In this document: positions 1 through 64,000 of the stretch, piece after piece
Position numbering within the stretch: the stretch's first letter is position 1
How the letters are laid out: each line of letters begins with the position of its first letter
Assembly (NCBI RefSeq): GCF_039830135.1
Contig: NZ_CP156081.1
Location: 1,722,001 to 1,786,000, forward strand
Origin: Defluviimonas sp. SAOS-178_SWC
GTDB taxonomy: Bacteria > Pseudomonadota > Alphaproteobacteria > Rhodobacterales > Rhodobacteraceae
DNA: 64,000 nt
Direction of reading: 5' to 3'
Translations under genes and position numbers: made by a program
Notes under the pieces: model-generated
Told to the model about the DNA's origin: nothing
Database searches by the model: none
What the model saw: the letters and a program-made list of their open reading frames with translations, nothing else

Positions 1-586
1 CTCGCTCTCGGGGGGCGAGCGGGCGCGGCTTCTGCTCGCGCGGATCATGGCGAAGCCGTCGAACCTCCTGGTGCTCGACGAGCCGACGAACGACCTCGAT
101 GTCGAAACGCTGGACCTCTTGCAGGATATCCTGGGCGATTATGACGGGACCGTGCTTCTGGTCAGCCACGACCGCGACTTCATCGACCGGGTGGCGACGA
201 CGACGATCGCGATGGACGGTGACGGGCGGGCCGTGACCTATGCCGGCGGCTGGAGCGACTATCAGGCCCAGAAGGGCGCCGCCGCGCCGGCCGAAAAGCT
301 CGCGAAACCCGCGTTGAAGCCTGCCCCGGCGCCGGAGGTGAAGGTGAAGAAGGTCACGCAAGGCCTGACATTCACGGAAAAACACCGGCTGGAGAGCTTG
401 CCGGGGATCATCGAGAAGCTGGAGGCGGAGATCGGCAAGCTCAGCGACTTCCTGTCCGATCCCGCGCTGTTCCAGACCGCGCCGGACAAGTTCCGCCGAG
501 CGTCCGAAGGGCTCGCCGAACGGCAGGCGGCGCTGGCTTCCGCAGAGGAGGAATGGCTTGTGCTGGAAGAGAAGTCCGAAGCATGA
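1..586 (+). CDS. ABC-F family ATP-binding protein, Uup-like (3' part)
   Basis: The gene enters from the left edge in frame 2, so only about the last 195 codons are present. The window opens inside the second ATPase domain. The ABC signature LSGGER is encoded at positions 2-19, followed by the Walker B string [12 protein letters not shown] and the H-loop VSHDRDF. After a linker rich in Ala, Pro and Lys comes a charged C-terminal coiled-coil segment ([20 protein letters not shown]), as in Uup-type ABC-F proteins. ABC-F proteins lack membrane domains and act in the cytoplasm on ribosomes, and Uup has also been linked to branched DNA. The assignment to Uup rather than another ABC-F branch rests on this C-terminal extension. 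The stop overlaps the next start (ATGA at 583-586), which suggests co-transcription. Confidence 0.9.
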
Positions 587-1668
587 GGGGGCCGCTCGAC
601 GGGCTCCGCATCGTCGAGATCGCCGGTCTTGGCCCGACGCCTTTCGCCGCGATGACGCTTGCCGACATGGGCGCGGAGGTGATCCGCATCGAGCGGCCCG
701 GCAACCGCCACCTCCTGGGCCTCGGTTACGATATCCTGAACCGGGGGCGCGGATTTGTCGCGCTCGACCTCAAATCCGAGGAGGGGTGCGGGATCGCGCG
801 GCGGCTGATCCTGCGGGCCGATGGGTTGATCGAGGGGATGCGCCCCGGTGCGATGGAACGGCTCGGGTTGGGTCCGGACGATTTTCAGGAGAATCCGCGG
901 TTGGTCTACGGGAGGATGACCGGCTGGGGGCAATCGGGCCCTCTGGCGCAGTCGGCGGGGCACGACATCACCTACATCGCGCTTTCCGGCGCGCTTCATG
1001 CGATCGGGCCGGCGGAGCGGCCGGTGCCGCCCTTGAACCTCCTCGGCGATTTCGGCGGCGGGGCGATGTACCTCGCCTTCGGCATGGTCTGCGCCTTCCT
1101 CGAAGCAGCGCGGAGCGGCAAGGGGCAGGTGGTCGACGCAGCGATCAGCGATGGCACGGCGCATCTCATGGCGATGATCCAGGCGATGGCGGCGGGCCGG
1201 CTTTGGCGGGATGCGCGGGAGGCGAACATCCTCGACGGCGCGGCGCCGTTCTACGGAACCTATGCCTGCAAATGCGGCGGTTTCCTCGCCGTGGGGGCCA
1301 TCGAGGCGAAGTTCTGGGTGGAGTTCCTCGTCCGGATCGGGCTTGATGCCGGGGCGTTGCCGGATCAGATGGACCGGTCCCGCTGGCCCGACTTGCGTGT
1401 CGCGGTGGCCGGGCGCATCGCGGAAAAGACGCGGGACGAATGGGCGGCGCTTCTGGAAGGGACGGATGCCTGCGCGGCGCCGGTCCTGACCATCGCTGAA
1501 GCGCCGGACCATGCGCATAACCGGGCGCGGTCAACCTATCTCCGCCACGAAGGCGTGACCCAGCCCGCCCCGGCGCCGAGGCTTGGCCGGACGCCGGGAC
1601 GGATCGCGGACGGGTCGCAGGCGGTTCCTCTCGCCCCCGCAGACGTACTGAAAAATTGGGGCGCCTGA
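583..1668 (+). CDS. CaiB/BaiF (class III) CoA-transferase family, alpha-methylacyl-CoA racemase-like
   Basis: This 361-residue protein starts at the ATG that overlaps the upstream stop; the in-frame start 30 bp earlier would lie inside the ABC-F gene. The motifs match alpha-methylacyl-CoA racemase (AMACR/MCR) within the class III CoA-transferase fold. GHDIT carries His127, equivalent to the catalytic His of MCR, and GDFGGG carries Asp156, equivalent to its Asp partner. The N-terminal half also shows the usual nucleotide/CoA-binding features ([20 protein letters not shown]). Racemases of this type epimerise 2-methylacyl-CoA thioesters during branched-chain or sterol side-chain breakdown. A true CoA-transferase is possible, but those usually carry an Asp nucleophile in a different context. 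The stop codon lies inside a hairpin that terminates the facing gene. Confidence 0.85.
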
Positions 1669-1683
1669 CGGAACAGGCGCCCC
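1651..1683 (-). terminator. Rho-independent terminator of the fasciclin gene
   Basis: A perfect 10-bp stem, GGGGCGCCTG / CAGGCGCCCC (1658-1667 and 1674-1683), encloses a 6-nt loop. Read on the minus strand it is followed directly by AATTTTTC, the expected U-tract. It lies between two convergent genes and overlaps the stop of the plus-strand CoA-transferase gene, so it may act in both directions. Confidence 0.8.
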
Positions 1684-1713
1684 CGCACTCTTTACTGGCA
1701 CCGGAGTGGCTCG

Positions 1714-2262
1714 TCACATCGCCGGCAGGAGTACCGCGTCGATCACGTGGATCACGCCGTTCGACTGCTTCACGTCGGCGATGGTGACGGTCGCCGTGCG
1801 GCCGCGCTCGTCCTCGATCTTCACCATCCCGTCCTCGACCATGGCCTTGAGCGTGCAGCCGCCGACGGTCGGGACCGCATGCACGCCGCCATCGTCGGCG
1901 ATCATCTTGACCAGCGCCTCGGACATGACGTCGGCGGCGACGACATGGCAGGTCAGCACCTTGGTCAGCGCCGCCTTGTTTTCAGGCTTCAAGAGGTCTT
2001 CGACGGTGCCGGCCGCCAGCATGCCGAAGGCCTCGTTCGTCGGGGCGAAGACGGTGAAGGGGCCGTCGCCCGCGAGGGTGTCGACAAGTCCGGCGGCCTG
2101 GACGGCGGCGACGAGCGTGGTGTGGTCGGGCGAGTTCACGGCATTTTCGACGATGTTCTTCGTCTCGTACATTTCTGCACCACCGACCATCGGGTTGGCG
2201 GCGAAGGCCGGGGCCGTCAGGGCCGAGAAGGCGAGCGCGAGAATGGAAATGCGAGTCATCAT
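1714..2262 (-). CDS. Secreted fasciclin (FAS1) domain protein
   Basis: The 182-residue protein has a signal peptide (hydrophobic core at residues 5-20, cleavage probably after AFA at 19-21) and one FAS1 domain filling the rest. The H1 box is FTVFAPTNEAF (about 69-79) and the H2-like end is GVIHVIDAVLLP. Two cysteines (105 and 136) could form a disulfide in the periplasm. Bacterial FAS1 proteins are small adhesive or ligand-binding exported domains; no enzyme activity is implied. Upstream on the same strand lie an RskA-type anti-sigma gene and an ECF sigma gene. This order resembles the mycobacterial SigK/RskA control of the FAS1 antigens MPT70/MPT83, so this gene is the likely target. Translation may start at either of two adjacent ATGs (2262 or 2259), after GGGAGACA. 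Confidence 0.9.
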   Translation of the reverse strand: MMTRISILALAFSALTAPAFAANPMVGGAEMYETKNIVENAVNSPDHTTLVAAVQAAGLVDTLAGDGPFTVFAPTNEAFGMLAAGTVEDLLKPENKAALTKVLTCHVVAADVMSEALVKMIADDGGVHAVPTVGGCTLKAMVEDGMVKIEDERGRTATVTIADVKQSNGVIHVIDAVLLPAM

Positions 2263-2311
2263 TGTCTCCCTCTGTCATGCAGGGGGACCCTTTCCCCCTG
2301 ATCTGCACGGA

Positions 2312-2340
2312 GCTACGAAGACGGCGGGACAAAAGTTGCA
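2312..2340 (-). promoter_or_regulatory. Candidate ECF-sigma promoter of the fasciclin gene
   Basis: Minus-strand TGCAAC (2340-2335) and CGTAGC (2317-2312) are separated by 17 bp. This resembles the AAC ... CGT layout of many ECF promoters, and it sits about 50 bp before the fasciclin start. A 7-bp inverted repeat (AGGGGGA / TCCCCCT, 2281-2299) follows in the predicted leader. The assignment to the linked sigma factor is inference from position. Confidence 0.4.
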
Positions 2341-2390
2341 GGTTGCCGGAAAAAAATTGCGAAAGGTCTGACGTCCGGCGGGGGCCGGGC

Positions 2391-3053
2391 TCAGGCGTCT
2401 CCGATCTCTGCGGCAACGAGGAGAGGGCCGGTCGCTACACCCGTGGGCGAACCGCCTTCGGGTTCGAGCGTGATCGCAAGCGTCGTCCCGGCGGGGAGGG
2501 CGGCGACCGGGATCGTCAGTTCCGCATCCCGCACCAGGCCGATGGAGATCGGGGCCTCGCCGGCGGGGATCAGCCAGAGTTCGTAATCCTTGCCGGGCGC
2601 CGCCGCCGGTCCCGCCGCGCGGGAGACGGTCAGTTCGCCGGTCCTGGCGTCGAAGCGCGCGGCCACGGCGAGGTCTTGCCCTTCGCCGGTCAGCGTCGCG
2701 GTCACGGGGGCGTCGGGCGTCAGGGTCGGCAGGATCACGATGGCGGCGATCGCGGCCAATGCGGCGCCGGCAAGGGCGCCCCAGATCCAGAAGCCTCGGC
2801 GACGCGGCTGCTCGGGCGTCGGGAAAAGCCGCGCCTCGACCCGGTCGAGAAGGTCGGCGGGGGGCGCCATCTCCGCATAGCCCTCGTTCAGGGGCGCAAG
2901 GCGGTTCTGCCAGTCCTCGACCATCGCCGCGAAACCGGGATCGCCCTCGATCAGCGCCTCGGCCGTCAGCCGCTTTTCGAGCGGCAGGGTGCCGAGCACA
3001 TACTCGGCTGCCAGCGCCTCGCGTTCGGGCATATGACCGACCGGATCGCTCAT
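2391..3053 (-). CDS. Membrane anti-sigma factor, RskA type
   Basis: This 220-residue protein starts at the ATG forming an ATGA overlap with the upstream sigma-factor stop. The N-terminal domain (1-75) has the anti-sigma helix pattern (EYVLGTLPLEKR) but no HxxxCxxC zinc motif. One membrane helix follows (about 88-109, preceded by PRRR). The periplasmic C-terminal domain carries YELWLIPAGEAPISIG, typical of RskA (anti-sigma-K factor). Such proteins hold the ECF sigma factor at the membrane until the periplasmic side is proteolysed or altered. The next gene downstream encodes a secreted FAS1 protein, as in other SigK/RskA systems. A start four codons upstream is possible but would overlap the sigma gene more. 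Confidence 0.85.
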   Translation of the reverse strand: MSDPVGHMPEREALAAEYVLGTLPLEKRLTAEALIEGDPGFAAMVEDWQNRLAPLNEGYAEMAPPADLLDRVEARLFPTPEQPRRRGFWIWGALAGAALAAIAAIVILPTLTPDAPVTATLTGEGQDLAVAARFDARTGELTVSRAAGPAAAPGKDYELWLIPAGEAPISIGLVRDAELTIPVAALPAGTTLAITLEPEGGSPTGVATGPLLVAAEIGDA

Positions 3054-3592
3054 GCGTCCAGACACTCCTTCAGTTTCTGCAAGCCCCGGCGCAGCCAGGA
3101 GCGGATCGTGTTGATCGGCACGTCATGGTGACGGGACAGGTCGAGATAGCTCAAGCCGTTGAGATAGGCGCCGCGCACCGCCTCGGCCCGCGCCGGTTCG
3201 AGAAGGTCGAAACAGTCGGCAATGCGCTTCGCCTCGCCCCGCGCGATGCTTTCGGCTTCCGGCCCCGGCGTGCCGTCGGCAAGGCGGGCGATGGCGGTAT
3301 CGTCCTCGGTCGGTGCCGGACGGGCGCGGAGCCGGTCGATGGCGTGGTTGCGGGCGATTGCGACAAGCCAGGTCATGCCGCGCGCCCGCGTCGCGTCATA
3401 GCGGCGGGCATTCAGCCAGACCCTTGTGAACACTTCCTGCACGGCGTCCTCGGCTTCGCTCCTGTCCTTAAGGATACGGAGGGCGACACCGAAGAGTTTC
3501 GCCGAGGCGGCGGAATAAAGCGCGCGGAAGGCCGCACGGTCGGAGCGGGCCGTGGCCGCGATAAGGTCGGCGATGGGATCCCCGGCCTCCAT
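3050..3592 (-). CDS. ECF sigma factor, SigK-like
   Basis: This 180-residue protein has the two ECF domains. Region 2 spans about residues 22-90, with DAVQEVF (49-55) for core binding and WLVAIARNHAIDRLRA for -10 recognition. Region 4 spans about 128-176, with the helix-turn-helix NTIRSWLRRGLQKLK for -35 recognition. The chosen ATG lies 4 nt after the stop of the upstream Fe-S protein gene; the longer open frame overlaps that gene and is Arg/Ser-rich noise. The anti-sigma gene overlaps its stop by ATGA. The sigma / RskA / fasciclin order suggests a SigK-like regulon, while the activating signal cannot be read from the sequence. Confidence 0.9.
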   Translation of the reverse strand: MEAGDPIADLIAATARSDRAAFRALYSAASAKLFGVALRILKDRSEAEDAVQEVFTRVWLNARRYDATRARGMTWLVAIARNHAIDRLRARPAPTEDDTAIARLADGTPGPEAESIARGEAKRIADCFDLLEPARAEAVRGAYLNGLSYLDLSRHHDVPINTIRSWLRRGLQKLKECLDA

Positions 3593-3596
3593 CCCG

Positions 3597-5633
3597 TCAG
3601 CCGCGCCGGCGCCTGCGACCGCCTTCGCCGCCCGAACCGGAGGTGTTGAAGCTGACATCGGGCAGGGTGACGATGGCGCTGAGTTCCGGGAAGGGGGCCG
3701 TCGCATGCGGGATCGCGTTGGCGGCGACGAAATGTTCCTGGAAGCGCGGCTCGATCGCCGTCTCGACCTTGTGGATGCGATTGACCTCATCCTCGATCGC
3801 GGCGCGGGACGCGATGTTGCAAAGCGCGATCCGCGCGCCGGTGCCGGCGGCGTTTCCGGCCGACGTGACCTTGTCGAGGGGGCAATCCGGGATCATGCCG
3901 AGAACCATAGCATGTTTCGGCGAAATGTGGGCGCCGAACGCGCCGGCAAGCACGATGCGGTCGACACTGTCGATGGCAAGCTCATCCATCAGCAGGCGCG
4001 CGCCGGCGTAAAGGGCAGATTTCGCAAGCTGAATCGCGCGGATGTCGCCCTGGGTCACGCTGATCAGAGGGCCGCCCTCGGCGGTGCCGTCGTGGAGGAC
4101 ATAGGCATGGGTGCGCCCGGTCGGAACGCAGCGTGCCGTCCCGGTCTGTTCGGCCGAGCCGATGAGACCGCCGGCATCGAGAATCCCCGCCATCCGCATC
4201 TCGGCCACGACCTCGATGATGCCCGACCCGCAAATGCCGGTGATGCCGGTCTGGGCGGTCGCGGCGGCAAAGCCGTCGTCGGTCGACCAGAGATCGCAGC
4301 CGATGACCTTGAAGCGCGGTTCCTTGGTCGCCGGGTCGATCTCCACCCGCTCGATGGCGCCGGGGGCGGCGCGCTGGCCCGCGCTGATCTGGGCCCCTTC
4401 GAATGCCGGGCCCGTGGGCGAGGAACAGGCCAGCACCCGGTCCTTGTTGCCAAGCAGGATCTCGGCATTGGTACCCACGTCAACAATAAGCACCATGTCT
4501 TCGGATTTGTTCGGTTCCTCGGACAATGCCACGGCCGCGCAGTCCGCCCCGACATGGCCCGCGATACAGGGCAGGATATAGATGCGAGCATTCGGATGGA
4601 TCGCCGACAGGTCAAGATCGCGCGCCGGCAGTGACAGGCTTTCCGAGGTCGCCAGCGCGAAGGGCGCCTGGCCAAGCTCGACCGGGTCGATGCCGAGCAG
4701 GAGGTGGTGCATGACCGGATTGCAGACGAAGACGGTCTCGACGATCTGGGTCGGGTCGATCCCGGCCTCGGTGGCGATCGCCTGCGCGAGACCGTTCAGC
4801 GCGGTCCGCACGGCGGCCGTCATTTCCTTGTCGCCGCCCGGGTTCATCATGGCGTAGCTCACCCGGCTCATCAGGTCCTCGCCGAAGCGGATCTGCGGGT
4901 TCATGAGGCCGGAGGACGCAAGGACATTGCCGTTTCTGAGATCGCAGAGATGGCCGGCGATGGTGGTGGAGCCGAGGTCGATGGCAAGACCGTAAAGCCG
5001 CCCTTCATAGAAGCCGGGCCAGAGGTCGAGGATGCGCGGCTGTCCGTGATGGTCGCGGTGGATCGCGGCGGTGATCTTCCACTCCCCTTTCCTGAGGACC
5101 GGCTGAAGTTTGGAGAGGATGGAGGTGTCGGCGCTCAGCCCGTCGATCTGCCACTGGTCGCGAAGCGCGTCCGCGAGGCGCTGGAAGTCGCCGGAGGGTT
5201 CGTGCATGTCGGGCTCCGCCACCTCGACGTAGTAAGCGTGGGTGGCAGGGTCCATGACGATGTCGCGCTGGGTCGCCGACTTGCGGATCACCTGGCGGTG
5301 GACCTGGCTTTCCGGGGGCACGTCGATGACGACATCGCCCATGATCTTCGCCTGGCAGCCAAGGCGCCGCCCCTCGGCAAGCCCGCGGATGCGGTTGTAG
5401 CGGTCCTCGACCGCGTTCCATTCGGAAAGCGCGTCCTCGGCGACCGTCACGCCGTGCTTGGAGAACTCGCCGTAGCCCGGCGTGATCTGGCACTTGGAAC
5501 AGATGCCGCGCCCGCCGCAGACGGAATCGAGGTCGACGCCCAATTGCCGGGCCGCCGTCAGGACAGGCGTGCCGGTCGGGAACCGGCCGCGTTTTCCCGA
5601 AGGCGTGAAGATGACGAGGGGATCTTTGCTCAT
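3597..5633 (-). CDS. Ferredoxin-ASKHA protein (RamA/RACo-like reductive activator of corrinoid proteins)
   Basis: The 678-residue protein (from ATG 5633) begins with a 2Fe-2S ferredoxin domain with ligands C39, C45, C48 and C93 (CGGRGICSKC, then GRRLGC). A middle domain and a C-terminal actin-like ATPase domain follow, the latter with AIDLGSTTIAG, LIVDVGTNAEI and IVLAGAFGAHIS. This layout is that of the reductive activators of corrinoid enzymes, which use ATP to re-reduce an inactivated cob(II)alamin methyl carrier. No methyltransferase or corrinoid protein gene is adjacent, which is unusual for the family. A GTG start 45 bp upstream is an alternative; neither start has a strong Shine-Dalgarno. 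The C-terminus ends in an Arg-rich tail. It is probably co-transcribed with the sigma and anti-sigma genes. Confidence 0.85.
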   Translation of the reverse strand: MSKDPLVIFTPSGKRGRFPTGTPVLTAARQLGVDLDSVCGGRGICSKCQITPGYGEFSKHGVTVAEDALSEWNAVEDRYNRIRGLAEGRRLGCQAKIMGDVVIDVPPESQVHRQVIRKSATQRDIVMDPATHAYYVEVAEPDMHEPSGDFQRLADALRDQWQIDGLSADTSILSKLQPVLRKGEWKITAAIHRDHHGQPRILDLWPGFYEGRLYGLAIDLGSTTIAGHLCDLRNGNVLASSGLMNPQIRFGEDLMSRVSYAMMNPGGDKEMTAAVRTALNGLAQAIATEAGIDPTQIVETVFVCNPVMHHLLLGIDPVELGQAPFALATSESLSLPARDLDLSAIHPNARIYILPCIAGHVGADCAAVALSEEPNKSEDMVLIVDVGTNAEILLGNKDRVLACSSPTGPAFEGAQISAGQRAAPGAIERVEIDPATKEPRFKVIGCDLWSTDDGFAAATAQTGITGICGSGIIEVVAEMRMAGILDAGGLIGSAEQTGTARCVPTGRTHAYVLHDGTAEGGPLISVTQGDIRAIQLAKSALYAGARLLMDELAIDSVDRIVLAGAFGAHISPKHAMVLGMIPDCPLDKVTSAGNAAGTGARIALCNIASRAAIEDEVNRIHKVETAIEPRFQEHFVAANAIPHATAPFPELSAIVTLPDVSFNTSGSGGEGGRRRRRG

Positions 5634-5823
5634 GACAGGGTCCGGAGGTTGTGTTCGCTCGACTGTAGCGGTTTGCACGGAGGGCGAAAGACGGCCAGCG
5701 CCGCTTTCTTGTCCGCATGCGGCAAGGGGGTGGCAAAGCGCGTTTTGAGCGGATTGTCAGGACTAACGCACACCCGCAGCTTCACGGGGCACAAGGCCGA
5801 TCAATCGCGTCGGGTTCGGCGCC

Positions 5824-6564
5824 TCAGCCGCGCTCTTCCTCGACGATGGCGCGCATCGTGCCGAGCGGCGCGTAGCCGCGCAGCATCTGCTCGCCCATCA
5901 CGAAGGTCGGGGTGCCCGAAATCTGCATGCGTTGCGCCAGAAGGTGGTTGTCCTCGATCACCTTGGTCACCTCGGGCGCATCCATCTGCGCCATGATCGT
6001 GGCGCTGTCGAGACCGAGATCGGTCGCGAAGGCGATGAGCGTCTCCTCGGTCACATCGCCACGGAAGTTCTCGTAAAAGCCGGAATTGACCTTCTCGTAG
6101 GCTTCATAGCCCGCGACGTGCAGGGTCGCGATGGCGAACCGAGAGGCGATGACCGACTGGTCGCCGAGGATCGGGAATTCCTTGACGATATAGCGGATGT
6201 CGCCGTCGGACGCGACGAGTTCCTTCACCTCGGCATGGGCTTTCTTGCAGTAGCCACAACGGTAATCGATGAACTCGACGACCGTCAGGCTGCCGTCCGG
6301 ATTGCCGCCGACGAACGAATATCCATCGTCGAAAAGATCCTTGGCATTCGCCTTGACGAGGGCGAGATCGCCTTTCGCCGCCGCTTCGGCCTGGCGCGAT
6401 TGCAGAACCTCGATCGCCTCGGACAGAACTTCGGGGTTTTCGAGGAGATAGGCGCGGACCTCCGCCCGAAAGGCCGTCCGCTCCGCTTCCGACATGGCCG
6501 AAAGGTCGAAGGCCGCAGCCGGCGAGGCGAGGAGGGCTGCGAAGGCGAGCGGGGCGAATTTCAT
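5824..6564 (-). CDS. Periplasmic DsbA-family thiol:disulfide protein
   Basis: This 246-residue protein has a signal peptide (residues 1-18, ending SPAAA). An N-terminal helical extension follows (about 20-75), as seen in ScsC/BdbD-like DsbA proteins. The thioredoxin fold has the active site C103-G-Y-C106 and the cis-Pro loop T-P219-T. It probably oxidises or isomerises disulfides in exported proteins. The N-terminal segment AFRAEVRAYLLENPEVLSEA is the family's typical helical region and may mediate oligomerisation. The gene stands alone, divergent from an aminotransferase gene, with a 169-bp gap holding the promoters of both. The upstream in-frame extension overlaps that divergent gene and is not used. 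Confidence 0.9.
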   Translation of the reverse strand: MKFAPLAFAALLASPAAAFDLSAMSEAERTAFRAEVRAYLLENPEVLSEAIEVLQSRQAEAAAKGDLALVKANAKDLFDDGYSFVGGNPDGSLTVVEFIDYRCGYCKKAHAEVKELVASDGDIRYIVKEFPILGDQSVIASRFAIATLHVAGYEAYEKVNSGFYENFRGDVTEETLIAFATDLGLDSATIMAQMDAPEVTKVIEDNHLLAQRMQISGTPTFVMGEQMLRGYAPLGTMRAIVEEERG

Positions 6565-6733
6565 CGGGCATTCCCTGTCTTGCGGCGCGGCTTCCGGCGC
6601 CTCGTGAAGTCGGGGGCCGACAATCGCAGAAATCTCCCGGCGCGCAAGGCGGGCCGGGTGCGGCCCATTGACCTTCGCTGCCGGGGCTGTGATGAACGGC
6701 CCGGGTTTCGCCGGCCAAGATAGAGAGGGGAAC

Positions 6734-7876
6734 ATGCGCACATCAAGCCGCGGGATGGTCGATCCCTTCATTGTGATGGACGTGATGGAAGCCGCGCGCG
6801 CCGCCGAGGCCGCCGGACGCCATGTGATCCACATGGAGGTCGGCCAGCCCTCGACCCCGGCCCCGGCCGGCGCGCGGGCAGCGCTGGCGGCGGCGATGGA
6901 CACCGACGCACTTGGCTATACGGTGGCGCTCGGCCTTCCGGCGTTGCGGCAGGGGATCGCCGATCTTTACCGTCGCTGGTACGGCGTCGATCTCGACCCC
7001 GCGCGGGTGATCGTCACCGCCGGTTCCTCGGCGGCCTTTCTTCTGGCCTTCACGGCGCTTTTCGACGCGGGCGAGAAAGTGGCGCTGGGCGAGCCCGGCT
7101 ATCCCTCGTACCGGCAGATCCTGCGGGCGCTGTCGCTGACACCGGTTGGCATTCCGACCCGGGCCGAGGATCGCTATCAGCCCCGGCCGGAGGAGATCCC
7201 AGGCGATGTGCAGGGCCTGATCGTCGCGTCGCCCGCGAACCCGTCCGGCACGATGCTCGACCGGCCGTCGCTCGCCGCCCTGATCGGGGCGGCCGCGGCG
7301 CGCGACATCGCCTTCGTGTCGGACGAGATCTACCACGGCCTCCACTATGAAGGACGGGCGGTCTCGGCGCTGGAAATCTCCGACGACGTCTACGTCATCA
7401 ACTCGTTCTCCAAGTATTTCTCGATGACCGGTTGGCGGGTAGGCTGGATGGTCGTTCCCGAGGCGCATGTGCGCACGGTCGAGCGGCTGGCGCAGAACAT
7501 GTTCATCTGCCCGCCCCATGCAAGCCAGGTGGCCGCGCTCGCCGCGCTCGGCTGCATCGACGAACTGGAGGCGAACCGCGCCGTCTATGCCGAAAACCGG
7601 CGGCTGATGCTCGACGGGTTGCCGAAGGCCGGCTTCACCCGCATCGCGCCGCCTGACGGGGCCTTCTACATCTACGCCGACGTCTCGGGCCTGACCGATG
7701 ACAGCCGCGCCTTCGCGGCCGAGATCCTCGACAAGGCAGGGGTTGCGGTCACGCCGGGGCTCGATTTCGATCCGCGACGGGGGGCAGGAACGCTGCGGTT
7801 CTCCTATGCCCGCTCCACCGCCGATATCCGTGAGGGCCTGGCGCGGCTTCACGAGTTCATGAAGGCGAGGGGATAG
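6734..7876 (+). CDS. PLP-dependent aminotransferase, class I/II (fold type I)
   Basis: The protein has 380 residues from the ATG after AGAGAGGGG; the longer frame overlaps the divergent promoter region. Fold-type I landmarks are all present: ANPSGT with Asn169, the DEIYHGLHY motif with Asp197 and Tyr200, the Schiff-base Lys227 in NSFSKYFSMTGWRVGW, and a C-terminal Arg in the LRFSYARS segment. These fit the aspartate/aromatic aminotransferase superfamily (family I-gamma). The substrate cannot be told from sequence alone. The gene is followed by the peptidoglycan amidase gene with a 53-bp gap, so a transcriptional link is possible. Confidence 0.9.
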   Translation: MRTSSRGMVDPFIVMDVMEAARAAEAAGRHVIHMEVGQPSTPAPAGARAALAAAMDTDALGYTVALGLPALRQGIADLYRRWYGVDLDPARVIVTAGSSAAFLLAFTALFDAGEKVALGEPGYPSYRQILRALSLTPVGIPTRAEDRYQPRPEEIPGDVQGLIVASPANPSGTMLDRPSLAALIGAAAARDIAFVSDEIYHGLHYEGRAVSALEISDDVYVINSFSKYFSMTGWRVGWMVVPEAHVRTVERLAQNMFICPPHASQVAALAALGCIDELEANRAVYAENRRLMLDGLPKAGFTRIAPPDGAFYIYADVSGLTDDSRAFAAEILDKAGVAVTPGLDFDPRRGAGTLRFSYARSTADIREGLARLHEFMKARG

Positions 7877-7929
7877 GAGTTTCGCTGGCGGGCGGCCGCG
7901 CCTATGATCGGCGAAAACAGGCAGGCGGC

Positions 7930-9156
7930 ATGGGCATTCGGGCGATCGCGCTACATCTTCTCGCGTCTTTTTGGATCGGTTCCGGGGTGTTCGCCGACGA
8001 TCTGAGCGCGCTCGCGCGGCTCGATCCGGCGGCCTCGCGCGTCGCCGATGACGGCGCCGGCATCGCCATCGACCTTTCGATCAGCCATGCGGTTCCCTAC
8101 CGCGCGTTCCTCCTCGCCGATCCGCCCCGGCTGGTGGCCGATTTCTCCGTGGTCGAGTTCGGTCCGTCGCGACCATCGGCACTCGACCGCGCGGAACGGG
8201 TGCGCTCGCTCGGCTGGGGGCCGATCCGCGACGGCTGGTCGCGGCTCGTCGCCGAACTCGATGGCCCTTACCGGATCGAAAGCGCGGAGGAGCGCGTGGC
8301 CGAGACCGGCGAGGCGGAAATCCGGTTGCGGCTGGTGCCGGAGGACGTGGCGCGCTTTGCCGCCGCGACGGCGCAGGGGGTGCCGGATGCCGCGCGCTGG
8401 GCCCTTCCCGAACCCGTGGTGGCCGAGGCGCCAAAGCGGCGCCAGACCGGCGCCGAACCGCTCGTCGTCGTCCTCGATCCCGGGCATGGCGGCATCGATC
8501 CCGGCGCCGAGGCCGGTGATGTGGTGGAGGCGGACGTGATGCTGCGCTTCGCGCGCGAACTGGCCGAGGTGCTGCGCCGGGGCGGAATCAAGGTCTTGCT
8601 GACCCGTGAGGAAGACGTCTTCGTGCCGCTGGAAACGCGCATCAGCGTGGCACGGGCGGCGAAGGCAGATGTCTTCCTGTCGCTTCACGCCGATGCGCTG
8701 GCGGAGGGGCAGGCAACCGGCGCTACCGTCTATCTTCTCGCCGACGAGGCAAGCGATACCGCCTCTGCGCAATTGGCCGAGCGCCACGACCGCGCGGATC
8801 TTCTCGCCGGGGTGAACCTGGCGGGGCATGACGATGTGGTCGCGGCGGTGATGATGGAGATGGCGCGAACCGAAACCCAGCCGCGCGCCGCCCGGCTTGC
8901 CGGGGCGCTTGTCGCCGCCATCAAGGCTTCGGGTGGGCGGATGCACCGTCATCCCATTCAGGAGGCTGCCTTCTCGGTGCTGAAATCGCCCGATATCCCG
9001 TCGATCCTGCTCGAAGTCGGGTTCCTGTCCTCCGACACCGACCGGCGCCGGCTTGCCGATCCTGTCTGGCGCGCGTCGTTCCAGGAGGCGATCCGCGTCG
9101 CCCTGCGTAACTGGGCCGTCGAGGATGCGGCGGAGGCCCGGTTGATCCGGCAGTAA
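7930..9156 (+). CDS. N-acetylmuramoyl-L-alanine amidase, AmiC-type
   Basis: This 408-residue protein has a signal peptide (1-22), an AMIN domain (about 35-135) for septal peptidoglycan localisation, and an Amidase_3 zinc domain (about 178-398). The zinc ligands are His186 (LDPGHGGIDPG), Glu200 and His253 (LSLHADAL). The catalytic Glu362 sits in LLEVGFLSS. It cleaves the bond between muramic acid and the stem peptide to split daughter cells. E. coli AmiC-type enzymes need EnvC/NlpD activators; an M23 protein that might do this is encoded about 5 kb away on the other strand. The PBP1A gene follows on the same strand but with its own promoter, so the two form a functional rather than a strict operon pair. 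Confidence 0.93.
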   Translation: MGIRAIALHLLASFWIGSGVFADDLSALARLDPAASRVADDGAGIAIDLSISHAVPYRAFLLADPPRLVADFSVVEFGPSRPSALDRAERVRSLGWGPIRDGWSRLVAELDGPYRIESAEERVAETGEAEIRLRLVPEDVARFAAATAQGVPDAARWALPEPVVAEAPKRRQTGAEPLVVVLDPGHGGIDPGAEAGDVVEADVMLRFARELAEVLRRGGIKVLLTREEDVFVPLETRISVARAAKADVFLSLHADALAEGQATGATVYLLADEASDTASAQLAERHDRADLLAGVNLAGHDDVVAAVMMEMARTETQPRAARLAGALVAAIKASGGRMHRHPIQEAAFSVLKSPDIPSILLEVGFLSSDTDRRRLADPVWRASFQEAIRVALRNWAVEDAAEARLIRQ

Positions 9157-9225
9157 CGCCATCGGTTCGGGCGGAGCGGCGGTCGCGGCCCAAGGGCATT
9201 CCCCGCCGACGCGCGGCAAGTTGTT

Positions 9226-9254
9226 TTGACCCTTTCGCGCCTGCGCTGTATAGA
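9226..9254 (+). promoter_or_regulatory. Sigma-70 promoter of the PBP1A gene
   Basis: TTGACC (9226-9231) and TATAGA (9249-9254) are separated by exactly 17 bp, close to the housekeeping consensus. Transcription would begin near 9261, followed by a GGGAG Shine-Dalgarno (9269-9273) and a GTG start at 9280. The promoter excludes the longer reading frame that would begin within the -35 box. Confidence 0.75.
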
Positions 9255-9279
9255 CGCCCCGTTCTCTTGGGAGTCTTTC

Positions 9280-11835
9280 GTGATCCGGTTCGTCCTCTCG
9301 TTCTTCGGTGCCTTCTTCAGCTGGCTCGTCACGGCCGCGGTCTTTGCCGCGCTGACGGTCGGGGCCATCTTCTGGATGTACAGCCGGGATCTGCCCGATC
9401 ACGAATACCTCGCCCAGTACACGCCGAAGATGATCAGCCGCATCTATTCCGGCGAAGGCCGGCTGATGGACGAATTCGCGACCGAACGGCGGATGTTCGC
9501 GCCGATCGAGGAGATTCCGGACATCGTGAAATGGGCCTTCATCTCGGCCGAGGACAAGAATTTCTACACGCACAAGGGCTTTGATGCGCGGGGCATGGCG
9601 GGCGCGCTCTGGGATGCGATCCGAACAAGGGGCAAGACGTTGCGCGGCGCCTCCACCATCCCGCAGCAAGTGGCCAAGAACTTCCTTCTCGGCGGCGACC
9701 GGACGGCCGAGCGCAAGATCAAGGAACTGATCCTCGCCACCCGGCTCGTCGACACGCTGCCGAAGGACAAGATCCTCGAACTTTACCTCAACGAGATCGA
9801 CCTTGGCTTCCTGTCGTTCGGGGTCGCCTCGGCCGCGCAGACCTATTTCAACAAGACGCTCGCCGAACTCCAGCCGGAAGAGGCCGCCTACCTCGCCGCG
9901 CTTCCGAAGGCGCCCTACAGCTACCACCCGGTGAAAAACCGCGAGGCGGCGATCGACCGGCGGAACTATGTCCTGCGCGAGATGTTCCAGAACGGCTATA
10001 TCGACAAGCCGACGCTCGACACCGCGCTTGCGGCGCCGCTGAAGACGGTGCAGGGCGGCGACTACCCGTCGTTCAAGGGCTCGCTGCCGCCGCGCGACTA
10101 TTTCACCGACGAGATCCGCCGCCAGCTGTCGCGGAGTTTCGGCGAGGACGAGTTCTTCGGCGGCGGCCTGACGATCCGGGCGACCGAGGATCCCGAGATG
10201 CAGCTTGCGGCCGGGACCGCGCTTCAGGAAGCGCTCGAGAATTACGACCGCAACCAGGGGATCTGGCGCGGGACGCGCAAGGTCGTTCCACGCGAGGCGC
10301 TCGCCTCGGAGGAAGCCTGGCGAACGGCCCTGAGCGAGGCCGACGTGCCGCGCGACGTGCCGGGCTGGCTGCCGGCCGTGGTCCTCGAAGTCGGCGAGAA
10401 ATCCGCGCGGATCGGGATCGAGGGCGTCTCGGACGACGCAGACGGCCACTGGATTCCCTCCGAGGACGTGACCTGGGCGCGCAAGCGGCAGGCGGACGGG
10501 CGGCTAGGCAAGACGGCGAAGGTCGCGGGCGATCTCGTCTCGGTCGGCGATGTCGTTCTGGTCGCGGCGCTTGCCAACGACGACGGCACGTTCAAGCGCT
10601 GGTCGCTTCGGCAGGTGCCGGAAGTGCAGGGCGGCTTCATGGCGATGGACGTCAATACCGGTCGGGTCATCGCGATGCAGGGCGGGTTCTCCTACCAGTC
10701 CTCGGTCTTCAACCGCGCGACGCAGGCCGAGCGTCAGCCGGGTTCGTCGTTCAAACCCTTCGTCTATGCCGCCGCGCTCGACAGCGGCTTCTCGCCCGCG
10801 ACCATCGTGGTCGACGCGCCGATCGAGGTCGACACGCCCCAGGGCCTGTGGCGGCCGAAGAACGCGTCCAACAAGTTCTACGGGCCCACGCCGCTTCGCA
10901 CCGGCATTGAACAGTCGCGGAACCTGATGACCGTGCGGGTGGCGCAGGAAATCGGCATGGATACCGTCGCCGGGTATGCCGAGCGCTTCGGCGTCTACGA
11001 TCATCTCGACCGGTTCCTGGCCAATGCGCTCGGCGCGCAGGAAACCACCCTGTTCAAGATGGTGGCGGCTTACGCGATGTTCGCCAATGGCGGCGAACGG
11101 GTGGAGCCGACGCTCGTCGACCGTGTGCAGGACCGCTGGGGCCGGACGATCTACCGCCACGACCAGCGCGACTGCGTCGACTGCAAGTTCGCGAGCCTCG
11201 ATCCCGGCGCCGCGCCGCGCATCAATTCCAACCGCGAGCGGGTGATGGACCCGGTGACTGCCTATCAGCTGACCTCGATGCTGCAGGGCGTGGTCCAGCG
11301 CGGCTCGGGCTCCGGCGTCCGGTTGCCGGTGCCGGTCGGCGGCAAGACCGGCACCACGAACGACGCCAAGGACGTCTGGTTCATCGGCTTTACCTCGAAC
11401 ATCGTCGCGGGCTGCTACATGGGCTACGACCAGCCCCGTACCCTTGGCAGGGGCGCCTATGGCGGCACGCTTTGCGTTCCGGTCTTCAACGCGTTCATGA
11501 AGGAGGCCGTGGCGAAGTACGGCGGCGGCCAGTTCAAGGTTCCCCAGGGCGGGCACTTCATCAAGATCAACCGGTTCACCGGCGAACGTCTGCCCGACGA
11601 CGTCTCGGGCGATTTCGTCCAAGCCGAGTTCTTCCGCGACGGCGAGATCCCGATCTTCGGCATCGGCGCGATGGTCGACGGCGGCTTCGGGATGGGCCAG
11701 AACCTGCCGCTTTACGCCTATGGAGAGGTTGGCGGCGACGAGGGCGGCACAACGGTGACCACCGCGACGGGCAAGACCAAGATCATTCCGAAGAAGGCCG
11801 ATTTCGGCACCCTGAGTTCCGGCGGGCTTTACTGA
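9280..11835 (+). CDS. mrcA: Penicillin-binding protein 1A (bifunctional glycosyltransferase/transpeptidase)
   Basis: The protein has 851 residues from GTG 9280, chosen because TTGGGAG lies just upstream and a sigma-70 promoter overlaps any earlier start. An N-terminal membrane helix (3-33) anchors it. The GT51 glycosyltransferase domain follows, with Glu91 in ISAEDKNFY, and STIPQQVAKN and NEIDLG motifs. An OB-like insert precedes the transpeptidase domain, which shows S489-S-F-K492, S546-R-N and K689-T-G-T. The enzyme polymerises lipid II and cross-links stem peptides at the outer face of the inner membrane. The neighbouring amidase gene upstream fits a cell-wall cluster. Length and motif order are normal for class A PBPs of this clade. 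Confidence 0.95.
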   Translation: MIRFVLSFFGAFFSWLVTAAVFAALTVGAIFWMYSRDLPDHEYLAQYTPKMISRIYSGEGRLMDEFATERRMFAPIEEIPDIVKWAFISAEDKNFYTHKGFDARGMAGALWDAIRTRGKTLRGASTIPQQVAKNFLLGGDRTAERKIKELILATRLVDTLPKDKILELYLNEIDLGFLSFGVASAAQTYFNKTLAELQPEEAAYLAALPKAPYSYHPVKNREAAIDRRNYVLREMFQNGYIDKPTLDTALAAPLKTVQGGDYPSFKGSLPPRDYFTDEIRRQLSRSFGEDEFFGGGLTIRATEDPEMQLAAGTALQEALENYDRNQGIWRGTRKVVPREALASEEAWRTALSEADVPRDVPGWLPAVVLEVGEKSARIGIEGVSDDADGHWIPSEDVTWARKRQADGRLGKTAKVAGDLVSVGDVVLVAALANDDGTFKRWSLRQVPEVQGGFMAMDVNTGRVIAMQGGFSYQSSVFNRATQAERQPGSSFKPFVYAAALDSGFSPATIVVDAPIEVDTPQGLWRPKNASNKFYGPTPLRTGIEQSRNLMTVRVAQEIGMDTVAGYAERFGVYDHLDRFLANALGAQETTLFKMVAAYAMFANGGERVEPTLVDRVQDRWGRTIYRHDQRDCVDCKFASLDPGAAPRINSNRERVMDPVTAYQLTSMLQGVVQRGSGSGVRLPVPVGGKTGTTNDAKDVWFIGFTSNIVAGCYMGYDQPRTLGRGAYGGTLCVPVFNAFMKEAVAKYGGGQFKVPQGGHFIKINRFTGERLPDDVSGDFVQAEFFRDGEIPIFGIGAMVDGGFGMGQNLPLYAYGEVGGDEGGTTVTTATGKTKIIPKKADFGTLSSGGLY

Positions 11836-11986
11836 TATCTGCCGGAGGTGTGCCCATCTCACCGCTGACGTCCCGGGGACGGGACGGGGCCATCCTCATG
11901 GATTTTTGAACCTGCGGGGCGCGGCTCTCTTGCCCGGGGCGGGTGGGTCCGGTATCACGCCCGACGACTGACGGAAGGAAACGGCC

Positions 11987-13114
11987 ATGCGCGCCGAGAT
12001 GGAAAACATTGTCGAGGCGGTGGGGAAGTCGCTGAAGCTGCTCGGGCAGCGGATGGATTGGGAAACCGCGCCGCACCGGCTTGAAGAAATGAACGCGATG
12101 ATCGAGGACGGCGACCTCTGGTCCGATCCCGCCCGCGCGCAGAAGCTGATGCGCGACCGCCAGGTGCTGATCGATGCCGTCGAGACCTACCGCCGGATCG
12201 AGCGCGAGCTGAAGGACAATGTCGAGCTGATCGAGCTTGGCGAGATGGAAGGCGACAAGGATATCGTCGAAGAGGCTGAAGGCGCACTCCGGGCGCTGAA
12301 GGAGCTTTCCGCCGCGAAGGAGCTGGAGGCGCTCCTCGACGGCGAGGCCGACGGCAACGACACCTTCCTCGAGATCAATGCGGGCGCCGGCGGGACTGAG
12401 TCCTGCGACTGGGCGTCGATGCTGGCGCGGATGTATGTCCGCTGGGCCGAGAAGAAGGGTTACAAGGTCGATTTGATGAGCGAAAGCGCCGGCGAAGAGG
12501 CCGGCATCCGCTCCGCCACCTACAAGATTTCCGGGCCGAACGCCTATGGCTGGCTGAAGTCGGAATCCGGTGTCCACCGGCTGGTGCGCATCTCGCCCTA
12601 TGACAGCGCCGCGCGGCGGCACACATCCTTCTCTTCGGTCTGGGTCTATCCGGTGGTCGACGAGAATATCGAGATCGTCATCCCCGACAACGAGATCCGC
12701 ATCGACACCTACCGTTCCTCGGGGGCGGGCGGCCAGCACGTCAACACCACCGACTCGGCGGTGCGGATCACCCACCTTCCGACCAACATCGTCGTGACCT
12801 CGTCGATGAAGTCGCAGCACCAGAACCGCGAAATCGCGATGAACGCGCTGCGCTCGCGGCTTTACCAGCTCGAACTCGACCGGCGGAACGCCGCGATCAA
12901 CGCCCAGCACGACGCCAAGGGCGATGCCGGCTGGGGCAACCAGATCCGCTCCTACGTGCTCCAGCCCTACCAGATGGTGAAGGACCTGCGCACGGGGTAC
13001 GAGACGTCGGACACCCAGGGCGTTCTCGACGGCGACCTCGACGGGTTCATGGCTGCAACGCTCGCACTGGACGTCGCAGGCAAGAGCCGCGCCGAGGCGC
13101 AGGCCGGCGACTGA
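11987..13114 (+). CDS. prfB: Peptide chain release factor 2
   Basis: RF2 has 375 residues in one open frame. There is no in-frame UGA and no +1 programmed frameshift near codon 25, unlike E. coli. The GGQ catalytic tripeptide is at 248-250 (SSGAGGQHVNTTDS). The stop-codon recognition tripeptide, SPF in E. coli RF2, reads S203-P-Y205 here (VRISPYDSAARRHTSF). The conserved LKSESGVHRLVR and EINAGAGGTESCDWA blocks support RF2 rather than RF1. It releases peptides at UGA and UAA. The RBS is GGAAGGAAACGG just before ATG. The gene stands between the PBP1A gene and a DUF2189 gene with gaps of 151 and 136 bp and is probably its own unit. Confidence 0.95.
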   Translation: MRAEMENIVEAVGKSLKLLGQRMDWETAPHRLEEMNAMIEDGDLWSDPARAQKLMRDRQVLIDAVETYRRIERELKDNVELIELGEMEGDKDIVEEAEGALRALKELSAAKELEALLDGEADGNDTFLEINAGAGGTESCDWASMLARMYVRWAEKKGYKVDLMSESAGEEAGIRSATYKISGPNAYGWLKSESGVHRLVRISPYDSAARRHTSFSSVWVYPVVDENIEIVIPDNEIRIDTYRSSGAGGQHVNTTDSAVRITHLPTNIVVTSSMKSQHQNREIAMNALRSRLYQLELDRRNAAINAQHDAKGDAGWGNQIRSYVLQPYQMVKDLRTGYETSDTQGVLDGDLDGFMAATLALDVAGKSRAEAQAGD

Positions 13115-13250
13115 CGTCCAGACCGCCGGCGGGGCTCTCCGCCGCTCCGCAGGGGTGAAGGGCGAGGGCAAGCTCTCCTTCCGCGATGGTACTTGCCAGC
13201 CGACCGGATCGTATCCTAGCCTTCCCCTTGCGCGCAACGGAGGAGGAAAG

Positions 13251-14027
13251 ATGACTGACATGCGGGCAGAGGCGGATGCCCTGCCGGAGGTGGGACACGT
13301 CGCCGTGTCCGATATCAAAGACGTCCTGAAAGCCGGGCTCGCGGATTTTCTCAGGGCGCCGGCCTTCGGGCTCTTCTTCAGCGCGATCTACGTGGCCGGA
13401 GGGATCCTCATCTATCTGGTCTATACGGCGGCTGGACAGGAATGGTGGTTGGCCCCCGTCATCGTCGGCTTCCCGATCCTTGCCCCGTTCGCCGCGGTCG
13501 GGCTCTACGAGGTCAGCCGGCGGATCGAGGCGGGGGAACCGCTGGTCTGGCGTGAGGTTCTGGGCGTGGTCTTTTCCCAGAAGGACAGGCAGATCCCGTC
13601 AATAGCGGTGGTGATCCTTCTGATGTTCATGTTCTGGATCTTCGTCGCGCACTCGATCTTCGCGCTCTTCATGGGGCTTTCGGCGATGACCAACGTCACC
13701 TCTTCGCTGGCGATTCTGCTCGAAGGCAACGGACCGATCATGCTCCTTGTCGGGTCCGCCATCGGGGCCGGATTCGCGGCGGTCCTCTTCTCGATCACGG
13801 TGGCCGGCTTGCCGCTTCTTCTGGATCGGGAGGTCGATTTCGTCTCGGCGATGATCCTGTCGGTGAAATCGGTCTTGGCGAATATCGGGGCGATGATCGT
13901 CTGGGGTGTCGTGATCTCGGTGCTGCTCTTCCTCGGAATGCTGCCGCTTTTCCTCGGCCTCTTCCTTGTCTTGCCGATCCTCGGCCACGCGACCTGGCAC
14001 ATGTACCGGCGGCTGCTCGAAAGGTGA
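13251..14027 (+). CDS. DUF2189 multi-spanning membrane protein
   Basis: The protein has 258 residues from the ATG directly after AGGAGGAAAG; the open frame extends upstream but has no RBS there. About six hydrophobic segments are seen (roughly 35-60, 65-88, 115-145, 155-180, 205-250), with few charged loops. The pattern and the sequence AVGLYEVSRRIEAGEPL match the DUF2189 family, common in alphaproteobacteria and sometimes found near cytochrome oxidase genes. The function is unknown. No cytochrome gene is adjacent here. Transcription probably stops at the 9-bp hairpin just downstream. Confidence 0.75.
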   Translation: MTDMRAEADALPEVGHVAVSDIKDVLKAGLADFLRAPAFGLFFSAIYVAGGILIYLVYTAAGQEWWLAPVIVGFPILAPFAAVGLYEVSRRIEAGEPLVWREVLGVVFSQKDRQIPSIAVVILLMFMFWIFVAHSIFALFMGLSAMTNVTSSLAILLEGNGPIMLLVGSAIGAGFAAVLFSITVAGLPLLLDREVDFVSAMILSVKSVLANIGAMIVWGVVISVLLFLGMLPLFLGLFLVLPILGHATWHMYRRLLER

Positions 14028-14055
14028 CAGGGCCCCCCACCGGGCGCAAACGACA

Positions 14056-14077
14056 ACGGGCGCCCAGGGGCGCCCGT
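14056..14077. terminator. Hairpin between convergent genes
   Basis: ACGGGCGCC / GGCGCCCGT with a 4-nt CAGG loop forms a perfect 9-bp stem between the DUF2189 gene (plus) and the bactofilin gene (minus). On the plus strand it is followed by CCGTTTCTGTT. It probably serves both directions. Confidence 0.65.
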
Positions 14078-14115
14078 CCGTTTCTGTTGCCGATCCGGTC
14101 AGATCGGGCGGTTAC

Positions 14116-14619
14116 TTACTTGCCCGCGCTCGCAGCGGCCGGCGCGACGGCCGGCTTCTGCCCGCCGCTCGTGGCAAGCGGATCTTCCTGGCGCTGCACC
14201 GAACCTTCGAAATGCGCGCCCGACTCAATGGCGATCGTCTTGTGGATGATGTCGCCCTCGACCCGCGCCGTGGAGGTGAGACGAACCTTGAGGCCGCGCA
14301 CGCGGCCGATGACCCGGCCGTTCACGACGATATCGTCCGCCACGATCTCGCCCTTGATCGTCGCGCTTTCGCCGACGGTCAGAAGATGCGCGCGGATATC
14401 GCCCTCGACGACGCCCTCGACCTGGATATCGCCCGAGGTCTTCACGTTCCCGGTGATCGTCAGGTCGGAGGACAGCACCGATGCCGGCGGCTTGGCCTTG
14501 GGTGCCGAAGAGGTGTAGTCGAAGGCAGGCTTCGTTGCGGCCGGCTCGGCAGCCTTGGGGTGATCGCTCTCTGCCCCCGCTTTCGGTCCGGGTTCATTGA
14601 TCCTGCTTTTAGAAAACAT
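14116..14619 (-). CDS. Bactofilin
   Basis: This 167-residue protein has a disordered Pro/Ala/Lys-rich N-terminus (1-45) and a central bactofilin domain (about 48-145) of short beta-helix repeats, such as LTITGNVKTSGDIQVEGVVE and ATIKGEIVADDIVVNGRVIG. The C-terminal tail is Ala-rich. Bactofilins polymerise without nucleotide into membrane-associated filaments that place cell-wall enzymes and affect shape. The start overlaps the stop of the upstream M23 peptidase gene by 11 bp. This translational coupling echoes the known functional pairing of bactofilins with M23 endopeptidases (for example CcmA with Csd1 in Helicobacter). Confidence 0.92.
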   Translation of the reverse strand: MFSKSRINEPGPKAGAESDHPKAAEPAATKPAFDYTSSAPKAKPPASVLSSDLTITGNVKTSGDIQVEGVVEGDIRAHLLTVGESATIKGEIVADDIVVNGRVIGRVRGLKVRLTSTARVEGDIIHKTIAIESGAHFEGSVQRQEDPLATSGGQKPAVAPAAASAGK

Positions 14620-15970
14620 TGTTCGCCGCCTTGATAAACGTCATCGGGTTGACTGCTGAGCCATTCACGCGCACCTCGTAGTGTAGATGGGTGCCTGTCG
14701 AACGACCGGTATTCCCCATATCACCGATCCGGTCCCCGCGCGAGACCTTTTGGCCGACCTCGACGCGCACTTTTGAGAGATGGCCGTATCGGGTTTCAAG
14801 CCCGAATTCATGGCGGATCTTGACGAGATTTCCATAGCCCGATTCCCATCCGGCATGGACGATTGTGCCATCCGCGGTGGCATAGACCGGCGAGCCGAGC
14901 GCACCGGCGAGGTCGGTTCCCTCATGCATCCGGCCCCAGCGCCGGCCAAAGCCCGACGTGTAGCGGAACGAGGTCTTGAGAGGCATCGCGAAGGGCGCCT
15001 TCTCGACGGCGAGCCGGTAGAGGTTCATCCGGTCGAGGCCTTCGAGGATCCGTCCCGCGCGCTCCGAATCCGGGTCGCCTCCGGGCGCGATCATCGGTGC
15101 GAGCGGGCCGAGCGGGCCGCCCTGGCCGGAATAGCCGCGCCGGACCTGATCGATCAGGTCGTCCGGATCGAGGCCGGCGGAGGAAAACATCTTGTCGAGC
15201 GGCGCCATCGAGATCGTCACCGCCTCTTCGAGGCTGGCGAAGATGTCGTCGTGACGCTCTTCGAGAAGCTTCATCTCGTAGGCGATCTCGTCGGCGTCGG
15301 CCTTGGCGTTGTCGGCAACTTCGGCCATCGCATCCCGCTCGACCGCGGTGCGCCCCAGCGCGGCCGTGACGAAGCCGAGCGTTTCGGCCACGTCCTCAGA
15401 TGCGACGCCGCCGTTTGCGGTGCGCTGCGGCCCTTCGGAGGCGGCGGCGGCCAATTCGGCCACGCGGCGATTGGAATCGTCACGCTCGGTCATCGTGCGC
15501 CTGAGCGTCGACTGGATGACGCCGATTCCGGTTTCCAGCTCCTTGCGGCGTTCCTCGGACGCGAGAAGCGCGGACTGCATCGCCGAAACCTGCCCAAGGG
15601 CCAGCGCGAAGCGTTCCTGCGCGGCAACTGCCTCTTCGGCGCGCTTGTCGCGTTCCGTCGACAGCGCGTCCAGCCGCGCCTCATACGTCGCCTGCTCGCG
15701 CCGGGCCTGTTCGCGGGCATTGCCCGAACCGATCGAATCCATCAGGAGGATCGCCGTGGCGACAATGGTCCAGGCCAGGACGGCGGCAGACCCCGCAAGA
15801 GCGACGGCCTGTGTGACGGGCCGGAGGCGAACGAAACGTGTCTCGGTATCGGAGCGCAGAAAAAGTCGCTGTTCCGGAAGTCGGCGTTCGAGCGCCGCAT
15901 GAAAGCGGCCAATGACACGTCCTGGCAAGCCTGCCCCCGTTATCTTGGTCATCCAGAGAGGCGGGTTCAT
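14609..15970 (-). CDS. M23 (LytM) family peptidoglycan endopeptidase with membrane anchor and coiled coil
   Basis: The protein has 453 residues from ATG 15970 (TTGGGGAT just upstream); ATG 15952 or TTG 16003 are alternatives. The order is a basic cytoplasmic N-terminus, a membrane helix (about 54-77), long charged coiled-coil segments (about 85-250), then the M23 domain (about 335-445). The zinc ligands are His349 and Asp353 (HEGTD) and His430; His397 and His428 (THLHYE) complete the site. All residues are intact, so it should be an active DD- or LD-endopeptidase rather than an EnvC-like activator, although the coiled coil is EnvC-like. It is translationally coupled to the bactofilin gene. 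Confidence 0.9.
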   Translation of the reverse strand: MNPPLWMTKITGAGLPGRVIGRFHAALERRLPEQRLFLRSDTETRFVRLRPVTQAVALAGSAAVLAWTIVATAILLMDSIGSGNAREQARREQATYEARLDALSTERDKRAEEAVAAQERFALALGQVSAMQSALLASEERRKELETGIGVIQSTLRRTMTERDDSNRRVAELAAAASEGPQRTANGGVASEDVAETLGFVTAALGRTAVERDAMAEVADNAKADADEIAYEMKLLEERHDDIFASLEEAVTISMAPLDKMFSSAGLDPDDLIDQVRRGYSGQGGPLGPLAPMIAPGGDPDSERAGRILEGLDRMNLYRLAVEKAPFAMPLKTSFRYTSGFGRRWGRMHEGTDLAGALGSPVYATADGTIVHAGWESGYGNLVKIRHEFGLETRYGHLSKVRVEVGQKVSRGDRIGDMGNTGRSTGTHLHYEVRVNGSAVNPMTFIKAANNVF

Positions 15971-16132
15971 ATCCCCAAGAACCCGGCAAGGAGGGATTAG
16001 CAACCGTGACGGGTGCTCGCAAGACGTTTGAGCCCCGGGGCCGGGGGACCGGCCGGATCGCGCCGCTCTCGGCGAAATCCCGCCGATGTGCGCGTCCCGC
16101 CAGCCCGGAATTTTCTCATGATTACCGAGTCT

Positions 16133-16975
16133 TCAACGATAACCCGCCGTTCCGGGCGCGGTGGCGACCTCCTCGGCCAGAGGCCAGTAGAAGTCGGGCG
16201 GAAGCCCGGATTCGGCGCGCTTTTCCTCGTTGAACGGCGGCTTCAGCGGGCCGTGGAAATACTGCCGGACAAGGCGGTGGAAGACCTCCTTTGGGTCGAT
16301 TCCGTCGCGTCCGCAGAGCCAGTTGAACCACTTCACCCCATAGGCGACATGGCCGACCTCGTCGGCGTAGATCGTGCGCAAGGCCGCGACGGCGGCCGCA
16401 TCGCCGGCTTTTTCGAAAATCCCGATCATTCCCGGCGTCACATCCAGCCCGCGTGCCTCAAGCACCATCGGCACGACGGCGAGGCGGCCCAGCAGATCTC
16501 CGGCGGTATCCTCCGCCGCGCGCCACATGAAGGCATGGGCGGGCAGCGCGCCGTAGTGGCTGCCCAGACTCTCAAGACAATCACAGAGAAGGTTGAAATG
16601 CTTGGATTCCTCGTCCGCCGACTTCACCCAGTCATCGTAGAAACCGGGCGGCATCGGCACCTCGGTGAAGCGGGCGATGATGTCCCAGTGCAGATCCACC
16701 GCATTGAGTTCGATATGCGCCAGCGCGTGCAGAAGGGCGATCCGTCCCTGCGGGCTGCCGGTGCGTCGGCGCGGCACGTCGCGCGGCGGCAGGAGTTCTG
16801 GCGTTTCCGGGCGCGCGGGCCGCAACGGCGGTTCCGCATGGCCAACCTCCAACGGCGCGCCTGCGTCCCATGCGGCCCGCCAGCGGGCCGCATGGGCATG
16901 CGACAGGGCGGTCTTCGCGCGCCCGTCGGCGGTGGTCAGAACCTCCACCGCCATTTCGGCGAGCGTGAGGGTCAC
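16133..16975 (-). CDS. DUF455 ferritin-like protein
   Basis: This 280-residue protein begins at a GTG forming a GTGA overlap with the PrxQ stop. The DUF455 fold is a ferritin-like helical bundle. Likely metal-ligand motifs are HIELNAVDLHWD (about 88-99), SADEESKHF, VLEARGLD and YADEVGHVAYG. The exact activity is unknown; the di-iron pattern suggests an oxygen- or peroxide-dependent reaction, and family members are often placed with RNA or stress genes. Co-translation with a thiol peroxidase fits a role in oxidative metabolism, but that is inference from position. Confidence 0.8.
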   Translation of the reverse strand: MTLTLAEMAVEVLTTADGRAKTALSHAHAARWRAAWDAGAPLEVGHAEPPLRPARPETPELLPPRDVPRRRTGSPQGRIALLHALAHIELNAVDLHWDIIARFTEVPMPPGFYDDWVKSADEESKHFNLLCDCLESLGSHYGALPAHAFMWRAAEDTAGDLLGRLAVVPMVLEARGLDVTPGMIGIFEKAGDAAAVAALRTIYADEVGHVAYGVKWFNWLCGRDGIDPKEVFHRLVRQYFHGPLKPPFNEEKRAESGLPPDFYWPLAEEVATAPGTAGYR

Positions 16976-17433
16976 AGCGCCCGCGCCGCGTCGAGGACCT
17001 CGGTCGCATGGCCATCGACCTTCACCGACGGCCAGATCCGGGCGATCGTTCCCGTTCCGTCGATCAGGAAGGTGAAACGGGTAATGCCCATGTAGGTCTT
17101 CCCGTACATCTTCTTTTCGCCCCAGACACCGTAGCGTTCGCAGGTGTCGCCCCCTTCGTCAGAGGCGAGAATCACGCCAAGTCCGTGTTTCTTGCAGAAC
17201 CGGTCATGCGCCTTCACGCTGTCCTTGGACAATCCGACGACAACCGTGCCCGCCTCTGCGAACTCGTCCGACAGACGGGTGAAGTCCAGCGCCTCGGTCG
17301 TGCAGCCGGGCGTGTCGTCCTTGGGGTAGAAATAGAGAACCACCTTCTTCGGCGCGAGGCCGGAGAGAGAGACCGTGCCGCCGCCGTCGCGCGGGAGGGT
17401 GAAATCGGGGGCCTTGTCGCCTTCGCTGAGCAT
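16972..17433 (-). CDS. bcp: Peroxiredoxin, PrxQ/BCP family
   Basis: This 153-residue thiol peroxidase has the peroxidatic Cys44 in TPGCTTEALDF. The usual resolving Cys five residues later is Leu49, so it is not the classic alpha2-type enzyme; Cys80 (RFCKKHGL) or Cys98 may resolve, or it may work as a 1-Cys enzyme. The thioredoxin-fold core (KAPDFTLPRDGGGTVSL, VLYFYPKDDTPGC) is normal. It reduces H2O2 and organic peroxides in the cytoplasm using thioredoxin or a similar donor. It is the first gene of a minus-strand set with the DUF455 gene (4-nt overlap) and perhaps the M23 and bactofilin genes. Confidence 0.92.
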   Translation of the reverse strand: MLSEGDKAPDFTLPRDGGGTVSLSGLAPKKVVLYFYPKDDTPGCTTEALDFTRLSDEFAEAGTVVVGLSKDSVKAHDRFCKKHGLGVILASDEGGDTCERYGVWGEKKMYGKTYMGITRFTFLIDGTGTIARIWPSVKVDGHATEVLDAARAL

Positions 17434-17549
17434 CTCTCTGCCTTCCTTTGCCGTGAGCTTCCGCTTTGTGTTTTAATCCGGTTTCCGCAAAGATAAAGGG
17501 AGGCCCGGAAGCGACCTGCCATCAAGGCGGGAACGGGCAGGGCGGCAGG

Positions 17550-20500
17550 ATGACGGAAAAGGACGCGACGACGGGCTCCGCACCCGCCCCGAAGCCGCAT
17601 TGGCGGCATCCGGGGCTGTGGCTGCTTGCGCTTGCCGCCGTTCTTCTGATCCTCGTCAATATCGGGCTGGGCCTGACCGGCAAGGTGATCTCCGCCCCGG
17701 CCTGGGTGGTGGAGCGGATCGAGGCGCGGGCGAACCTGGCCCTCGCCGGGGTCGCATCGGCCAAGGTCGGGGGGGCGGAACTTGTCGTCGACGGCCGTTT
17801 CGTGCCGCATGTCCGGCTTCGGGCGGTCGAGCTTTTCGCGCCGAGCGGTGCCCGGATCGCGATCCTGCCGGATCTGCGCACGACCCTGAAGGCGCAACCG
17901 ATCCTGCGCGGCAGGCTGGAGCCGCGTACGCTCTCGATGTTCGGCGCGCAGATCGCGCTGCGCCGGTTGCCGGACGGAAGCCTCGACCTGTCGGTCGGCG
18001 CCGACATGACCGGGGTGGCGGGGGCGCTCGGGCCGGCGGAGGTCGTGAAGGCGGTCGATGCGGCCTTTGCCCTGCCGGTGCTGAACGGGATCGAACGGAT
18101 CACGGTCGAGGGGCTGGACCTTCGCCTCCGCGACGATCGCAGCGGGCAGGTCTGGAATGCGGCGGGCGGCTGGCTCGCCTTCAACCAGACTGCGGCAGAG
18201 ATCGGGATCGACCTCGGTTTCACGGTGGAAGAGGCCGGGCGGCGACAAGCACGGGCGCAGATCAGTTTCACGTCGGTCAAGGGCTCGCCCGAGTCGACGC
18301 TGTCGGCGCGGATCACGGATGTGTCGGCCCGCGATCTTGCCACGCAATCGCCGGCCCTTGCCTGGCTCGCGGCGCTCGACGCGCCGATTTCCGGGTCGAT
18401 CCGCTCCGGTATTGCGGCCGATGGTAGTTACAGCGACCTGAACGCGACGCTTGAAATCGGCGCGGGCGCGCTGCAACCGACGGAAGGAACCAAGCCGGTG
18501 CGGTTCGACCGGGCGCGGATTGATCTCGATTACGATCCCGCAACCGGCGAAATCGTCTTTCCCGATATCGCACTGGACGGTCCGGCGCTGCAGGTCCGGG
18601 CCGGCGCGAAAGCCTGGTTGAAGGATGTGAAGAACGGGCTTCCGAGTGCGCTTGTGGGGCAGGTGAAGATCACCGACCTGAAGGCGGATCCCGAAGGGCT
18701 TTTTGCCGATCCGGTCACGTTCAGCGAAGGGGCGCTCGACTTCCGCCTGGCGCTCGACCCGTTCCGTGTCGATCTTGGCCAGCTTGTTCTTCTGGACGGC
18801 GACCGGCGGATCAGCGCCAAGGGCGATATCACGACCGCGCCCGAGGGCTGGGCGGTCGCGCTCGACGTCGCGATCAACCGGATCGAAAGCGAACGGCTGC
18901 TGGCCTTATGGCCGGTTGCGGCGGTGCCGAAGACGCGCGCCTGGCTCGAGGAAAACGTCGCGACGAGCGAGCTTTTCGCCGTGAAGTCGGCGTTCCGGCT
19001 CAGGCCGGGGACCGATCCGCATTTCATGCTCGGCTGGGAGTTCAGGGATACCGAGGTTCGCATCCTCAAGACCCTGCCGCCGGTCGAAGAAGGGGCGGGC
19101 TATGCGACGATCAATGGCTACACCTACACGCTCGTGGTCGATCGCGGCCACGTGACCGCGCCCGAAGGCGGACGGGTCGAGATGGCCGGGTCGGTGATGG
19201 AAATTCCCGACCTCCGGATCAAGCCGGCACCCGCGCGGTTCACCTTGCGAACCGACAGTGCCATCACCGCGGCGCTTTCGCTGCTCGATCAGCCGCCCTT
19301 TCAGTTCCTCACGAAATCCGAACGGCCCGTCGATCTGGCCGAGGGACGGGCGCGGGTCGAGGCGGTGCTCGAATTCGCGCTGGCGCCGAAGATCGCGACC
19401 GAGGATGTCGATTACAATGTCAAGGCCGAGCTGTCAGACGTCAGGTCCGAGAAGATCGCGCCGGGGCGGATGTTGGCTGCCGGTGCGCTGACCCTGACCG
19501 CGAACCGCGCGGGGATGGAGATTTCAGGTCCGGCCACGCTCTCCGGCATACCTATTGACGTGAGGTGGCGGCAGGAGTTCACGCCGGAGCAGAAGGGCAA
19601 AAGCCGCGTGGACGGCACGATGGAGCTTTCCCGACGCGCGCTTGAAGCGTTCGGGGTAGAGTTGCCGAAGGGGACGGTCTCCGGCACCGGGCGGGCGACG
19701 GTCACGCTCGACCTCGCGAAGGGCGAGGCGACGGATTTCGCCATTGCGTCCGACCTTGCCGGCGTGACCCTGCGTATCCCCGAGATCGGATGGTCGAAAA
19801 CCGCCGTCCAGCGCGGCCGGTTCGCGATCCGCGGGCGGCTTGGCCAGCCGGCCGAGATCGACCGGATGGAGCTTGCGGCCGCCGGGCTGACCGTCGCCGG
19901 CGATCTGGTGCTGAAAGCCGATGGTGGGTTCGACGCGGCGCGGTTCGGCACCGCCCGGCTCGGCAACTGGTTCGATGGTCAGGTGAACCTGACGGGGCGC
20001 GGCAAGGGACAGTCGGTCGGGGTCACCGTCAACAGCGGCCGGCTCGATCTCAGGCGGGCAACCTTCGGCGCGGGCGGCGGCAGCGGGGGCGGCCCGATCA
20101 CCGTCGCACTCGACCGGCTCCAAGTATCGGACGGCGTCGCGCTGACCGGCTTTCGCGGCAATTTCACGACCCGCACGGGCTTTACCGGCGATTTCACCGG
20201 CAGGGTCAATGGCGAGGCGCCGGTCCGGGGCTCCGTCCTGCCCGACGGCGCGCGCAGCGCCTTTCGCATCACCGCCGATGATGCCGGGTCCGTCCTGCGC
20301 GCGGCGGGCGTCTTCACCCGCGGCGTCGGCGGAGCCTTCGACATGGCGCTTCGGCCGCTGGCCGCCGACGGCCAGTATGACGGCACCCTCGCGATCCGGG
20401 GAATCCGTGTCGTCGATGCGCCGGCGCTGGCCGATCTTCTCGATGCGATCTCGGTCGTGGGGCTTCTGAGCCAATTGAATGGCCCCGGTATCCTTTTCAG

Positions 20501-20828
20501 CGATGTCAAAGGCCGGTTCCACCTGACGCCATCGGCGGTCGAGATCCGCGAGGGCTCCGCCGTTGGTCCCTCGCTCGGCATCTCGGCCGCGGGCACCTAT
20601 CAGGCCGGCGCCGGTCAGCTGGACCTTCAGGGCACGATTTCGCCGGTCTACATGCTGAACGGAATCGGTCAGATCTTCTCGAAAAGACGCGAGGGGCTGT
20701 TCGGGTTCAACTATCGACTGACCGGGCGCGCCGACGATCCGAAGGTCACTGTCAATCCGCTGTCGATCTTCACGCCGGGCATGTTCCGCGAGATCTTCCG
20801 CGCCGAACCTCCGAAGCTGAGCCAATGA
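17550..20828 (+). CDS. Large AsmA/YhdP-like (DUF3971) inner-membrane protein
   Basis: The protein has 1092 residues from the ATG after GGCGGCAGG. There is a short cytoplasmic tail, one membrane helix (about 24-45), then a very long periplasmic domain of repeated beta-strand character. The C-terminal block ([38 protein letters not shown]) is the AsmA-like C-terminal signature shared with YhdP/TamB-type proteins. These are thought to form hydrophobic grooves that carry phospholipids between membranes. The stop overlaps queA by ATGA, so the two are translationally linked although unrelated in function. The upstream gap to the divergent bcp gene is 116 bp and should hold both promoters. Confidence 0.85.
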
Positions 20829-21913
20829 ACCTGAACGACTTCGACTTCGACCTTCCCGAGGGTCTGATCGCCACGCGTCCGGTGCGCCCGCGCAGCGCCG
20901 CGCGGCTTCTCGTGGCCGAGGGCGACACTATACGAGACCTGCATGTCGCCGATTTGCCGGATCTTCTCGGCCCCGGCGACCGGCTTGTCCTGAACGATAC
21001 GAAGGTCATCCCGGCGCGCCTGTCCGGCACGCGCACCCGGGAAACGGGGCAGGGGCCCGTGACGGCAAGGGTCGAGGCGACGCTTCTGGAGCCGCGTCCC
21101 GGCGGGCATTGGGCGGCCCTCGCGAAGCCGCTCCGCAAGCTCCGGGAGGCGGAGGTCATCCGCTTTTCCGACCGTCTCTCGGCCACCGTCGAACGTATCA
21201 CCGAAGGGCAGGCGGAGCTGTCGTTCAACCTTTCCGGCGCCGATTTCGACGCCGCCCTTGCCGAGGCCGGTCAGATGCCGCTGCCGCCCTATATCGCCGC
21301 GCTGCGCGCGCCCGACGCGCAGGATTCCGAGGATTACCAGACCGTCTTCGCCCGCGCGGCCGGAGCGGTCGCGGCCCCCACGGCATCGCTGCATTTCGAC
21401 GACGCGCTTCTCGCCAGGCTCGCCGCGAAGGGCGTCGCCTTCACCCATGTGACCCTTCACGTCGGGGCCGGCACCTTCCTGCCGGTGAAGGTGGAGGACG
21501 TGACCACGCACCGGATGCATTCCGAATGGGGCGAGGTCACCGAAAAGGCCGCCGCCGAGATCAACGCGACCCGTGCCGCCGGCGGGCGGGTGATCCCGGT
21601 CGGCACCACGGCGTTGCGGCTGATCGAAAGTGCCGCCGACGAGACGGGGCGCGTCCGTCCGTGGCGCGGACCGACAGACATCTTCATCTATCCCGGCCAT
21701 GCGTTCCGGGTGACCGACGGGCTCATGACCAATTTCCACTTGCCGAAATCGACGCTTCTGATGCTCGTCTCGGCGCTGATGGGGACGGGCCGGATCCGCC
21801 GGATCTATGCGCATGCCATCGCATCGGGCTACCGCTTTTTCTCCTACGGCGATGCCTCGCTTCTTCTGCCGGAACGGCGCGGTCCGCCGACCTCCGGTCG
21901 CCCACAGGCCTGA
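20825..21913 (+). CDS. queA: S-adenosylmethionine:tRNA ribosyltransferase-isomerase
   Basis: This 362-residue QueA moves the ribosyl group of SAM onto 7-aminomethyl-7-deazaguanine in tRNA to form epoxyqueuosine. Conserved blocks are [19 protein letters not shown] at the N-terminus, [42 protein letters not shown], and [20 protein letters not shown] near the end, followed by [11 protein letters not shown]. The length is typical. ATGA overlap with the AsmA-like gene sets the start. No tgt gene is seen directly downstream. Confidence 0.96.
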
Positions 21914-21965
21914 ACCCCGTCCTTTTTCTGGCCAGACTGGCCGCCCGCGGAGTAAATAGATTTCG

Positions 21966-23216
21966 ATGCTGACCGTTCTGCGCAATTCCTGGGCCCTTCT
22001 CCTGGGCATCATGCTCCTGATGCTTGGCAACGGCATGCAGGGCACCCTTCTCGGCATCCGGGGCGGGATCGAGGGTTTTTCGACCACGCAGATGTCCTAC
22101 GTCATGTCGGCCTATTTCCTCGGCTTCCTCTTCGGCTCGCGCATGACGCCGGAGATGCTGCGGAGGGTGGGCCATGTCCGCGTCTTCGCCGCGCTCGGGT
22201 CGATGATCTCGGCGGTCCTCGTGCTGTATGCGGCGGCTCCGGACTGGATGGCCTGGGCGGCGATGCGGGTGGTGATCGGGTTTTCCTTCTCGGGCGTCTA
22301 CATCACGGCCGAAAGCTGGCTGAACGACGCGTCCACGAACGAAACCAGGGGGCAGGCGCTGTCGCTCTACATGATCATGCAGATGATCGGCATCGTGGCC
22401 GCGCAGGCGATGCTGAACATGGGGGATCCCTCGGGCTACATCCTGTTCGTCATCCCCTCCGTCCTCGTCTCGCTGGCCTTCACGCCGATCCTTCTCTCGG
22501 TCGCGCAGGCACCGGCATTCGAGACGACGAAGCCGCTGAGCTTTGTCGCGCTTTACCGTGCCTCGCCCCTCGGCTGCGTCGGGATGTTCCTGCTTGGCGG
22601 TGTCTTCTCCGCGCAGTTCGGCATGTCGTCGGTCTGGGGCACACAGGCGGGGCTCAGTGTCCGCAACATCTCGATCTTCGTCGCGGCGATCTATGTCGGC
22701 GGATTGGTCTTTCAGTATCCGATCGGCTGGGCGTCGGACCGGATCGGGCGGCGGATGCTGGTGCTCGGCTTGTCCGCGCTGGGCGGTGTGGTGATGCTCT
22801 GGGCCACGATCTTCGACCTCGGCTTTATCAGCCTTCTCGTCGTCGCGGTGTTGATGGGCGGCATTTCCAACCCGCTTTATTCGCTTCTCGTCGCGTATAC
22901 CAACGACTTCCTCGACAATTCCGACATGGCCGCGGCCTCTGCGGGGCTGATCTTCATCAACGGTCTCGGGGCGATCACCGGCCCGCTGATCACCGGCTGG
23001 ATCATGGAGAAGATCGGGCCGAACGGCTATTTCCTGTTCATGGGGATCCTGTTCCTGGCGCTCGCGCTTTATGCCGGCTGGCGGATGACGCGCCGGCGCG
23101 CGGCGCCGGCGGCCCATGTCGGCGCCTTCGCGCCGCTGTCCCCGACGGCGAGCGCGCTTGCCGTCGAGGCCGTGATGGAAGCGGCGCAGGACTCCGGCGA
23201 CGAACCGGCAGCTTAG
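21966..23216 (+). CDS. MFS transporter (YcaD-like)
   Basis: This 416-residue protein has about 12 hydrophobic segments. The MFS loop 2-3 motif is altered (GSRMTPEMLRRVGHVRVF), but the second-half loop matches well (GWASDRIGRRMLVLG). The strings GFSFSGVYITAESWLND and GISNPLYSLLVAYTNDFLD are typical of the YcaD-like branch found in alphaproteobacteria. The substrate is unknown. The C-terminal 35 residues are a hydrophilic Ala-rich tail. It starts 52 bp after queA and may share its transcript. Confidence 0.85.
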   Translation: MLTVLRNSWALLLGIMLLMLGNGMQGTLLGIRGGIEGFSTTQMSYVMSAYFLGFLFGSRMTPEMLRRVGHVRVFAALGSMISAVLVLYAAAPDWMAWAAMRVVIGFSFSGVYITAESWLNDASTNETRGQALSLYMIMQMIGIVAAQAMLNMGDPSGYILFVIPSVLVSLAFTPILLSVAQAPAFETTKPLSFVALYRASPLGCVGMFLLGGVFSAQFGMSSVWGTQAGLSVRNISIFVAAIYVGGLVFQYPIGWASDRIGRRMLVLGLSALGGVVMLWATIFDLGFISLLVVAVLMGGISNPLYSLLVAYTNDFLDNSDMAAASAGLIFINGLGAITGPLITGWIMEKIGPNGYFLFMGILFLALALYAGWRMTRRRAAPAAHVGAFAPLSPTASALAVEAVMEAAQDSGDEPAA

Positions 23217-23278
23217 GACTGGAAATCACGGCCCCTTCCTGCAAATCTGAGGATGATGCAGCGAGGGAGGAGGCCGCC

Positions 23279-23857
23279 ATGTCCGAATCTGGAGCGATCC
23301 TGGATTTCTGGCTGACCGAGATCGGACCATCCGGCTGGTACCGGGCTGACGACGAGGTCGATGCGGAGATCCGCGCCCGGTTCCAGCCCGCGTGGGAGGA
23401 CGCGCGGGCAGGGCACCGGGATTTCTGGCTGAACGGCCCGCGCGGCACGCTCGCCTTCCTGATCCTGACCGACCAGTTCCCGCGCAACATGTTTCGCGGC
23501 GATCCGCGGTCCTTCGCGACCGATGCCCGCGCCCGCGCCGCCGCCGAAGCCGCCATCGCCCACGGCTGGGACATGGAGGTGGCCGAACCCGCGCGGCAGT
23601 TCTTCTATCTCCCGATGGTGCATTCGGAGGAAATGGCGGATCAGGACCGGGCCATCGCCCTCTTCACGAGCTCGATGCCCGAAACAGGGGCGTCGAACCT
23701 CACACATGCACGGGCGCACCGCGAGATCATCCGCCGCTTCGGCCGCTTTCCCTTTCGCAATGAGGCGCTCGGGCGTGACACCACGAAAGAGGAGGCCGCA
23801 TTTCTTGACGCGGGCGGTTACGGCGCAATCCTGCGCGAGCTTGAAAAACAGGGCTGA
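23279..23857 (+). CDS. DUF924 family protein
   Basis: This 192-residue protein has the DUF924 hallmarks: ILDFWLTEIGP at the start, ILTDQFPRNMFRG in the middle, FFYLPMVHSEEMADQD and HREIIRRFGRFPFRNEALGR towards the end. The fold is predicted to be all-helical and TPR-like. The function is not established. The RBS GAGGGAGGAGG lies before ATG. Upstream is the MFS gene (62-bp gap) and downstream the lpdA gene; nothing suggests a shared pathway. Confidence 0.85.
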   Translation: MSESGAILDFWLTEIGPSGWYRADDEVDAEIRARFQPAWEDARAGHRDFWLNGPRGTLAFLILTDQFPRNMFRGDPRSFATDARARAAAEAAIAHGWDMEVAEPARQFFYLPMVHSEEMADQDRAIALFTSSMPETGASNLTHARAHREIIRRFGRFPFRNEALGRDTTKEEAAFLDAGGYGAILRELEKQG

Positions 23858-23959
23858 ATTCAGTCATGCGCCAGGTGCAAGCGGCCACGGCGCCACGCGC
23901 ATTGTGCGGAATCGAAAATTAGTTTAATGGCGAACTACTTTTTCTGAGGGAGGAAAGAC

Positions 23960-25354
23960 ATGGCTGCGAAGACATTCGACATGATCGTGATCGGCGCGGG
24001 CCCCGGCGGCTATGTGGCCGCGATCCGCGGGGCGCAACTGGGCCTGAACGTCGCGATCGTCGAACGCGAGCATCTTGGCGGCATCTGCCTCAACTGGGGC
24101 TGCATCCCGACGAAGGCGCTCCTGCGCTCGGCCGAAGTCTTTCACCTGATGCACCGCGCCAAGGAATTCGGACTGAAGGCCGACGGGATCGGCTATGACC
24201 TCGACGCGGTCGTGCAGCGGTCGCGCGGCGTCGCCAAGCAGCTTTCCGGCGGCATCGGCCACCTGATGAAGAAGAACAAGATCACCGTCTTCATGGGCGA
24301 GGCGACGTTGCCGAAGAAGGGCGTCGTCAGCGTCAAGACCGACAAGGGGACGGAGGAACTGACCGCGAAGGCCATCGTTCTGGCGACCGGTGCGCGGGCG
24401 CGGGAACTGCCGGGGCTGGAGGCCGACGGCGATCTCGTCTGGACCTACAAGCACGCGCTCCAACCGAAGCGGATGCCGAAAAAGCTCCTCGTGATCGGAT
24501 CGGGCGCCATCGGGATCGAATTCGCCAGCTTCTTCAACACGCTCGGCGCCGACACGACCGTTGTTGAGGTGATGGACCGGGTGCTGCCGGTCGAGGACGC
24601 CGAGATTTCCGCCTTCGCCAAGAAAGCCTTCGTGAAGCAGGGCATGAAGATCATGGAGAAATCCACGGTCAAGAAGCTCGACCGCGCCAAGGGCAAGGTC
24701 ACCGCCCATATCGAGGCGGGCGGCAAGACCGAGACGATGGAGTTCGACACGGTCATCTCCGCCGTCGGCATCGTCGGCAATGTCGAGAACCTCGGACTGG
24801 AGAATCTGGGCGTGAAGGTCGACCGCACCCATGTCGTCACCGACGAGTTCTGCCGGACCGGCGTCGAGGGGCTCTACGCCATCGGCGACATCGCGGGCGC
24901 ACCCTGGCTTGCCCACAAGGCCAGCCACGAAGGCGTGATGGTCGCCGAACTGATCGCCGGCAAGCATCCGCACCCGATCAAGCCGAACTCCATCGCCGGC
25001 TGCACCTATTGCCACCCGCAGGTGGCCTCCGTCGGTCTCACCGAGGCCAAGGCCACGGAAGCGGGGCACGAGGTCAAGGTCGGCCGCTTCCCCTTCATCG
25101 GCAACGGCAAGGCGATCGCGCTCGGGGAGGCCGAGGGGCTGGTGAAGACCATCTTCGACGCCAAGACCGGAGAGCTTCTGGGCGCCCACATGGTCGGTGC
25201 CGAGGTGACGGAGATGATCCAGGGCTATGTCATCGGCCGGACGCTGGAGACGACGGAGGCCGAGTTGATGGAGACCGTGTTCCCGCATCCGACGCTTTCG
25301 GAAATGATGCACGAGGCGGTGCTCGACGCTTACGGCCGCGTCATCCACATGTGA
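23960..25354 (+). CDS. lpdA: Dihydrolipoyl dehydrogenase (E3)
   Basis: This 464-residue flavoprotein reoxidises dihydrolipoamide of 2-oxoacid dehydrogenase complexes with NAD+. The FAD motif is VIGAGPGGYVAAI (10-22). The redox disulfide is C43-LNWG-C48 (GGICLNWGCIPTK). The NAD motif is VIGSGAIGIEFASFF and the second FAD motif is GLYAIGDIAG. The C-terminal catalytic pair is His443 and Glu448 (HPTLSE). The RBS GAGGGAGGAAAG precedes ATG. No E1 or E2 gene is adjacent, so it may serve several complexes or be the last member of a dispersed set. Confidence 0.95.
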   Translation: MAAKTFDMIVIGAGPGGYVAAIRGAQLGLNVAIVEREHLGGICLNWGCIPTKALLRSAEVFHLMHRAKEFGLKADGIGYDLDAVVQRSRGVAKQLSGGIGHLMKKNKITVFMGEATLPKKGVVSVKTDKGTEELTAKAIVLATGARARELPGLEADGDLVWTYKHALQPKRMPKKLLVIGSGAIGIEFASFFNTLGADTTVVEVMDRVLPVEDAEISAFAKKAFVKQGMKIMEKSTVKKLDRAKGKVTAHIEAGGKTETMEFDTVISAVGIVGNVENLGLENLGVKVDRTHVVTDEFCRTGVEGLYAIGDIAGAPWLAHKASHEGVMVAELIAGKHPHPIKPNSIAGCTYCHPQVASVGLTEAKATEAGHEVKVGRFPFIGNGKAIALGEAEGLVKTIFDAKTGELLGAHMVGAEVTEMIQGYVIGRTLETTEAELMETVFPHPTLSEMMHEAVLDAYGRVIHM

Positions 25355-25387
25355 TCCTCGTCCGCCGTCCGTGGGGCGGACCCGGAC

Positions 25388-25411
25388 CGTGGGCCCTTCG
25401 ATGGGCCCACG
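25388..25411. terminator. Hairpin between lpdA and the rhodanese gene
   Basis: CGTGGGCCC / GGGCCCACG makes a 9-bp stem with a 6-nt loop between convergent genes. There is no T-tract, so it may stabilise 3' ends or help termination rather than be a classic terminator. Confidence 0.5.
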
Positions 25412-25439
25412 CGCGCCGGGATATTCCGGGCGTTGGTCG

Positions 25440-25799
25440 TCAGACGCTTTCGACCGCGCCGCCGGCGGCGTGCCAGTCATAGAAGCCGCCGATGTTGTGG
25501 ACCTCGCGGTGGCCCATCGCGTTCAGCATCTGCGCCGCCATCTGGCTGCGCCCGCCCGACGCGCAGTAGACCGCCAAGGGCTTTCCTTCGGAGAGTTCCG
25601 CAAGGCATTCCGGGCTCGACGGGTCGCATTTCATCTTGAGCATCATCAGCGGCACGTGCAGCGCGCCCGCGGCCCGGCCGGAGGCGGCAAGCTCGGTTCG
25701 GTCGCGCACGTCGATCAGGACCATCTCGCCCGCCTCTACCTTGGCGACCGCTTCGGCGGCGCTGAAGCGGGCGGCGGAGGGTTTCAGGAAGGAAAGCAT
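25440..25799 (-). CDS. Single-domain rhodanese-like protein
   Basis: The 119-residue rhodanese domain has the catalytic Cys79 in the loop YCASGGRS. The opening motif VLIDVRDRTELAASGRAAGA is standard. Such proteins carry persulfide sulfur on the active Cys and can hand it to cyanide, thiols or biosynthetic acceptors. It has no signal peptide, so it is cytoplasmic. It converges on lpdA and is divergent from uvrA, separated from the latter by a 285-bp gap that also carries a LexA box. Confidence 0.88.
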   Translation of the reverse strand: MLSFLKPSAARFSAAEAVAKVEAGEMVLIDVRDRTELAASGRAAGALHVPLMMLKMKCDPSSPECLAELSEGKPLAVYCASGGRSQMAAQMLNAMGHREVHNIGGFYDWHAAGGAVESV

Positions 25800-26004
25800 C
25801 GGGTCTGGCCTTTCGGGACGGGGATCTGCGCCATGATGTGTCCCGGTCGCGGTCGTCTTTCAAGACCTTCCACGAAAAAACATTCAAAAAATTGAATTCG
25901 ACGGAATTCACCCCCAGATCAACGCCGGCGGTTTCAGCGATCTGCCCGAAAATTGCGCCCGCGGATGTCGGGGCGCCCGAATGGCGCGACGCGGGGCCCG
26001 GCAG

Positions 26005-26019
26005 GTTCTTGCTATGTTC
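26005..26019 (+). promoter_or_regulatory. LexA (SOS) box of uvrA
   Basis: GTTC-TTGCTAT-GTTC is an exact match to the alphaproteobacterial LexA operator GTTC-N7-GTTC. It lies about 65-80 bp before the uvrA ATG. UvrA is a classic SOS gene, so the placement is coherent. Confidence 0.8.
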
Positions 26020-26084
26020 TCTTTTTCGGGTTGGAGACTCGCCGGTCATGCACTATCTGTTAACCGCTGATTGCGGGGGCATGG

Positions 26085-28943
26085 ATGGCCGAGCAGAAAT
26101 TCATCGAGGTTCGCGGCGCGCGCGAGCACAATCTCAAGAATATCGACGTCGATATTCCGCGCGACCAGTTGACGGTGATCACCGGGCTTTCGGGCTCCGG
26201 CAAGTCCTCGCTCGCCTTCGACACGATCTATGCCGAGGGCCAGCGGCGCTACGTGGAATCGCTTTCCGCCTATGCGCGCCAGTTCCTCGACATGATGGGC
26301 AAGCCCGATGTCGACCATATCTCGGGCCTCAGCCCCGCGATCTCCATCGAGCAGAAGACGACCTCGAAGAACCCGCGCTCGACGGTCGGGACGGTGACGG
26401 AGATCTACGACTATCTGAGGCTTCTCTTCGCGCGCGTGGGCACGCCCTACAGCCCGGCGACCGGCAAGCCGATCGAGGCGCAGCAGGTGCAGGACATGGT
26501 CGATGCCGTGATGGCGATGGAGGAGGGGACGCGCGGCTACCTGATGGCGCCGATCGTCCGCGACCGGAAAGGCGAATACCGCAAGGAGTTCCTCGAGCTC
26601 CGCAAGCAGGGCTTCCAGCGCGTCAAGGTCGACGGGCAGTTCTACGAGCTGGAGGAACCGCCGACGCTCGACAAGAAGTTCCGCCACGACATCGATGTGG
26701 TGGTCGACCGGATCGTCGTGCGCGAAGGCTTGGAAACGCGGCTCGCCGACAGTTTCCGCACCGCGCTGAACCTCGCCGACGGCATCGCGATCCTTGAGAC
26801 GGCGCCAACCGAGGGCGACCCCGAGAGGATCACGTTCAGCGAGAAATTCGCCTGCCCGGTCAGCGGCTTCACGATCCCCGAGATCGAGCCGCGTCTCTTT
26901 TCCTTCAACGCCCCCTTCGGCGCCTGTCCCGCCTGCGACGGGCTGGGGGTAGAGCTCTTTTTCGACGAACGGCTGGTCGTTCCGGACGTGACGCTGAAGC
27001 TGAAGGACGGGGCGCTCGCGCCGTGGAACAAGGGCAAGTCGCCCTATTTCATCCAGACCATCGACGCTTTGGCGAAGCACTACGGCTTCGACGCCAGAAA
27101 GCCCTGGAAGGATCTGCCGGAGAAGGCGCAGAACCTGTTCCTGTACGGCTCGGGCGAGGAGGAGATCGAGTTCCGCTTCGACGAGGGTGGGCGCGTTTAC
27201 ACGGTGTCGCGGACGTTCGAGGGTGTGATCCCGAACATGGAACGGCGCTACCGCGAAACCGACAGCGCCTGGGTCCGCGAGGAATTCGAGCGCTACCAGA
27301 ACAACCGCCCCTGCGGCACTTGCGGCGGCCATCGTCTGCGCCCGGAGGCGCTCGCGGTGAAGATCGCCGGTCTCCATGTCGGCGAGGTCGTGCAGATGTC
27401 GATCAAGGAGGCCTATGCCTGGATCGACACGGTTCCCGGAAAGCTGACCAAGCAACGGAACGAGATCGCCCGGCTGATCCTCAAGGAGATCCGTGAACGC
27501 CTTGGATTCCTGAACAATGTCGGCCTCGAATACCTGACGCTCAGCCGCAATGCCGGGACCTTGTCAGGCGGCGAAAGCCAGCGGATTCGCCTGGCAAGCC
27601 AGATCGGGTCCGGTCTGACGGGCGTGCTCTACGTCCTCGACGAACCGTCGATCGGGCTTCACCAGCGCGACAATGACCGGCTTCTGGGAACGCTGAAGAA
27701 CCTGCGCGATCAGGGCAACACGGTTCTCGTCGTCGAGCATGACGAAGAAGCGATCCGCGAGGCCGACTATGTCTTCGACATCGGCCCCGGTGCCGGCGTC
27801 CACGGTGGGCAGGTCGTCGCGCGCGGCACGCCGGCGGAGATTGCGGGCGACCCTGCGTCGCTCACCGGGCAGTATTTGTCGGGCGCGCGGGAAATCGCGG
27901 TGCCGAAGCATCGCCGTGCCGGCAACGGCAAGAAGCTGACCGTGGTGAAGGCGACCGGCAACAACCTCAAGGACATGACCGCGGAGTTTCCGCTTGGCCG
28001 TTTCGTCTGCGTCACCGGCGTCTCGGGCGGGGGCAAGTCGACGCTGACGGTCGAGACCCTCTACAAGAACGCGGCCCTCCGCCTCAACGGCGCGCGGGAG
28101 ACCCCGTCGCCCTGCGAGACGATCAAGGGGTTCGAGCATCTCGACAAGGTCATCGACATCGACCAGCGCCCGATTGGCCGCACGCCCCGGAGCAACCCGG
28201 CCACCTATACCGGGGCCTTCACCCCGATCCGCGACTGGTTCGCGGGACTTCCCGAGGCGAAGGCGCGCGGATATCAGCCGGGGCGCTTTTCGTTCAACGT
28301 GAAGGGTGGGCGCTGCGAGGCCTGTCAGGGCGACGGTGTCATCAAGATCGAGATGCACTTCCTTCCCGACGTCTATGTCACCTGCGAGACGTGCAAGGGC
28401 CACCGCTACAACCGCGAAACGCTGGAGATCAAGTTCAAGGGCAAGTCCATCGCCGACGTGCTGGAGATGACGGTCGAGGATGCGCAGGCGTTTTTCGCGG
28501 CCGTCCCTGCGATCCGCGAGAAGATGGACGCGCTGGTCCGTGTCGGGCTTGGCTATATCAAGGTCGGCCAGCAGGCCACCACGCTCTCGGGCGGCGAGGC
28601 GCAGCGCGTAAAGCTGTCGAAGGAACTCTCCAGAAGGTCCACGGGTCGGACTTTGTATATTCTGGATGAGCCGACAACGGGTTTGCACTTCGAAGATGTT
28701 CGAAAATTGCTGGAGGTGCTTCACGAACTGGTGGAGCAGGGCAACACCGTGGTTGTGATCGAGCACAACCTCGACGTGATCAAGACCGCCGACTGGATTA
28801 TCGACATCGGGCCGGAGGGCGGCGATGGCGGTGGAGAGATCGTCGCGACCGGAACGCCGGAGGATGTGGCGAAGGTCGAGCGTAGTCACACGGGCCGCTA
28901 TCTCGCGCCGATGCTGAAACCCCGCCGGGTGGCGGCGGAGTGA
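26085..28943 (+). CDS. uvrA: Excinuclease ABC subunit A
   Basis: The protein has 952 residues. UvrA is the damage sensor of nucleotide excision repair; it loads UvrB at lesions. Two ABC ATPase modules are present. The first has Walker [13 protein letters not shown] near residue 35 and the UvrA zinc-site pattern CPACDGLG. The second has [10 protein letters not shown] and the zinc finger CEACQGDG ... CETCKG. Signatures [16 protein letters not shown] and [15 protein letters not shown] are each followed by LDEPSIGLH and LDEPTTGLH. The length is normal. The upstream GTTC-N7-GTTC box predicts LexA repression. Confidence 0.97.
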
Positions 28944-28952
28944 GCGCGCGCG

Positions 28953-29270
28953 TCAGGGTATCCGGCCGCCGGAGATGACCTCGAGTTCGACGAAGTCGCG
29001 CGAATCGACGCGGAGAATGTCGCGGCCGGCCTCGTAGTACCGCCAGCTACCGTCCACGGGCGGCAGGCCGCGGCGGTCGACGTCGATGATCATGTTGCTG
29101 CGATAGACCGGGAACGCATCGCCGACCGCATAGGCCCGCGTTTGTTCGCCCGGGTCCACGGCAAGGCACTTTGCACCCGTTCCTTCAATGGTGCAGGTCG
29201 CCAGGGCCGGGGTGGCGGCGACAACCACCGCCGCGCAGAGCAGGGATCGTGTCGTGGTGACAGCAAGCAT
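28953..29270 (-). CDS. Small exported protein, RcnB-like C-terminal pattern
   Basis: This 105-residue protein has a signal peptide (1-24, ending PALA) and two Cys in the mature N-terminus (CTIEGTGAKC). The second half (AVGDAFPVYRSNMI, RRGLPPVDGSWRYYEAG, DILRVD) resembles the periplasmic RcnB fold, in which a small beta domain ends in a short strand. The role is unknown, and no metal ligands are obvious. A purine-rich leader (GGAGGAAGGAGGAGGAGG) gives several possible Shine-Dalgarno registers. It follows the DUF2892 gene on the same strand. Confidence 0.6.
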   Translation of the reverse strand: MLAVTTTRSLLCAAVVVAATPALATCTIEGTGAKCLAVDPGEQTRAYAVGDAFPVYRSNMIIDVDRRGLPPVDGSWRYYEAGRDILRVDSRDFVELEVISGGRIP

Positions 29271-29334
29271 CGGAACCTCCTCCTCCTCCTTCCTCCCAGA
29301 ACGCGGGGGAAGGGCGGGAAGTTCCCGTTGGTTC

Positions 29335-29541
29335 TCAACTCTTCTTCATCGGGCACGTGCTGAGCCCGAGAATGGTGTAGGCCGGGCAGGACCCCATCAG
29401 TCCAGTCACCAGCGGGAGGATGCCGATCAGGTAGGCCCAGCGATAGGCCGCGTCGGCATTGAGGAAGAACCCGGCCAGAAGGGCGAGGCCGAGAACGATG
29501 CGCAGTACGCGGTCGATGCCGCCGACATTGGTCTTGAACAT
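29335..29541 (-). CDS. DUF2892 small membrane protein
   Basis: The protein has 68 residues from the ATG after ACGGAGTACCCT. It opens with FKTNVGGIDRVLRIVLGLAL, then two membrane segments (about 12-30 and 33-52), and ends in CPAYTILGLSTCPMKKS with two Cys. This is the YgaP-type DUF2892 hairpin. Such proteins often sit next to rhodanese or sulfur-oxidation genes and Crp/Fnr regulators. Here a Crp-family regulator gene is directly upstream, and a palindrome lies in the intervening DNA, so this is the likely target. Confidence 0.85.
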   Translation of the reverse strand: MFKTNVGGIDRVLRIVLGLALLAGFFLNADAAYRWAYLIGILPLVTGLMGSCPAYTILGLSTCPMKKS

Positions 29542-29618
29542 AGGGTACTCCGTTTCCCGCCGCCCCCGAGTTGTTCGGGGGCCTATGGCGCCAAGATGCC
29601 GCGATGTGCCCGCCCTGT

Positions 29619-29635
29619 CTGTGACCATGTCACAG
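29619..29635. promoter_or_regulatory. Crp-type palindrome upstream of the DUF2892 gene
   Basis: CTGTGAC-CAT-GTCACAG is a perfect 7-3-7 inverted repeat, about 78 bp before the DUF2892 start and just after the Crp-family gene. TGTGA ... TCACA half-sites are those recognised by Crp-fold HTHs, though the gap is 5 rather than the usual 6 bp. Confidence 0.6.
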
Positions 29636-29677
29636 AGGTGCGGCGTTTCGGACCTCGGTCGGGCTGTTCGCCGGGCC

Positions 29678-30334
29678 TCAGTCCTGGACGGCGGCCAGCC
29701 GGGAAAGGCCGTTGCGGTCCCGAATCCTGACCGCGCCGCGCTCCGTCGCCACAAGCCCCGACCGCGCCAGCGCGTCGAGCCTGCGCGAGACGACCTCGCG
29801 GGCCGAGCCGATGGCGGTTGCAAGTTCCTGATGGGTCGCGCGCACCACCTCGCCCTCGGCCCGGTCGAGAAGGGCGGCGGCGAGCCGGCTCTCGACCCTC
29901 TGGAAGGCGACGCGCTCAAGAAGGTGCAGCATCCCCTGCATCCTGACCGCGAACGCTGAAAAGACGAAGGCGCGGAATGCCGGCGAGCCTTCCATCAGCG
30001 ACAGGAATTCGTCCTTCGGGATCAGCACGGCGCGCACATCGGTCGCCGTCACCGCCTCGCCGGAATAGTCCTCGCCGCCGAGCAGTCCGAGCGTCGTCTG
30101 CACGCAGGAGCCGCCCGGCTCGACCGCGTAAAGAAGGATGTCGCGCCCCGACGGGCCGGTGAGGAAAACATCGATCCGGCCGGTGAGGACGATGACGAAG
30201 CCCTTCGCCGCCTCGCCAGGATGAAAGAGCGCCGTGCCGCGCGGAAGCGAAATCGGCGACAGCCGCTCCAGCCGCGACCTCGCACCGGAATCGAGCCGTT
30301 CGAACCCGGTCGCCTCCTCGACCCAGCCCGTCAT
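29678..30334 (-). CDS. Crp/Fnr-family transcription regulator
   Basis: The protein has 218 residues. The N-terminal cyclic-nucleotide-like beta barrel spans about 25-125, the dimer helix about 128-155, and the winged HTH has THQELATAIGSAREVVSRRL (167-186). There is one Cys (77), so the Fnr iron-sulfur ligand set is absent. The cNMP phosphate-binding Arg pattern is not intact either. The signal is therefore unknown. The long upstream open frame is noise; ATG 30334 fits the domain boundary. It lies between an RcnB-like gene and a DUF2892 gene, with a palindromic site immediately downstream. Confidence 0.85.
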   Translation of the reverse strand: MTGWVEEATGFERLDSGARSRLERLSPISLPRGTALFHPGEAAKGFVIVLTGRIDVFLTGPSGRDILLYAVEPGGSCVQTTLGLLGGEDYSGEAVTATDVRAVLIPKDEFLSLMEGSPAFRAFVFSAFAVRMQGMLHLLERVAFQRVESRLAAALLDRAEGEVVRATHQELATAIGSAREVVSRRLDALARSGLVATERGAVRIRDRNGLSRLAAVQD

Positions 30335-30372
30335 CGCGATCTTTCGTGGGGTCGGGTCAGGGGCTCTGTCCT

Positions 30373-30744
30373 TCAGTCGAGAAGCGCGGAGACGGCCCTT
30401 ATGACGTCGAGCACTTTGTAGGTTTCCTCGCTGACGCGCAGAATCTGCCCGTCCACCACGTAGTAGCGTTCGCCGGGGCGCAGCGGGGCAAGCCCGTAGC
30501 GGTCGGGATAGCGGATCAGGTGGTAGTCGTAGTCGTGGATGCTGTCGCCGTGCCGGATCCGGTCGTGATGTTCGTAACGGTATTTCTTTGCCTGGCCGGG
30601 CGGCACGCAAGGCACGGCCTTTTTGGCCAGACCCGGAGGACAGCCGCGCTGGTCAGCCGCGGCGGGCAGGCCGGACAGCATGACGGTCGCGGCGAGAACC
30701 GGAAGGGCGAGGCGGCCAAGGCGGATAGGCATGCGAATCTCCAT
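30373..30744 (-). CDS. RcnB-family periplasmic protein
   Basis: This 123-residue protein has a signal peptide (about 1-30) followed by CPPGLAKKAVPCVPPGQAKK, a typical low-complexity RcnB-like N-terminus. The His/Asp/Tyr-rich part (EHHDRIRHGDSIHDYDYHLI) could bind metal, and the C-terminal domain has ERYYVVDGQILRVSEETYKVLDVIRAV. RcnB proteins modulate nickel/cobalt export in enterics, but this family is broad and no efflux gene is nearby. The Crp-family gene begins 38 bp after its stop, suggesting a shared transcript. Confidence 0.75.
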   Translation of the reverse strand: MEIRMPIRLGRLALPVLAATVMLSGLPAAADQRGCPPGLAKKAVPCVPPGQAKKYRYEHHDRIRHGDSIHDYDYHLIRYPDRYGLAPLRPGERYYVVDGQILRVSEETYKVLDVIRAVSALLD

Positions 30745-30810
30745 TGCTTCTGCAGTGGGGTAACATGCCCACGGCCGAAGGGTTCCCCACAGGGACGTGA
30801 TCGGCGGAAT

Positions 30811-31683
30811 TCAGCCGCGATGGCGCTTTTCGAAACGCGGCAGCATGGCCGAGAAATCCATGCCCTTTCCACCTTCGGTCTCGACGAAGGTTTCGTAGAG
30901 GAGCGCCGCGAGTTTGCCCATCGGCGTGTCCGCATCCGCCGCCTCCGCCGCCTGCTGCGAGAGCCGCAGGTCCTTCAGCATCAGTTCCGCGGCGAAGCCC
31001 GGCTTGTAGTCGTTGTCGGCCGGCGATTTCGGCCCGACGCCGGGGGCAGGGCAGTAGGCGTTCATCGTCCACGAATAGCCTGAGGAGGTCGAGACCACGT
31101 CGAACATCTTCTGCCGGTCGAGGCCGAGCTTGTCGGCCAGCGCAAAGGCCTCGCAGGTGGCGATCATAGTGACGCCGAGGATCATGTTGTTGCAGATCTT
31201 CGCCGCCTGACCGGCACCGGATCCGCCGCAATGCACGGCTTTCTGGCCCATGACCTCGAAAAGCGGTTTGACGATGGCGAAGGCCGCGTCCGTGCCGCCG
31301 GCCATGAAGGTGAGCGTTCCCGCAGCCGCCCCGCCGACGCCACCCGAGACCGGCGCATCGACGGCGAGGATGCCCGCCTTCGTGGCCTGATCCGCCACCG
31401 CGCGGGCACTTTCGACATCCACCGTGGAGCAGTCGCAGAGCACCGCACCCGGCTTCATCGCCGGGATCACGTCGTCGGCGACCGCGCGCAGGATCGCGCC
31501 GTTCGGCAGCATGGTGATGACGACGTCGGCGTCCTTCGCAGCACCGGCGGCGCTGATCGCACCGTGGACGCCGTCGGGCATCGGCGCGTGCAGGTCGTGG
31601 CCCCAGACCTCGTGCCCAGCGGCGACGAGGTTCTTCGCCATCGGGGCGCCCATGTTGCCCAAACCGATGAAACCGATCTTCAT
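30811..31683 (-). CDS. mmsB: 3-hydroxyisobutyrate dehydrogenase
   Basis: This 290-residue enzyme oxidises 3-hydroxyisobutyrate to methylmalonate semialdehyde with NAD+ in valine breakdown. The Rossmann motif is GFIGLGNMGAPMAKNL (4-19), the substrate loop is DAPVSGGVGGA (109-119), and the catalytic Lys162 and Asn166 are in GQAAKICNNM. The start overlaps the hydrolase stop (ATGA), giving the order dehydrogenase, hydrolase, mmsB in one transcript. The matching MmsA gene lies 5 kb away on the same strand. Confidence 0.95.
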   Translation of the reverse strand: MKIGFIGLGNMGAPMAKNLVAAGHEVWGHDLHAPMPDGVHGAISAAGAAKDADVVITMLPNGAILRAVADDVIPAMKPGAVLCDCSTVDVESARAVADQATKAGILAVDAPVSGGVGGAAAGTLTFMAGGTDAAFAIVKPLFEVMGQKAVHCGGSGAGQAAKICNNMILGVTMIATCEAFALADKLGLDRQKMFDVVSTSSGYSWTMNAYCPAPGVGPKSPADNDYKPGFAAELMLKDLRLSQQAAEAADADTPMGKLAALLYETFVETEGGKGMDFSAMLPRFEKRHRG

Positions 31684-32726
31684 TTGCCTTCCTCCTCGAA
31701 TGTCAGTGCGTCCGGCCCGAGCGGCATCAGCATCTTCGATACGTCCACGGCCGGCACCGCCTCCGGTCCGGCGTGGCGCCATTTCGGGTTGCGGTCCTTG
31801 TCGATGATCGCGGCGCGGATGCCCTCGATGAAATCGGCATGTTCCATCGCACGATAGGTGAAACGGTACTCCATCTCCAGCGCGCGGCGCATCGTCGGAG
31901 CGGGCCGCAATCGGTGCAGCATCTCGACGGTGCAGGCGGCCGAAAGCGGCGCGGCGCGGCCGAGCGCCTTCAGCGCCTCCGTCGCAAAGGGGCTTTCGGC
32001 ATGTTTCAGGGCGCGCACGATATCGCCGAGCGTCTCGCCGGCGAAATGCGCGTCGATCTCCGCTCGGAGCGTGGCAAGCCGGCCGTCGGGTGGTTCGGTT
32101 GCCGCCGCAAGCACCACGGCGGCGTCGCCGGTCTCGACAAGCCGCACCTTCAGCGCGTCCCATTCCGCCTCGGCGATGAAATGGTCGGCAAATCCGACAA
32201 GGATGGCGTCCGCAGGCCCCATGCGCGCGCCGGTCGTACCGAGATATTCGCCCAGCCGCCCCGGTGCCAACGCCAAGAGGAACGATCCCCCGACGTCCGG
32301 CACGAGGCCAATTCCGCATTCCGGCATCGCGATCTGCGACGACTCGCCGACGATCCTGTGGCTACCATGACATCCGACGCCGACGCCGCCGCCCATGGTG
32401 AAGCCCTGAAGGAAGCTGACGACCGGTTTGGGGTAGTCAGCGATCCGTGCGTTCATGCGGTATTCGTCGAACCAGAACGTCCGGCCGTAGGAATAGTCGC
32501 CGCGCGTGCCGGTCGCATACATCTCGGCGATGTCGCCACCGGCTGAAAACGCGCGGTCGCCGGCCGCGTCGATCAAGATCAGCGCGACCTCGTCATCCTC
32601 GCGCCAAACCTTCAGGGCGGCGTCGATGGCGACGCACATCTCGTAAGTGATCGCGTTCAGCGCCTTCGACCGGTTGAGGGTGATCCGCCCGGCGCGGCCT
32701 TCCTTTCTGATCGCGATGTCGTCCAT
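31680..32726 (-). CDS. 3-hydroxyisobutyryl-CoA hydrolase (crotonase fold)
   Basis: This 348-residue crotonase-fold protein is longer than a hydratase and fits HIBYL-CoA hydrolase. The oxyanion-hole segments are FSAGGDIAEM (60-69) and GFTMGGGVGVG (108-118), and the catalytic pair is Glu136 (MPECGIGL) and Asp144 (VPDVGGS). It frees 3-hydroxyisobutyrate from CoA in the valine pathway. The context supports this over a plain enoyl-CoA hydratase: acyl-CoA dehydrogenase upstream (1-nt overlap) and mmsB downstream (4-nt overlap). Confidence 0.92.
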   Translation of the reverse strand: MDDIAIRKEGRAGRITLNRSKALNAITYEMCVAIDAALKVWREDDEVALILIDAAGDRAFSAGGDIAEMYATGTRGDYSYGRTFWFDEYRMNARIADYPKPVVSFLQGFTMGGGVGVGCHGSHRIVGESSQIAMPECGIGLVPDVGGSFLLALAPGRLGEYLGTTGARMGPADAILVGFADHFIAEAEWDALKVRLVETGDAAVVLAAATEPPDGRLATLRAEIDAHFAGETLGDIVRALKHAESPFATEALKALGRAAPLSAACTVEMLHRLRPAPTMRRALEMEYRFTYRAMEHADFIEGIRAAIIDKDRNPKWRHAGPEAVPAVDVSKMLMPLGPDALTFEEEGK

Positions 32727-33871
32727 CAGCCGCGCTCGGCAAGAAGGGTGCGGGCGATGATCAACCGCATGATTTCGTTCGTGCCTTCAAGGATCTGGTG
32801 CACCCTGAGATCGCGAACGATCTTCTCGATCCCGTAGTCGGCGAGATAACCATAGCCGCCATGCAACTGCAGGCACTGGTTGGCGACGTCGAAGGCATTG
32901 TCCGTCACCAGCATCTTCGCCATCGCGCAGAACTTCGACGCATCCGGCGCCTTGTTGTCGAGCTTCCATGCCGCCTGGCGCAGGAACGTGCGCGCCGATT
33001 GGAGCTTCACCTCAAGCTCGGCCAACCGGAATTGCAGGGCCTGGAACTGGTCGATGGTCTTCCCGAACGCCTTGCGTTCACCCATATAGGCGAGAGTCGC
33101 GTCGAGGGCCGCCTGCGCCCCGCCGAGGGCCGATGCGGCGATGTTCAGCCGTCCGCCGTCCAGCCCAGCCATCGCGTAGACGAAGCCCTTGCCCTCTTCG
33201 CCGATCATATTTTCCGAGGGGACCATGCAATCGTCGAACTGCACTTGGGCGGTCGGCTGCGCGCGCCAGCCCATCTTGTCCTCGAGCCCGCCGAAGGACA
33301 GGCCCTTGGTGCCGTCCTCGACGATCACGGTCGAAATCCCCTTGGGTCCGTCCTCGCCGGTCCGCACCATCGTTACATAGATGTCCGAATAGCCGCCGCC
33401 CGAGATGAAGGCCTTGGCGCCATTGATCTTCCAGCCCTCGTTCGTCCGCTCGGCGCGGGTGCGCAAGGCGGCGGCGTCCGACCCCGATCCCGGCTCGGTC
33501 AGACAGTAGGAGAAGATCTTCGTCATCGAGGTCAGCGCGGGAAGCCAGCGCGCCTTCGTCTCGGCGCTGCCGAACTTGTCGATCATGCCGCCGCACATGT
33601 TGTGGATCGACAGGAACGACCCGACGGCGGGACAGGCCATCGCGAGCGCCTCGAACACCAGGGTCGCGTCGAGGCGCGTCAGGCCGGAACCGCCGTAGTC
33701 CTCGCTGACATAGATGCCGCCGAGGCCGAGTTCCGCGACTTTCGGCCAGAGATCCTTCGGGATCGTGCCGACCGCTTCCCAGTCCCGGGCATGGGGCGCG
33801 ATGTGGTCCGCGCCGAACGCCTTGGCCATATCGAAGATGGCCTGTTGTTCCTCACTCAGCGCAAAGTCCAT
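32726..33871 (-). CDS. Acyl-CoA dehydrogenase, probable isobutyryl-CoA dehydrogenase
   Basis: The protein has 381 residues from the ATG after GGGAGGGGAC. Motifs include YCLTEPGSGSD (FAD contact) and FISGGGYSDIYVTMVRTG, and the base Glu362 in LEGTNEIMRLIIARTLL, at the site used by short-chain enzymes. HGGYGYLADYGIEKIVRDLR is typical. It would oxidise isobutyryl-CoA to methacryloyl-CoA. The enoyl-CoA hydratase needed for the next step is not in this cluster. The promoter region carries two TTGCAA palindromes 11 bp apart and shares GTTTTGCAA with the mmsA promoter. Confidence 0.9.
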   Translation of the reverse strand: MDFALSEEQQAIFDMAKAFGADHIAPHARDWEAVGTIPKDLWPKVAELGLGGIYVSEDYGGSGLTRLDATLVFEALAMACPAVGSFLSIHNMCGGMIDKFGSAETKARWLPALTSMTKIFSYCLTEPGSGSDAAALRTRAERTNEGWKINGAKAFISGGGYSDIYVTMVRTGEDGPKGISTVIVEDGTKGLSFGGLEDKMGWRAQPTAQVQFDDCMVPSENMIGEEGKGFVYAMAGLDGGRLNIAASALGGAQAALDATLAYMGERKAFGKTIDQFQALQFRLAELEVKLQSARTFLRQAAWKLDNKAPDASKFCAMAKMLVTDNAFDVANQCLQLHGGYGYLADYGIEKIVRDLRVHQILEGTNEIMRLIIARTLLAERG

Positions 33872-34203
33872 GTCCCCTCCCGCGCGTGGTGCCGTGGCGA
33901 ATTGAACGCGTGTTAAATTCCAACTGTTGCAAGAGTTTTGCAAGGCCTAAACGGGGCGAAGCCGTTTCTGCCGGTCGTTGATTCGGTCCGATTCAGGACG
34001 GCCGATGACTGCTTCATGTGGCTACAAGGTGGAAACTGTTCCAGTCCTTCAACGGTAAAGAAACCGAAAATGGAAACAAGCGCTTGCGGGAATACACGCA
34101 GGGCGGGAGTCGCCTAAATCTTCTTGCAAACGGGACAATTGTGGGAGATTCTGATTTTGTGTGGGTAGTACATTGGGTAGTACTCAGGGGCTTGGGTAAA
34201 AAA
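33872..34203. other. Divergent intergenic region, AT-richer than its surroundings
   Basis: This 332-bp gap separates the acyl-CoA dehydrogenase gene (minus) from the VPLPA-CTERM-like gene (plus). It holds TTGCAA at 33927-33932 and 33938-33943 near the dehydrogenase side. Towards the other gene there are two GGGTAGTAC repeats (34163-34171, 34175-34183) and a partial GGGTA (34194-34198). The open frame running through it from 34018 lacks an RBS and does not look like protein. No RNA gene was recognised. Confidence 0.6.
34163..34198 (+). repeat. Tandem GGGTAGTAC elements before the VPLPA-CTERM-like gene
   Basis: Two exact GGGTAGTAC copies start 12 bp apart, the second running into TCAGGGG, with a third partial GGGTA before the A7 run at the start codon. 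AGTAC ... GTACT within them also forms an inverted repeat. They probably act as operator or leader elements; the binding protein is unknown. Confidence 0.55.
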
Positions 34204-34863
34204 ATGACGTTCTCCTTCAGGGCTGCGGCGCTGTCTGTAGTTATGGCTGTGTCCGCTTTTGCCGCTGACGCGGCGACCTACAATTTTGGCGGTGTGACGA
34301 ACACCTCCTCCACCAACACCACCACCGGTCAAAACCAGCTCAGCGTCGATGTGATCGACAGCGGGTCTGGCACGGTGTCGTTCACCTTCAACAATTCCGG
34401 GCCGCTGGCCTCGTCGATCACTGATGTTTACTGGGACGATCAGGCCGGGCTGCTCCGGAGCATGGGTTCCATCACCGGGTCGACAGGTGTTTCCTATTCT
34501 CCGCTGGCGAAGCCGGGCAATCTGCCGGGTGGTCAGACGATCGGCTTCTCGGTCAGCCCGACAGGCGCGTCCGCGGACAGCACGGCGCCCGTTCAGCCGA
34601 ACGGCGTCAATCCCGGCGAGTGGCTGACAATCGTGTGGTCGCTGATCAGCGGCACCACTTACAGCGACGTGCTGGCGGCTCTCGACCTCGGCGGCGACCA
34701 GGCCGGATCCCTCAGGATCGGCATCCATGTCCAGGGTTTCGCCAATGGCGGCTCGGAAAGCTTCGTCAACACGCCAGCGCCGGTTCCCGTGCCTGCGGCG
34801 GGCGTCTTGATGATTGGTGCGCTCGGTGCGATGGGCGTGCTCCGCCGTCGCCGCAAGGCCTGA
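34204..34863 (+). CDS. Exported protein with VPLPA/PEP-CTERM-like sorting tail
   Basis: The protein has 219 residues from ATG 34204, where the signal peptide begins (MTFSFRAAALSVVMAVSAFA). The mature part is Thr/Ser/Gly-rich beta-type sequence with almost no Lys. The C-terminal tail PVPVPAAGVLMIGALGAMGV then RRRRKA has the motif / hydrophobic helix / basic end layout of the VPLPA-CTERM class, which is handled by an exosortase in Rhodobacteraceae. Its role is probably surface or exopolysaccharide-linked; no exosortase or polysaccharide gene is adjacent. It is monocistronic with a strong terminator, and its composition differs from the neighbours. Confidence 0.75.
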   Translation: MTFSFRAAALSVVMAVSAFAADAATYNFGGVTNTSSTNTTTGQNQLSVDVIDSGSGTVSFTFNNSGPLASSITDVYWDDQAGLLRSMGSITGSTGVSYSPLAKPGNLPGGQTIGFSVSPTGASADSTAPVQPNGVNPGEWLTIVWSLISGTTYSDVLAALDLGGDQAGSLRIGIHVQGFANGGSESFVNTPAPVPVPAAGVLMIGALGAMGVLRRRRKA

Positions 34864-34893
34864 CCGGGCCTTCCGGACCCTGCGAGAAACAAG

Positions 34894-34918
34894 AAGGGAG
34901 GGCGACGCCCTCCCTTTT
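34894..34918. terminator. Terminator of the VPLPA-CTERM-like gene
   Basis: AAGGGAGGGC / GCCCTCCCTT forms a 10-bp stem with a GAC loop, followed by TTTAC TTT on the plus strand. The facing YbdK-like gene ends 40 bp away, and the A-rich upstream flank could give a U-run on that strand as well. Confidence 0.8.
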
Positions 34919-34956
34919 ACTTTGGCCATACCCTGAATTGCGGGTCCAGATTTCCG

Positions 34957-36084
34957 TCAGAGGTCGGCGTGAAATTCCTCGATGAGATGCAGGGCCACGG
35001 CGCGCATTGCCGCCGTTTCGTCCGCTTCGGCTTCCAGCGCCTCGATCCGCACGGCGCGCTGACGGTCAGAACTGGTGCCGGTCGCGGTAATCTGGCGCAG
35101 CGCCTCGATCTCGGCCGAACAGCCAAGCGCGTCGGCGTCCTCGGTCACGAGGTCGATCATCTCGTCGAGGAGCGTCGCGAAATCAGTGACCTCCAGCCGG
35201 CCGAAATCGATCAGACCGCCATTGATGCCGTAGCGCTGCGCCCGCCAGCGGTTTTCGCCGATGAGGAAATTGTCGTAAAGCCGCCAGCGCCGGTTCGCAC
35301 GCGTCAGGCGCCAGAGCATCCGTGTCAGACATTGCGTCATCGCCGCCAGCGACAGGGCGGTCTCCAGCCGGGGCGAGACGTCGCAGATCCGGCTCTCGAT
35401 CGTCGGGAAGCGGGCCGATGGCCGCAGATCCCACCAGATCTTCGTCGAATCCTCGATCAGCCCCATCTTCACCAGCGCCGCGACCGCCCGCTCGAATTCC
35501 GCCCAGCTCGAGAATTTCGGCGGCAGGCCGGTGCGGGGCAGGTTGTCGAAGACCGTGAGCCGGTAGCTCGCGAGCCCGGTATCGTCGCCCTGCCAGAAGG
35601 GGGACGAGGACGACATCGCCAGAAGATGCGGCAGGAAGTAGCTGAGCTGGTTGACGAGGTCGATCCGCATGTCCTCGGACGGGATGCCGACATGGACATG
35701 CATGCCGCAGATCAGCAACCGACGGGCAACGCCGCCGAGATCGCGCCTGAGGTCGTTGTAGCGCTCCTTGTCGGTGTGGTGCTGGTCCTTCCAGTCGGAA
35801 AACGGGTGGCAGGACGCCGCGATGGGCGCCAGCCCGTACTCGGCGGCATGGCGCGAGACGCAGGACCGCAGGCGTCGCAGATCGTCGCGCGCCGCGCCGA
35901 TATCCTTGCAGACGCGGGTTCCGATCTCGATCTGGCATTGCAGGAATTCCGGGCTGACCTGGCCTTCCATCTCGGTCCGGCAGGCCTGCATCAACGCCTC
36001 CGGTGCGACGGCGAGCGCGAGGCTGTCGCGGTCGACGAGAAGGTATTCCTCCTCGACACCCAAGGTGAATTCCGGCTCGATCAT
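34957..36084 (-). CDS. YbdK-family carboxylate-amine ligase (GCS2-like)
   Basis: The protein has 375 residues from ATG 36084. The N-terminus [20 protein letters not shown] is the GCS2 signature. [20 protein letters not shown] and [19 protein letters not shown] carry the conserved acidic and His residues for metal-ATP and substrate binding. These ATP-grasp-like glutamate-cysteine-ligase relatives make weak gamma-glutamyl-type amide bonds; the true substrate is not known. The gene stands alone between the VPLPA-CTERM-like gene and the mmsA terminator. The upstream in-frame extension is Pro/Arg-rich and has no RBS. Confidence 0.88.
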
Positions 36085-36283
36085 TGCGCCGCCTCCCCAC
36101 GGTTTCCGGCAGTTGAGCAGAGGCCGCGGCGCGGGGCAAGCGCGGGGGCTTGCGCGGCCCCTTGCCGTGGGTGATGCGCCGGGCGTTTCGGCAGGCATGA
36201 CCGCTATGTCGTCCTTGCGCCCGAAGATCTGGGCAGGGCGCCCGCCCTGCCGAAACTCCGCGCTTCAGCCTGACGGTCGCAAG

Positions 36284-36311
36284 GAAAAAGGGCGGCCCGA
36301 GGGCCGCCCTT
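36284..36311 (-). terminator. Rho-independent terminator of mmsA
   Basis: A 10-bp stem, AAGGGCGGCC / GGCCGCCCTT (36288-36297, 36302-36311), has a 4-nt loop. On the minus strand it runs into TTTTTCC, about 20 bp after the mmsA stop. Confidence 0.85.
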
Positions 36312-36329
36312 CGTTCACTGTCCGTGCGA

Positions 36330-37829
36330 TCAGTCCATCGCCTTGAAGTTGAACTCGCCGCCTTCCTTGATGCCCGACGGCCAGCGCGCGGTCACGGTCT
36401 TGGTGCGTGTATAGAACTTGAACGAATCGGGGCCATGCTGGTTCAGGTCGCCGAACATCGACTTCTTCCAGCCGCCGAACGTGTGATAGGCCAGCGGCAC
36501 CGGGATCGGCACGTTGACGCCGACCATGCCGATATTGATCCGGTGGGCGAAGTCGCGCGCCGTGTCCCCGTCACGGGTGAAGATCGCGGTGCCATTGCCG
36601 TATTCGTGATCCATGGCAAGGCCGATGGCTTCCTCATAGGTCTTGGCGCGCACCACCGACAGGACCGGGCCGAAGATCTCGGTCTTATAGATGTCCATGT
36701 CGCGCGTCACCCGGTCGAACAGGTGCGGGCCGACGAAGAAGCCGTTCTCGTAGCCCTGAAGCGAGAAGTCTCGGTTGTCCACCACGAGTTCCGCGCCCTC
36801 TTCGACGCCCCTGTTGATGAGGCCGAGGATGCGTTCCTTCGCCTCGCGGGTGACGACCGGGCCGAAGTCCACGTTGTCGCCGTCGGTATAGGGGGCGACG
36901 CGCAGTTTCTCGATCCGCGGAACCAGCTTCTCGATCAGCTGGTCGGCGGTCTTCTCGCCGACCGGCACCGCGACCGAAATCGCCATGCAGCGTTCGCCCG
37001 CCGCACCGTAGCCCGCGCCGACGAGCGCGTCCGCGGCCTGGTCCATGTCGGCATCCGGCATGACGATCATGTGGTTCTTGGCGCCGCCGAAGCACTGGGC
37101 GCGCTTGCCGTTCGCCGTGGCGCGGGAATAGATGTAGTGCGCGATGGGGGTGGAGCCGACGAAGGACACGCCCTGGATCGTCTCGCTGTCAAGCAGCGTG
37201 TCGACCGCCTCCTTGTCGCCGTTCACCACCTGGAACACGCCCTTTGGCAGCCCGGCCTCGACGAACAGTTCGGCCAGCATCAGCGGCACCGAGGGATCGC
37301 GCTCGGACGGTTTCAGGACGACCGAGTTGCCGCAGGCGAGCGCCGGGGCGACGTGCCAGAGGGGCATCATCGCCGGGAAGTTGAACGGCATGATCGCGGC
37401 CACGACGCCCAGCGGTTGGCGCATCGAGTAGATGTCAATGCCGGGGCCGGCGCCGTCGGTGTACTCGCCTTTCAGCATTTGCGGCGCGGCGATGCAGTAT
37501 TCGATCACTTCGAGGCCACGCTGAAGGTCGCCCTTGGCGTCCGGCAGGGTCTTGCCGTGCTCGCGCGACAGCGCCTCCGCCAGCTTGTCCATGTCGCGGT
37601 TGATGAGGCCGACCATGGCCATCATGACGCGTGCCCGGCGTTGGGGATTCGTCGCGCCCCAGGCGGGCTGGGCGGCGGCGGCGTTGGCGATGGCCGCCTC
37701 GGTCTCGGACTTCGATGCCATCGGGCATTTCGCCTGCACTTCACCCGTGGCCGGGTTGAACACGTCCGCAAAGCGGCCCGACGTGCCCTTCGCATGTTCG
37801 CCGTTGATCCAGTGGCTCAATTCTTTCAT
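36330..37829 (-). CDS. mmsA: Methylmalonate-semialdehyde dehydrogenase (acylating)
   Basis: The protein has 499 residues from the ATG after GGAGGTTTCC. This aldehyde dehydrogenase converts methylmalonate semialdehyde to propionyl-CoA with CoA and NAD+ in valine (and inositol or thymine) breakdown. Asn150 in MPFNFPAMMPLW and the nucleophile Cys281 in GAAGERCMAISVAV are intact. The MmsA-specific lack of the general-base Glu before the Cys fits the CoA-dependent branch, since GGAKNHMIVMPDAD replaces ELGGK-type motifs. It is divergent from a LysR gene with a 100-bp gap carrying TTGC/GCAA repeats. Confidence 0.95.
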   Translation of the reverse strand: MKELSHWINGEHAKGTSGRFADVFNPATGEVQAKCPMASKSETEAAIANAAAAQPAWGATNPQRRARVMMAMVGLINRDMDKLAEALSREHGKTLPDAKGDLQRGLEVIEYCIAAPQMLKGEYTDGAGPGIDIYSMRQPLGVVAAIMPFNFPAMMPLWHVAPALACGNSVVLKPSERDPSVPLMLAELFVEAGLPKGVFQVVNGDKEAVDTLLDSETIQGVSFVGSTPIAHYIYSRATANGKRAQCFGGAKNHMIVMPDADMDQAADALVGAGYGAAGERCMAISVAVPVGEKTADQLIEKLVPRIEKLRVAPYTDGDNVDFGPVVTREAKERILGLINRGVEEGAELVVDNRDFSLQGYENGFFVGPHLFDRVTRDMDIYKTEIFGPVLSVVRAKTYEEAIGLAMDHEYGNGTAIFTRDGDTARDFAHRINIGMVGVNVPIPVPLAYHTFGGWKKSMFGDLNQHGPDSFKFYTRTKTVTARWPSGIKEGGEFNFKAMD

Positions 37830-37862
37830 GGAAACCTCCCGTAACTTCCCTGGCACAATAGT

Positions 37863-37920
37863 CTTGCATAATTGCGGTGAAAAGGGGCAGTTTCCCAAAA
37901 GGGTTTTGCAATTTCGCAAA
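37863..37920. promoter_or_regulatory. LysR-type operator region between mmsA and the LysR gene
   Basis: TTTGC-AATTTC-GCAAA (37905-37920) is a dyad, and a related CTTGCATAATTGCGG lies at 37863-37877. A possible minus-strand promoter (TTTTCA-N17-TATTGT) for mmsA overlaps this stretch. GTTTTGCAA (37903-37911) also occurs at the isobutyryl-CoA dehydrogenase promoter. Confidence 0.5.
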
Positions 37921-37929
37921 GGTAGATGC

Positions 37930-38820
37930 ATGGCCGATTGGGATGATCTGAGGGTTTTCCTTGCCGTCGCGCGGTCCGAAAGCCTGTCCGGGGCCGGGCG
38001 GGTGCTGAAGCTCGATCCTGCCACGGTGGGGCGGCGGATCGGCAAGCTGGAAGAGGCGATGGCGCTCAGGCTCTTCGCCCGGTCGCCGCAGGGATACACG
38101 CTGACGGCGGAGGGGCAGCGCCTTCTCGCCCATGCCATTCGCGCCGAGCAGGCGGTGACCGAGGCGATGGACGAGGCGGGCGGAGGCAGCGGCCTGACCG
38201 GTCAGATCAGGATCGGCGCGCCGGACGGCAGCGCCAACTACCTTCTGCCGCAGGTCGTGTCGCAGATCTGCGACGATCATCCCGGCCTCGACGTCCAGAT
38301 CGTCGCCCAGCCCCGCGTCTTCAACCTGTCAAAGCGCGAGGCCGACATGGCGATCGCGGTCAGCCGCCCCGCGTCGGGGCGGCTCACGGTCCAGAAACTG
38401 ACGGATTACAGGCTCCACCTTGCCGCCTCGCGCGACTATCTGGACAGGCACCCGCCGATCACGACACGCGCCGATCTGAAACACCACCGGACGATCGGGT
38501 ATATCTCAGACCTGATCTTCGACAAGGAACTCGACTACCAGACAGAGGCCGGAATGGAGGCCGTGACACTTGCGTCGAACTCCATCTCGGTCCAGTTCAA
38601 CTGGGTCCGGAATGGCGCCGGGATTGCCGTCGTCCACGATTTCGCCATGTCCGCCGCGCCGGGTCTCGTGAAGGTGTTGCCCGATCAGGTGTCGCTGACG
38701 CGGTCCTTCTATCTCATCCGCCATCCGGACGACCGCCGGGTTGATCGTCTGAACCGCTTCGCGGAGTTGCTGGTGCAGGGCGTGCGCCGCGAAGTGGCGC
38801 GGCTTGAAGCCTTGGCTTGA
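37930..38820 (+). CDS. LysR-family regulator, divergent from mmsA
   Basis: The protein has 296 residues. The LysR N-terminal HTH (LRVFLAVARSESLSGAGRVL then LDPATVGRRIGKLEEAMALR) spans about 1-60, and the substrate-binding domain spans about 90-290. GRRIGKLE rather than SRxI is the variant common in a Rhodobacterales subgroup of LysR proteins. Divergent placement with a 100-bp gap suggests that it controls mmsA and perhaps the separate valine cluster. The inducer is likely a pathway intermediate, which is inference from position. Confidence 0.9.
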   Translation: MADWDDLRVFLAVARSESLSGAGRVLKLDPATVGRRIGKLEEAMALRLFARSPQGYTLTAEGQRLLAHAIRAEQAVTEAMDEAGGGSGLTGQIRIGAPDGSANYLLPQVVSQICDDHPGLDVQIVAQPRVFNLSKREADMAIAVSRPASGRLTVQKLTDYRLHLAASRDYLDRHPPITTRADLKHHRTIGYISDLIFDKELDYQTEAGMEAVTLASNSISVQFNWVRNGAGIAVVHDFAMSAAPGLVKVLPDQVSLTRSFYLIRHPDDRRVDRLNRFAELLVQGVRREVARLEALA

Positions 38821-38877
38821 CAGAAGGGGGGGAAGGAACGACCCTGCGTAAAAGGCCCGCGTCATCAGGAGGTTGCC

Positions 38878-39312
38878 ATGCAGGTGCATCAAATTCTGCG
38901 CTCCAGACCGAAGTCCGACGTCATCACTGTGGCGCCGGGATCGAGCATCGCGGATGCCGCGAGACTCTTGGCGGAGCGGAGGATCGGTGCGGTCGTCGTC
39001 ACGAAAGACGGCAAGACACCGCTCGGCATCCTTTCGGAGCGCGACATCGTGCGCGACCTCGGCCGCCGCGGTGCGGTCTGCATGGCCGAGACGGTCGATG
39101 CGCTGATGACGCGCAACCTGATTTCCTGCGCGCCGAGTGACTCGGCCGACTCCGTGCTGGAGAAGATGACGGCCGGACGGTTCCGTCACATGCCGGTGAT
39201 GGACGGGGCGGAGATGGTCGGTATCATCTCCATCGGCGACGTCGTTGCCGCGCGTATCTCCGAACTCGCGATGGAGAAGAATGCGCTTGAAGGCATGATC
39301 ATGGGCAACTGA
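38878..39312 (+). CDS. Two-CBS-domain protein
   Basis: This 144-residue protein consists almost only of a CBS pair (Bateman module). CBS1 spans about 7-65 (VITVAPGSSIADAARLLAER, GILSERDIVRDL) and CBS2 about 75-133 (LISCAPSDSADSVLEKMTAG, VGIISIGDVVAARI). Such modules bind adenosine nucleotides and sense energy state or regulate partner enzymes. No catalytic domain is attached. The RBS AGGAGGTTG precedes ATG. A 13-bp bulged stem directly after the stop probably ends the transcript. Confidence 0.9.
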   Translation: MQVHQILRSRPKSDVITVAPGSSIADAARLLAERRIGAVVVTKDGKTPLGILSERDIVRDLGRRGAVCMAETVDALMTRNLISCAPSDSADSVLEKMTAGRFRHMPVMDGAEMVGIISIGDVVAARISELAMEKNALEGMIMGN

Positions 39313-39342
39313 GCCCTTCGCCGCGCCGCGGCAGGAAGGGCT
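39312..39342 (+). terminator. Long hairpin after the CBS gene
   Basis: AGCCCTTC-GCCGC / GCGGC-AG-GAAGGGCT gives 13 base pairs with a 2-nt bulge and a GCC loop. There is no good T-tract, so termination may be Rho-assisted, or this may be a 3'-end stabiliser. Confidence 0.55.
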
Positions 39343-39405
39343 TGCAATCGCGCGCGCAATATTGTTGCGTGGCCGCGCATGTCTCAGATCGAAAGGGCAG
39401 GACCC

Positions 39406-39912
39406 ATGCGCATCGGCCTTTATCCAGGCACTTTCGATCCGATCACGCTCGGACATACCGATATCATTCAACGGGCAATGGCGCTTGTCGATCGGCTGGT
39501 GATCGGCGTGGCGATCAACCGGGACAAGGGACCGCTTTTTTCGCTGGAGGAGCGTGTGGCGATGGTCGAGGCGGAATGTGCCGGCATCGTGGCGAAGACC
39601 GGGGGGGAGATCGTCGTCCATCCGTTCGAGAACCTGTTGATCGACTGCGCGCGCGACGTCGGCGCGTCGGTGATCGTGCGCGGGCTGAGGGCAGTCGCGG
39701 ATTTCGAATACGAGTTCCAGATGGTCGGCATGAACAGGGCGATGGACGCGTCGATCGAAACCGTCTTCCTGATGGCCGACGCGAGGCGGCAGGCGATCGC
39801 GTCCAAACTGGTGAAAGAGATCGCGCGCCTGGGCGGCGATGTGTCGAAGTTCGTCACCCCGTCGGTCAGGGAAGCGCTCGTGGAGCGGTTCGAGAACCTC
39901 CAGCGACGTTAG
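39406..39912 (+). CDS. coaD: Phosphopantetheine adenylyltransferase
   Basis: This 168-residue PPAT makes dephospho-CoA from phosphopantetheine and ATP. The nucleotidyltransferase motif T14-L-G-H17 lies in YPGTFDPITLGHTDI. VRGLRAVADFEYEFQMVGMN and SKLVKEIARLGGDVSKFV are the PPAT signatures. The ATG at 39406 is preceded by AAGGGCAGGACCC; the nine-residue extension upstream is not needed. It lies alone, with the gap genes convergent downstream. Confidence 0.95.
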   Translation: MRIGLYPGTFDPITLGHTDIIQRAMALVDRLVIGVAINRDKGPLFSLEERVAMVEAECAGIVAKTGGEIVVHPFENLLIDCARDVGASVIVRGLRAVADFEYEFQMVGMNRAMDASIETVFLMADARRQAIASKLVKEIARLGGDVSKFVTPSVREALVERFENLQRR

Positions 39913-40046
39913 TTAGTTTCGCACGACAACTCGGGCCATGCACATCAGCTGATGGCGCGGTTGGTTCCAACCCTTGATCTCGATGTCGAACCCGGTTTGG
40001 GCGGTCGCTCCTGTCGGTTCACCCGCGAAAATCGCGATCTGGATTT
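39913..40046 (-). pseudogene. Possible C-terminal gene remnant next to gap
   Basis: The minus frame reads about 45 residues (AIFAGEPTGATAQTGF, then FDIEIKGWNQPRHQLM, then CMARVVVRN) and ends in TAA just beside the coaD stop. It has no start of its own and runs out of phase through the gap 3' end. It looks protein-like rather than random, faintly recalling the last strand of a MaoC-type hot-dog domain. It may be a decayed fragment; equally it could be chance. Confidence 0.25.
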
Positions 40047-41048
40047 TCAGATCAATTTTCCCATTGCGACGGCGGTATCTGCCATACGGTTGGAGAAGCC
40101 CCATTCGTTGTCGTACCAGGCGAGGATGCGGCACATGCGGCCGTCCATGACCTTGGTCTGGTCCATGTGGAAGATCGACGAATGCGGGTCGTGGTTGAAA
40201 TCGGAGGAGACGTTGGGCCGGTCGGTATAGCCGAGGATGCCCTTGAGGCGCCCGTCGGCGGCGGTGCGGATCGCGGCGTTGATCTCCTCGACGCTGGTAT
40301 CGCGCGCGGCCTCGAAGACGAGGTCGACGACCGAGACGTTGGGCGTCGGCACCCGGATCGCGACGCCGTCGAGCTTGCCGTTGAGTTCCGGCAGCACGAG
40401 GCCCACCGCCTTCGCCGCCCCGGTCGAGGTCGGGATCATCGACAAGGCCGCCGCGCGGGCGCGGTAGAGGTCCTTGTGCATCGTGTCGAGCGTCGGCTGG
40501 TCGCCGGTATAGGAATGGATCGTGGTCATGAAGCCCTTGGCGATGCCCACCGACTCGTTGAGGACGGACGCCACCGGCGAGAGGCAGTTGGTGGTGCAGG
40601 AGGCGTTCGAGACGATGAGGTCGCCCTTCGTCAGCGTCTTGTGGTTGACGCCGTAGACGATGGTCTTGTCGGCGCCCTTCGAGGGCGCCGAGACGAGGAC
40701 ACGGCTGGCGCCGTTCTCAAGGTGGATCGCCGCCTTGTCGCGGTCGGTGAAGATGCCGGTGCATTCCATCACGACGTCGATATGGGCCCAGGGCAGTTCG
40801 GCGGGGTTGCGGATCGCGGTCACCTCGATGGGCCCGCGGCCGACATCGATCGTGGTCTCGGTCGTCGTGACCTCGGCCGGGAAGCGGCCGTGGACGCTGT
40901 CGAAGCGCAGGAGATGGGCGTTGGTCTCCACCGGGCCGAGATCGTTGATCGCCACGACCTCGATATCCTTGCGCCCCGACTCGACGATCGCCCTCAGGAC
41001 GTTCCGCCCGATCCGCCCGAACCCGTTGATCGCTACCTTCACCGTCAT
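40047..41048 (-). CDS. gap: Glyceraldehyde-3-phosphate dehydrogenase, copy 1 (NAD-type)
   Basis: The protein has 333 residues. It oxidises glyceraldehyde-3-phosphate to 1,3-bisphosphoglycerate. The Rossmann motif is INGFGRIGRNV (8-18). The catalytic Cys151 is in SNASCTTNC and His178 in TTIHSYTGDQP. Asn35-Asp36 (AINDLG) at the end of the second strand keeps the Asp that selects NAD. The C-terminal block is WYDNEWGFSNRMADT. The operator-like GTTACCGCTAAC lies 35-46 bp before the ATG. Downstream of a second gap copy on the same strand, it may be part of that transcript, but the promoter motif argues for its own start. Confidence 0.95.
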   Translation of the reverse strand: MTVKVAINGFGRIGRNVLRAIVESGRKDIEVVAINDLGPVETNAHLLRFDSVHGRFPAEVTTTETTIDVGRGPIEVTAIRNPAELPWAHIDVVMECTGIFTDRDKAAIHLENGASRVLVSAPSKGADKTIVYGVNHKTLTKGDLIVSNASCTTNCLSPVASVLNESVGIAKGFMTTIHSYTGDQPTLDTMHKDLYRARAAALSMIPTSTGAAKAVGLVLPELNGKLDGVAIRVPTPNVSVVDLVFEAARDTSVEEINAAIRTAADGRLKGILGYTDRPNVSSDFNHDPHSSIFHMDQTKVMDGRMCRILAWYDNEWGFSNRMADTAVAMGKLI

Positions 41049-41082
41049 CGCAATCCTCCTCAGTCGAAGCGGTTCGTTTTTC

Positions 41083-41094
41083 GTTACCGCTAAC
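41083..41094. promoter_or_regulatory. GTTAnCGnTAAC operator-like palindrome at gap copy 1
   Basis: GTTACCGCTAAC is a 12-bp palindrome with one mismatch. It shares ATGTTAGCG (minus strand) with the repeats before gap copy 2. The pattern resembles the LacI-family CceR site described for Rhodobacter central metabolism, as far as recalled. Confidence 0.5.
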
Positions 41095-41134
41095 ATCAAA
41101 TTCCGTCGCAGGCGTCAACCGCAGAGTAGCGGTG

Positions 41135-41278
41135 TCACCGCCAGAAGGCGAGGAATTCGATGAAGTCGACGAATTTGCGCCCGAGGAAGACGGGCGCGCC
41201 GAGGCTCAGCCAGACATGATCGGCAAGAAAGAACGCGGCGATCAGGACGACGAGCGTCAGGGCGATCCGGTTGGTCAT
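41135..41278 (-). CDS. Small conserved membrane protein between gap paralogues
   Basis: The 47-residue product is a single hydrophobic helix (RIALTLVVLIAAFFLADHVWL) followed by an amphipathic end (GRKFVDFIEFLAFWR). It starts with ATG 24 bp after gap copy 2 and precedes gap copy 1, all on the minus strand. Similar tiny proteins with an FLxRKFxDLIEWxAFWR-like end are recalled from Rhodobacteraceae beside gap genes, which argues that it is real. The function is unknown. It might anchor or regulate the dehydrogenase at the membrane, but nothing shows this directly. Confidence 0.7.
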   Translation of the reverse strand: MTNRIALTLVVLIAAFFLADHVWLSLGAPVFLGRKFVDFIEFLAFWR

Positions 41279-41304
41279 GGGCGGGGGCGGGGCCCCGAAG
41301 CTCC

Positions 41305-42309
41305 TTATTGCAGGAGCCGCCCCATCGCGCCGGCCACATCGGCCATCCGGCAGGAGAAGCCCCATTCGTTGTCGTACCAGGCAAGCACACGCACCGTACG
41401 CTTGCCCACGACCTTGGTCTGGTCCGGCGCGAAGATCGAGGAATAGGGTGTGTGGTTGAAGTCGATCGAGACCTTGGGTTCCGGATCATAGGCGAGGACC
41501 ATGCCCATGTATCCTGCCGCGGCTTCCCTTACCACTTCGTTGACATCGGCCACGGTCACGTCGCGCGCCGCCTGGAAGGTCAGGTCCACCGCCGAGACGT
41601 TCGGCGTCGGCACCCGCATCGCGGTGCCGTCGAGCTTGCCCGAAAGTTCCGGCAGCACGTCGCCCAGCGCCTTAGCGGCCCCGGTCGAGGTCGGGATCAT
41701 CGCCATCGCGGCGGCGCGGGCGCGGTAGAGGTCCTTGTGCCGACGGTCCAGTGTCGGCTGGTCGCCGGTGTAGCTGTGGATCGTGGTCATGATCCCGGAT
41801 TCGATGCCGATCTTGTCGTTCAGCACCTTGGCGAGCGGCGCAAGGCAGTTCGTCGTGCAGGAGCCGTTCGACACGACGAGGTGGTCGGCCTTCAATTCCC
41901 GATGATTGACGCCGTAGACCACGGTCTTGTCAGCGTTCTTCGCCGGTGCCGAGACGAGAACCCGCTTGGCCCCGCGACCCAGATGCACCGCAGCCTTGGC
42001 GCGATCATTGAACTTGCCCGTGCATTCGAGGACGACGTCGACACCGTCCCAGTCGAGTTCGTCGGGATTGTAGGTCGACATGACCTCGATCGGACCGCGA
42101 CCGAGGTCGAGCGTGTTGCCCGCGACCTTGACCGGCCCGCCGAAACGGCCATGCACGCTGTCGTACTTGAGGAGGTGGGCATTCGTCTCGATCGGCCCGG
42201 TGGCGTTGATCTTGACGACCTGGACATCGTTGCGCGCGGCTTCCGCGATGTGTGCCAGCGTGCAGCGCCCGATCCGGCCGAAGCCGTTGATGCCGATGGT
42301 GACGGTCAT
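41305..42309 (-). CDS. Glyceraldehyde-3-phosphate dehydrogenase, copy 2 (possibly NADP-type)
   Basis: The protein has 334 residues. Cys151 (SNGSCTTNC) and His178 are intact, so it should be active. Compared with copy 1, the NAD-selecting Asp is replaced: KINATG gives Asn35-Ala36. The loop near the adenosine 2'-OH reads TLDRRHKD rather than TLDTMHKD, putting two Arg there. Both changes favour the 2'-phosphate of NADP, suggesting a gluconeogenic or Calvin-cycle role. The tkt gene nearby on the same strand fits sugar-phosphate cycling. Two 14-bp direct repeats lie 100-133 bp upstream. Confidence 0.92.
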   Translation of the reverse strand: MTVTIGINGFGRIGRCTLAHIAEAARNDVQVVKINATGPIETNAHLLKYDSVHGRFGGPVKVAGNTLDLGRGPIEVMSTYNPDELDWDGVDVVLECTGKFNDRAKAAVHLGRGAKRVLVSAPAKNADKTVVYGVNHRELKADHLVVSNGSCTTNCLAPLAKVLNDKIGIESGIMTTIHSYTGDQPTLDRRHKDLYRARAAAMAMIPTSTGAAKALGDVLPELSGKLDGTAMRVPTPNVSAVDLTFQAARDVTVADVNEVVREAAAGYMGMVLAYDPEPKVSIDFNHTPYSSIFAPDQTKVVGKRTVRVLAWYDNEWGFSCRMADVAGAMGRLLQ

Positions 42310-42408
42310 GTTCTGGTCTCCTGTTCCGGGCGCGTGAAAGGTGCCGGTCCGCGCGTGTCCCGGTTCCCATACCAAAGAGTAAGAGGCGGGAAAACCCGCC
42401 ATTTCAAT

Positions 42409-42442
42409 ATGTTAGCGAAAACGTCGTGATGTTAGCGAAAAC
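42409..42442. repeat. Direct repeat ATGTTAGCGAAAAC x2 upstream of gap copy 2
   Basis: Exact 14-bp copies at 42409-42422 and 42429-42442, 20 bp apart (two helical turns), lie between the divergent gap copy 2 and DUF808 genes. Each resembles a degenerate GTTAGCGCTAAC palindrome, and the core ATGTTAGCG recurs at gap copy 1. Confidence 0.6.
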
Positions 42443-42551
42443 ACTTCGGACAATGGGGCGAAGACGACACAACTGTGGCGGCAAGAGCCATCGGCTTGCC
42501 TCTTCCGGGTGATGGGCTAGGGTGCCGTCACGCAATGGACGTGGACGGATC

Positions 42552-43529
42552 ATGAGTGGACTTCTTGCCCTTCTCGACGACGTGGCGGCGATTGCCAAGG
42601 TTGCGGCGGCGAGCGTCGATGACGTGGCCGGCATGGCGGCAAAGGCCGGCACCAAGGCGGCAGGTGTCGTCATCGATGATGCCGCCGTAACGCCGAAATA
42701 TGTCCACGGCTTCGAAGGGAAACGCGAGCTACCGATCATCTGGAAGATCACCAAGGGCTCCCTCTTCAACAAGCTGGTGGTCCTGCTGCCTGCGGCGATG
42801 CTGATGAACGCCTTCGCGCCGTGGCTGATTACGCCTTTGCTGATGCTCGGGGGGGCATATCTTTCATTCGAAGGGGCGGAGAAGATCTTTCACCGACTCT
42901 TTCCCCATGCCGATCACGAGGTCGAGGAGGATATGGATGTCGGCGATCCGGTTCATCTCGAAGAAGCGCGGGTAAGGGGCGCGATCAAGACCGATTTCAT
43001 CCTTTCGGCCGAAATCATGACCATCACGCTCGCCGCGATCCCCGAAGGCGCGTTCTGGATGGAGGCGGTGACGCTGGCGCTGGTCGCCGTGGCGATCACG
43101 GCGGCGGTCTATGGATCAGTCGCGCTCATCGTGAAGATGGACGATATCGGGCTCTTCATGGCGGCGACGGCGCGGACCGGGTTCGGCCGCAGCCTCGGCA
43201 CCGGGCTTGTGAAGGGGATGCCGAAGTTGATGGTGTTTCTCTCGACTGTCGGCACCGCCGCGATGCTCTGGGTCGGCGGCTCGATCATCATCCACGGGCT
43301 CGACGTGCTGGGCTGGCCGGTCCTCTACGACACGATCCATCGCTGGGCAGAGGCGGTCGCGCACGGCGTATCGGAAGGATTGGCGGGCCTTGCGGCCTGG
43401 GCGACATCCGCGCTCAGCTACGGCATCTTCGGGCTCGCCTTCGGCATGATCCTGATCCCGCTTGTGACGCGGGTGATCGGGCCGGTCTGGTCCGTCCTCA
43501 CAGGCGGCAGCAAGCCGGCGGCGCACTGA
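42552..43529 (+). CDS. DUF808 (YedI-like) inner-membrane protein
   Basis: The protein has 325 residues from ATG 42552. It opens with SGLLALLDDVAAIAKVAAAS, the DUF808 signature, followed by DDVAGMAAKAGTKAAGVVID and VHGFEGKRELPIIWKITKGS. Several membrane segments follow (about 78-105, 150-200, 225-250, 280-310). The family is widespread and its function is unknown. It is divergent from gap copy 2 across 242 bp that include the ATGTTAGCG repeats. A 7-bp hairpin after the stop may terminate it. Confidence 0.88.
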   Translation: MSGLLALLDDVAAIAKVAAASVDDVAGMAAKAGTKAAGVVIDDAAVTPKYVHGFEGKRELPIIWKITKGSLFNKLVVLLPAAMLMNAFAPWLITPLLMLGGAYLSFEGAEKIFHRLFPHADHEVEEDMDVGDPVHLEEARVRGAIKTDFILSAEIMTITLAAIPEGAFWMEAVTLALVAVAITAAVYGSVALIVKMDDIGLFMAATARTGFGRSLGTGLVKGMPKLMVFLSTVGTAAMLWVGGSIIIHGLDVLGWPVLYDTIHRWAEAVAHGVSEGLAGLAAWATSALSYGIFGLAFGMILIPLVTRVIGPVWSVLTGGSKPAAH

Positions 43530-43537
43530 CGACTGTC

Positions 43538-43556
43538 ATTGGGCTCGGCGCCCAAT
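43538..43556 (+). terminator. Weak hairpin after the DUF808 gene
   Basis: ATTGGGC / GCCCAAT forms a 7-bp stem with a 5-nt loop, 8 bp after the stop. No T-tract follows. Confidence 0.4.
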
Positions 43557-43725
43557 CCCGATCGTCCCGGCCTGATTCACCAACGTCCTCGAAGTCGGCT
43601 TCCCTGCGCTCGCGCCGAAGGCGGTCGCCGGACTGGACAGCCATGTCCTGCCCGGCGCGATGAAGAACCTTCGCGGCGCCCTCAGCACGGAGGCCGGAAG
43701 CCCGCCCGGCGTGCCGTGCCCCCGG

Positions 43726-45744
43726 TCAGAGACGTGCCTTGACCGCGGCCACGACGGCCTCGGCGGTGATGCCGAATTCGGGATAGAGGCGTTCCGCCGG
43801 GGCCGAGGCGCCGAAGCTGCCCATGCCGACGAACGCCGCCTTCGCCTCGCGTCCGCGCTCCCCGAGAAGCCAGCGATCCCAGGGCTGGCGCACCGCCGCC
43901 TCGATGGCGACGCGCACGGGGCCGGCGGGAAGGATGCGCTTGCGATAGGCCTCGGCTTGGGAAGCGAAAAGCTCCATACAAGGAACGGAGACGACGCGGG
44001 TGCCGATGCCCTCGGCCTCCAGAAGGTCGCGCGCCTTCAGCGCGATCTCGACCTCGGAGCCGGTCGCCATCAGGATCGCCTGCCGCTTCGCGCCGGCCTC
44101 GCGCAGGATGTAGGCGCCCTGGGCGGTAAGGTTCTTCGCGGTATGCAGGGTCCGCACGGTCGGCAGGTTCTGCCGCGACAGTGCGAGGACGGACGGCGTC
44201 TTTTCCGATGTCAGCGCCAGTTCCCACGCTTCGGCCGTCTCGATCAGGTCGGCAGGGCGGAAAGTCCAGGTGTTGGGCGTGGCGCGGCAGATGGCGAGGT
44301 GTTCGACCGGCTGGTGGGTCGGGCCATCCTCACCCAGACCGATGGAGTCGTGCGTCATCACATAGACCGTGGGCACGCCCATCAGCGCGGACAACCGCAT
44401 CGCGCCGCGGGCATAGTCGGTGAAGCACAGGAACGTGCCGCCATAGGGACGAACGCCGCCATGCAGCACCATGCCGTTCATCGCCGCCGCCATGCCATGC
44501 TCGCGGATACCGTAATGGACGTAGCGGCCATTGCGGTTTTCCGGGTTGAAGATGCCGAGATCGCCGGTCTTGGTGTTGTTCGATCCCGTCAGGTCGGCCG
44601 AGCCGCCGATGGTTTCCGGCATCACCGGGTTGATGACTTCCAGCACGTGCTCCGAAGCCTTCCGGGTCGCCACCTTGGGCTGGAGTTCGGAATTCTGCTT
44701 TTTCAGCGCGCGGATGGTCGAGGCGAGCTTTTTCGGCGCACCGCCGGACATCTGCCTTTCGAACTCGGCGCGTTTCTGCGCCGAAAGCGCGGCCAGCCGT
44801 GCGTCCCACTCGGCGCGGGCCGTTGCACCCCGCGCGCTGATCTTTTCCCAGGCGGATTTCACGTCTTTCGGGATGTCGAAGGGCCCGTGGTTCCAGCCGT
44901 AGATCTCTTTGGTGGCCTTGATCTCGTCTGGGCCGAGCGGCGAGCCGTGGGCGCCGGCGCTGTCCTGCTTCTTCGGGCTGCCGAAGCCGATATGGGTCTT
45001 GCAGTCGACAAGGACCGGCCGGTCGGAGGCCTTGGCCTCGGTCAGGGCGCGGTCGATATCGGCCGGGTCATGGCCGTCGCAGTGCAACACGGTCCAGCCG
45101 GCCGCCGCGAAGCGGGCGCGCTGGTCGGTCACGTCGGAAAGGCTGATCTTGCCGTCGATGGAGATGTTGTTGTTGTCCCAGAGCACGATGAGCTTCGAAA
45201 GCTTCTGCATTCCGGCAAGCCCGATCGCCTCGTGGCTGATCCCCTCCATCAGGCAGCCGTCGCCGGCAATGACCCAGGTGTAGTGATCGACGACCTTCTT
45301 GCCGAACCGGGCGCGCATGCTCTCTTCGGCCATCGCGAAGCCGACGGCGTTGGAAATGCCCTGGCCGAGCGGGCCGGTCGTGGTCTCGACACCCGCAACG
45401 TGACCGTATTCCGGGTGACCGGCGGTGATCGCGCCCCACTGACGGAAGTTCTTCACCTGATCGAGCGTCATGTCCTTGTACCCGGTCAGGTAAAGGAGCG
45501 CGTAGACCAGCATCGAGCCGTGACCGGCCGAGAGGATGAAGCGGTCGCGGTCGGCCCATTTCGGGGCGGCGGCGTCGAACTTCAGGTGCTTTTCAAAGAG
45601 GACCGTGGCCACATCGGCCATGCCCATGGGCATCCCCGGATGGCCGGAATTCGCCGCCTGGACGGCGTCCATTGCGAGCGCGCGGATGGCGCAGGCCTTC
45701 ATCCAGTGATCGGCATGCTTTTCGCGAAGGGTGGCGATGTCCAC
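43726..45744 (-). CDS. tkt: Transketolase
   Basis: The protein has 672 residues from GTG 45744 (AGAAGGATTG upstream). The TPP-binding motif is [18 protein letters not shown] ... [10 protein letters not shown], the catalytic region contains [19 protein letters not shown], and the N-terminus has [18 protein letters not shown]. It transfers two-carbon ketol units in the pentose phosphate or Calvin cycles. The order tkt, two gap genes (with the DUF808 gene opposite) puts it in a central-carbon cluster. Upstream is a divergent coiled-coil gene with a 233-bp gap. Confidence 0.96.
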
Positions 45745-45977
45745 GGGGGCAATCCTTCTGTTTGGGGAAGCGAAGTCGCGGGCTTGATAGCAGGCTCGCG
45801 GGCGAGATCAAGCGCGCCCTCTAAGACCCTGATGCGAAAGGGGGAGAAATCGGCGCCGGCTTTGGTCTAAACTTGGCATCGGTGGGGGCCGGTCCGATTC
45901 GCCGACAAGGCATGCGCGTCCAAAGCCCCGGTAAGTCGAGAAACGTGACCGAGTGAAACGTCAGGGGGCCTGAGGAA

Positions 45978-46469
45978 ATGAGCGACATAACCGAGCTGGA
46001 ACGCCGGATTTCGGCGGCCTTGGGGCGGATTGGCGCGGGGTTGGACCTGCTTGACCAGGGCGCTGGAGCGGCGCCGGTCGCAAGCACCGACGATAACGAG
46101 CTGGCCAGCATGCGCGAGGCGCTCGACGCCGAACGGACGGCGAATGCGCAACTGACCGAGCGCGTGCGCGCGATCAGGGAAAAGCAGGAAACAATGGTCG
46201 AGGCGCTGGAAAAGAAGGTCGGCCGCCTGACCGAGCAACTCAACGCGACGGGGCTGGAACTTCAGCGGCAGAAGGAGCTGAACACCGAACTGACCGAGGC
46301 GAATCGCGCGCTGAGCGAAGCCGCACAGGAAGGGGTGGCGGAGCCGCACCTGATCAACCGCACCATGATGACCGAGCTTGAAGCGCTCCGTGCGGCCCGC
46401 GCGGCGCAGGTGGCGGAGATGGAGGAGATCCTGTCCGAACTCAAACCCCTGATCGGTGAGGTGGCCTGA
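45978..46469 (+). CDS. Coiled-coil protein preceding zapA
   Basis: This 163-residue protein consists mainly of heptad-type helix (about 38-125, with ASMREALDAERTANAQLTER and QLNATGLELQRQKELNTELT). It is acidic, with no signal peptide or membrane segment. The stop overlaps the zapA start by 1 nt (TGATG). It belongs to no family I can name. Tight coupling to zapA suggests a cell-division role, perhaps a ZapA partner like ZapB, though no similarity to ZapB is obvious beyond the coiled coil. Confidence 0.75.
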   Translation: MSDITELERRISAALGRIGAGLDLLDQGAGAAPVASTDDNELASMREALDAERTANAQLTERVRAIREKQETMVEALEKKVGRLTEQLNATGLELQRQKELNTELTEANRALSEAAQEGVAEPHLINRTMMTELEALRAARAAQVAEMEEILSELKPLIGEVA

Positions 46470-46849
46470 TGCCGGACGTCACGATTTCCATCGGCGGGCG
46501 CGATTTCGACGTGGCCTGTCAGGACGGCGAGGAGCATTTCCTGCGCGCCGCCGCCAAGATGCTCGACAACGAGGCGACGGTACTCGTTGGCCAGATCGGC
46601 CGGATGCCGGAGGCGCGGATGCTGTTGATGGCGGGGCTGATGCTGGCCGACAAGGCGGCGGGGCTCGAGGACCAGCTGCGGGCGGCCGAGGAACGCGCGG
46701 TCGTGGCCGAGCGGGTGGCCGCGAATGCGCGCGCCAATCCCGAGCGCATCGAGGTGCCGGTGATCCCCGATATCGTCACCGAGACCTTCGCCGAGATCGC
46801 GGCCCGGGCCGAGGCGCTTGCCGCCCGCGTCGACGAGCGGCTTCAGTAG
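46469..46849 (+). CDS. zapA: Cell division protein ZapA
   Basis: This 126-residue protein has the ZapA head (VTISIGGRDFDVACQDGEEH, FLRAAAKMLDNEATVLVGQI) and a following helix (RMLLMAGLMLADKAAGLEDQ) leading into a coiled-coil tail. ZapA tetramers bundle FtsZ filaments at midcell. It is translationally coupled to the coiled-coil gene upstream. An 11-bp terminator stem lies 41 bp downstream. Confidence 0.9.
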   Translation: MPDVTISIGGRDFDVACQDGEEHFLRAAAKMLDNEATVLVGQIGRMPEARMLLMAGLMLADKAAGLEDQLRAAEERAVVAERVAANARANPERIEVPVIPDIVTETFAEIAARAEALAARVDERLQ

Positions 46850-46890
46850 GATCGCGCCTTCGGGCGTGTCCATTCCGTTCCTTCAAACGC

Positions 46891-46917
46891 AATGGCCGCC
46901 CCGAGAGGGCGGCCATT
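46891..46917. terminator. Strong hairpin between zapA and grxD
   Basis: AATGGCCGCCC / GGGCGGCCATT is an 11-bp perfect stem with a CGAGA loop, followed by TCAATTT on the plus strand. It separates convergent genes and probably serves both. Confidence 0.8.
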
Positions 46918-46945
46918 TCAATTTGGAACGCGAAGGTTCTGAAAA

Positions 46946-47314
46946 TCAGGCGTTCGCGGCGCGGATCTGGTCGGCGGCGTCCTTGTTGTAGGCCACCTCC
47001 TTCGCGTCGAAGAGTTGGTCGAGCTCGCCCGACAGCGTCATCTCGGTGACGATGTCGCATCCGCCGACGAACTCGCCCTTCACGTAAAGCTGCGGAATGG
47101 TCGGCCAGTCGGAGAAGTCCTTGATCCCCTGGCGAATCTCGGCATCTTCGAGCACGTTCACGTCGGCATAGTCGATGCCCATGAAGTTCAGGACCCCGGC
47201 GACCCGGGAGGAGAAGCCGCATTGCGGCATGGCCTTGGTGCCCTTCATGAAGAGCACGACGTCGTTCTTTTCGACGGTGTCGCGGATCCGGTCGAGCGCG
47301 GTCGTTGTGGTCAT
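46946..47314 (-). CDS. grxD: Monothiol glutaredoxin (CGFS type)
   Basis: The protein has 122 residues from ATG 47314. GGAG lies 8 nt before it, which favours it over a GTG 9 bp upstream. The active site is CGFS (PQCGFSSRV). [10 protein letters not shown] and [20 protein letters not shown] are the glutathione and iron-sulfur contacts. CGFS glutaredoxins carry 2Fe-2S clusters for delivery to target proteins, commonly as hetero-complexes with BolA. The bolA gene ends 5 nt before this start, so the partners are co-translated. Confidence 0.95.
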
Positions 47315-47319
47315 ATCAG

Positions 47320-47562
47320 TCACTCCGGTGCCTTGGTAGTCAGCGCGAGCGCATGGAGTTCCCCATGCGCGCCGTCCATCTTGCCTTTGAGCGCGGCATA
47401 AACCGCGCGCTGCTGCTGGACGCGATTCATGCCGCGGAAGCTTTCGTCGATCACCTCTGCGGCGTAGTGGTTCCCGTCACCGGCGAGGTCGGTAATGGTG
47501 ATCTTCGCCTCCGGGAACGTCGCGCGGATGAGGGTTTCGATGTCTTGCGCTTCCATCGCCAT
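47320..47562 (-). CDS. bolA: BolA family protein
   Basis: This 80-residue protein has the BolA fold pattern: [40 protein letters not shown], then [20 protein letters not shown], ending [11 protein letters not shown]. The conserved His near the C-terminus (HGELHALAL) can complete the cluster when paired with CGFS Grx. It resembles the YrbA/IbaG branch. Adjacent to grxD, matching a well-known pair. The RBS AAGGACGCC suggests the first ATG; a second Met at codon 3 is possible. Confidence 0.93.
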
Positions 47563-47689
47563 GAGGCGTCCTTCCGTTTTGGTCTTGCCTCATATGTAAG
47601 CCGGGCGTCGATGCGCCGCAAGGTACCGCGCGTGGCCGGGGCGGCGCCTGCGGCGGGGGTGTTTCGGCACTGAGGAAGCCCCGATGCGT

Positions 47690-49849
47690 TCAGGTGACCG
47701 CGGCGGCGAAGGCTTCACGGTAGAGGGTGGAGAGCGCGGCGAGGGGGGCGGAGGCCGCGCCGAGCGTCACCGTCGTGCCGCCGAAGTGGCCGACCAGCGC
47801 CAAAGGCACCGACGCCGAATTGGCCGCCGCCGTCAGCGTGGCGATGTCGGATTGCCGCACCGCGACGAGATAGCGGGCCTGGTCTTCTCCGAAAAGGAAG
47901 GCGGTCGTGTCGGGGTCGATCTTCACCCCGATGCCCGCCGACTCGGCCATTTCGAAGGCGGCGAGCGCGAGGCCGCCATCGGAGAGGTCGGTCGCGGCAC
48001 GGACCGACTTGCGGTTGGCGCGAAGGAACTCGCCGTTCCGCCGCTCGGCGGCAAGGTCGACATGCGGCGCATCGCCATCTTCCCGTCCGAAGGCCTCGGC
48101 GAGAAGGGCCGACTGGCCGAGATGGCCTTTCGTCTCGCCGATGACGATCGCGACGTCGCCGTCTGACGGCAGGCCGGCGATGAGGTCGTCGAGCGAGTTC
48201 AGAAGCCCGACCGCGCCGATCGTCGGCGTCGGCAGGATGCCCTTGCCGTCGGTCTCGTTGTAAAGCGAGACGTTGCCAGAGACGATCGGCAGGTCGAGAG
48301 CGGAGCAGGCCTCGCCGATGCCTTTGATCGCGCCGACGAACTGCCCCATGATCTCTGGCTTCTCGGGATTGCCGAAATTGAGGTTGTCGGTCGCGGCGAG
48401 GGGCAGGGCGCCCACGGCGGTCAGGTTGCGATAGGCTTCGGCGACCGCCTGCTTGCCGCCCTCGACCGGGTTCGCCTTCACATAGCGCGGCGTGACGTCC
48501 GAGGTGAAGGCAAGGGCCTTGCCGGTGTCGTGGACCCGCACCACGCCCGCGCCCATGCCGGGCGTGCGGATCGTGTCGGCCATCACTTGCGTGTCATATT
48601 GCTCCCACACCCAGGACTTGTGGGCGTAGTTCGGCGAGCCGATAAGCGCCTTCAGCCCCTCGATCGGATCGATCTCCGGCAGGTCCCCGAGCGGCGCCGC
48701 GGCGGGCGTGGGCAACCAGGGCCGGTCGTATTCGGGGGCCGAGGACGACAGCTTCGACAACGGCAGGTCGGCCTTCACCTCGTTGCCGTGCAAGATCAGG
48801 AAGCGGTCCTCGGCAATCGTCTCGCCGACGATGGCGAAATCGAGGTCCCATTTCTCGAAGATCGCACGCGCGACGGCTTCCTTCTCGGGCTTCAAGACCA
48901 TGAGCATCCGCTCCTGGCTTTCCGACAGCATCATCTCGTACGCGGTCATATGCGCCTCGCGCTGCGGCACGTCGTCGAGTTGCAGCTTGATGCCAAGACC
49001 GCCCTTGTCGCCCATCTCGACGGCGGAGCAGGTGAGGCCCGCCGCCCCCATGTCCTGGATCGAGATGACGGAATCCGACGCCATGAGTTCGAGGCAGGCT
49101 TCCAAGAGGCGCTTTTCGGTGAAGGGGTCGCCGACTTGCACGGTCGGCCGCTTCTCCTCGATCGTGTCATCGAATTCGGCCGAGGCCATGGTCGCGCCGC
49201 CGACGCCGTCGCGCCCGGTCTTCGCGCCGAGATAGACGACGGGCATGCCGACGCCGGAGGCGGCCGAATAGAAGATCTTGTCGGCATCGGCGAGACCGGC
49301 CGCGAAGGCGTTCACGAGGCAGTTGCCGTTGTAGCTTTTGTGGAACCGCACCTCGCCGCCGACATTCGGCACGCCAAAGCAGTTGCCGTAGGAGCCGACG
49401 CCCTCCACCACACCCTTCACCAGATGCGCGGTCTTGGGATGATCGGGCACGCCGAAGCTGAGCGAATCCATCGCCGCGATGGGTCGCGCGCCCATCGTGA
49501 AGACGTCGCGCAGGATGCCGCCGACGCCGGTCGCGGCGCCCTGATGCGGTTCGATATAGGACGGGTGGTTGTGGCTCTCCATCTTGAAGATGACGGCCTG
49601 GTTGTCGCCGATATCGACGACGCCCGCATTCTCGCCCGGTCCGCAGATCACCTGGGGGCCCGTTGTCGGCAGCGTGCGGAGCCACTTCTTCGACGACTTG
49701 TAGGAACAATGTTCGTTCCACATCGCCGAGAAGATGCCAAGTTCGGTGAAGCTCGGTGCGCGCCCGATGATCTCAAGGATCCGCTGGTATTCGTCGGGCT
49801 TCAGCCCGTGCGCGGCGATCAGATCCTCGGTGATCTCAGGTTCCAGCAT
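47690..49849 (-). CDS. purL: Phosphoribosylformylglycinamidine synthase subunit II
   Basis: The protein has 719 residues from ATG 49849 (GGGGGATGGA upstream), the small PurL that works with PurS and PurQ. Motifs are [20 protein letters not shown], the [22 protein letters not shown]/Mg site, [20 protein letters not shown] and [19 protein letters not shown]. It converts FGAR to FGAM in purine synthesis. Neither purS nor purQ is in this window. The long frame upstream of the ATG is unsupported. Preceded by a long gene-free region. Confidence 0.95.
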
Positions 49850-50333
49850 TCCATCCCCCGGAGCTTCGCGGTTGCGGCGTCTTTTAGGGGCAAGGGGAGG
49901 CGGAGGAAAGGCCCAAAACCGGAGCCGAAAAAAATCTGTCGAGGGATGTGGAAGCCGGGTTGCGGGGGGGCGTCCTTGCGGCGCACTACTGGTCCACGAA
50001 CCGGCACCCGTCGTTCGGCTCAACAGGGCCGCCGCGCAGGCGGAGGCCGGAGCGTCCGAAACAGCGCCGATCGAACGGGATGCGCTGGCGGGCGAACTGG
50101 CGCGGGGCTGACCCGGCCCGGATCGTCCGTGATCCGGCATCTCGGATTTCGGAACCGAGGCCGAACGACAGCTTCTTCGCAGTCGCGTGGATGGATTTTC
50201 GGATGTCGGTTGCCGAGGGACGGGCACTTGCCGGAAGGCGGTCTTGCCGCTTCGGGGGGGGGGGTCAGTCCGGCGCGTCCTTACGCGGAGGGCCGAAGTC
50301 TCGCGATGTGGGGCAGGCAATTCGCAACCTGCG
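49850..50333. other. Gene-free region upstream of purL
   Basis: This 484-bp stretch holds the purL RBS but no convincing gene. A plus-strand frame near 49980-50111 ends in a protein-like run ([20 protein letters not shown]) but has no start, and may be a fragment. A run of 11 G occurs at 50254-50264, and TTCGCA-ACC-TGCGAA at 50321-50335. No promoter of good quality was found for purL. Confidence 0.5.
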
Positions 50334-50413
50334 AAAAAAAAGGCCGAGACAAGCTCGGCCCAAGTCCAACAGGGAGGTAGAAGGCGGTAAGAGTTGCCTC
50401 AACTATCGCCTTC
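50334..50413 (-). ncRNA. Candidate trans-acting small RNA (about 80 nt)
   Basis: On the minus strand, a TTGAAC (50448-50443) / 17 bp / TAAATC (50425-50420) promoter predicts a start near 50413. The RNA would begin with a 7-bp stem, GAAGGCG (50413-50407) / CGCCTTC (50386-50380), enclosing a second stem AGTTG-AGG-CAACT (50404-50392). An unpaired UACCUCCCUGUUGG follows, with CCUCCC complementary to Shine-Dalgarno sequences. A GGCCGAG / CTCGGCC terminator (50360-50342) and T8 (50341-50334) end it. It lies 98 nt downstream of the LysR stop. No family is recognised. Confidence 0.6.
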
Positions 50414-50419
50414 AAGTTC

Positions 50420-50448
50420 GATTTATGTGCGGTTTGCGAACGGTTCAA
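50420..50448 (-). promoter_or_regulatory. Candidate promoter of the small RNA
   Basis: Minus-strand TTGAAC and TAAATC with a 17-bp spacer place +1 exactly at the first base of the GAAGGCG stem. The -35 matches 4/6 and the -10 about 3/6 of the consensus. Confidence 0.45.
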
Positions 50449-50500
50449 GAAAAATCATGCCGCAGGCGCAACATGGCCGCTATGCGTTGCAGGCATGCCT

Positions 50501-50523
50501 CACCGCAACCTCAGGTTGCGGTG
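50501..50523. other. Perfect inverted repeat around the LysR stop codon
   Basis: CACCGCAACC-TCA-GGTTGCGGTG is a 10-bp perfect palindrome whose 3-nt loop is the LysR gene's stop (TGA on the minus strand). A 10-bp palindrome AGGCATGCCT lies next to it (50491-50500). It is not followed by T's. Confidence 0.6.
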
Positions 50524-51416
50524 TCATCCACGCGCCGTTTTCGATATGCGATGATCTCTTCCATCACGAAATCCCGGAACGCCGCAATGCGCTTCGAGTG
50601 GCGCAGTTCCTCGGGGTAGGCGAGGAACACCGGAACCTCGCTCGATTCCACTTCCGGCAAGACACGGACGAGGTTCGGGAAGTCTTCCGTCAGGTAATCC
50701 GGCAGAACACCGATGCCGAGATTGAAGAGCACCGCCTGCAAGACGCCGTAATAGTTGTTCACGGTCAGCGTGGAGCGAATGTCCTGCGCCAGCAGGCTCT
50801 GCACGAGCGTCGCGCCCGCGGCGACCTGCGCCGTCGAGGGGTTCTGGCTGATCAGCCGGTGTTCCGGGATGTCCTCCAGCCCGCTCGGCGATCCCCAGGT
50901 TGCGAGGTAGTCGGCCGTCGCATAAAGCCGCATCCGGACGCTCATCAGCCGGCGGCGGATCAGGTCCGCCTGACTGGGCTCCTTCATCCGGATCGCGACG
51001 TCCGCCTCGCGCATCGGGAGGTCGAGCACGCGCTCCTCCAGCATCAGGTCGATCTTCAGGTCAGGGTATTTCTCGTACAGCTTGCCGAGGCGCGGGGCGA
51101 GCCAGAGCGTCCCGAACCCGGTCGTTGTCGTGACCCTGAGTTCGCCGAAGACCTCGTCCTCGCTGTCGCGGATCCGTGCCGAGGCCGTCTCGAGCCGCCG
51201 GTTCATCGACGAGGTGGCGTCGAAGAGAAGTTCCCCCTGTTCGGTGAGAATCAGTCCCCGCGCGTGGCGGTGGAACAGCGTGGTGTTGAGGCTCTCCTCA
51301 AGCGCGCGGATCTGCCGGCTCACGGCGGATTGCGACAGGTGCAACGCTTCGCCCGCATGGGTGAGAGAGCCCGCATCCGCGACCGCGTGAAATATTCTGA
51401 GCTTGTCCCAATCCAT
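50511..51416 (-). CDS. LysR-family regulator, divergent from the indolepyruvate oxidoreductase gene
   Basis: This 301-residue protein has the LysR HTH at 1-60 (LRIFHAVADAGSLTHAGEAL, LSQSAVSRQIRALEESL) and an effector domain at about 90-295. The N-terminal half is close to GcvA/IciA-like members. The divergent arrangement with the fused indolepyruvate ferredoxin oxidoreductase gene, plus a palindromic T-N11-A site at that promoter, suggests that it regulates that enzyme in response to an aromatic amino-acid metabolite. The stop is embedded in a perfect hairpin, and a candidate small RNA follows. Confidence 0.9.
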   Translation of the reverse strand: MDWDKLRIFHAVADAGSLTHAGEALHLSQSAVSRQIRALEESLNTTLFHRHARGLILTEQGELLFDATSSMNRRLETASARIRDSEDEVFGELRVTTTTGFGTLWLAPRLGKLYEKYPDLKIDLMLEERVLDLPMREADVAIRMKEPSQADLIRRRLMSVRMRLYATADYLATWGSPSGLEDIPEHRLISQNPSTAQVAAGATLVQSLLAQDIRSTLTVNNYYGVLQAVLFNLGIGVLPDYLTEDFPNLVRVLPEVESSEVPVFLAYPEELRHSKRIAAFRDFVMEEIIAYRKRRVDDTAT

Positions 51417-51532
51417 TCCGTTTCTTTCTGTCGTTTTTCGACCGATGCCTTATCGCTCAATTACATACGTCGGGGAAGTGAAACAAAAACCAGAGTGTGC
51501 GATTTGCCGGCTCCGTGCCCGGAAAAGAGGCT

Positions 51533-51560
51533 TTGTAGGTCAGCGATTTTGACCTATAAT
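51533..51560 (+). promoter_or_regulatory. Promoter and palindromic operator of the indolepyruvate oxidoreductase gene
   Basis: TATAAT (51555-51560) is a perfect -10 with a weak TTGTAG -35 (51533-51538). A perfect inverted repeat TAGGTCA-GCGATTT-TGACCTA (51536-51556) overlaps both and contains a T-N11-A LysR-type core. Binding there should block or reposition RNA polymerase. The ATG is 30 bp downstream of the -10 box. Confidence 0.65.
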
Positions 51561-51589
51561 GTCCGTGCTCGGACACCGGGGAGGGCCAG

Positions 51590-54500
51590 ATGGGCAAACC
51601 GCAGATTTCACTGGACGACCGCTACGACCTGACCCGGTCGCCGGTTCTCCTGAACGGCACACAGGCGCTGGTGCGGCTGATGCTCGCGCAGAAGGAACGC
51701 GACCGCAAGGCGGGCCTGAACACGGCAGGGTATGTCACCGGGTATCGCGGATCGCCGTTGGGCGGCGTCGACCTCAACATGGCCCGGGCAAGAAAGCTCC
51801 TCGACGCGAACGATATCCGCTTTCAGCCGGGGCTGAACGAGGATCTGGCCGCGACGGCGGTCTGGGGCACCCAGCAGGCGGAACTGCGCGGCGAGGGGCG
51901 CTATGACGGCGTCTTCGCGCTCTGGTACGGCAAGGGGCCGGGGGTGGACCGGTCGGGCGACGTGATGCGGCACGCCAACATGGCCGGAACCTCTCCAATG
52001 GGCGGCGTCCTGATGGCGATGGGCGACGACCATACCGGCGAAAGCTCCACCACGCTGCATCAGTCCGACTGGGCGATGGTGGATGCCTACATGCCGGTCG
52101 TCAGCCCCGCGGGGGTGCAGGAGATCCTCGACTACGGTCACTACGGCTGGGCGCTGAGCCGCTTTGCCGGCGTCTGGGTCGGTCTCAAGACGATGAAGGA
52201 CACGGTGGAGGCGACGGCCGTCATCGACGGCAATCCGTTCCGCATGTCCTTCGTCACGCCCGACTTCCGGATGCCCGAGGGGGGGCTCAACATCCGCGTC
52301 CAGGACACGCCCGTCGCGCAGGAAGCGCGGATGATCGACTACAAGCGCTTCGCGGCCGAGGCGTTTTCCCATGCCAACCGGATGGACCGGCGGATCTGGG
52401 GCAAGCCGGGGGCGAAGATCGGATTCGTTGCCGCCGGCAAGAACTGGCTCGACCTCGTCCATGCGCTCGCGCTTCTGGGGATCGACGAGGCGGAGGCGGA
52501 GCGGCTGGGGATCACCACCTACAAGGTGGGCCAGACCTTCCCGCTCGACATGAAGGGGTTTCACGACTGGGCCGAGGGGCTCGACCTCATCGTCTGCGTC
52601 GAGGAGAAACGCAAGCTGATCGAGGTGCAGATCAAGGAGGCGATCTTCGACGACCGCCAGGGCCGGCGCGTCTACGGCTGGTACAAGGGCGGCGCGGGCG
52701 GCATGCACCGGGAGGAGCTGTTCCCGACCCGCCACGCGCTCGACCCCGCCTGGATCGCCGAGAAGCTCGGCGACATCCTGATCGAGGAGGGGCGCGGGAC
52801 AGACGGAATCCGGGCGGGGCTTCAGGCGGTCAGGGAGGCGAAGAAGGCCGACAACGCGCCCGAGATCGCATCGCGCCTTCCCTATTACTGCTCGGGATGC
52901 CCGCACAACACCTCGACCAAGGTGCCGGAGGGCAGCCGCGCCTATGCCGGCATCGGCTGCCACTACATGGTTCAGTGGATGGACCGCTCGACGCTTGGCT
53001 TCACCCAGATGGGTGGCGAAGGCGTGAACTGGGTCGGCGAGGCGCCGTTCTCGAAGACGCCGCACGTGTTCCAGAACCTCGGCGACGGCACCTACAACCA
53101 TTCCGGCATCCTCGCGATCCGGGCCGCCCTGGCCGCCGGAACGACCATCACCTACAAGATCCTCTTCAACGACGCGGTCGCGATGACCGGCGGGCAGACG
53201 AACGAGGGCGGCCTCACCGCCGCCCGCATCGCCCGTGAGGTACAGGCGATGGGGGTGGAGCACGTCGCCGTCGTCTACGATGACAAGGAGGACGTTGACC
53301 GGAACGCCTTTCCTGCCGGACTGGAATTCCACGAGCGGCACGAGATGGATACGATCCAGAAGAAGATGCGCGATCTCGATGGTGTGTCGGTCATTCTTTA
53401 CATTCAGACCTGCGCCGCCGAAAAACGCCGCCGGCGCAAGCGCGGCCTGTTCCCGGACCCCGACCGCCGGGTGTTCATCAATACCGACATCTGCGAGGGC
53501 TGCGGCGATTGCGGCGTGCAGTCGAACTGCGTCTCCATCGTGCCGGTCGAGACCGAGCTGGGGCGCAAACGGGCGATCGACCAATCGTCCTGCAACAAGG
53601 ATTTTTCCTGTATCGACGGCTTCTGCCCGTCCTTCGTGACGCTTCAGGGCGCGAAGGTGAAGAAATCCGGCGCGGCGGAGTTCGATCTGCCGGACCTGCC
53701 GGAACCCGCGCTGCCGAGGATCGACGGCACCTATAACGTCCTGATCACCGGCGTCGGCGGTACGGGCGTCGTGACCATCGGCGCGGTCCTGGCGCAGGCC
53801 GCGCAGATCGACGGCAAGGGTGCCGGAATGATGGAGATGGCCGGCCTCGCCCAGAAGGGCGGCGCGGTCAACATCCACCTGAGGCTCGCCGAAAACCCCG
53901 CCGACATCAGCGCGATCCGCGTCGCGGTGGGCGAGGCTGACTGCGTCATCGGCGGCGATCTGGTCGTGACCGGGGGGGCGAAGACCCTTGGCCTGATGAA
54001 GACCGGCCGCACCGGTGCCGTCGTCAACGCGCATGAGATCATCACCGGCGCCTTCACGCGTGATCGCGAATTCCGCTTGCCGACCGGAGCTTTGCGGCTG
54101 TCTCTTGAAGCACGGCTTCGGGACCGGGTGTGGTTCCTCGACGCCACCGAACTGGCCCGGCGGCTGATGGGCGACTCGATCTTTTCCAACATGCTGATGC
54201 TGGGCGGGGCCTGGCAGAAGGGCCTCGTTCCGCTTTCCGCCGAGGCGATCCGTCAGGCCATCGAGATGAACGGCGCCGCGGTCAAGGGCAACCTCCGTGC
54301 TTTCGAGATTGGCCGCTGGGCGGCAGCCCGTCCCGGCGAAGCTGCGAAAATGGGTGAGGAACCCGAAGCGGAACCTTTGACATTGCAGCAAAAGATCGAC
54401 TTCCGCGCCGATCTGCTTCGGACCTATCAGAACGAAGCCTATGCCGAGCGTTACCGGCGCCTCGTCGCATCCGCGCCCGAAGACCTGCGCGAGGCGGTGG

Positions 54501-55003
54501 CCGAGGGCTATCACAAGCTGCTCGCCTACAAGGACGAATACGAGGTGGCGCGCCTGCATCTCGAAACCGCCGAAAAGGCGCGGTCCGAGTTCGAGGGCGA
54601 TTTCCGCATGAGCTTCCACCTCGCTCCGCCGATGCTGGCCAGAAAAGGCCCCAACGGGCGTCCGAAGAAGCGGGAGTTCGGGCCGTGGATCGTCCCGGTG
54701 TTCCGTCTTCTCGCGGCGATGAAGGGGCTGCGCGGAACGGCGTTCGATCCCTTCGGCCGATCGTCGGAACGGCGCATGGAACGCGCGCTGATCGCGGAAT
54801 ACGAGGCGGACATGACGGAGGTCCTGCCCAAGGTCACGCCCGCGACCCGCGATGCGGTCGAAGCGCTCGCCCGCCTGCCGCTCGACATCCGCGGCTTCGG
54901 TCCGGTGAAGGAGGCGTCGCACCGCGCGGCGGCAAAACGGCGTGAGGAGCTTCTGGCCCTGATCCGCGCCGGTGGCGCACCGGTAAAGGAAGCGGCGGAA
55001 TAG
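51590..55003 (+). CDS. Indolepyruvate ferredoxin oxidoreductase, fused IorAB type
   Basis: This 1137-residue enzyme joins the alpha and beta parts in one chain. It decarboxylates aryl-pyruvates to aryl-acetyl-CoA with ferredoxin. The N-terminal TPP-enzyme portion includes NTAGYVTGYRGSPLGGVDLN and GDDHTGESSTTLHQSDWAMV. A TPP pocket follows around 450-560 (YYCSGCPHNTSTKVPEGSRA, NDAVAMTGGQTNEGG), then an iron-sulfur region (DICEGCGDCGVQSNC), then the gamma-type domain (LITGVGGTGVVTIGAVLAQA, MEMAGLAQKGGAVNIHLR). It probably feeds phenylacetate-type catabolism; a PaaG-like gene lies 7 kb away. RBS GGGGAGGGCCAG. Confidence 0.92.
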   Translation: MGKPQISLDDRYDLTRSPVLLNGTQALVRLMLAQKERDRKAGLNTAGYVTGYRGSPLGGVDLNMARARKLLDANDIRFQPGLNEDLAATAVWGTQQAELRGEGRYDGVFALWYGKGPGVDRSGDVMRHANMAGTSPMGGVLMAMGDDHTGESSTTLHQSDWAMVDAYMPVVSPAGVQEILDYGHYGWALSRFAGVWVGLKTMKDTVEATAVIDGNPFRMSFVTPDFRMPEGGLNIRVQDTPVAQEARMIDYKRFAAEAFSHANRMDRRIWGKPGAKIGFVAAGKNWLDLVHALALLGIDEAEAERLGITTYKVGQTFPLDMKGFHDWAEGLDLIVCVEEKRKLIEVQIKEAIFDDRQGRRVYGWYKGGAGGMHREELFPTRHALDPAWIAEKLGDILIEEGRGTDGIRAGLQAVREAKKADNAPEIASRLPYYCSGCPHNTSTKVPEGSRAYAGIGCHYMVQWMDRSTLGFTQMGGEGVNWVGEAPFSKTPHVFQNLGDGTYNHSGILAIRAALAAGTTITYKILFNDAVAMTGGQTNEGGLTAARIAREVQAMGVEHVAVVYDDKEDVDRNAFPAGLEFHERHEMDTIQKKMRDLDGVSVILYIQTCAAEKRRRRKRGLFPDPDRRVFINTDICEGCGDCGVQSNCVSIVPVETELGRKRAIDQSSCNKDFSCIDGFCPSFVTLQGAKVKKSGAAEFDLPDLPEPALPRIDGTYNVLITGVGGTGVVTIGAVLAQAAQIDGKGAGMMEMAGLAQKGGAVNIHLRLAENPADISAIRVAVGEADCVIGGDLVVTGGAKTLGLMKTGRTGAVVNAHEIITGAFTRDREFRLPTGALRLSLEARLRDRVWFLDATELARRLMGDSIFSNMLMLGGAWQKGLVPLSAEAIRQAIEMNGAAVKGNLRAFEIGRWAAARPGEAAKMGEEPEAEPLTLQQKIDFRADLLRTYQNEAYAERYRRLVASAPEDLREAVAEGYHKLLAYKDEYEVARLHLETAEKARSEFEGDFRMSFHLAPPMLARKGPNGRPKKREFGPWIVPVFRLLAAMKGLRGTAFDPFGRSSERRMERALIAEYEADMTEVLPKVTPATRDAVEALARLPLDIRGFGPVKEASHRAAAKRREELLALIRAGGAPVKEAAE

Positions 55004-55187
55004 CGCGGGCCGCTTGTCGGTGCGCGCCCGCCGCGCGGTGGAAGCGAAACAGGCGATGGATTTCCGTTGCCGGGCGGCGTATGACTTGTGTCCAAAGCCG
55101 CTGCCGCATCGCGACTACGGTATTGAATATAAAAAGGAATACCGCGCCTGAGCCCCGACGGCTCCGGGGCAGGGAAGGGAAGCGCGA

Positions 55188-56000
55188 ATGGCGGTCGGCA
55201 TTTTCGATTCGGGGCTCGGCGGGCTCACCGTCTACGACGCGGTGGCGCGGGCGATGCCCGACGTGCCCTTCGTCTACTACGGTGACAACGCCCATGCGCC
55301 TTATGGCGTGCGCGATGCCGAAGACATCTTCAACCTCACCTGCGCCGGGGTCGAACGTCTTTGGGCCGAGGGCTGCGACCTCGTCGTCCTCGCCTGCAAC
55401 ACCGCCTCGGCCGTCGCGCTGAAGTGCATGCAGGAGACCTGGGTGCCGAAGGACAAGCGCGTCCTTGGCGTCTTCGTGCCCCTGATCGAGGCGCTGACCG
55501 AACGGCAGTGGGGCGACAACTCGCCGCCGCGCGAGGTCGCGGTGAAGCATGTCGCGCTTTTCGCGACGCCCGCCACCGTCGCCTCCCGCGCGTTTCAGCG
55601 CGAACTGGCCTTCCGCGCTATCGGGGTCGACGTGGAGGCGCAGCCCTGCGGCGGCGTCGTCGACGCGATCGAGCAGGGCGACGAAATGCTGGCCGAGGCG
55701 CTCGTCCGCTCCCATGTCGAGGCGTTGATGCGGCGGATGCCGAAGCCGGAAGCGGCGATGCTCGGCTGCACCCATTATCCGCTGATGCAGGCCGCCTTTC
55801 AGGACGCGCTCGGCCCGGATGTGAAGGTCTATTCGCAGGCGGATCTCGTGGCGCCAAGCCTCATTGACTACCTCGCGCGGCATCCCGATTTCGCCGGAAC
55901 CGGCACCGAGTCGAAGTTCCTCACCACGGGCGATCCCGTGCGGGTGTCGTCGAAGGCGACGCAGTTCCTGCGCCGGCGGATCGCGTTCGAGGCGGCCTGA
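55188..56000 (+). CDS. murI: Glutamate racemase
   Basis: This 270-residue enzyme interconverts L- and D-glutamate for peptidoglycan. The motif [11 protein letters not shown] has Asp7. The catalytic cysteines are Cys70 in LACNTAS and Cys194 in LGCTHYPLM. The RBS is GGGAAGGGAAGCGCGA. Upstream, an AT-rich run (GGTATTGAATATAAAAAGG) may hold the promoter, though no clear -35 was seen. The thpR gene begins 10 bp after the stop. Confidence 0.95.
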
Positions 56001-56010
56001 GGGAGCGGCA

Positions 56011-56544
56011 ATGCGCGCCTTCGTGGCGATTCCCGTCCCTGAGGACATTCGTGACCGGCTGGAGGAGTTGCAGTCGGACCTTCCGGTCGGCCGTCTCTCG
56101 GATCCCGGGACCTTCCACGTCACGCTAGCATTTCTTGGCGAGGAACCCGTTGAACGGATCGAGGCCGCCCATGAGGCGCTGGACCGACTTGCCGCCGCGC
56201 CGTTCAGCCTCCGGATCGACGGGCTGGACACGTTCGGCGGGGCCGCACCCAGGACGCTGTTCGCCGCCATTGCACCCTCCGCACCGCTCGACGCCCTTCA
56301 GCGCAAGGTCAGGAGCCTTCTGCACGGGGCGGGGATCATGCCCGACCGGACGCGGTTTCGCCCGCATGTCACCCTTGCACGCTTCCGGCCCGGATCGGGA
56401 ATCGACGCGGCGCTCGCACGGTTCCTGACCCGACACGCGACCTTCGGCACAGCGCCCTTTCCGGTGACGGAGGTCGTCCTTTACCGCTCGCATCTGACCG
56501 GCGACGGCGCAATTCATGAAGCGCTCGCCGAGTATCCGCTCTAG
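56011..56544 (+). CDS. thpR: RNA 2',3'-cyclic phosphodiesterase (2'-5' RNA ligase family)
   Basis: The protein has 177 residues from the ATG after GGGAGCGGC. The two HxTx motifs of the 2H phosphoesterase fold are His36-Val-Thr38 (TFHVTLAFLG) and His119-Val-Thr121 (RPHVTLARF). The enzyme opens 2',3'-cyclic phosphates on RNA; ligation is a side activity. It follows murI closely and is probably co-transcribed, with no known functional link. The longer open frame upstream overlaps murI. Confidence 0.92.
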   Translation: MRAFVAIPVPEDIRDRLEELQSDLPVGRLSDPGTFHVTLAFLGEEPVERIEAAHEALDRLAAAPFSLRIDGLDTFGGAAPRTLFAAIAPSAPLDALQRKVRSLLHGAGIMPDRTRFRPHVTLARFRPGSGIDAALARFLTRHATFGTAPFPVTEVVLYRSHLTGDGAIHEALAEYPL

Positions 56545-56626
56545 GCCGTCCTTGGACGAAGAAATCGGTTGAATCCGATGCCCTCGTCGCCCATCAAACG
56601 GCGAACCTTGCGACACGAGGCCCGCC

Positions 56627-57655
56627 ATGACCCACAAGATCGCCATTCTCGGCGCATCCGGCTATACCGGGGCGGAGCTTGTCCGCCTGATCGCCACCCA
56701 TCCGGCGATGGAGATCGTGGCACTGTCCGGCGACCGCAAGGCCGGCATGGCGATGGCCGAGGTCTTCCCGCATCTGCGCCACCTGAACCTGCCGGTGCTG
56801 GAAAAGATCGAGGACATGGATTTTTCCGGCGTCGATCTGGCCTTCTGTGCCCTGCCGCATGCGACCTCGCAGGCGGTGATCAAGGCGTTGCCGTCCGATC
56901 TGAAGGTTGTCGACCTCTCCGCCGATTTCCGGCTCCGCGATCCGGCGGAATACGAGAAATGGTATGGCAAGCCCCATGCCGCCGTCGACTTGCAGAAGAC
57001 CGCCGTCTACGGCCTGACCGAGTTCTACCGGGATGAGATCCGGGCCGCGCGGCTTTGCGCCGGCACCGGCTGCAACGCCGCAACCGGGCAATACGCGATC
57101 CGGCCCCTGATCGAGGCGGGCGTGATCGACCTTGACGAGATCATCCTCGACCTCAAGTCCGGGGTCAGCGGGGCAGGGCGATCCTTGAAGGAGAACCTTC
57201 TTCACGCCGAGCTGTCTGGTGGCACCTATCCCTATTCGGCGGGCGGAGCCCACCGACATCTGGGCGAGTTCGATCAGGAGTTTTCCAAGGTCGCCGGCCG
57301 GCCGGTACGGATCCAGTTCACGCCGCATCTCATGCCGTTCAACCGGGGCATCCTCGCCACCGTCTATGTGCGGGGCGATGCGCAGGCGGTCCATGCCGCG
57401 CTTGCGGGCCGTTACGCGGACGAAACCTTCCTCGAGGTGCTACCCTTTGGCGCACTCCCCTCGACAAGGTCGATCGCAGGCTCCAACTTCGTGCATATCG
57501 GCGTGATGGCCGACCGGCTGCCGGGGCGCGTTCTTGTCGTCGCGGCGCTCGACAACCTCGCCAAGGGGTCGTCGGGGCAGGCGATCCAGAACGCCAACCT
57601 GATGCTGGGGATTGAGGAAACTGCGGGGCTCATGCTCGCCCCCGTCTTCCCGTGA
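56627..57655 (+). CDS. argC: N-acetyl-gamma-glutamyl-phosphate reductase
   Basis: This 342-residue ArgC reduces N-acetylglutamyl phosphate with NADPH in arginine synthesis. The Rossmann start is [18 protein letters not shown], and the catalytic Cys149 lies in [33 protein letters not shown] and [13 protein letters not shown] are typical. It stands alone rather than with argB or argJ. The ccmE gene starts 7 bp after its stop, suggesting a shared transcript. Confidence 0.95.
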
Positions 57656-57662
57656 GGATGCG

Positions 57663-58121
57663 ATGAAGGGACTGAAGAAACAACGCCGGATCCAGATCAT
57701 CGTGCTTGCCGCCGTGGCGATGGCGGCCAGCTTCGGGGCGTTCTACCTTGCCGCCCCCGATGCGCTGCAATATTTCCGCTCGCCCACCGAGGTCGCCGAA
57801 AAGGCGCCCGGCCCGAACGAGACCTTCCGCATCGGCGGTCTGGTGGAGGAAGGCAGCCTCGTGCGCGGCCAAGGGGCGGCGATCACCTTCCGCGTGACCG
57901 ATACGAACGAGGCGATCCCGGTGCGCTACGAAGGCGTTCTGCCGGACCTTTTCGGCGAGAACGAGGGCGTGGTGGCGACGGGAAAGTTCGTTGACGGCAC
58001 GTTCGAGGCGACCGAGATCCTCGCCAAACATGACGAGACCTACATGCCCAAGGAAGTGGTCGACGCCCTGAAGGAACAGGGCATGTATGTCGATCCGAAC
58101 GCTGAGGCTGCGACGAATTAA
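57663..58121 (+). CDS. ccmE: Cytochrome c maturation protein CcmE
   Basis: The protein has 152 residues from ATG 57663; the upstream extension lies inside argC. A membrane helix (about 10-30) leads to the periplasmic OB-like domain. The heme-attachment His123 lies in AKHDETYMPKEV with Tyr127. CcmE carries heme covalently before CcmF/H attach it to apocytochrome c. The partners ccmF and ccmH follow, but two phage-type lysis genes intervene. Confidence 0.96.
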   Translation: MKGLKKQRRIQIIVLAAVAMAASFGAFYLAAPDALQYFRSPTEVAEKAPGPNETFRIGGLVEEGSLVRGQGAAITFRVTDTNEAIPVRYEGVLPDLFGENEGVVATGKFVDGTFEATEILAKHDETYMPKEVVDALKEQGMYVDPNAEAATN

Positions 58122-58132
58122 CGAATTCGTCA

Positions 58133-58165
58133 GAGCCTTTTCCCCTGACCCCTGGGGAAAAGCTC
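58133..58165 (+). promoter_or_regulatory. Shine-Dalgarno-sequestering hairpin before the endolysin gene
   Basis: GAGC-C-TTTTCCCC / GGGGAAAA-GCTC gives 12 base pairs with one bulged C and an 8-nt loop, ending directly before ATG 58166. The 3' arm contains GGGGAAAA, the only Shine-Dalgarno for the endolysin. It may also act as a ccmE 3' end. A direct repeat ACGAATT-A-ACGAATT lies just before it. Confidence 0.6.
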
Positions 58166-58777
58166 ATGCAGACCGTCACCGACATTGCCCGTGAAATCGT
58201 CGCCCGCGAGGGCGGGTTTGTGAACGATCCCGACGATCCCGGCGGGGCGACGAAATTCGGCGTCACGATCGGAACGATGCGGCGGCTCGGCCTCGACCTG
58301 ACCGGCGACGGGCGGGTGACGGAGGCCGATGTCCGCCGCCTGACCCGCGCGAAGGCGGAAGACATCTTCATCCAGCACTATTTCCGCGGGCCGGGCCTCG
58401 CGGAGTTGCCGGAGGCGCTGCAGGCATCGGTCTTCGACATGTATGTCAATGCCGGGGCGAACGCGGTGAAGATCCTCCAGCACCTGCTCAATGACATGGG
58501 CAACGACCTGACGGTCGACGGCGTCCTCGGTCCGATCACCCTCGCCGCCGCCCATCGCGCCGCCGGGAATGCGCCGCATCTTCTCGCCGATGCCTACGGG
58601 ATCGCCCGGCGGAACTATTACTACAGGCTTGCCGATACCCGGCCGTCCAGCCGCAAATATGCCCGGCGCAAGGACGGCGGCAAGGGCGGCTGGATCACCC
58701 GCGCCGAGGCGTTCATCTCGCCGCGCTTCCACCTCAGCGAGGCCGAGCACCGGGCGAGGACCGCGACATGGGCATGA
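58166..58777 (+). CDS. Glycoside hydrolase family 108 endolysin (gene-transfer-agent type)
   Basis: This 203-residue protein has the GH108 catalytic Glu15 in AREGGFVNDPDDPGGATKFG. The C-terminal half has the peptidoglycan-binding-type segment (NDLTVDGVLGPITLAAAHRA, ARRNYYYRLADTRPSSRKYA). Muramidases of this family lyse cells for phage or gene-transfer-agent release. In Rhodobacter capsulatus the GTA endolysin and holin are encoded away from the main GTA cluster as a pair; this pair between ccmE and ccmF fits that picture. A hairpin covers its Shine-Dalgarno. Its stop overlaps the holin gene by 10 bp. Confidence 0.88.
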   Translation: MQTVTDIAREIVAREGGFVNDPDDPGGATKFGVTIGTMRRLGLDLTGDGRVTEADVRRLTRAKAEDIFIQHYFRGPGLAELPEALQASVFDMYVNAGANAVKILQHLLNDMGNDLTVDGVLGPITLAAAHRAAGNAPHLLADAYGIARRNYYYRLADTRPSSRKYARRKDGGKGGWITRAEAFISPRFHLSEAEHRARTATWA

Positions 58778-59256
58778 TCGGACGCATCCTCGCTGGACCC
58801 GCCGTCGCGACGCTCGGTCAGACCGTCACGACCGTGGCCGATGTCTTCACCCCGAATGCCACGAAGAGGATGCAGGCCTCGCACGAGGCCTATCTCGCCG
58901 CGCTTGGCGAATACGGGGCGGAATTCCAGTATGTTCGTCCGGGGCCTTTCGACCGGTTCGTGAACGGGCTGAACAGGCTGCCGCGCCCCATGCTGGCGCT
59001 CGGCACGCTCGCGCTCTTCGTCTACGCGATGATCGATCCCGACAGCTTCACCCGCCGCATGGTCGGGCTGAACTATGTCCCCGAACCGCTCTGGTGGCTC
59101 CTGGCCGCGATCGTCGGCTTCTATTTCGGCGCACGCGAGGCGCATTACGTCCGCGCCAAGCCCGTGCCGCCGCCGGCGGTGTCTGCGGCGGTCGCGTCCG
59201 AAGGCCGGGACGGCAATGCCGCGCTGGCGGAATGGCGCCGAGGCAACGGCGACTGA
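58768..59256 (+). CDS. 3TM-type holin (gene-transfer-agent type)
   Basis: This 162-residue protein has membrane segments at about 74-90 (MLALGTLALFVYAMID) and 107-124 (PLWWLLAAIVGFYFGARE). An N-terminal amphipathic region (1-55) includes GPAVATLGQTVTTVADVFTP. The tail is charged. This matches the 3TM holin family found with GH108 endolysins in GTA lysis modules. Holin opens the inner membrane to let the endolysin reach peptidoglycan. It is translationally coupled to the endolysin. A G-rich hairpin follows. Confidence 0.85.
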   Translation: MGMIGRILAGPAVATLGQTVTTVADVFTPNATKRMQASHEAYLAALGEYGAEFQYVRPGPFDRFVNGLNRLPRPMLALGTLALFVYAMIDPDSFTRRMVGLNYVPEPLWWLLAAIVGFYFGAREAHYVRAKPVPPPAVSAAVASEGRDGNAALAEWRRGNGD

Positions 59257-59257
59257 G

Positions 59258-59314
59258 CGCATCTTCTTCTTGGCCGAAATACTCGCGGGGGGCCGGGGGG
59301 CGGCAAGCCCCCCG
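59258..59314. repeat. Rhodobacteraceae-type intergenic palindromic repeat (REP-like)
   Basis: The stretch GCGCATCTTCTTCTTGGCCG then AAATACTCGCGGGGGGCCGG, followed by the hairpin CGGGGGGC-GGCAA-GCCCCCCG (59294-59314), is of a kind I recall recurring between genes in this family (CTTCTTGGCC ... ATA ... GGGG plus G/C hairpin). It separates the holin gene from ccmF. It may act as a terminator or mRNA stabiliser. Confidence 0.5.
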
Positions 59315-59412
59315 TGGCGCTTCCGGAGCCGGTCCGGGTCGCGGCGCGTCGGGGGCGCGACATCGCAGCGCAGCCCATTGGCCCGGCGCCGCGAAGGCAC
59401 TATGCTCGGCAC

Positions 59413-61371
59413 ATGATCGTAGAATTCGGCCATTTCACCCTGAGTCTCGCCCTCATGCTTGCGGCCTTTCAGGCCGTGGTCCCGCTTGTCGGCGCCCAGA
59501 AAGGCTGGCGCGGCTGGATGGCCGTCGCCGGCCCGGCGGCCACCGCCCAGTTCCTCTGCATCCTGATCTCCTTCGCGGCGCTCACCTACGCCTTCGTCGC
59601 CTCCGATTTCTCCCTCCGGCTGGTCGTGCAGAACTCGCACACGCTGAAGCCGATGCTCTACAAGGTGTCGGGCGTCTGGGGGAACCACGAGGGCTCTATG
59701 CTCCTCTGGGTGCTGATCCTCTCGGGCTTCGGCGCCACGGCGGCATGGTTCGGCGGCGCGCTGCCCGAACGGCTGAAGGCGCGGGTGCTGAGCGTCCAGG
59801 CGATGATCGGCGCGGCCTTCCTCGCCTTCATCCTTTTCACGTCGAACCCGTTCCTGCGGCTGGCGGAGCCGCCGTTCGACGGGCAGGACCTCAACCCCCT
59901 CCTGCAAGACCCCGGCCTCGCCTTCCATCCGCCCTTCCTCTATCTCGGCTATGTCGGCCTTTCGATGGCCTTCTCCTTCGCCGTCGCGGCGCTGATCGAG
60001 GGCCGGGTGGATGCTGCCTGGGCGCGCTGGGTGCGGCCCTGGACGCTGGCCGCCTGGATGTTCCTCACCGTCGGCATCGCGCTTGGTTCGTGGTGGGCCT
60101 ATTACGAACTCGGCTGGGGCGGGTTCTGGTTCTGGGATCCGGTCGAGAACGCGTCCTTCATGCCCTGGCTCGTCGCGACGGCGCTGCTGCATTCCGCGAT
60201 CGTCGTGGAAAAGCGCGAGGCGTTGAAAAGCTGGACGATCCTTCTGGCGATCCTTGCCTTCGGCTTCTCGCTCATCGGCACGTTCATCGTGCGCTCGGGC
60301 ATCATCACCAGCGTTCACGCCTTCGCCAATGACCCCGAGCGCGGCATCTTCATCCTCGCCATCCTCGCCGTCTTCATCGGCGGCGCGCTGACGCTCTATG
60401 CCGCGCGGGCGGGGGCGATGGAGGCGAAGGGCGTCTTCGGCCTCGTCAGTCGCGAATCGGCGCTCGTCCTGAACAACGTCCTCTTGTCGGTCGCGGCCTT
60501 CGTTGTCTTTGTCGGGACACTCTGGCCGCTCATTGCGGAACTCGCCTTTGATCGCAAGCTTTCGGTTGGCGCACCGTTCTTCGATCAGGCGTTCACGCCC
60601 TTCATGGTGCTTCTGGCCGTGATCCTGCCCATCGGTGCGATCCTGCCCTGGAAACGCGCGAACCTCGCGCGGAGTTTCCGGCCCCTGCGCGGCGCGCTGG
60701 CGCTGGCGCTGGCCTTCGGCGCCCTCGCCTTCGCGGTCCAGAGCGGCCGCTCGGCCCTGGCGCCCGTCGGCCTCGCGCTTGGCGTCTGGCTGATCGCCGG
60801 CGCGGCGACCGAACTCTGGCAACGCGCCGGCCGGCAACTGTCGCGCCTGAAACGCCTGCCGCGCGCCGACTGGGGCAAGGCCGCAGCGCATTCCGGCCTT
60901 GGCATCACCTTCATCGGCATCGCCTGCCTGACCGCCTGGGATATCGAGGATATCCGTGTAGCGAAAATCGGCGAGACCTTCGATGTCGGGGGCTATGCGA
61001 TCACGCTCGAAAGCGTCGATCGCGTCCAGGGCCCGAACTACATTTCCACCACGGCGACGATGCGGGCGGCCAAGGGCGGCCGCGACGTGGCGATTCTTCA
61101 TCCCGAGAAGCGGGTCTACCCGGTCGCCGGAATGCCGACGACCGAAGCCGCGATCGACAACGGGGTCTGGCGCGATCTCTACCTGGTCATCGGCGACCCC
61201 CAGGACGATGGCGGCTGGGCGGTGCGGACTTATGTGAAGCCGTTCGCCAACTGGATCTGGGCGGGCGCGATCATCATGGCGTTCGGCGGCATCCTCAGCC
61301 TTTCGGATCGGCGCTACCGCGTCGCCGCCGGTGCGCGCAAGGCCCCGGCGATGGCCGCGCCGGCGGAGTAG
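59413..61371 (+). CDS. ccmF: Cytochrome c heme lyase subunit CcmF
   Basis: The protein has 652 residues from ATG 59413. It is a large multi-spanning protein of the WWD family, whose heme-binding motif is WGGFWFWDPVENASFMPW. HFTLSLALMLAAFQAVVPLV starts it, and KVSGVWGNHEGSMLLWVLIL is conserved. It takes heme from CcmE and helps attach it to apocytochrome c with CcmH and CcmI. It would normally follow ccmE directly; here the lysis pair and a repeat lie between. ccmH starts 3 bp after the stop. Confidence 0.96.
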   Translation: MIVEFGHFTLSLALMLAAFQAVVPLVGAQKGWRGWMAVAGPAATAQFLCILISFAALTYAFVASDFSLRLVVQNSHTLKPMLYKVSGVWGNHEGSMLLWVLILSGFGATAAWFGGALPERLKARVLSVQAMIGAAFLAFILFTSNPFLRLAEPPFDGQDLNPLLQDPGLAFHPPFLYLGYVGLSMAFSFAVAALIEGRVDAAWARWVRPWTLAAWMFLTVGIALGSWWAYYELGWGGFWFWDPVENASFMPWLVATALLHSAIVVEKREALKSWTILLAILAFGFSLIGTFIVRSGIITSVHAFANDPERGIFILAILAVFIGGALTLYAARAGAMEAKGVFGLVSRESALVLNNVLLSVAAFVVFVGTLWPLIAELAFDRKLSVGAPFFDQAFTPFMVLLAVILPIGAILPWKRANLARSFRPLRGALALALAFGALAFAVQSGRSALAPVGLALGVWLIAGAATELWQRAGRQLSRLKRLPRADWGKAAAHSGLGITFIGIACLTAWDIEDIRVAKIGETFDVGGYAITLESVDRVQGPNYISTTATMRAAKGGRDVAILHPEKRVYPVAGMPTTEAAIDNGVWRDLYLVIGDPQDDGGWAVRTYVKPFANWIWAGAIIMAFGGILSLSDRRYRVAAGARKAPAMAAPAE

Positions 61372-61374
61372 GGA

Positions 61375-61827
61375 ATGCGCTGGCTGATCCTTGCCCTGGC
61401 GCTTCTCGCCGGCCCGGCGCAGGCCGTGCAGCCGGACGAGGTGCTGGCCGATCCCGTACTTGAAGCACGGGCGCGGGAGTTGAGCCAGGGTTTGCGCTGC
61501 CTCGTCTGCCGCAACGAGAACATCGACGAATCGAATGCCGATCTCGCGCGGGATCTGCGGATTCTTGTGCGCGAACGGCTCGTGGCTGGCGACAGCGACA
61601 GCGAGGTCATCGCCTATCTCGTCGACCGTTACGGCGAATACGTGCTCTTGAAACCCACGGCGACGGGCGAGAACCTGATCCTCTGGATCGCCGGGCCGGC
61701 GATGCTGCTTGTGGCGCTGGCATCCGCGGCGGTCTATCTGCGCCGCCGGAGATCCGCGCCCGACGTGGCGCCGGCCCCGCTCAGCGATGACGAACGCGCC
61801 CGGCTTGACGAAATCCTGAAGGAATGA
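61375..61827 (+). CDS. ccmH: Cytochrome c maturation protein CcmH (Ccl2/CycL)
   Basis: This 150-residue protein has a signal peptide (1-17), the redox motif LRC42-L-V-C45RNENIDES, a helical domain, a membrane helix (about 101-121) and a short basic tail. It keeps the apocytochrome CXXCH thiols reduced for heme attachment. This short form lacks the CcmI-like TPR part of the enteric fusion; in Rhodobacter that part is a separate protein. It follows ccmF tightly. Confidence 0.95.
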   Translation: MRWLILALALLAGPAQAVQPDEVLADPVLEARARELSQGLRCLVCRNENIDESNADLARDLRILVRERLVAGDSDSEVIAYLVDRYGEYVLLKPTATGENLILWIAGPAMLLVALASAAVYLRRRRSAPDVAPAPLSDDERARLDEILKE

Positions 61828-61898
61828 CGCGGGGTTTCGCTTTGCGATCCGCAGCCCGGCGGTAAGCTGGCGCGGCGAAGGCACCGGAGGAGGCGCGC

Positions 61899-62675
61899 GT
61901 GAGCTATCAGACCATCCGCTACGAGGAGACGGACGGAATCGCCGTCATCACGCTGGACCGCGAAGCGGTGATGAATGCGCTGAACCGCGCGATGCGGGCC
62001 GAGATCACCGAGGCCGTGGGCCGGGCCGCCGGTGCCGCGCGGGTGATCGTCCTGACCGGGGCCGGCCGGGCCTTCTGCTCCGGCCAGGATCTGAGCGACC
62101 CGGCGGTCGCGGACGGTTTCGATGTGGGCCGCGTGCTCGCCGAGGAATACGAGCCGATGCTCAGGGCGATCCTCGCGGCGCGGGTGCCGGTCATCGCCGC
62201 CGTTAACGGCACCGCCGCCGGGGCCGGGGCAAACCTCGCGCTTGCCGCGGATGTCGTGATCGCCGCCGAGAGCGCCAGTTTCATCCAGGCTTTCACCCGG
62301 ATCGGCCTCATCCCCGATGCCGGCGGCACCTATGTCCTGCCGCGCACGATCGGCATGGCCCGCGCGATGGGGGCGGCCCTTTTCGCCGACAAGGTGAGCG
62401 CCCGCCAGGCCGCCGACTGGGGGATGATCTGGGAGGCGGTGCCCGAGGACACCTTCGAGGCGCATTGGCGCGCACGGGCCGCCGCCCTTGCGAAAGGGCC
62501 GACCGAAGCCTTCGCGCGGATCAAGACGGCGATGCGCGCGAGCCTCGGCAACGACCTCGACACGCAGCTTTCGCTGGAGGCGGCGCTCCAGGGCGAATGC
62601 GGAGAGACCGCGGATTTCCGCGAAGGCGTCAACGCCTTTCTCGAAAAGCGCCCGGCGCGGTTTCAGGGACGTTAG
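61899..62675 (+). CDS. Enoyl-CoA hydratase/isomerase, PaaG-like
   Basis: The protein has 258 residues from a GTG after CCGGAGGAGG. Crotonase-fold segments include FCSGQDLSDPAV (oxyanion hole) and VNGTAAGAGANLALAADVVI. TRIGLIPDAGGTYVLPRTIG carries the Asp of PaaG-type isomerases. It probably isomerises 2-(1,2-epoxy-1,2-dihydrophenyl)acetyl-CoA in phenylacetate breakdown, but general enoyl-CoA isomerases look alike. No other paa genes are adjacent. The nearby indolepyruvate oxidoreductase would make an aryl-acetyl-CoA, a possible functional link. Confidence 0.85.
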   Translation: MSYQTIRYEETDGIAVITLDREAVMNALNRAMRAEITEAVGRAAGAARVIVLTGAGRAFCSGQDLSDPAVADGFDVGRVLAEEYEPMLRAILAARVPVIAAVNGTAAGAGANLALAADVVIAAESASFIQAFTRIGLIPDAGGTYVLPRTIGMARAMGAALFADKVSARQAADWGMIWEAVPEDTFEAHWRARAAALAKGPTEAFARIKTAMRASLGNDLDTQLSLEAALQGECGETADFREGVNAFLEKRPARFQGR

Positions 62676-62753
62676 GGCCGATCCGGTTGCGGCGCGGTTC
62701 CCGAGCCGGTGTTCCTCTCTCGCCGCCCCGGCGGGGCCGGGACGGCTCGGGTC

Positions 62754-62790
62754 GCCTCCGGCGGGGATATTTCCTGCAAGGTGAAGGCGC
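62754..62790. repeat. Short REP-like element (GCCTCCGGCGGGGATATTT)
   Basis: The string GCCTCCGGCGGGGATATTTC starts at about 62754 in the gap before the EF-G-like gene. It is of the type GCCTCCGGCGGG-ATATTT that I recall as frequent in Rhodobacteraceae intergenic DNA. A partial relative (GCCGGGATATTCCGG) lies near 25415. Confidence 0.35.
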
Positions 62791-62912
62791 GGCGTTTCGG
62801 AACTTGACCGGAGGCCGTTCGGGGCCGACAGTTGGAACATGAGGGCGCTTGGCCCGGAAGGCACGGGGGCCAGCCAGCGAAGGCGTCCGGTCGCGTGCCG
62901 TCGGGGGATATC

Positions 62913-64000
62913 ATGCGCTGCATCACGGTACTGGGGCCGTCTCAATCGGGGAAAACCGAGCTTGTCCGGGCGCTTGCCGCGCTCGAGGATGGCCATCCCC
63001 GGTCCGAGACGGCCGGTCATCTGACGCTGACGCGCTTCGGCTTCATGGGCGAGGACTGGTGCGCGCTCGATCTTGCCGGGGGGCCGGAATTCGCGCGTAT
63101 GGGCGGGGCGGCGCTTCTCGCCGCCGACGCGGCGGTTCTGTGCGTCGCGCCCGACCCGGAGGAGGCGGTCCTTGCCGCGCCCTGGCTGCGGGCCATCGAG
63201 GCCGCGAACGTGCCCGCCTTCATCTTCGTCAACCGCATGGACATGCCCAAGGGACGGGTCCGCGACATCGTCTCGGCGCTTCAGGCCTATACCGGCCACA
63301 CCGTCGTCCTGCGCCAGATCCCGATCCGCGAGGGCGGCCAGATCGTCGGCGCCGTCGACCTTATCTCCGAACGCGCGTGGCGCTACCGCGAGGGCCAGCC
63401 CTCGCAGCTGGTCGCAATGCCGAAGGATCTCGAGGACCGCGAGCATGAGGCGCGGGCCGAGCTTCTGGAGCACATGTCCGATTATGACGACGCGCTTCTT
63501 GAGGAGTTGATCGAGGATCACGAACCGGCCGCCGGCGCGCTTTACGAGATCGCGCGGCGCGAGACCCAGCACCGCGACGTCATTCCCACTTTCCTCGGTG
63601 CCGCGAGCCACAAGAACGGCATTCTCAGGCTGATGAAGGCGCTGCGGCACGAGGCCCCCGATGTCTCGGCGCTGCGCGAGCGGCTCGATGTCGCGGATGC
63701 GCAAGCGGTGGGGTTCCATGCCCAGATCCGCAAGCATCTTGGCAAATGCGTGATGCTGCGGGCGCTTGGCGACGGGGTGAAGCAGGGCGCGCAGCTCGGC
63801 GGGGCCGGGCTTGGCGGCCTGGTCGAGATCGGGGGAAAGGCCGGCGGCGGTCAGCTCGGCATCGGCGAGGTCGGAATCTCTGTGAAGTCCGATCAGCTGG
63901 ATGCCGGCCGGGTCTTCACCGCGGGCGCCGCCGTGCCGGTGCCCGATTGGGGGCGCGGCTGTCCGCCCGCGCTCGCCCGTCTCGTGACCCCCGCGCATGA
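62913..64000 (+). CDS. Elongation factor G-like GTPase (5' part, atypical)
   Basis: From ATG 62913 the frame stays open to the right edge (362 codons shown). The P-loop is GPSQSGKTEL (8-17). DLAGG (53-57) replaces the canonical DTPGH, so the catalytic His is Gly. NRMD (107-110) is the guanine motif. The interval between P-loop and DxxG is only about 36 residues, shorter than in EF-G, so switch I is largely missing. The later sequence (SEPAAGALYEIA-type helices, HKNGILRLMKAL, KCVMLRALGDGVKQG) follows EF-G domain order. This is likely the alphaproteobacterial EF-G-like paralogue, not the main translocase. The function is unknown; the C-terminus is not visible. Confidence 0.8.
   Translation, partial: MRCITVLGPSQSGKTELVRALAALEDGHPRSETAGHLTLTRFGFMGEDWCALDLAGGPEFARMGGAALLAADAAVLCVAPDPEEAVLAAPWLRAIEAANVPAFIFVNRMDMPKGRVRDIVSALQAYTGHTVVLRQIPIREGGQIVGAVDLISERAWRYREGQPSQLVAMPKDLEDREHEARAELLEHMSDYDDALLEELIEDHEPAAGALYEIARRETQHRDVIPTFLGAASHKNGILRLMKALRHEAPDVSALRERLDVADAQAVGFHAQIRKHLGKCVMLRALGDGVKQGAQLGGAGLGGLVEIGGKAGGGQLGIGEVGISVKSDQLDAGRVFTAGAAVPVPDWGRGCPPALARLVTPAH

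Follow-up and report, generated by a model that had tools for sequence, protein, structure and literature searches.

Does the minus strand downstream of a LysR-family regulator gene in Defluviimonas sp. SAOS-178_SWC encode a genuine small RNA, and if so, which one? A first-pass annotation of the window (the 64,000-nt stretch of DNA analysed here) had proposed an undescribed small RNA at this site. Judged from its sequence, the locus is a genuine small RNA gene on the minus strand, namely the SorY orthologue of this organism, about 80 nt in length (50334-50414). We base the assignment on homology, common gene neighbourhood, and conserved promoter and structure, while the steps involving stress, Hfq and targets are ones that we infer. 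The explanation as a whole, a SorY (RSs1543) orthologue that would be RpoH-driven and Hfq-assisted and would cover Shine-Dalgarno sequences of transporter mRNAs with its CCUCCC, we consider quite probable.

At gathering score, Rfam gave no match in the 64-kb window, so that a lower threshold mattered. Below it, the SorY model (RF02651) aligned over its full length (positions 1-83 of 83) with the minus strand at about 50414-50334, with 57.6 bits (E 2.5e-11) compared to a gathering score of 111. The second-best match of the RNA was SorX (RF02784) with 36.9 bits (E 1e-7), likewise below its gathering score of 46.6. RF00519 (suhB/mmgR) stayed at 20 bits versus a cut-off of 41, and asX2, suhB and other Rfam models lay far under their own gathering scores at this locus. 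When 198 genomes of the family were searched with RF02651, 185 had a match at E <= 1e-3, a number that counts SorY- or SorX-type matches and not SorY only, because SorX-type copies can match RF02651 too; one genome exceeded the Rfam cut-off. As 1 of 198 genomes reaches 111 while 185 match, we regard this cut-off as one placed close to the R. sphaeroides sequence for the purpose of naming, and not as a biological feature. Our claim is accordingly worded as "orthologue of SorY", not as "curated Rfam member".

The sole genome above the cut-off (G095) has its match at C4:1632645-1632727, and one of its proteins shows complete identity over 352 aa with PDB 2hzk, which we take to be TakP of R. sphaeroides. 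According to the accessible part of PMC6238624, SorY of R. sphaeroides starts at genome position 1,632,642, which is three bases ahead of the G095 match. From this coordinate and the 2hzk-identical protein we infer that G095 represents R. sphaeroides 2.4.1 or a strain nearly identical to it. A LysR orthologue (80% identical) lies upstream of the RNA at this locus (L169), and PurL (92% identical) follows 230 nt downstream. The RF02651 match thus sits at the published SorY start with LysR upstream and PurL downstream, and the window RNA is therefore a SorY orthologue; the model match, the G095 locus and the neighbourhood together contradict the label "undescribed". The papers on SorY and SorX are reportedly Adnan 2015 and Peng 2016. 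CCUCCCUGUUGG was found in none of the openly licensed PMC papers searched, and RSs1543 in one of them. In P. denitrificans, "intergenic 134", an RNA of 84 nt whose context is given in the available part of PMC5107571 as that of a putative R. sphaeroides RNA, may be of the SorY type, and the part of the R. pomeroyi RNA list seen in PMC4809877 holds no entry assignable to a SorY-type RNA.

In the window, the upstream LysR-family regulator (PF00126 and PF03466) occupies 50511-51416 and the downstream PurL gene (NF002290, 969.6 bits; start codon tentative) 47690-49846, both on the minus strand. Our own model R1, built partly from window sequence, has the RNA as its only match in the window. The RNA is conserved in relatives: a DNA search of 61 genomes found it in 33, with all 22 genomes of the genus and 11 of the 15 remaining ones from the family carrying it, but none of the 24 remaining ones from the class. 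Among the 12 best-scoring RF02651 loci (L169-L180), 11 have LysR upstream; the linkage is not universal, since L173, with a SorY-like RNA of 87.2 bits, shows no LysR match in its 3 kb. Scanning named genomes for the core together with GGCC yielded at least 118 stretches, with 119 core matches among those listed, nearly all from Rhodobacteraceae/Rhodobacterales by record titles. Exceptions by title are one Corynebacterium (L111) and a few unplaced alphaproteobacteria or other labels (Maritalea). A LysR orthologue precedes 79 of the 119 listed core matches (E 1e-5) at a median distance of 156 nt (range 110-989). At a stricter E-value of 1e-10, 77 listed named sites are linked; L064 and L118, whose contigs carry no more than about 30 LysR residues, could account for the difference. 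PurL lies downstream on the same strand in 54 of these 77 listed sites, and in 47 of the 58 listed LysR-linked sites whose downstream DNA extends for at least 1500 nt, versus 2 of 42 listed sites without LysR. Of the listed sites without LysR, those inspected visually were mostly SorX-like. In L029, two SorY-like copies stand in tandem on the minus strand (1319-1399, 50.0 bits, beside 1502-1571, 63.9 bits).

Upstream of the RNA, the first-pass annotation had pointed out TTGAAC (50448-50443) and TAAATC (50425-50420) at a distance of 17 nt. These letters are present, and the promoter does begin past the LysR stop at 50511, as had been claimed. Its reading as a sigma-70 promoter has to be given up, as a sigma-70 scan found none at the locus and the spacing fits an RpoH promoter. 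The accessible text of PMC3441632 describes RpoHI/RpoHII promoters as having TTG at -36 to -34, with A-12, C-37 and T-9 over-represented for RpoHI, and C-14 and T-13 for RpoHII. The predicted RpoH-type promoter of the window (minus strand, 50421-50449; CTTGAA at 50449-50444 and CATAAAT at 50427-50421) has exactly the described RpoH spacing as well as C-37, T-13, A-12 and T-9, but an A at -14, and the spacing is the same at L169. The promoter thus fits the RpoH type (heat/oxidative stress), not sigma-70. A transcription start had been put at 50413; a start close by is retained, and carrying over the mapped R. sphaeroides start would place it at about 50414.

This promoter spacing accompanies the LysR linkage. 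TTG-N20-TAnnT was found upstream of the core in 114 of 123 listed LysR-linked sites, which include repeats (e.g. L149 = L001, L054 = L012), whereas 50 shuffles gave a mean of 1.2 and a maximum of 5; with repeats removed, 105 of 114 distinct listed LysR-linked core sites have it. Among the listed named sites, it is present in 70 of 79 with LysR and in 1 of 39 without (L116, near a contig end, being left out). RpoH-type spacing occurs among the listed sites without LysR in L048, L064, L116 and L118; L064 and L118 have a LysR fragment at the contig end, and in L116 the core is 76 nt from the contig end.

As to the sigma factor, the genome has one RpoH over the cut-off, and the same was seen in all seven genomes of the genus that were checked (G000, the genome of the window, and six others). 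The other match in these genomes, at about 142 bits in a frame of 681-710 aa, is probably RpoD, and no second RpoH match above 143 bits was found in any of the seven. G095 has two RpoH matches, one of 372.4 bits and one of 271.7 bits, which we interpret as RpoHI and RpoHII. Because no RpoHII-like match occurs in the genus sample, SorY in this organism is probably driven by the RpoHI type alone.

The RNA itself is predicted to fold into two hairpins (80-mer 50413-50334: -29.6 kcal/mol, z -3.25, with 0 of 200 shuffles as good). The proposed pairing of GAAGGCG (50413-50407) with CGCCTTC (50386-50380) holds, and the outer helix extends to 11 positions (5' arm 50403-50413, 3' arm 50380-50390, both on the minus strand), as assigned from pairing and covariation in 32 curated sequences. 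In this alignment (A2), whose members were picked for a recognisable 5' arm, a choice that favours structure, the outer helix is 89.7% paired, and both partners have changed in 6 of its 11 pairs. A2 contains 40 cells with such two-sided changes, compared to 13.1 +/- 4.2 in shuffles (0 of 500 as high) and 6-15 with slid partners. A further alignment (A3) comprises 88 distinct matches from 87 further loci, is model-aligned and hence leans to the model, and includes L075, which repeats L005 of A2. There, both-side changes were seen in all 11 outer pairs and in all 3 pairs of an inner GAG/CTC stem, so that the compensatory changes sought in the outer stem of relatives were found. An inner AGTTG/CAACT stem, suggested earlier, has its letters in place and is 64.5% paired, with 89 of 500 shuffles as high; it is without covariation support and is replaced by the covarying hairpin GAG-GCAA-CTC (50391-50400, minus strand; 50400-50398 with 50393-50391). 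The GGCCGAG/CTCGGCC hairpin (50342-50360, minus strand; arms 50360-50354 and 50348-50342) followed by T8 (50341-50334), in which the RNA would end, is present as described. Its cells are 100% paired in A2 and again in A3, and the 3' end scores as a strong intrinsic terminator.

At 90 distinct LysR-linked sites, the 40 nt that precede the core are more stably folded than their mononucleotide shuffles (median z -2.68; 89 of 90 below -1). These sites have ids outside A2, and seven of them repeat A2 DNA (L054, L075, L149, L159, L162, L164 and L176). A control stretch further upstream also folds better than shuffles, to a lesser degree (median z -1.14; 49 of 91 below -1). The ORFs that overlap the RNA are of the mechanical kind, and none was shown to be a gene.

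Between the two hairpins lies the core ACCTCCCTGTTGGA (50365-50378, minus strand), identical in the aligned relatives, which were chosen by the core. It includes the anti-Shine-Dalgarno motif CCTCCC (50377-50372). The motif had been described as unpaired; its presence is clear, whereas its exposure is moderate, with a mean unpaired probability of 0.65 in the ensemble. ACCTCCCTGTTGGACT shows no variation across the aligned rows (29 of 29 and 32 of 32), these rows being chosen by its first 14 bases. One of 30 loci (L018), whose core is changed, was not taken into alignment A1, yet it scores 77.2 bits against the model. The core ACCUCCCUGUUGGA is common to SorY and SorX. A SorX-like copy with the core TCCTCCCTGTTGGA, one base off, was found elsewhere in the same genome (G000:C2:396290-396333; L150:1501-1544, plus strand), directly 3' of an OmpR-type response-regulator gene. 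As far as PMC6238624 and PMC9438474 could be consulted, SorX is a cleavage product of the 3' UTR in an OmpR-type regulator mRNA, is Hfq-bound and stress-induced, and acts on transporter mRNA. A third core match, TCCTCCCTGTTGGA at G000:C2:3900986-3900999 (L151), is followed by a GC-rich hairpin with no T-run, and the model covers only its positions 37-73 (36.0 bits); it could be a remnant or a chance match. In L032, two SorX-like cores occur about 115 nt apart (3775 and 3890).

The near-identical core, a terminator of the same kind and the SorX match of 36.9 bits (E 1e-7) could suggest that the window RNA is a SorX copy instead of SorY, or that both are one interchangeable gene. With a SorY score 20 bits higher, an own promoter and LysR neighbour in the window, and a separate SorX-like copy adjoining the OmpR-type regulator gene (L150), we hold this to be very improbable. 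Even less probable is that the RNA is nothing but the region where the LysR mRNA terminates and lacks a function of its own, although the intrinsic terminator is strong and upstream stretches also beat shuffles somewhat (median z -1.14): a conserved promoter lies between LysR and the RNA, the 5' hairpin covaries, and the studied orthologue has a mapped start. The same conserved promoter makes an origin from the 3' UTR, one of two options offered in the first-pass annotation, unlikely, while the other, a small RNA that is independent, has a terminator and is expressed from a promoter of its own, agrees with the predicted features.

For R. sphaeroides, the parts of PMC8307010, PMC5036791 and PMC6238624 at hand describe SorY as RpoHI/RpoHII-dependent, Hfq-bound, expressed from its own promoter and acting on takP. 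The R. sphaeroides takP start pairs with a SorY segment across the Shine-Dalgarno sequence (-25.8 kcal/mol). A TakP orthologue was not found in the Defluviimonas genome (best match 37.7%), so that targets would have to differ from takP here. Pairing beyond the Shine-Dalgarno sequence is unsupported in eight takP orthologues (89 of 200 flank shuffles as low), and in 11 L188 orthologues 177 of 200 were as low. The corresponding numbers were 16 of 200 for R. sphaeroides takP alone, 54 of 200 for the DctP gene L268 of the genome itself, and 169 of 200 for 70 background starts. Complements of the core (12-mer) are not enriched in the genome, with 13 sites, at least two of which are the SorY and SorX copies themselves, versus 12 in a reversed control.

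Start regions gave a different picture for one gene class. GGGAGG-N3-10-ATG precedes 10 of the 19 DctP genes in the genome versus 8 of 383 genes (Fisher 1.3e-10), the latter background being a 464-kb sample with crude gene calls. Shine-Dalgarno sequences of DctP genes are strong in general (GGAGGA: 12 of 19 vs 12 of 383), and within NGGAGG the first base is G in 10 of 15 DctP cases vs 8 of 31 in the background. The longer CAACNGGGAGG-N3-10-ATG occurs at 44 sites in 22 genomes, compared to 6 in a reversed control. Of the 31 sites that were read, 9 are antisense to the RNAs themselves and 3 stand before frames under 40 aa; the other 19 frames include 6 solute-binding-protein genes from five Pfam families and 13 that are not. 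In the Defluviimonas genome, both CAACNGGGAGG sites not antisense to SorX belong to solute-binding-protein genes (DctP and SBP_bac_5). These starts are suggestive of solute-binding-protein genes as targets, and the best candidates are the DctP gene starting at G000:C2:1317463 and the SBP_bac_5 gene starting at G000:C2:2397171 (minus); the latter has 49% identity to its best match elsewhere in the genus. Within the window, GGGAGG-N3-10-ATG starts occur at two genes (36333-37829 and 32729-33871, minus), which are possible local targets.

Taken through its steps, the proposed mechanism would begin with stress activating an RpoH sigma factor, which would use the RNA's own promoter to make a transcript of about 80 nt. 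This RNA would be protected by its hairpins, and Hfq, the gene of which is encoded in the genome, would assist it by analogy to R. sphaeroides. CCUCCC would then cover the GGGAGG Shine-Dalgarno sequence of mRNAs for TRAP/ABC periplasmic solute-binding proteins and thereby lower their translation or stability. Such targeting of transporter mRNAs, published for takP in R. sphaeroides, is the most likely reading for this organism as well, and control of many mRNAs, as envisaged in the first-pass annotation, is plausible. Alternatively, the RNA could be SorY by descent with a changed role in the genus, i.e. an RNA belonging to the heat-shock sigma factor and acting mainly on targets other than transporters. 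The single RpoH in 7 of 7 genomes of the genus (vs 372.4 and 271.7 bits in G095), the TakP orthologue not found in the genome, core complements without genome-wide enrichment and the 13 of 19 non-solute-binding frames behind CAACNGGGAGG point that way, whereas both genuine CAACNGGGAGG starts in the genome are solute-binding-protein genes and DctP genes are rich in GGGAGG starts; we regard a changed role as possible but rather doubtful.

Compared to known systems, R. sphaeroides SorY (RSs1543, RF02651) resembles the window RNA in the full-length model match, the LysR/PurL context, promoter spacing, core and terminator, whereas the sequence of the 5' hairpin differs (57.6 bits vs the cut-off of 111). 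A further difference is that the former depends on RpoHI/RpoHII, while no RpoHII-like factor was found in our genus sample and no TakP orthologue in the genome. SorX (RSs2461, RF02784) has the same core and terminator type but is processed out of an OmpR-type regulator mRNA (3' UTR), unlike the window RNA with its own promoter after LysR. The cuckoo RNAs CcsR1-4, to which the locus had been likened, carry a C-rich anti-Shine-Dalgarno loop; they are RpoH-dependent and Hfq-bound, as would be the window RNA. Their four homologous copies are cotranscribed with ccaF1, as stated in the accessible part of PMC8307010. The window RNA is set apart from them by place, adjoining LysR and PurL and not the 3' UTR of ccaF1. 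GcvB and AbcR, small RNAs acting at the ribosome-binding site to damp many transporter mRNAs, are alike in mode of action, and no homology to them is claimed.

SorY as such is already known from R. sphaeroides, the only species covered by the SorY literature found in openly licensed PMC; presented here is its orthologue at the same chromosomal spot in many relatives. Automatic Rfam annotation misses most SorY/SorX-type RNAs, because a single genome out of 198 attains the gathering score of 111 while 185 match. Speculatively, SorY and SorX might be two branches of an old Rhodobacteraceae system with the near-fixed seed ACCUCCCUGUUGGA and differing biogenesis (own RpoH promoter vs 3'-UTR processing), jointly forming a stress-gated brake on many TRAP/ABC solute-binding proteins, with TRAP Shine-Dalgarno sequences tuned to GGGAGG; in this genus, with no RpoHII-like factor found, the brake would have passed to the heat-shock sigma factor. 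With the LysR-SorY-PurL neighbourhood, the RpoH-type promoter and the fixed seed as markers, the RNA can be annotated in many other species and its targets compared between them, and the GGGAGG bias of TRAP-transporter genes provides a concrete class of candidate targets.
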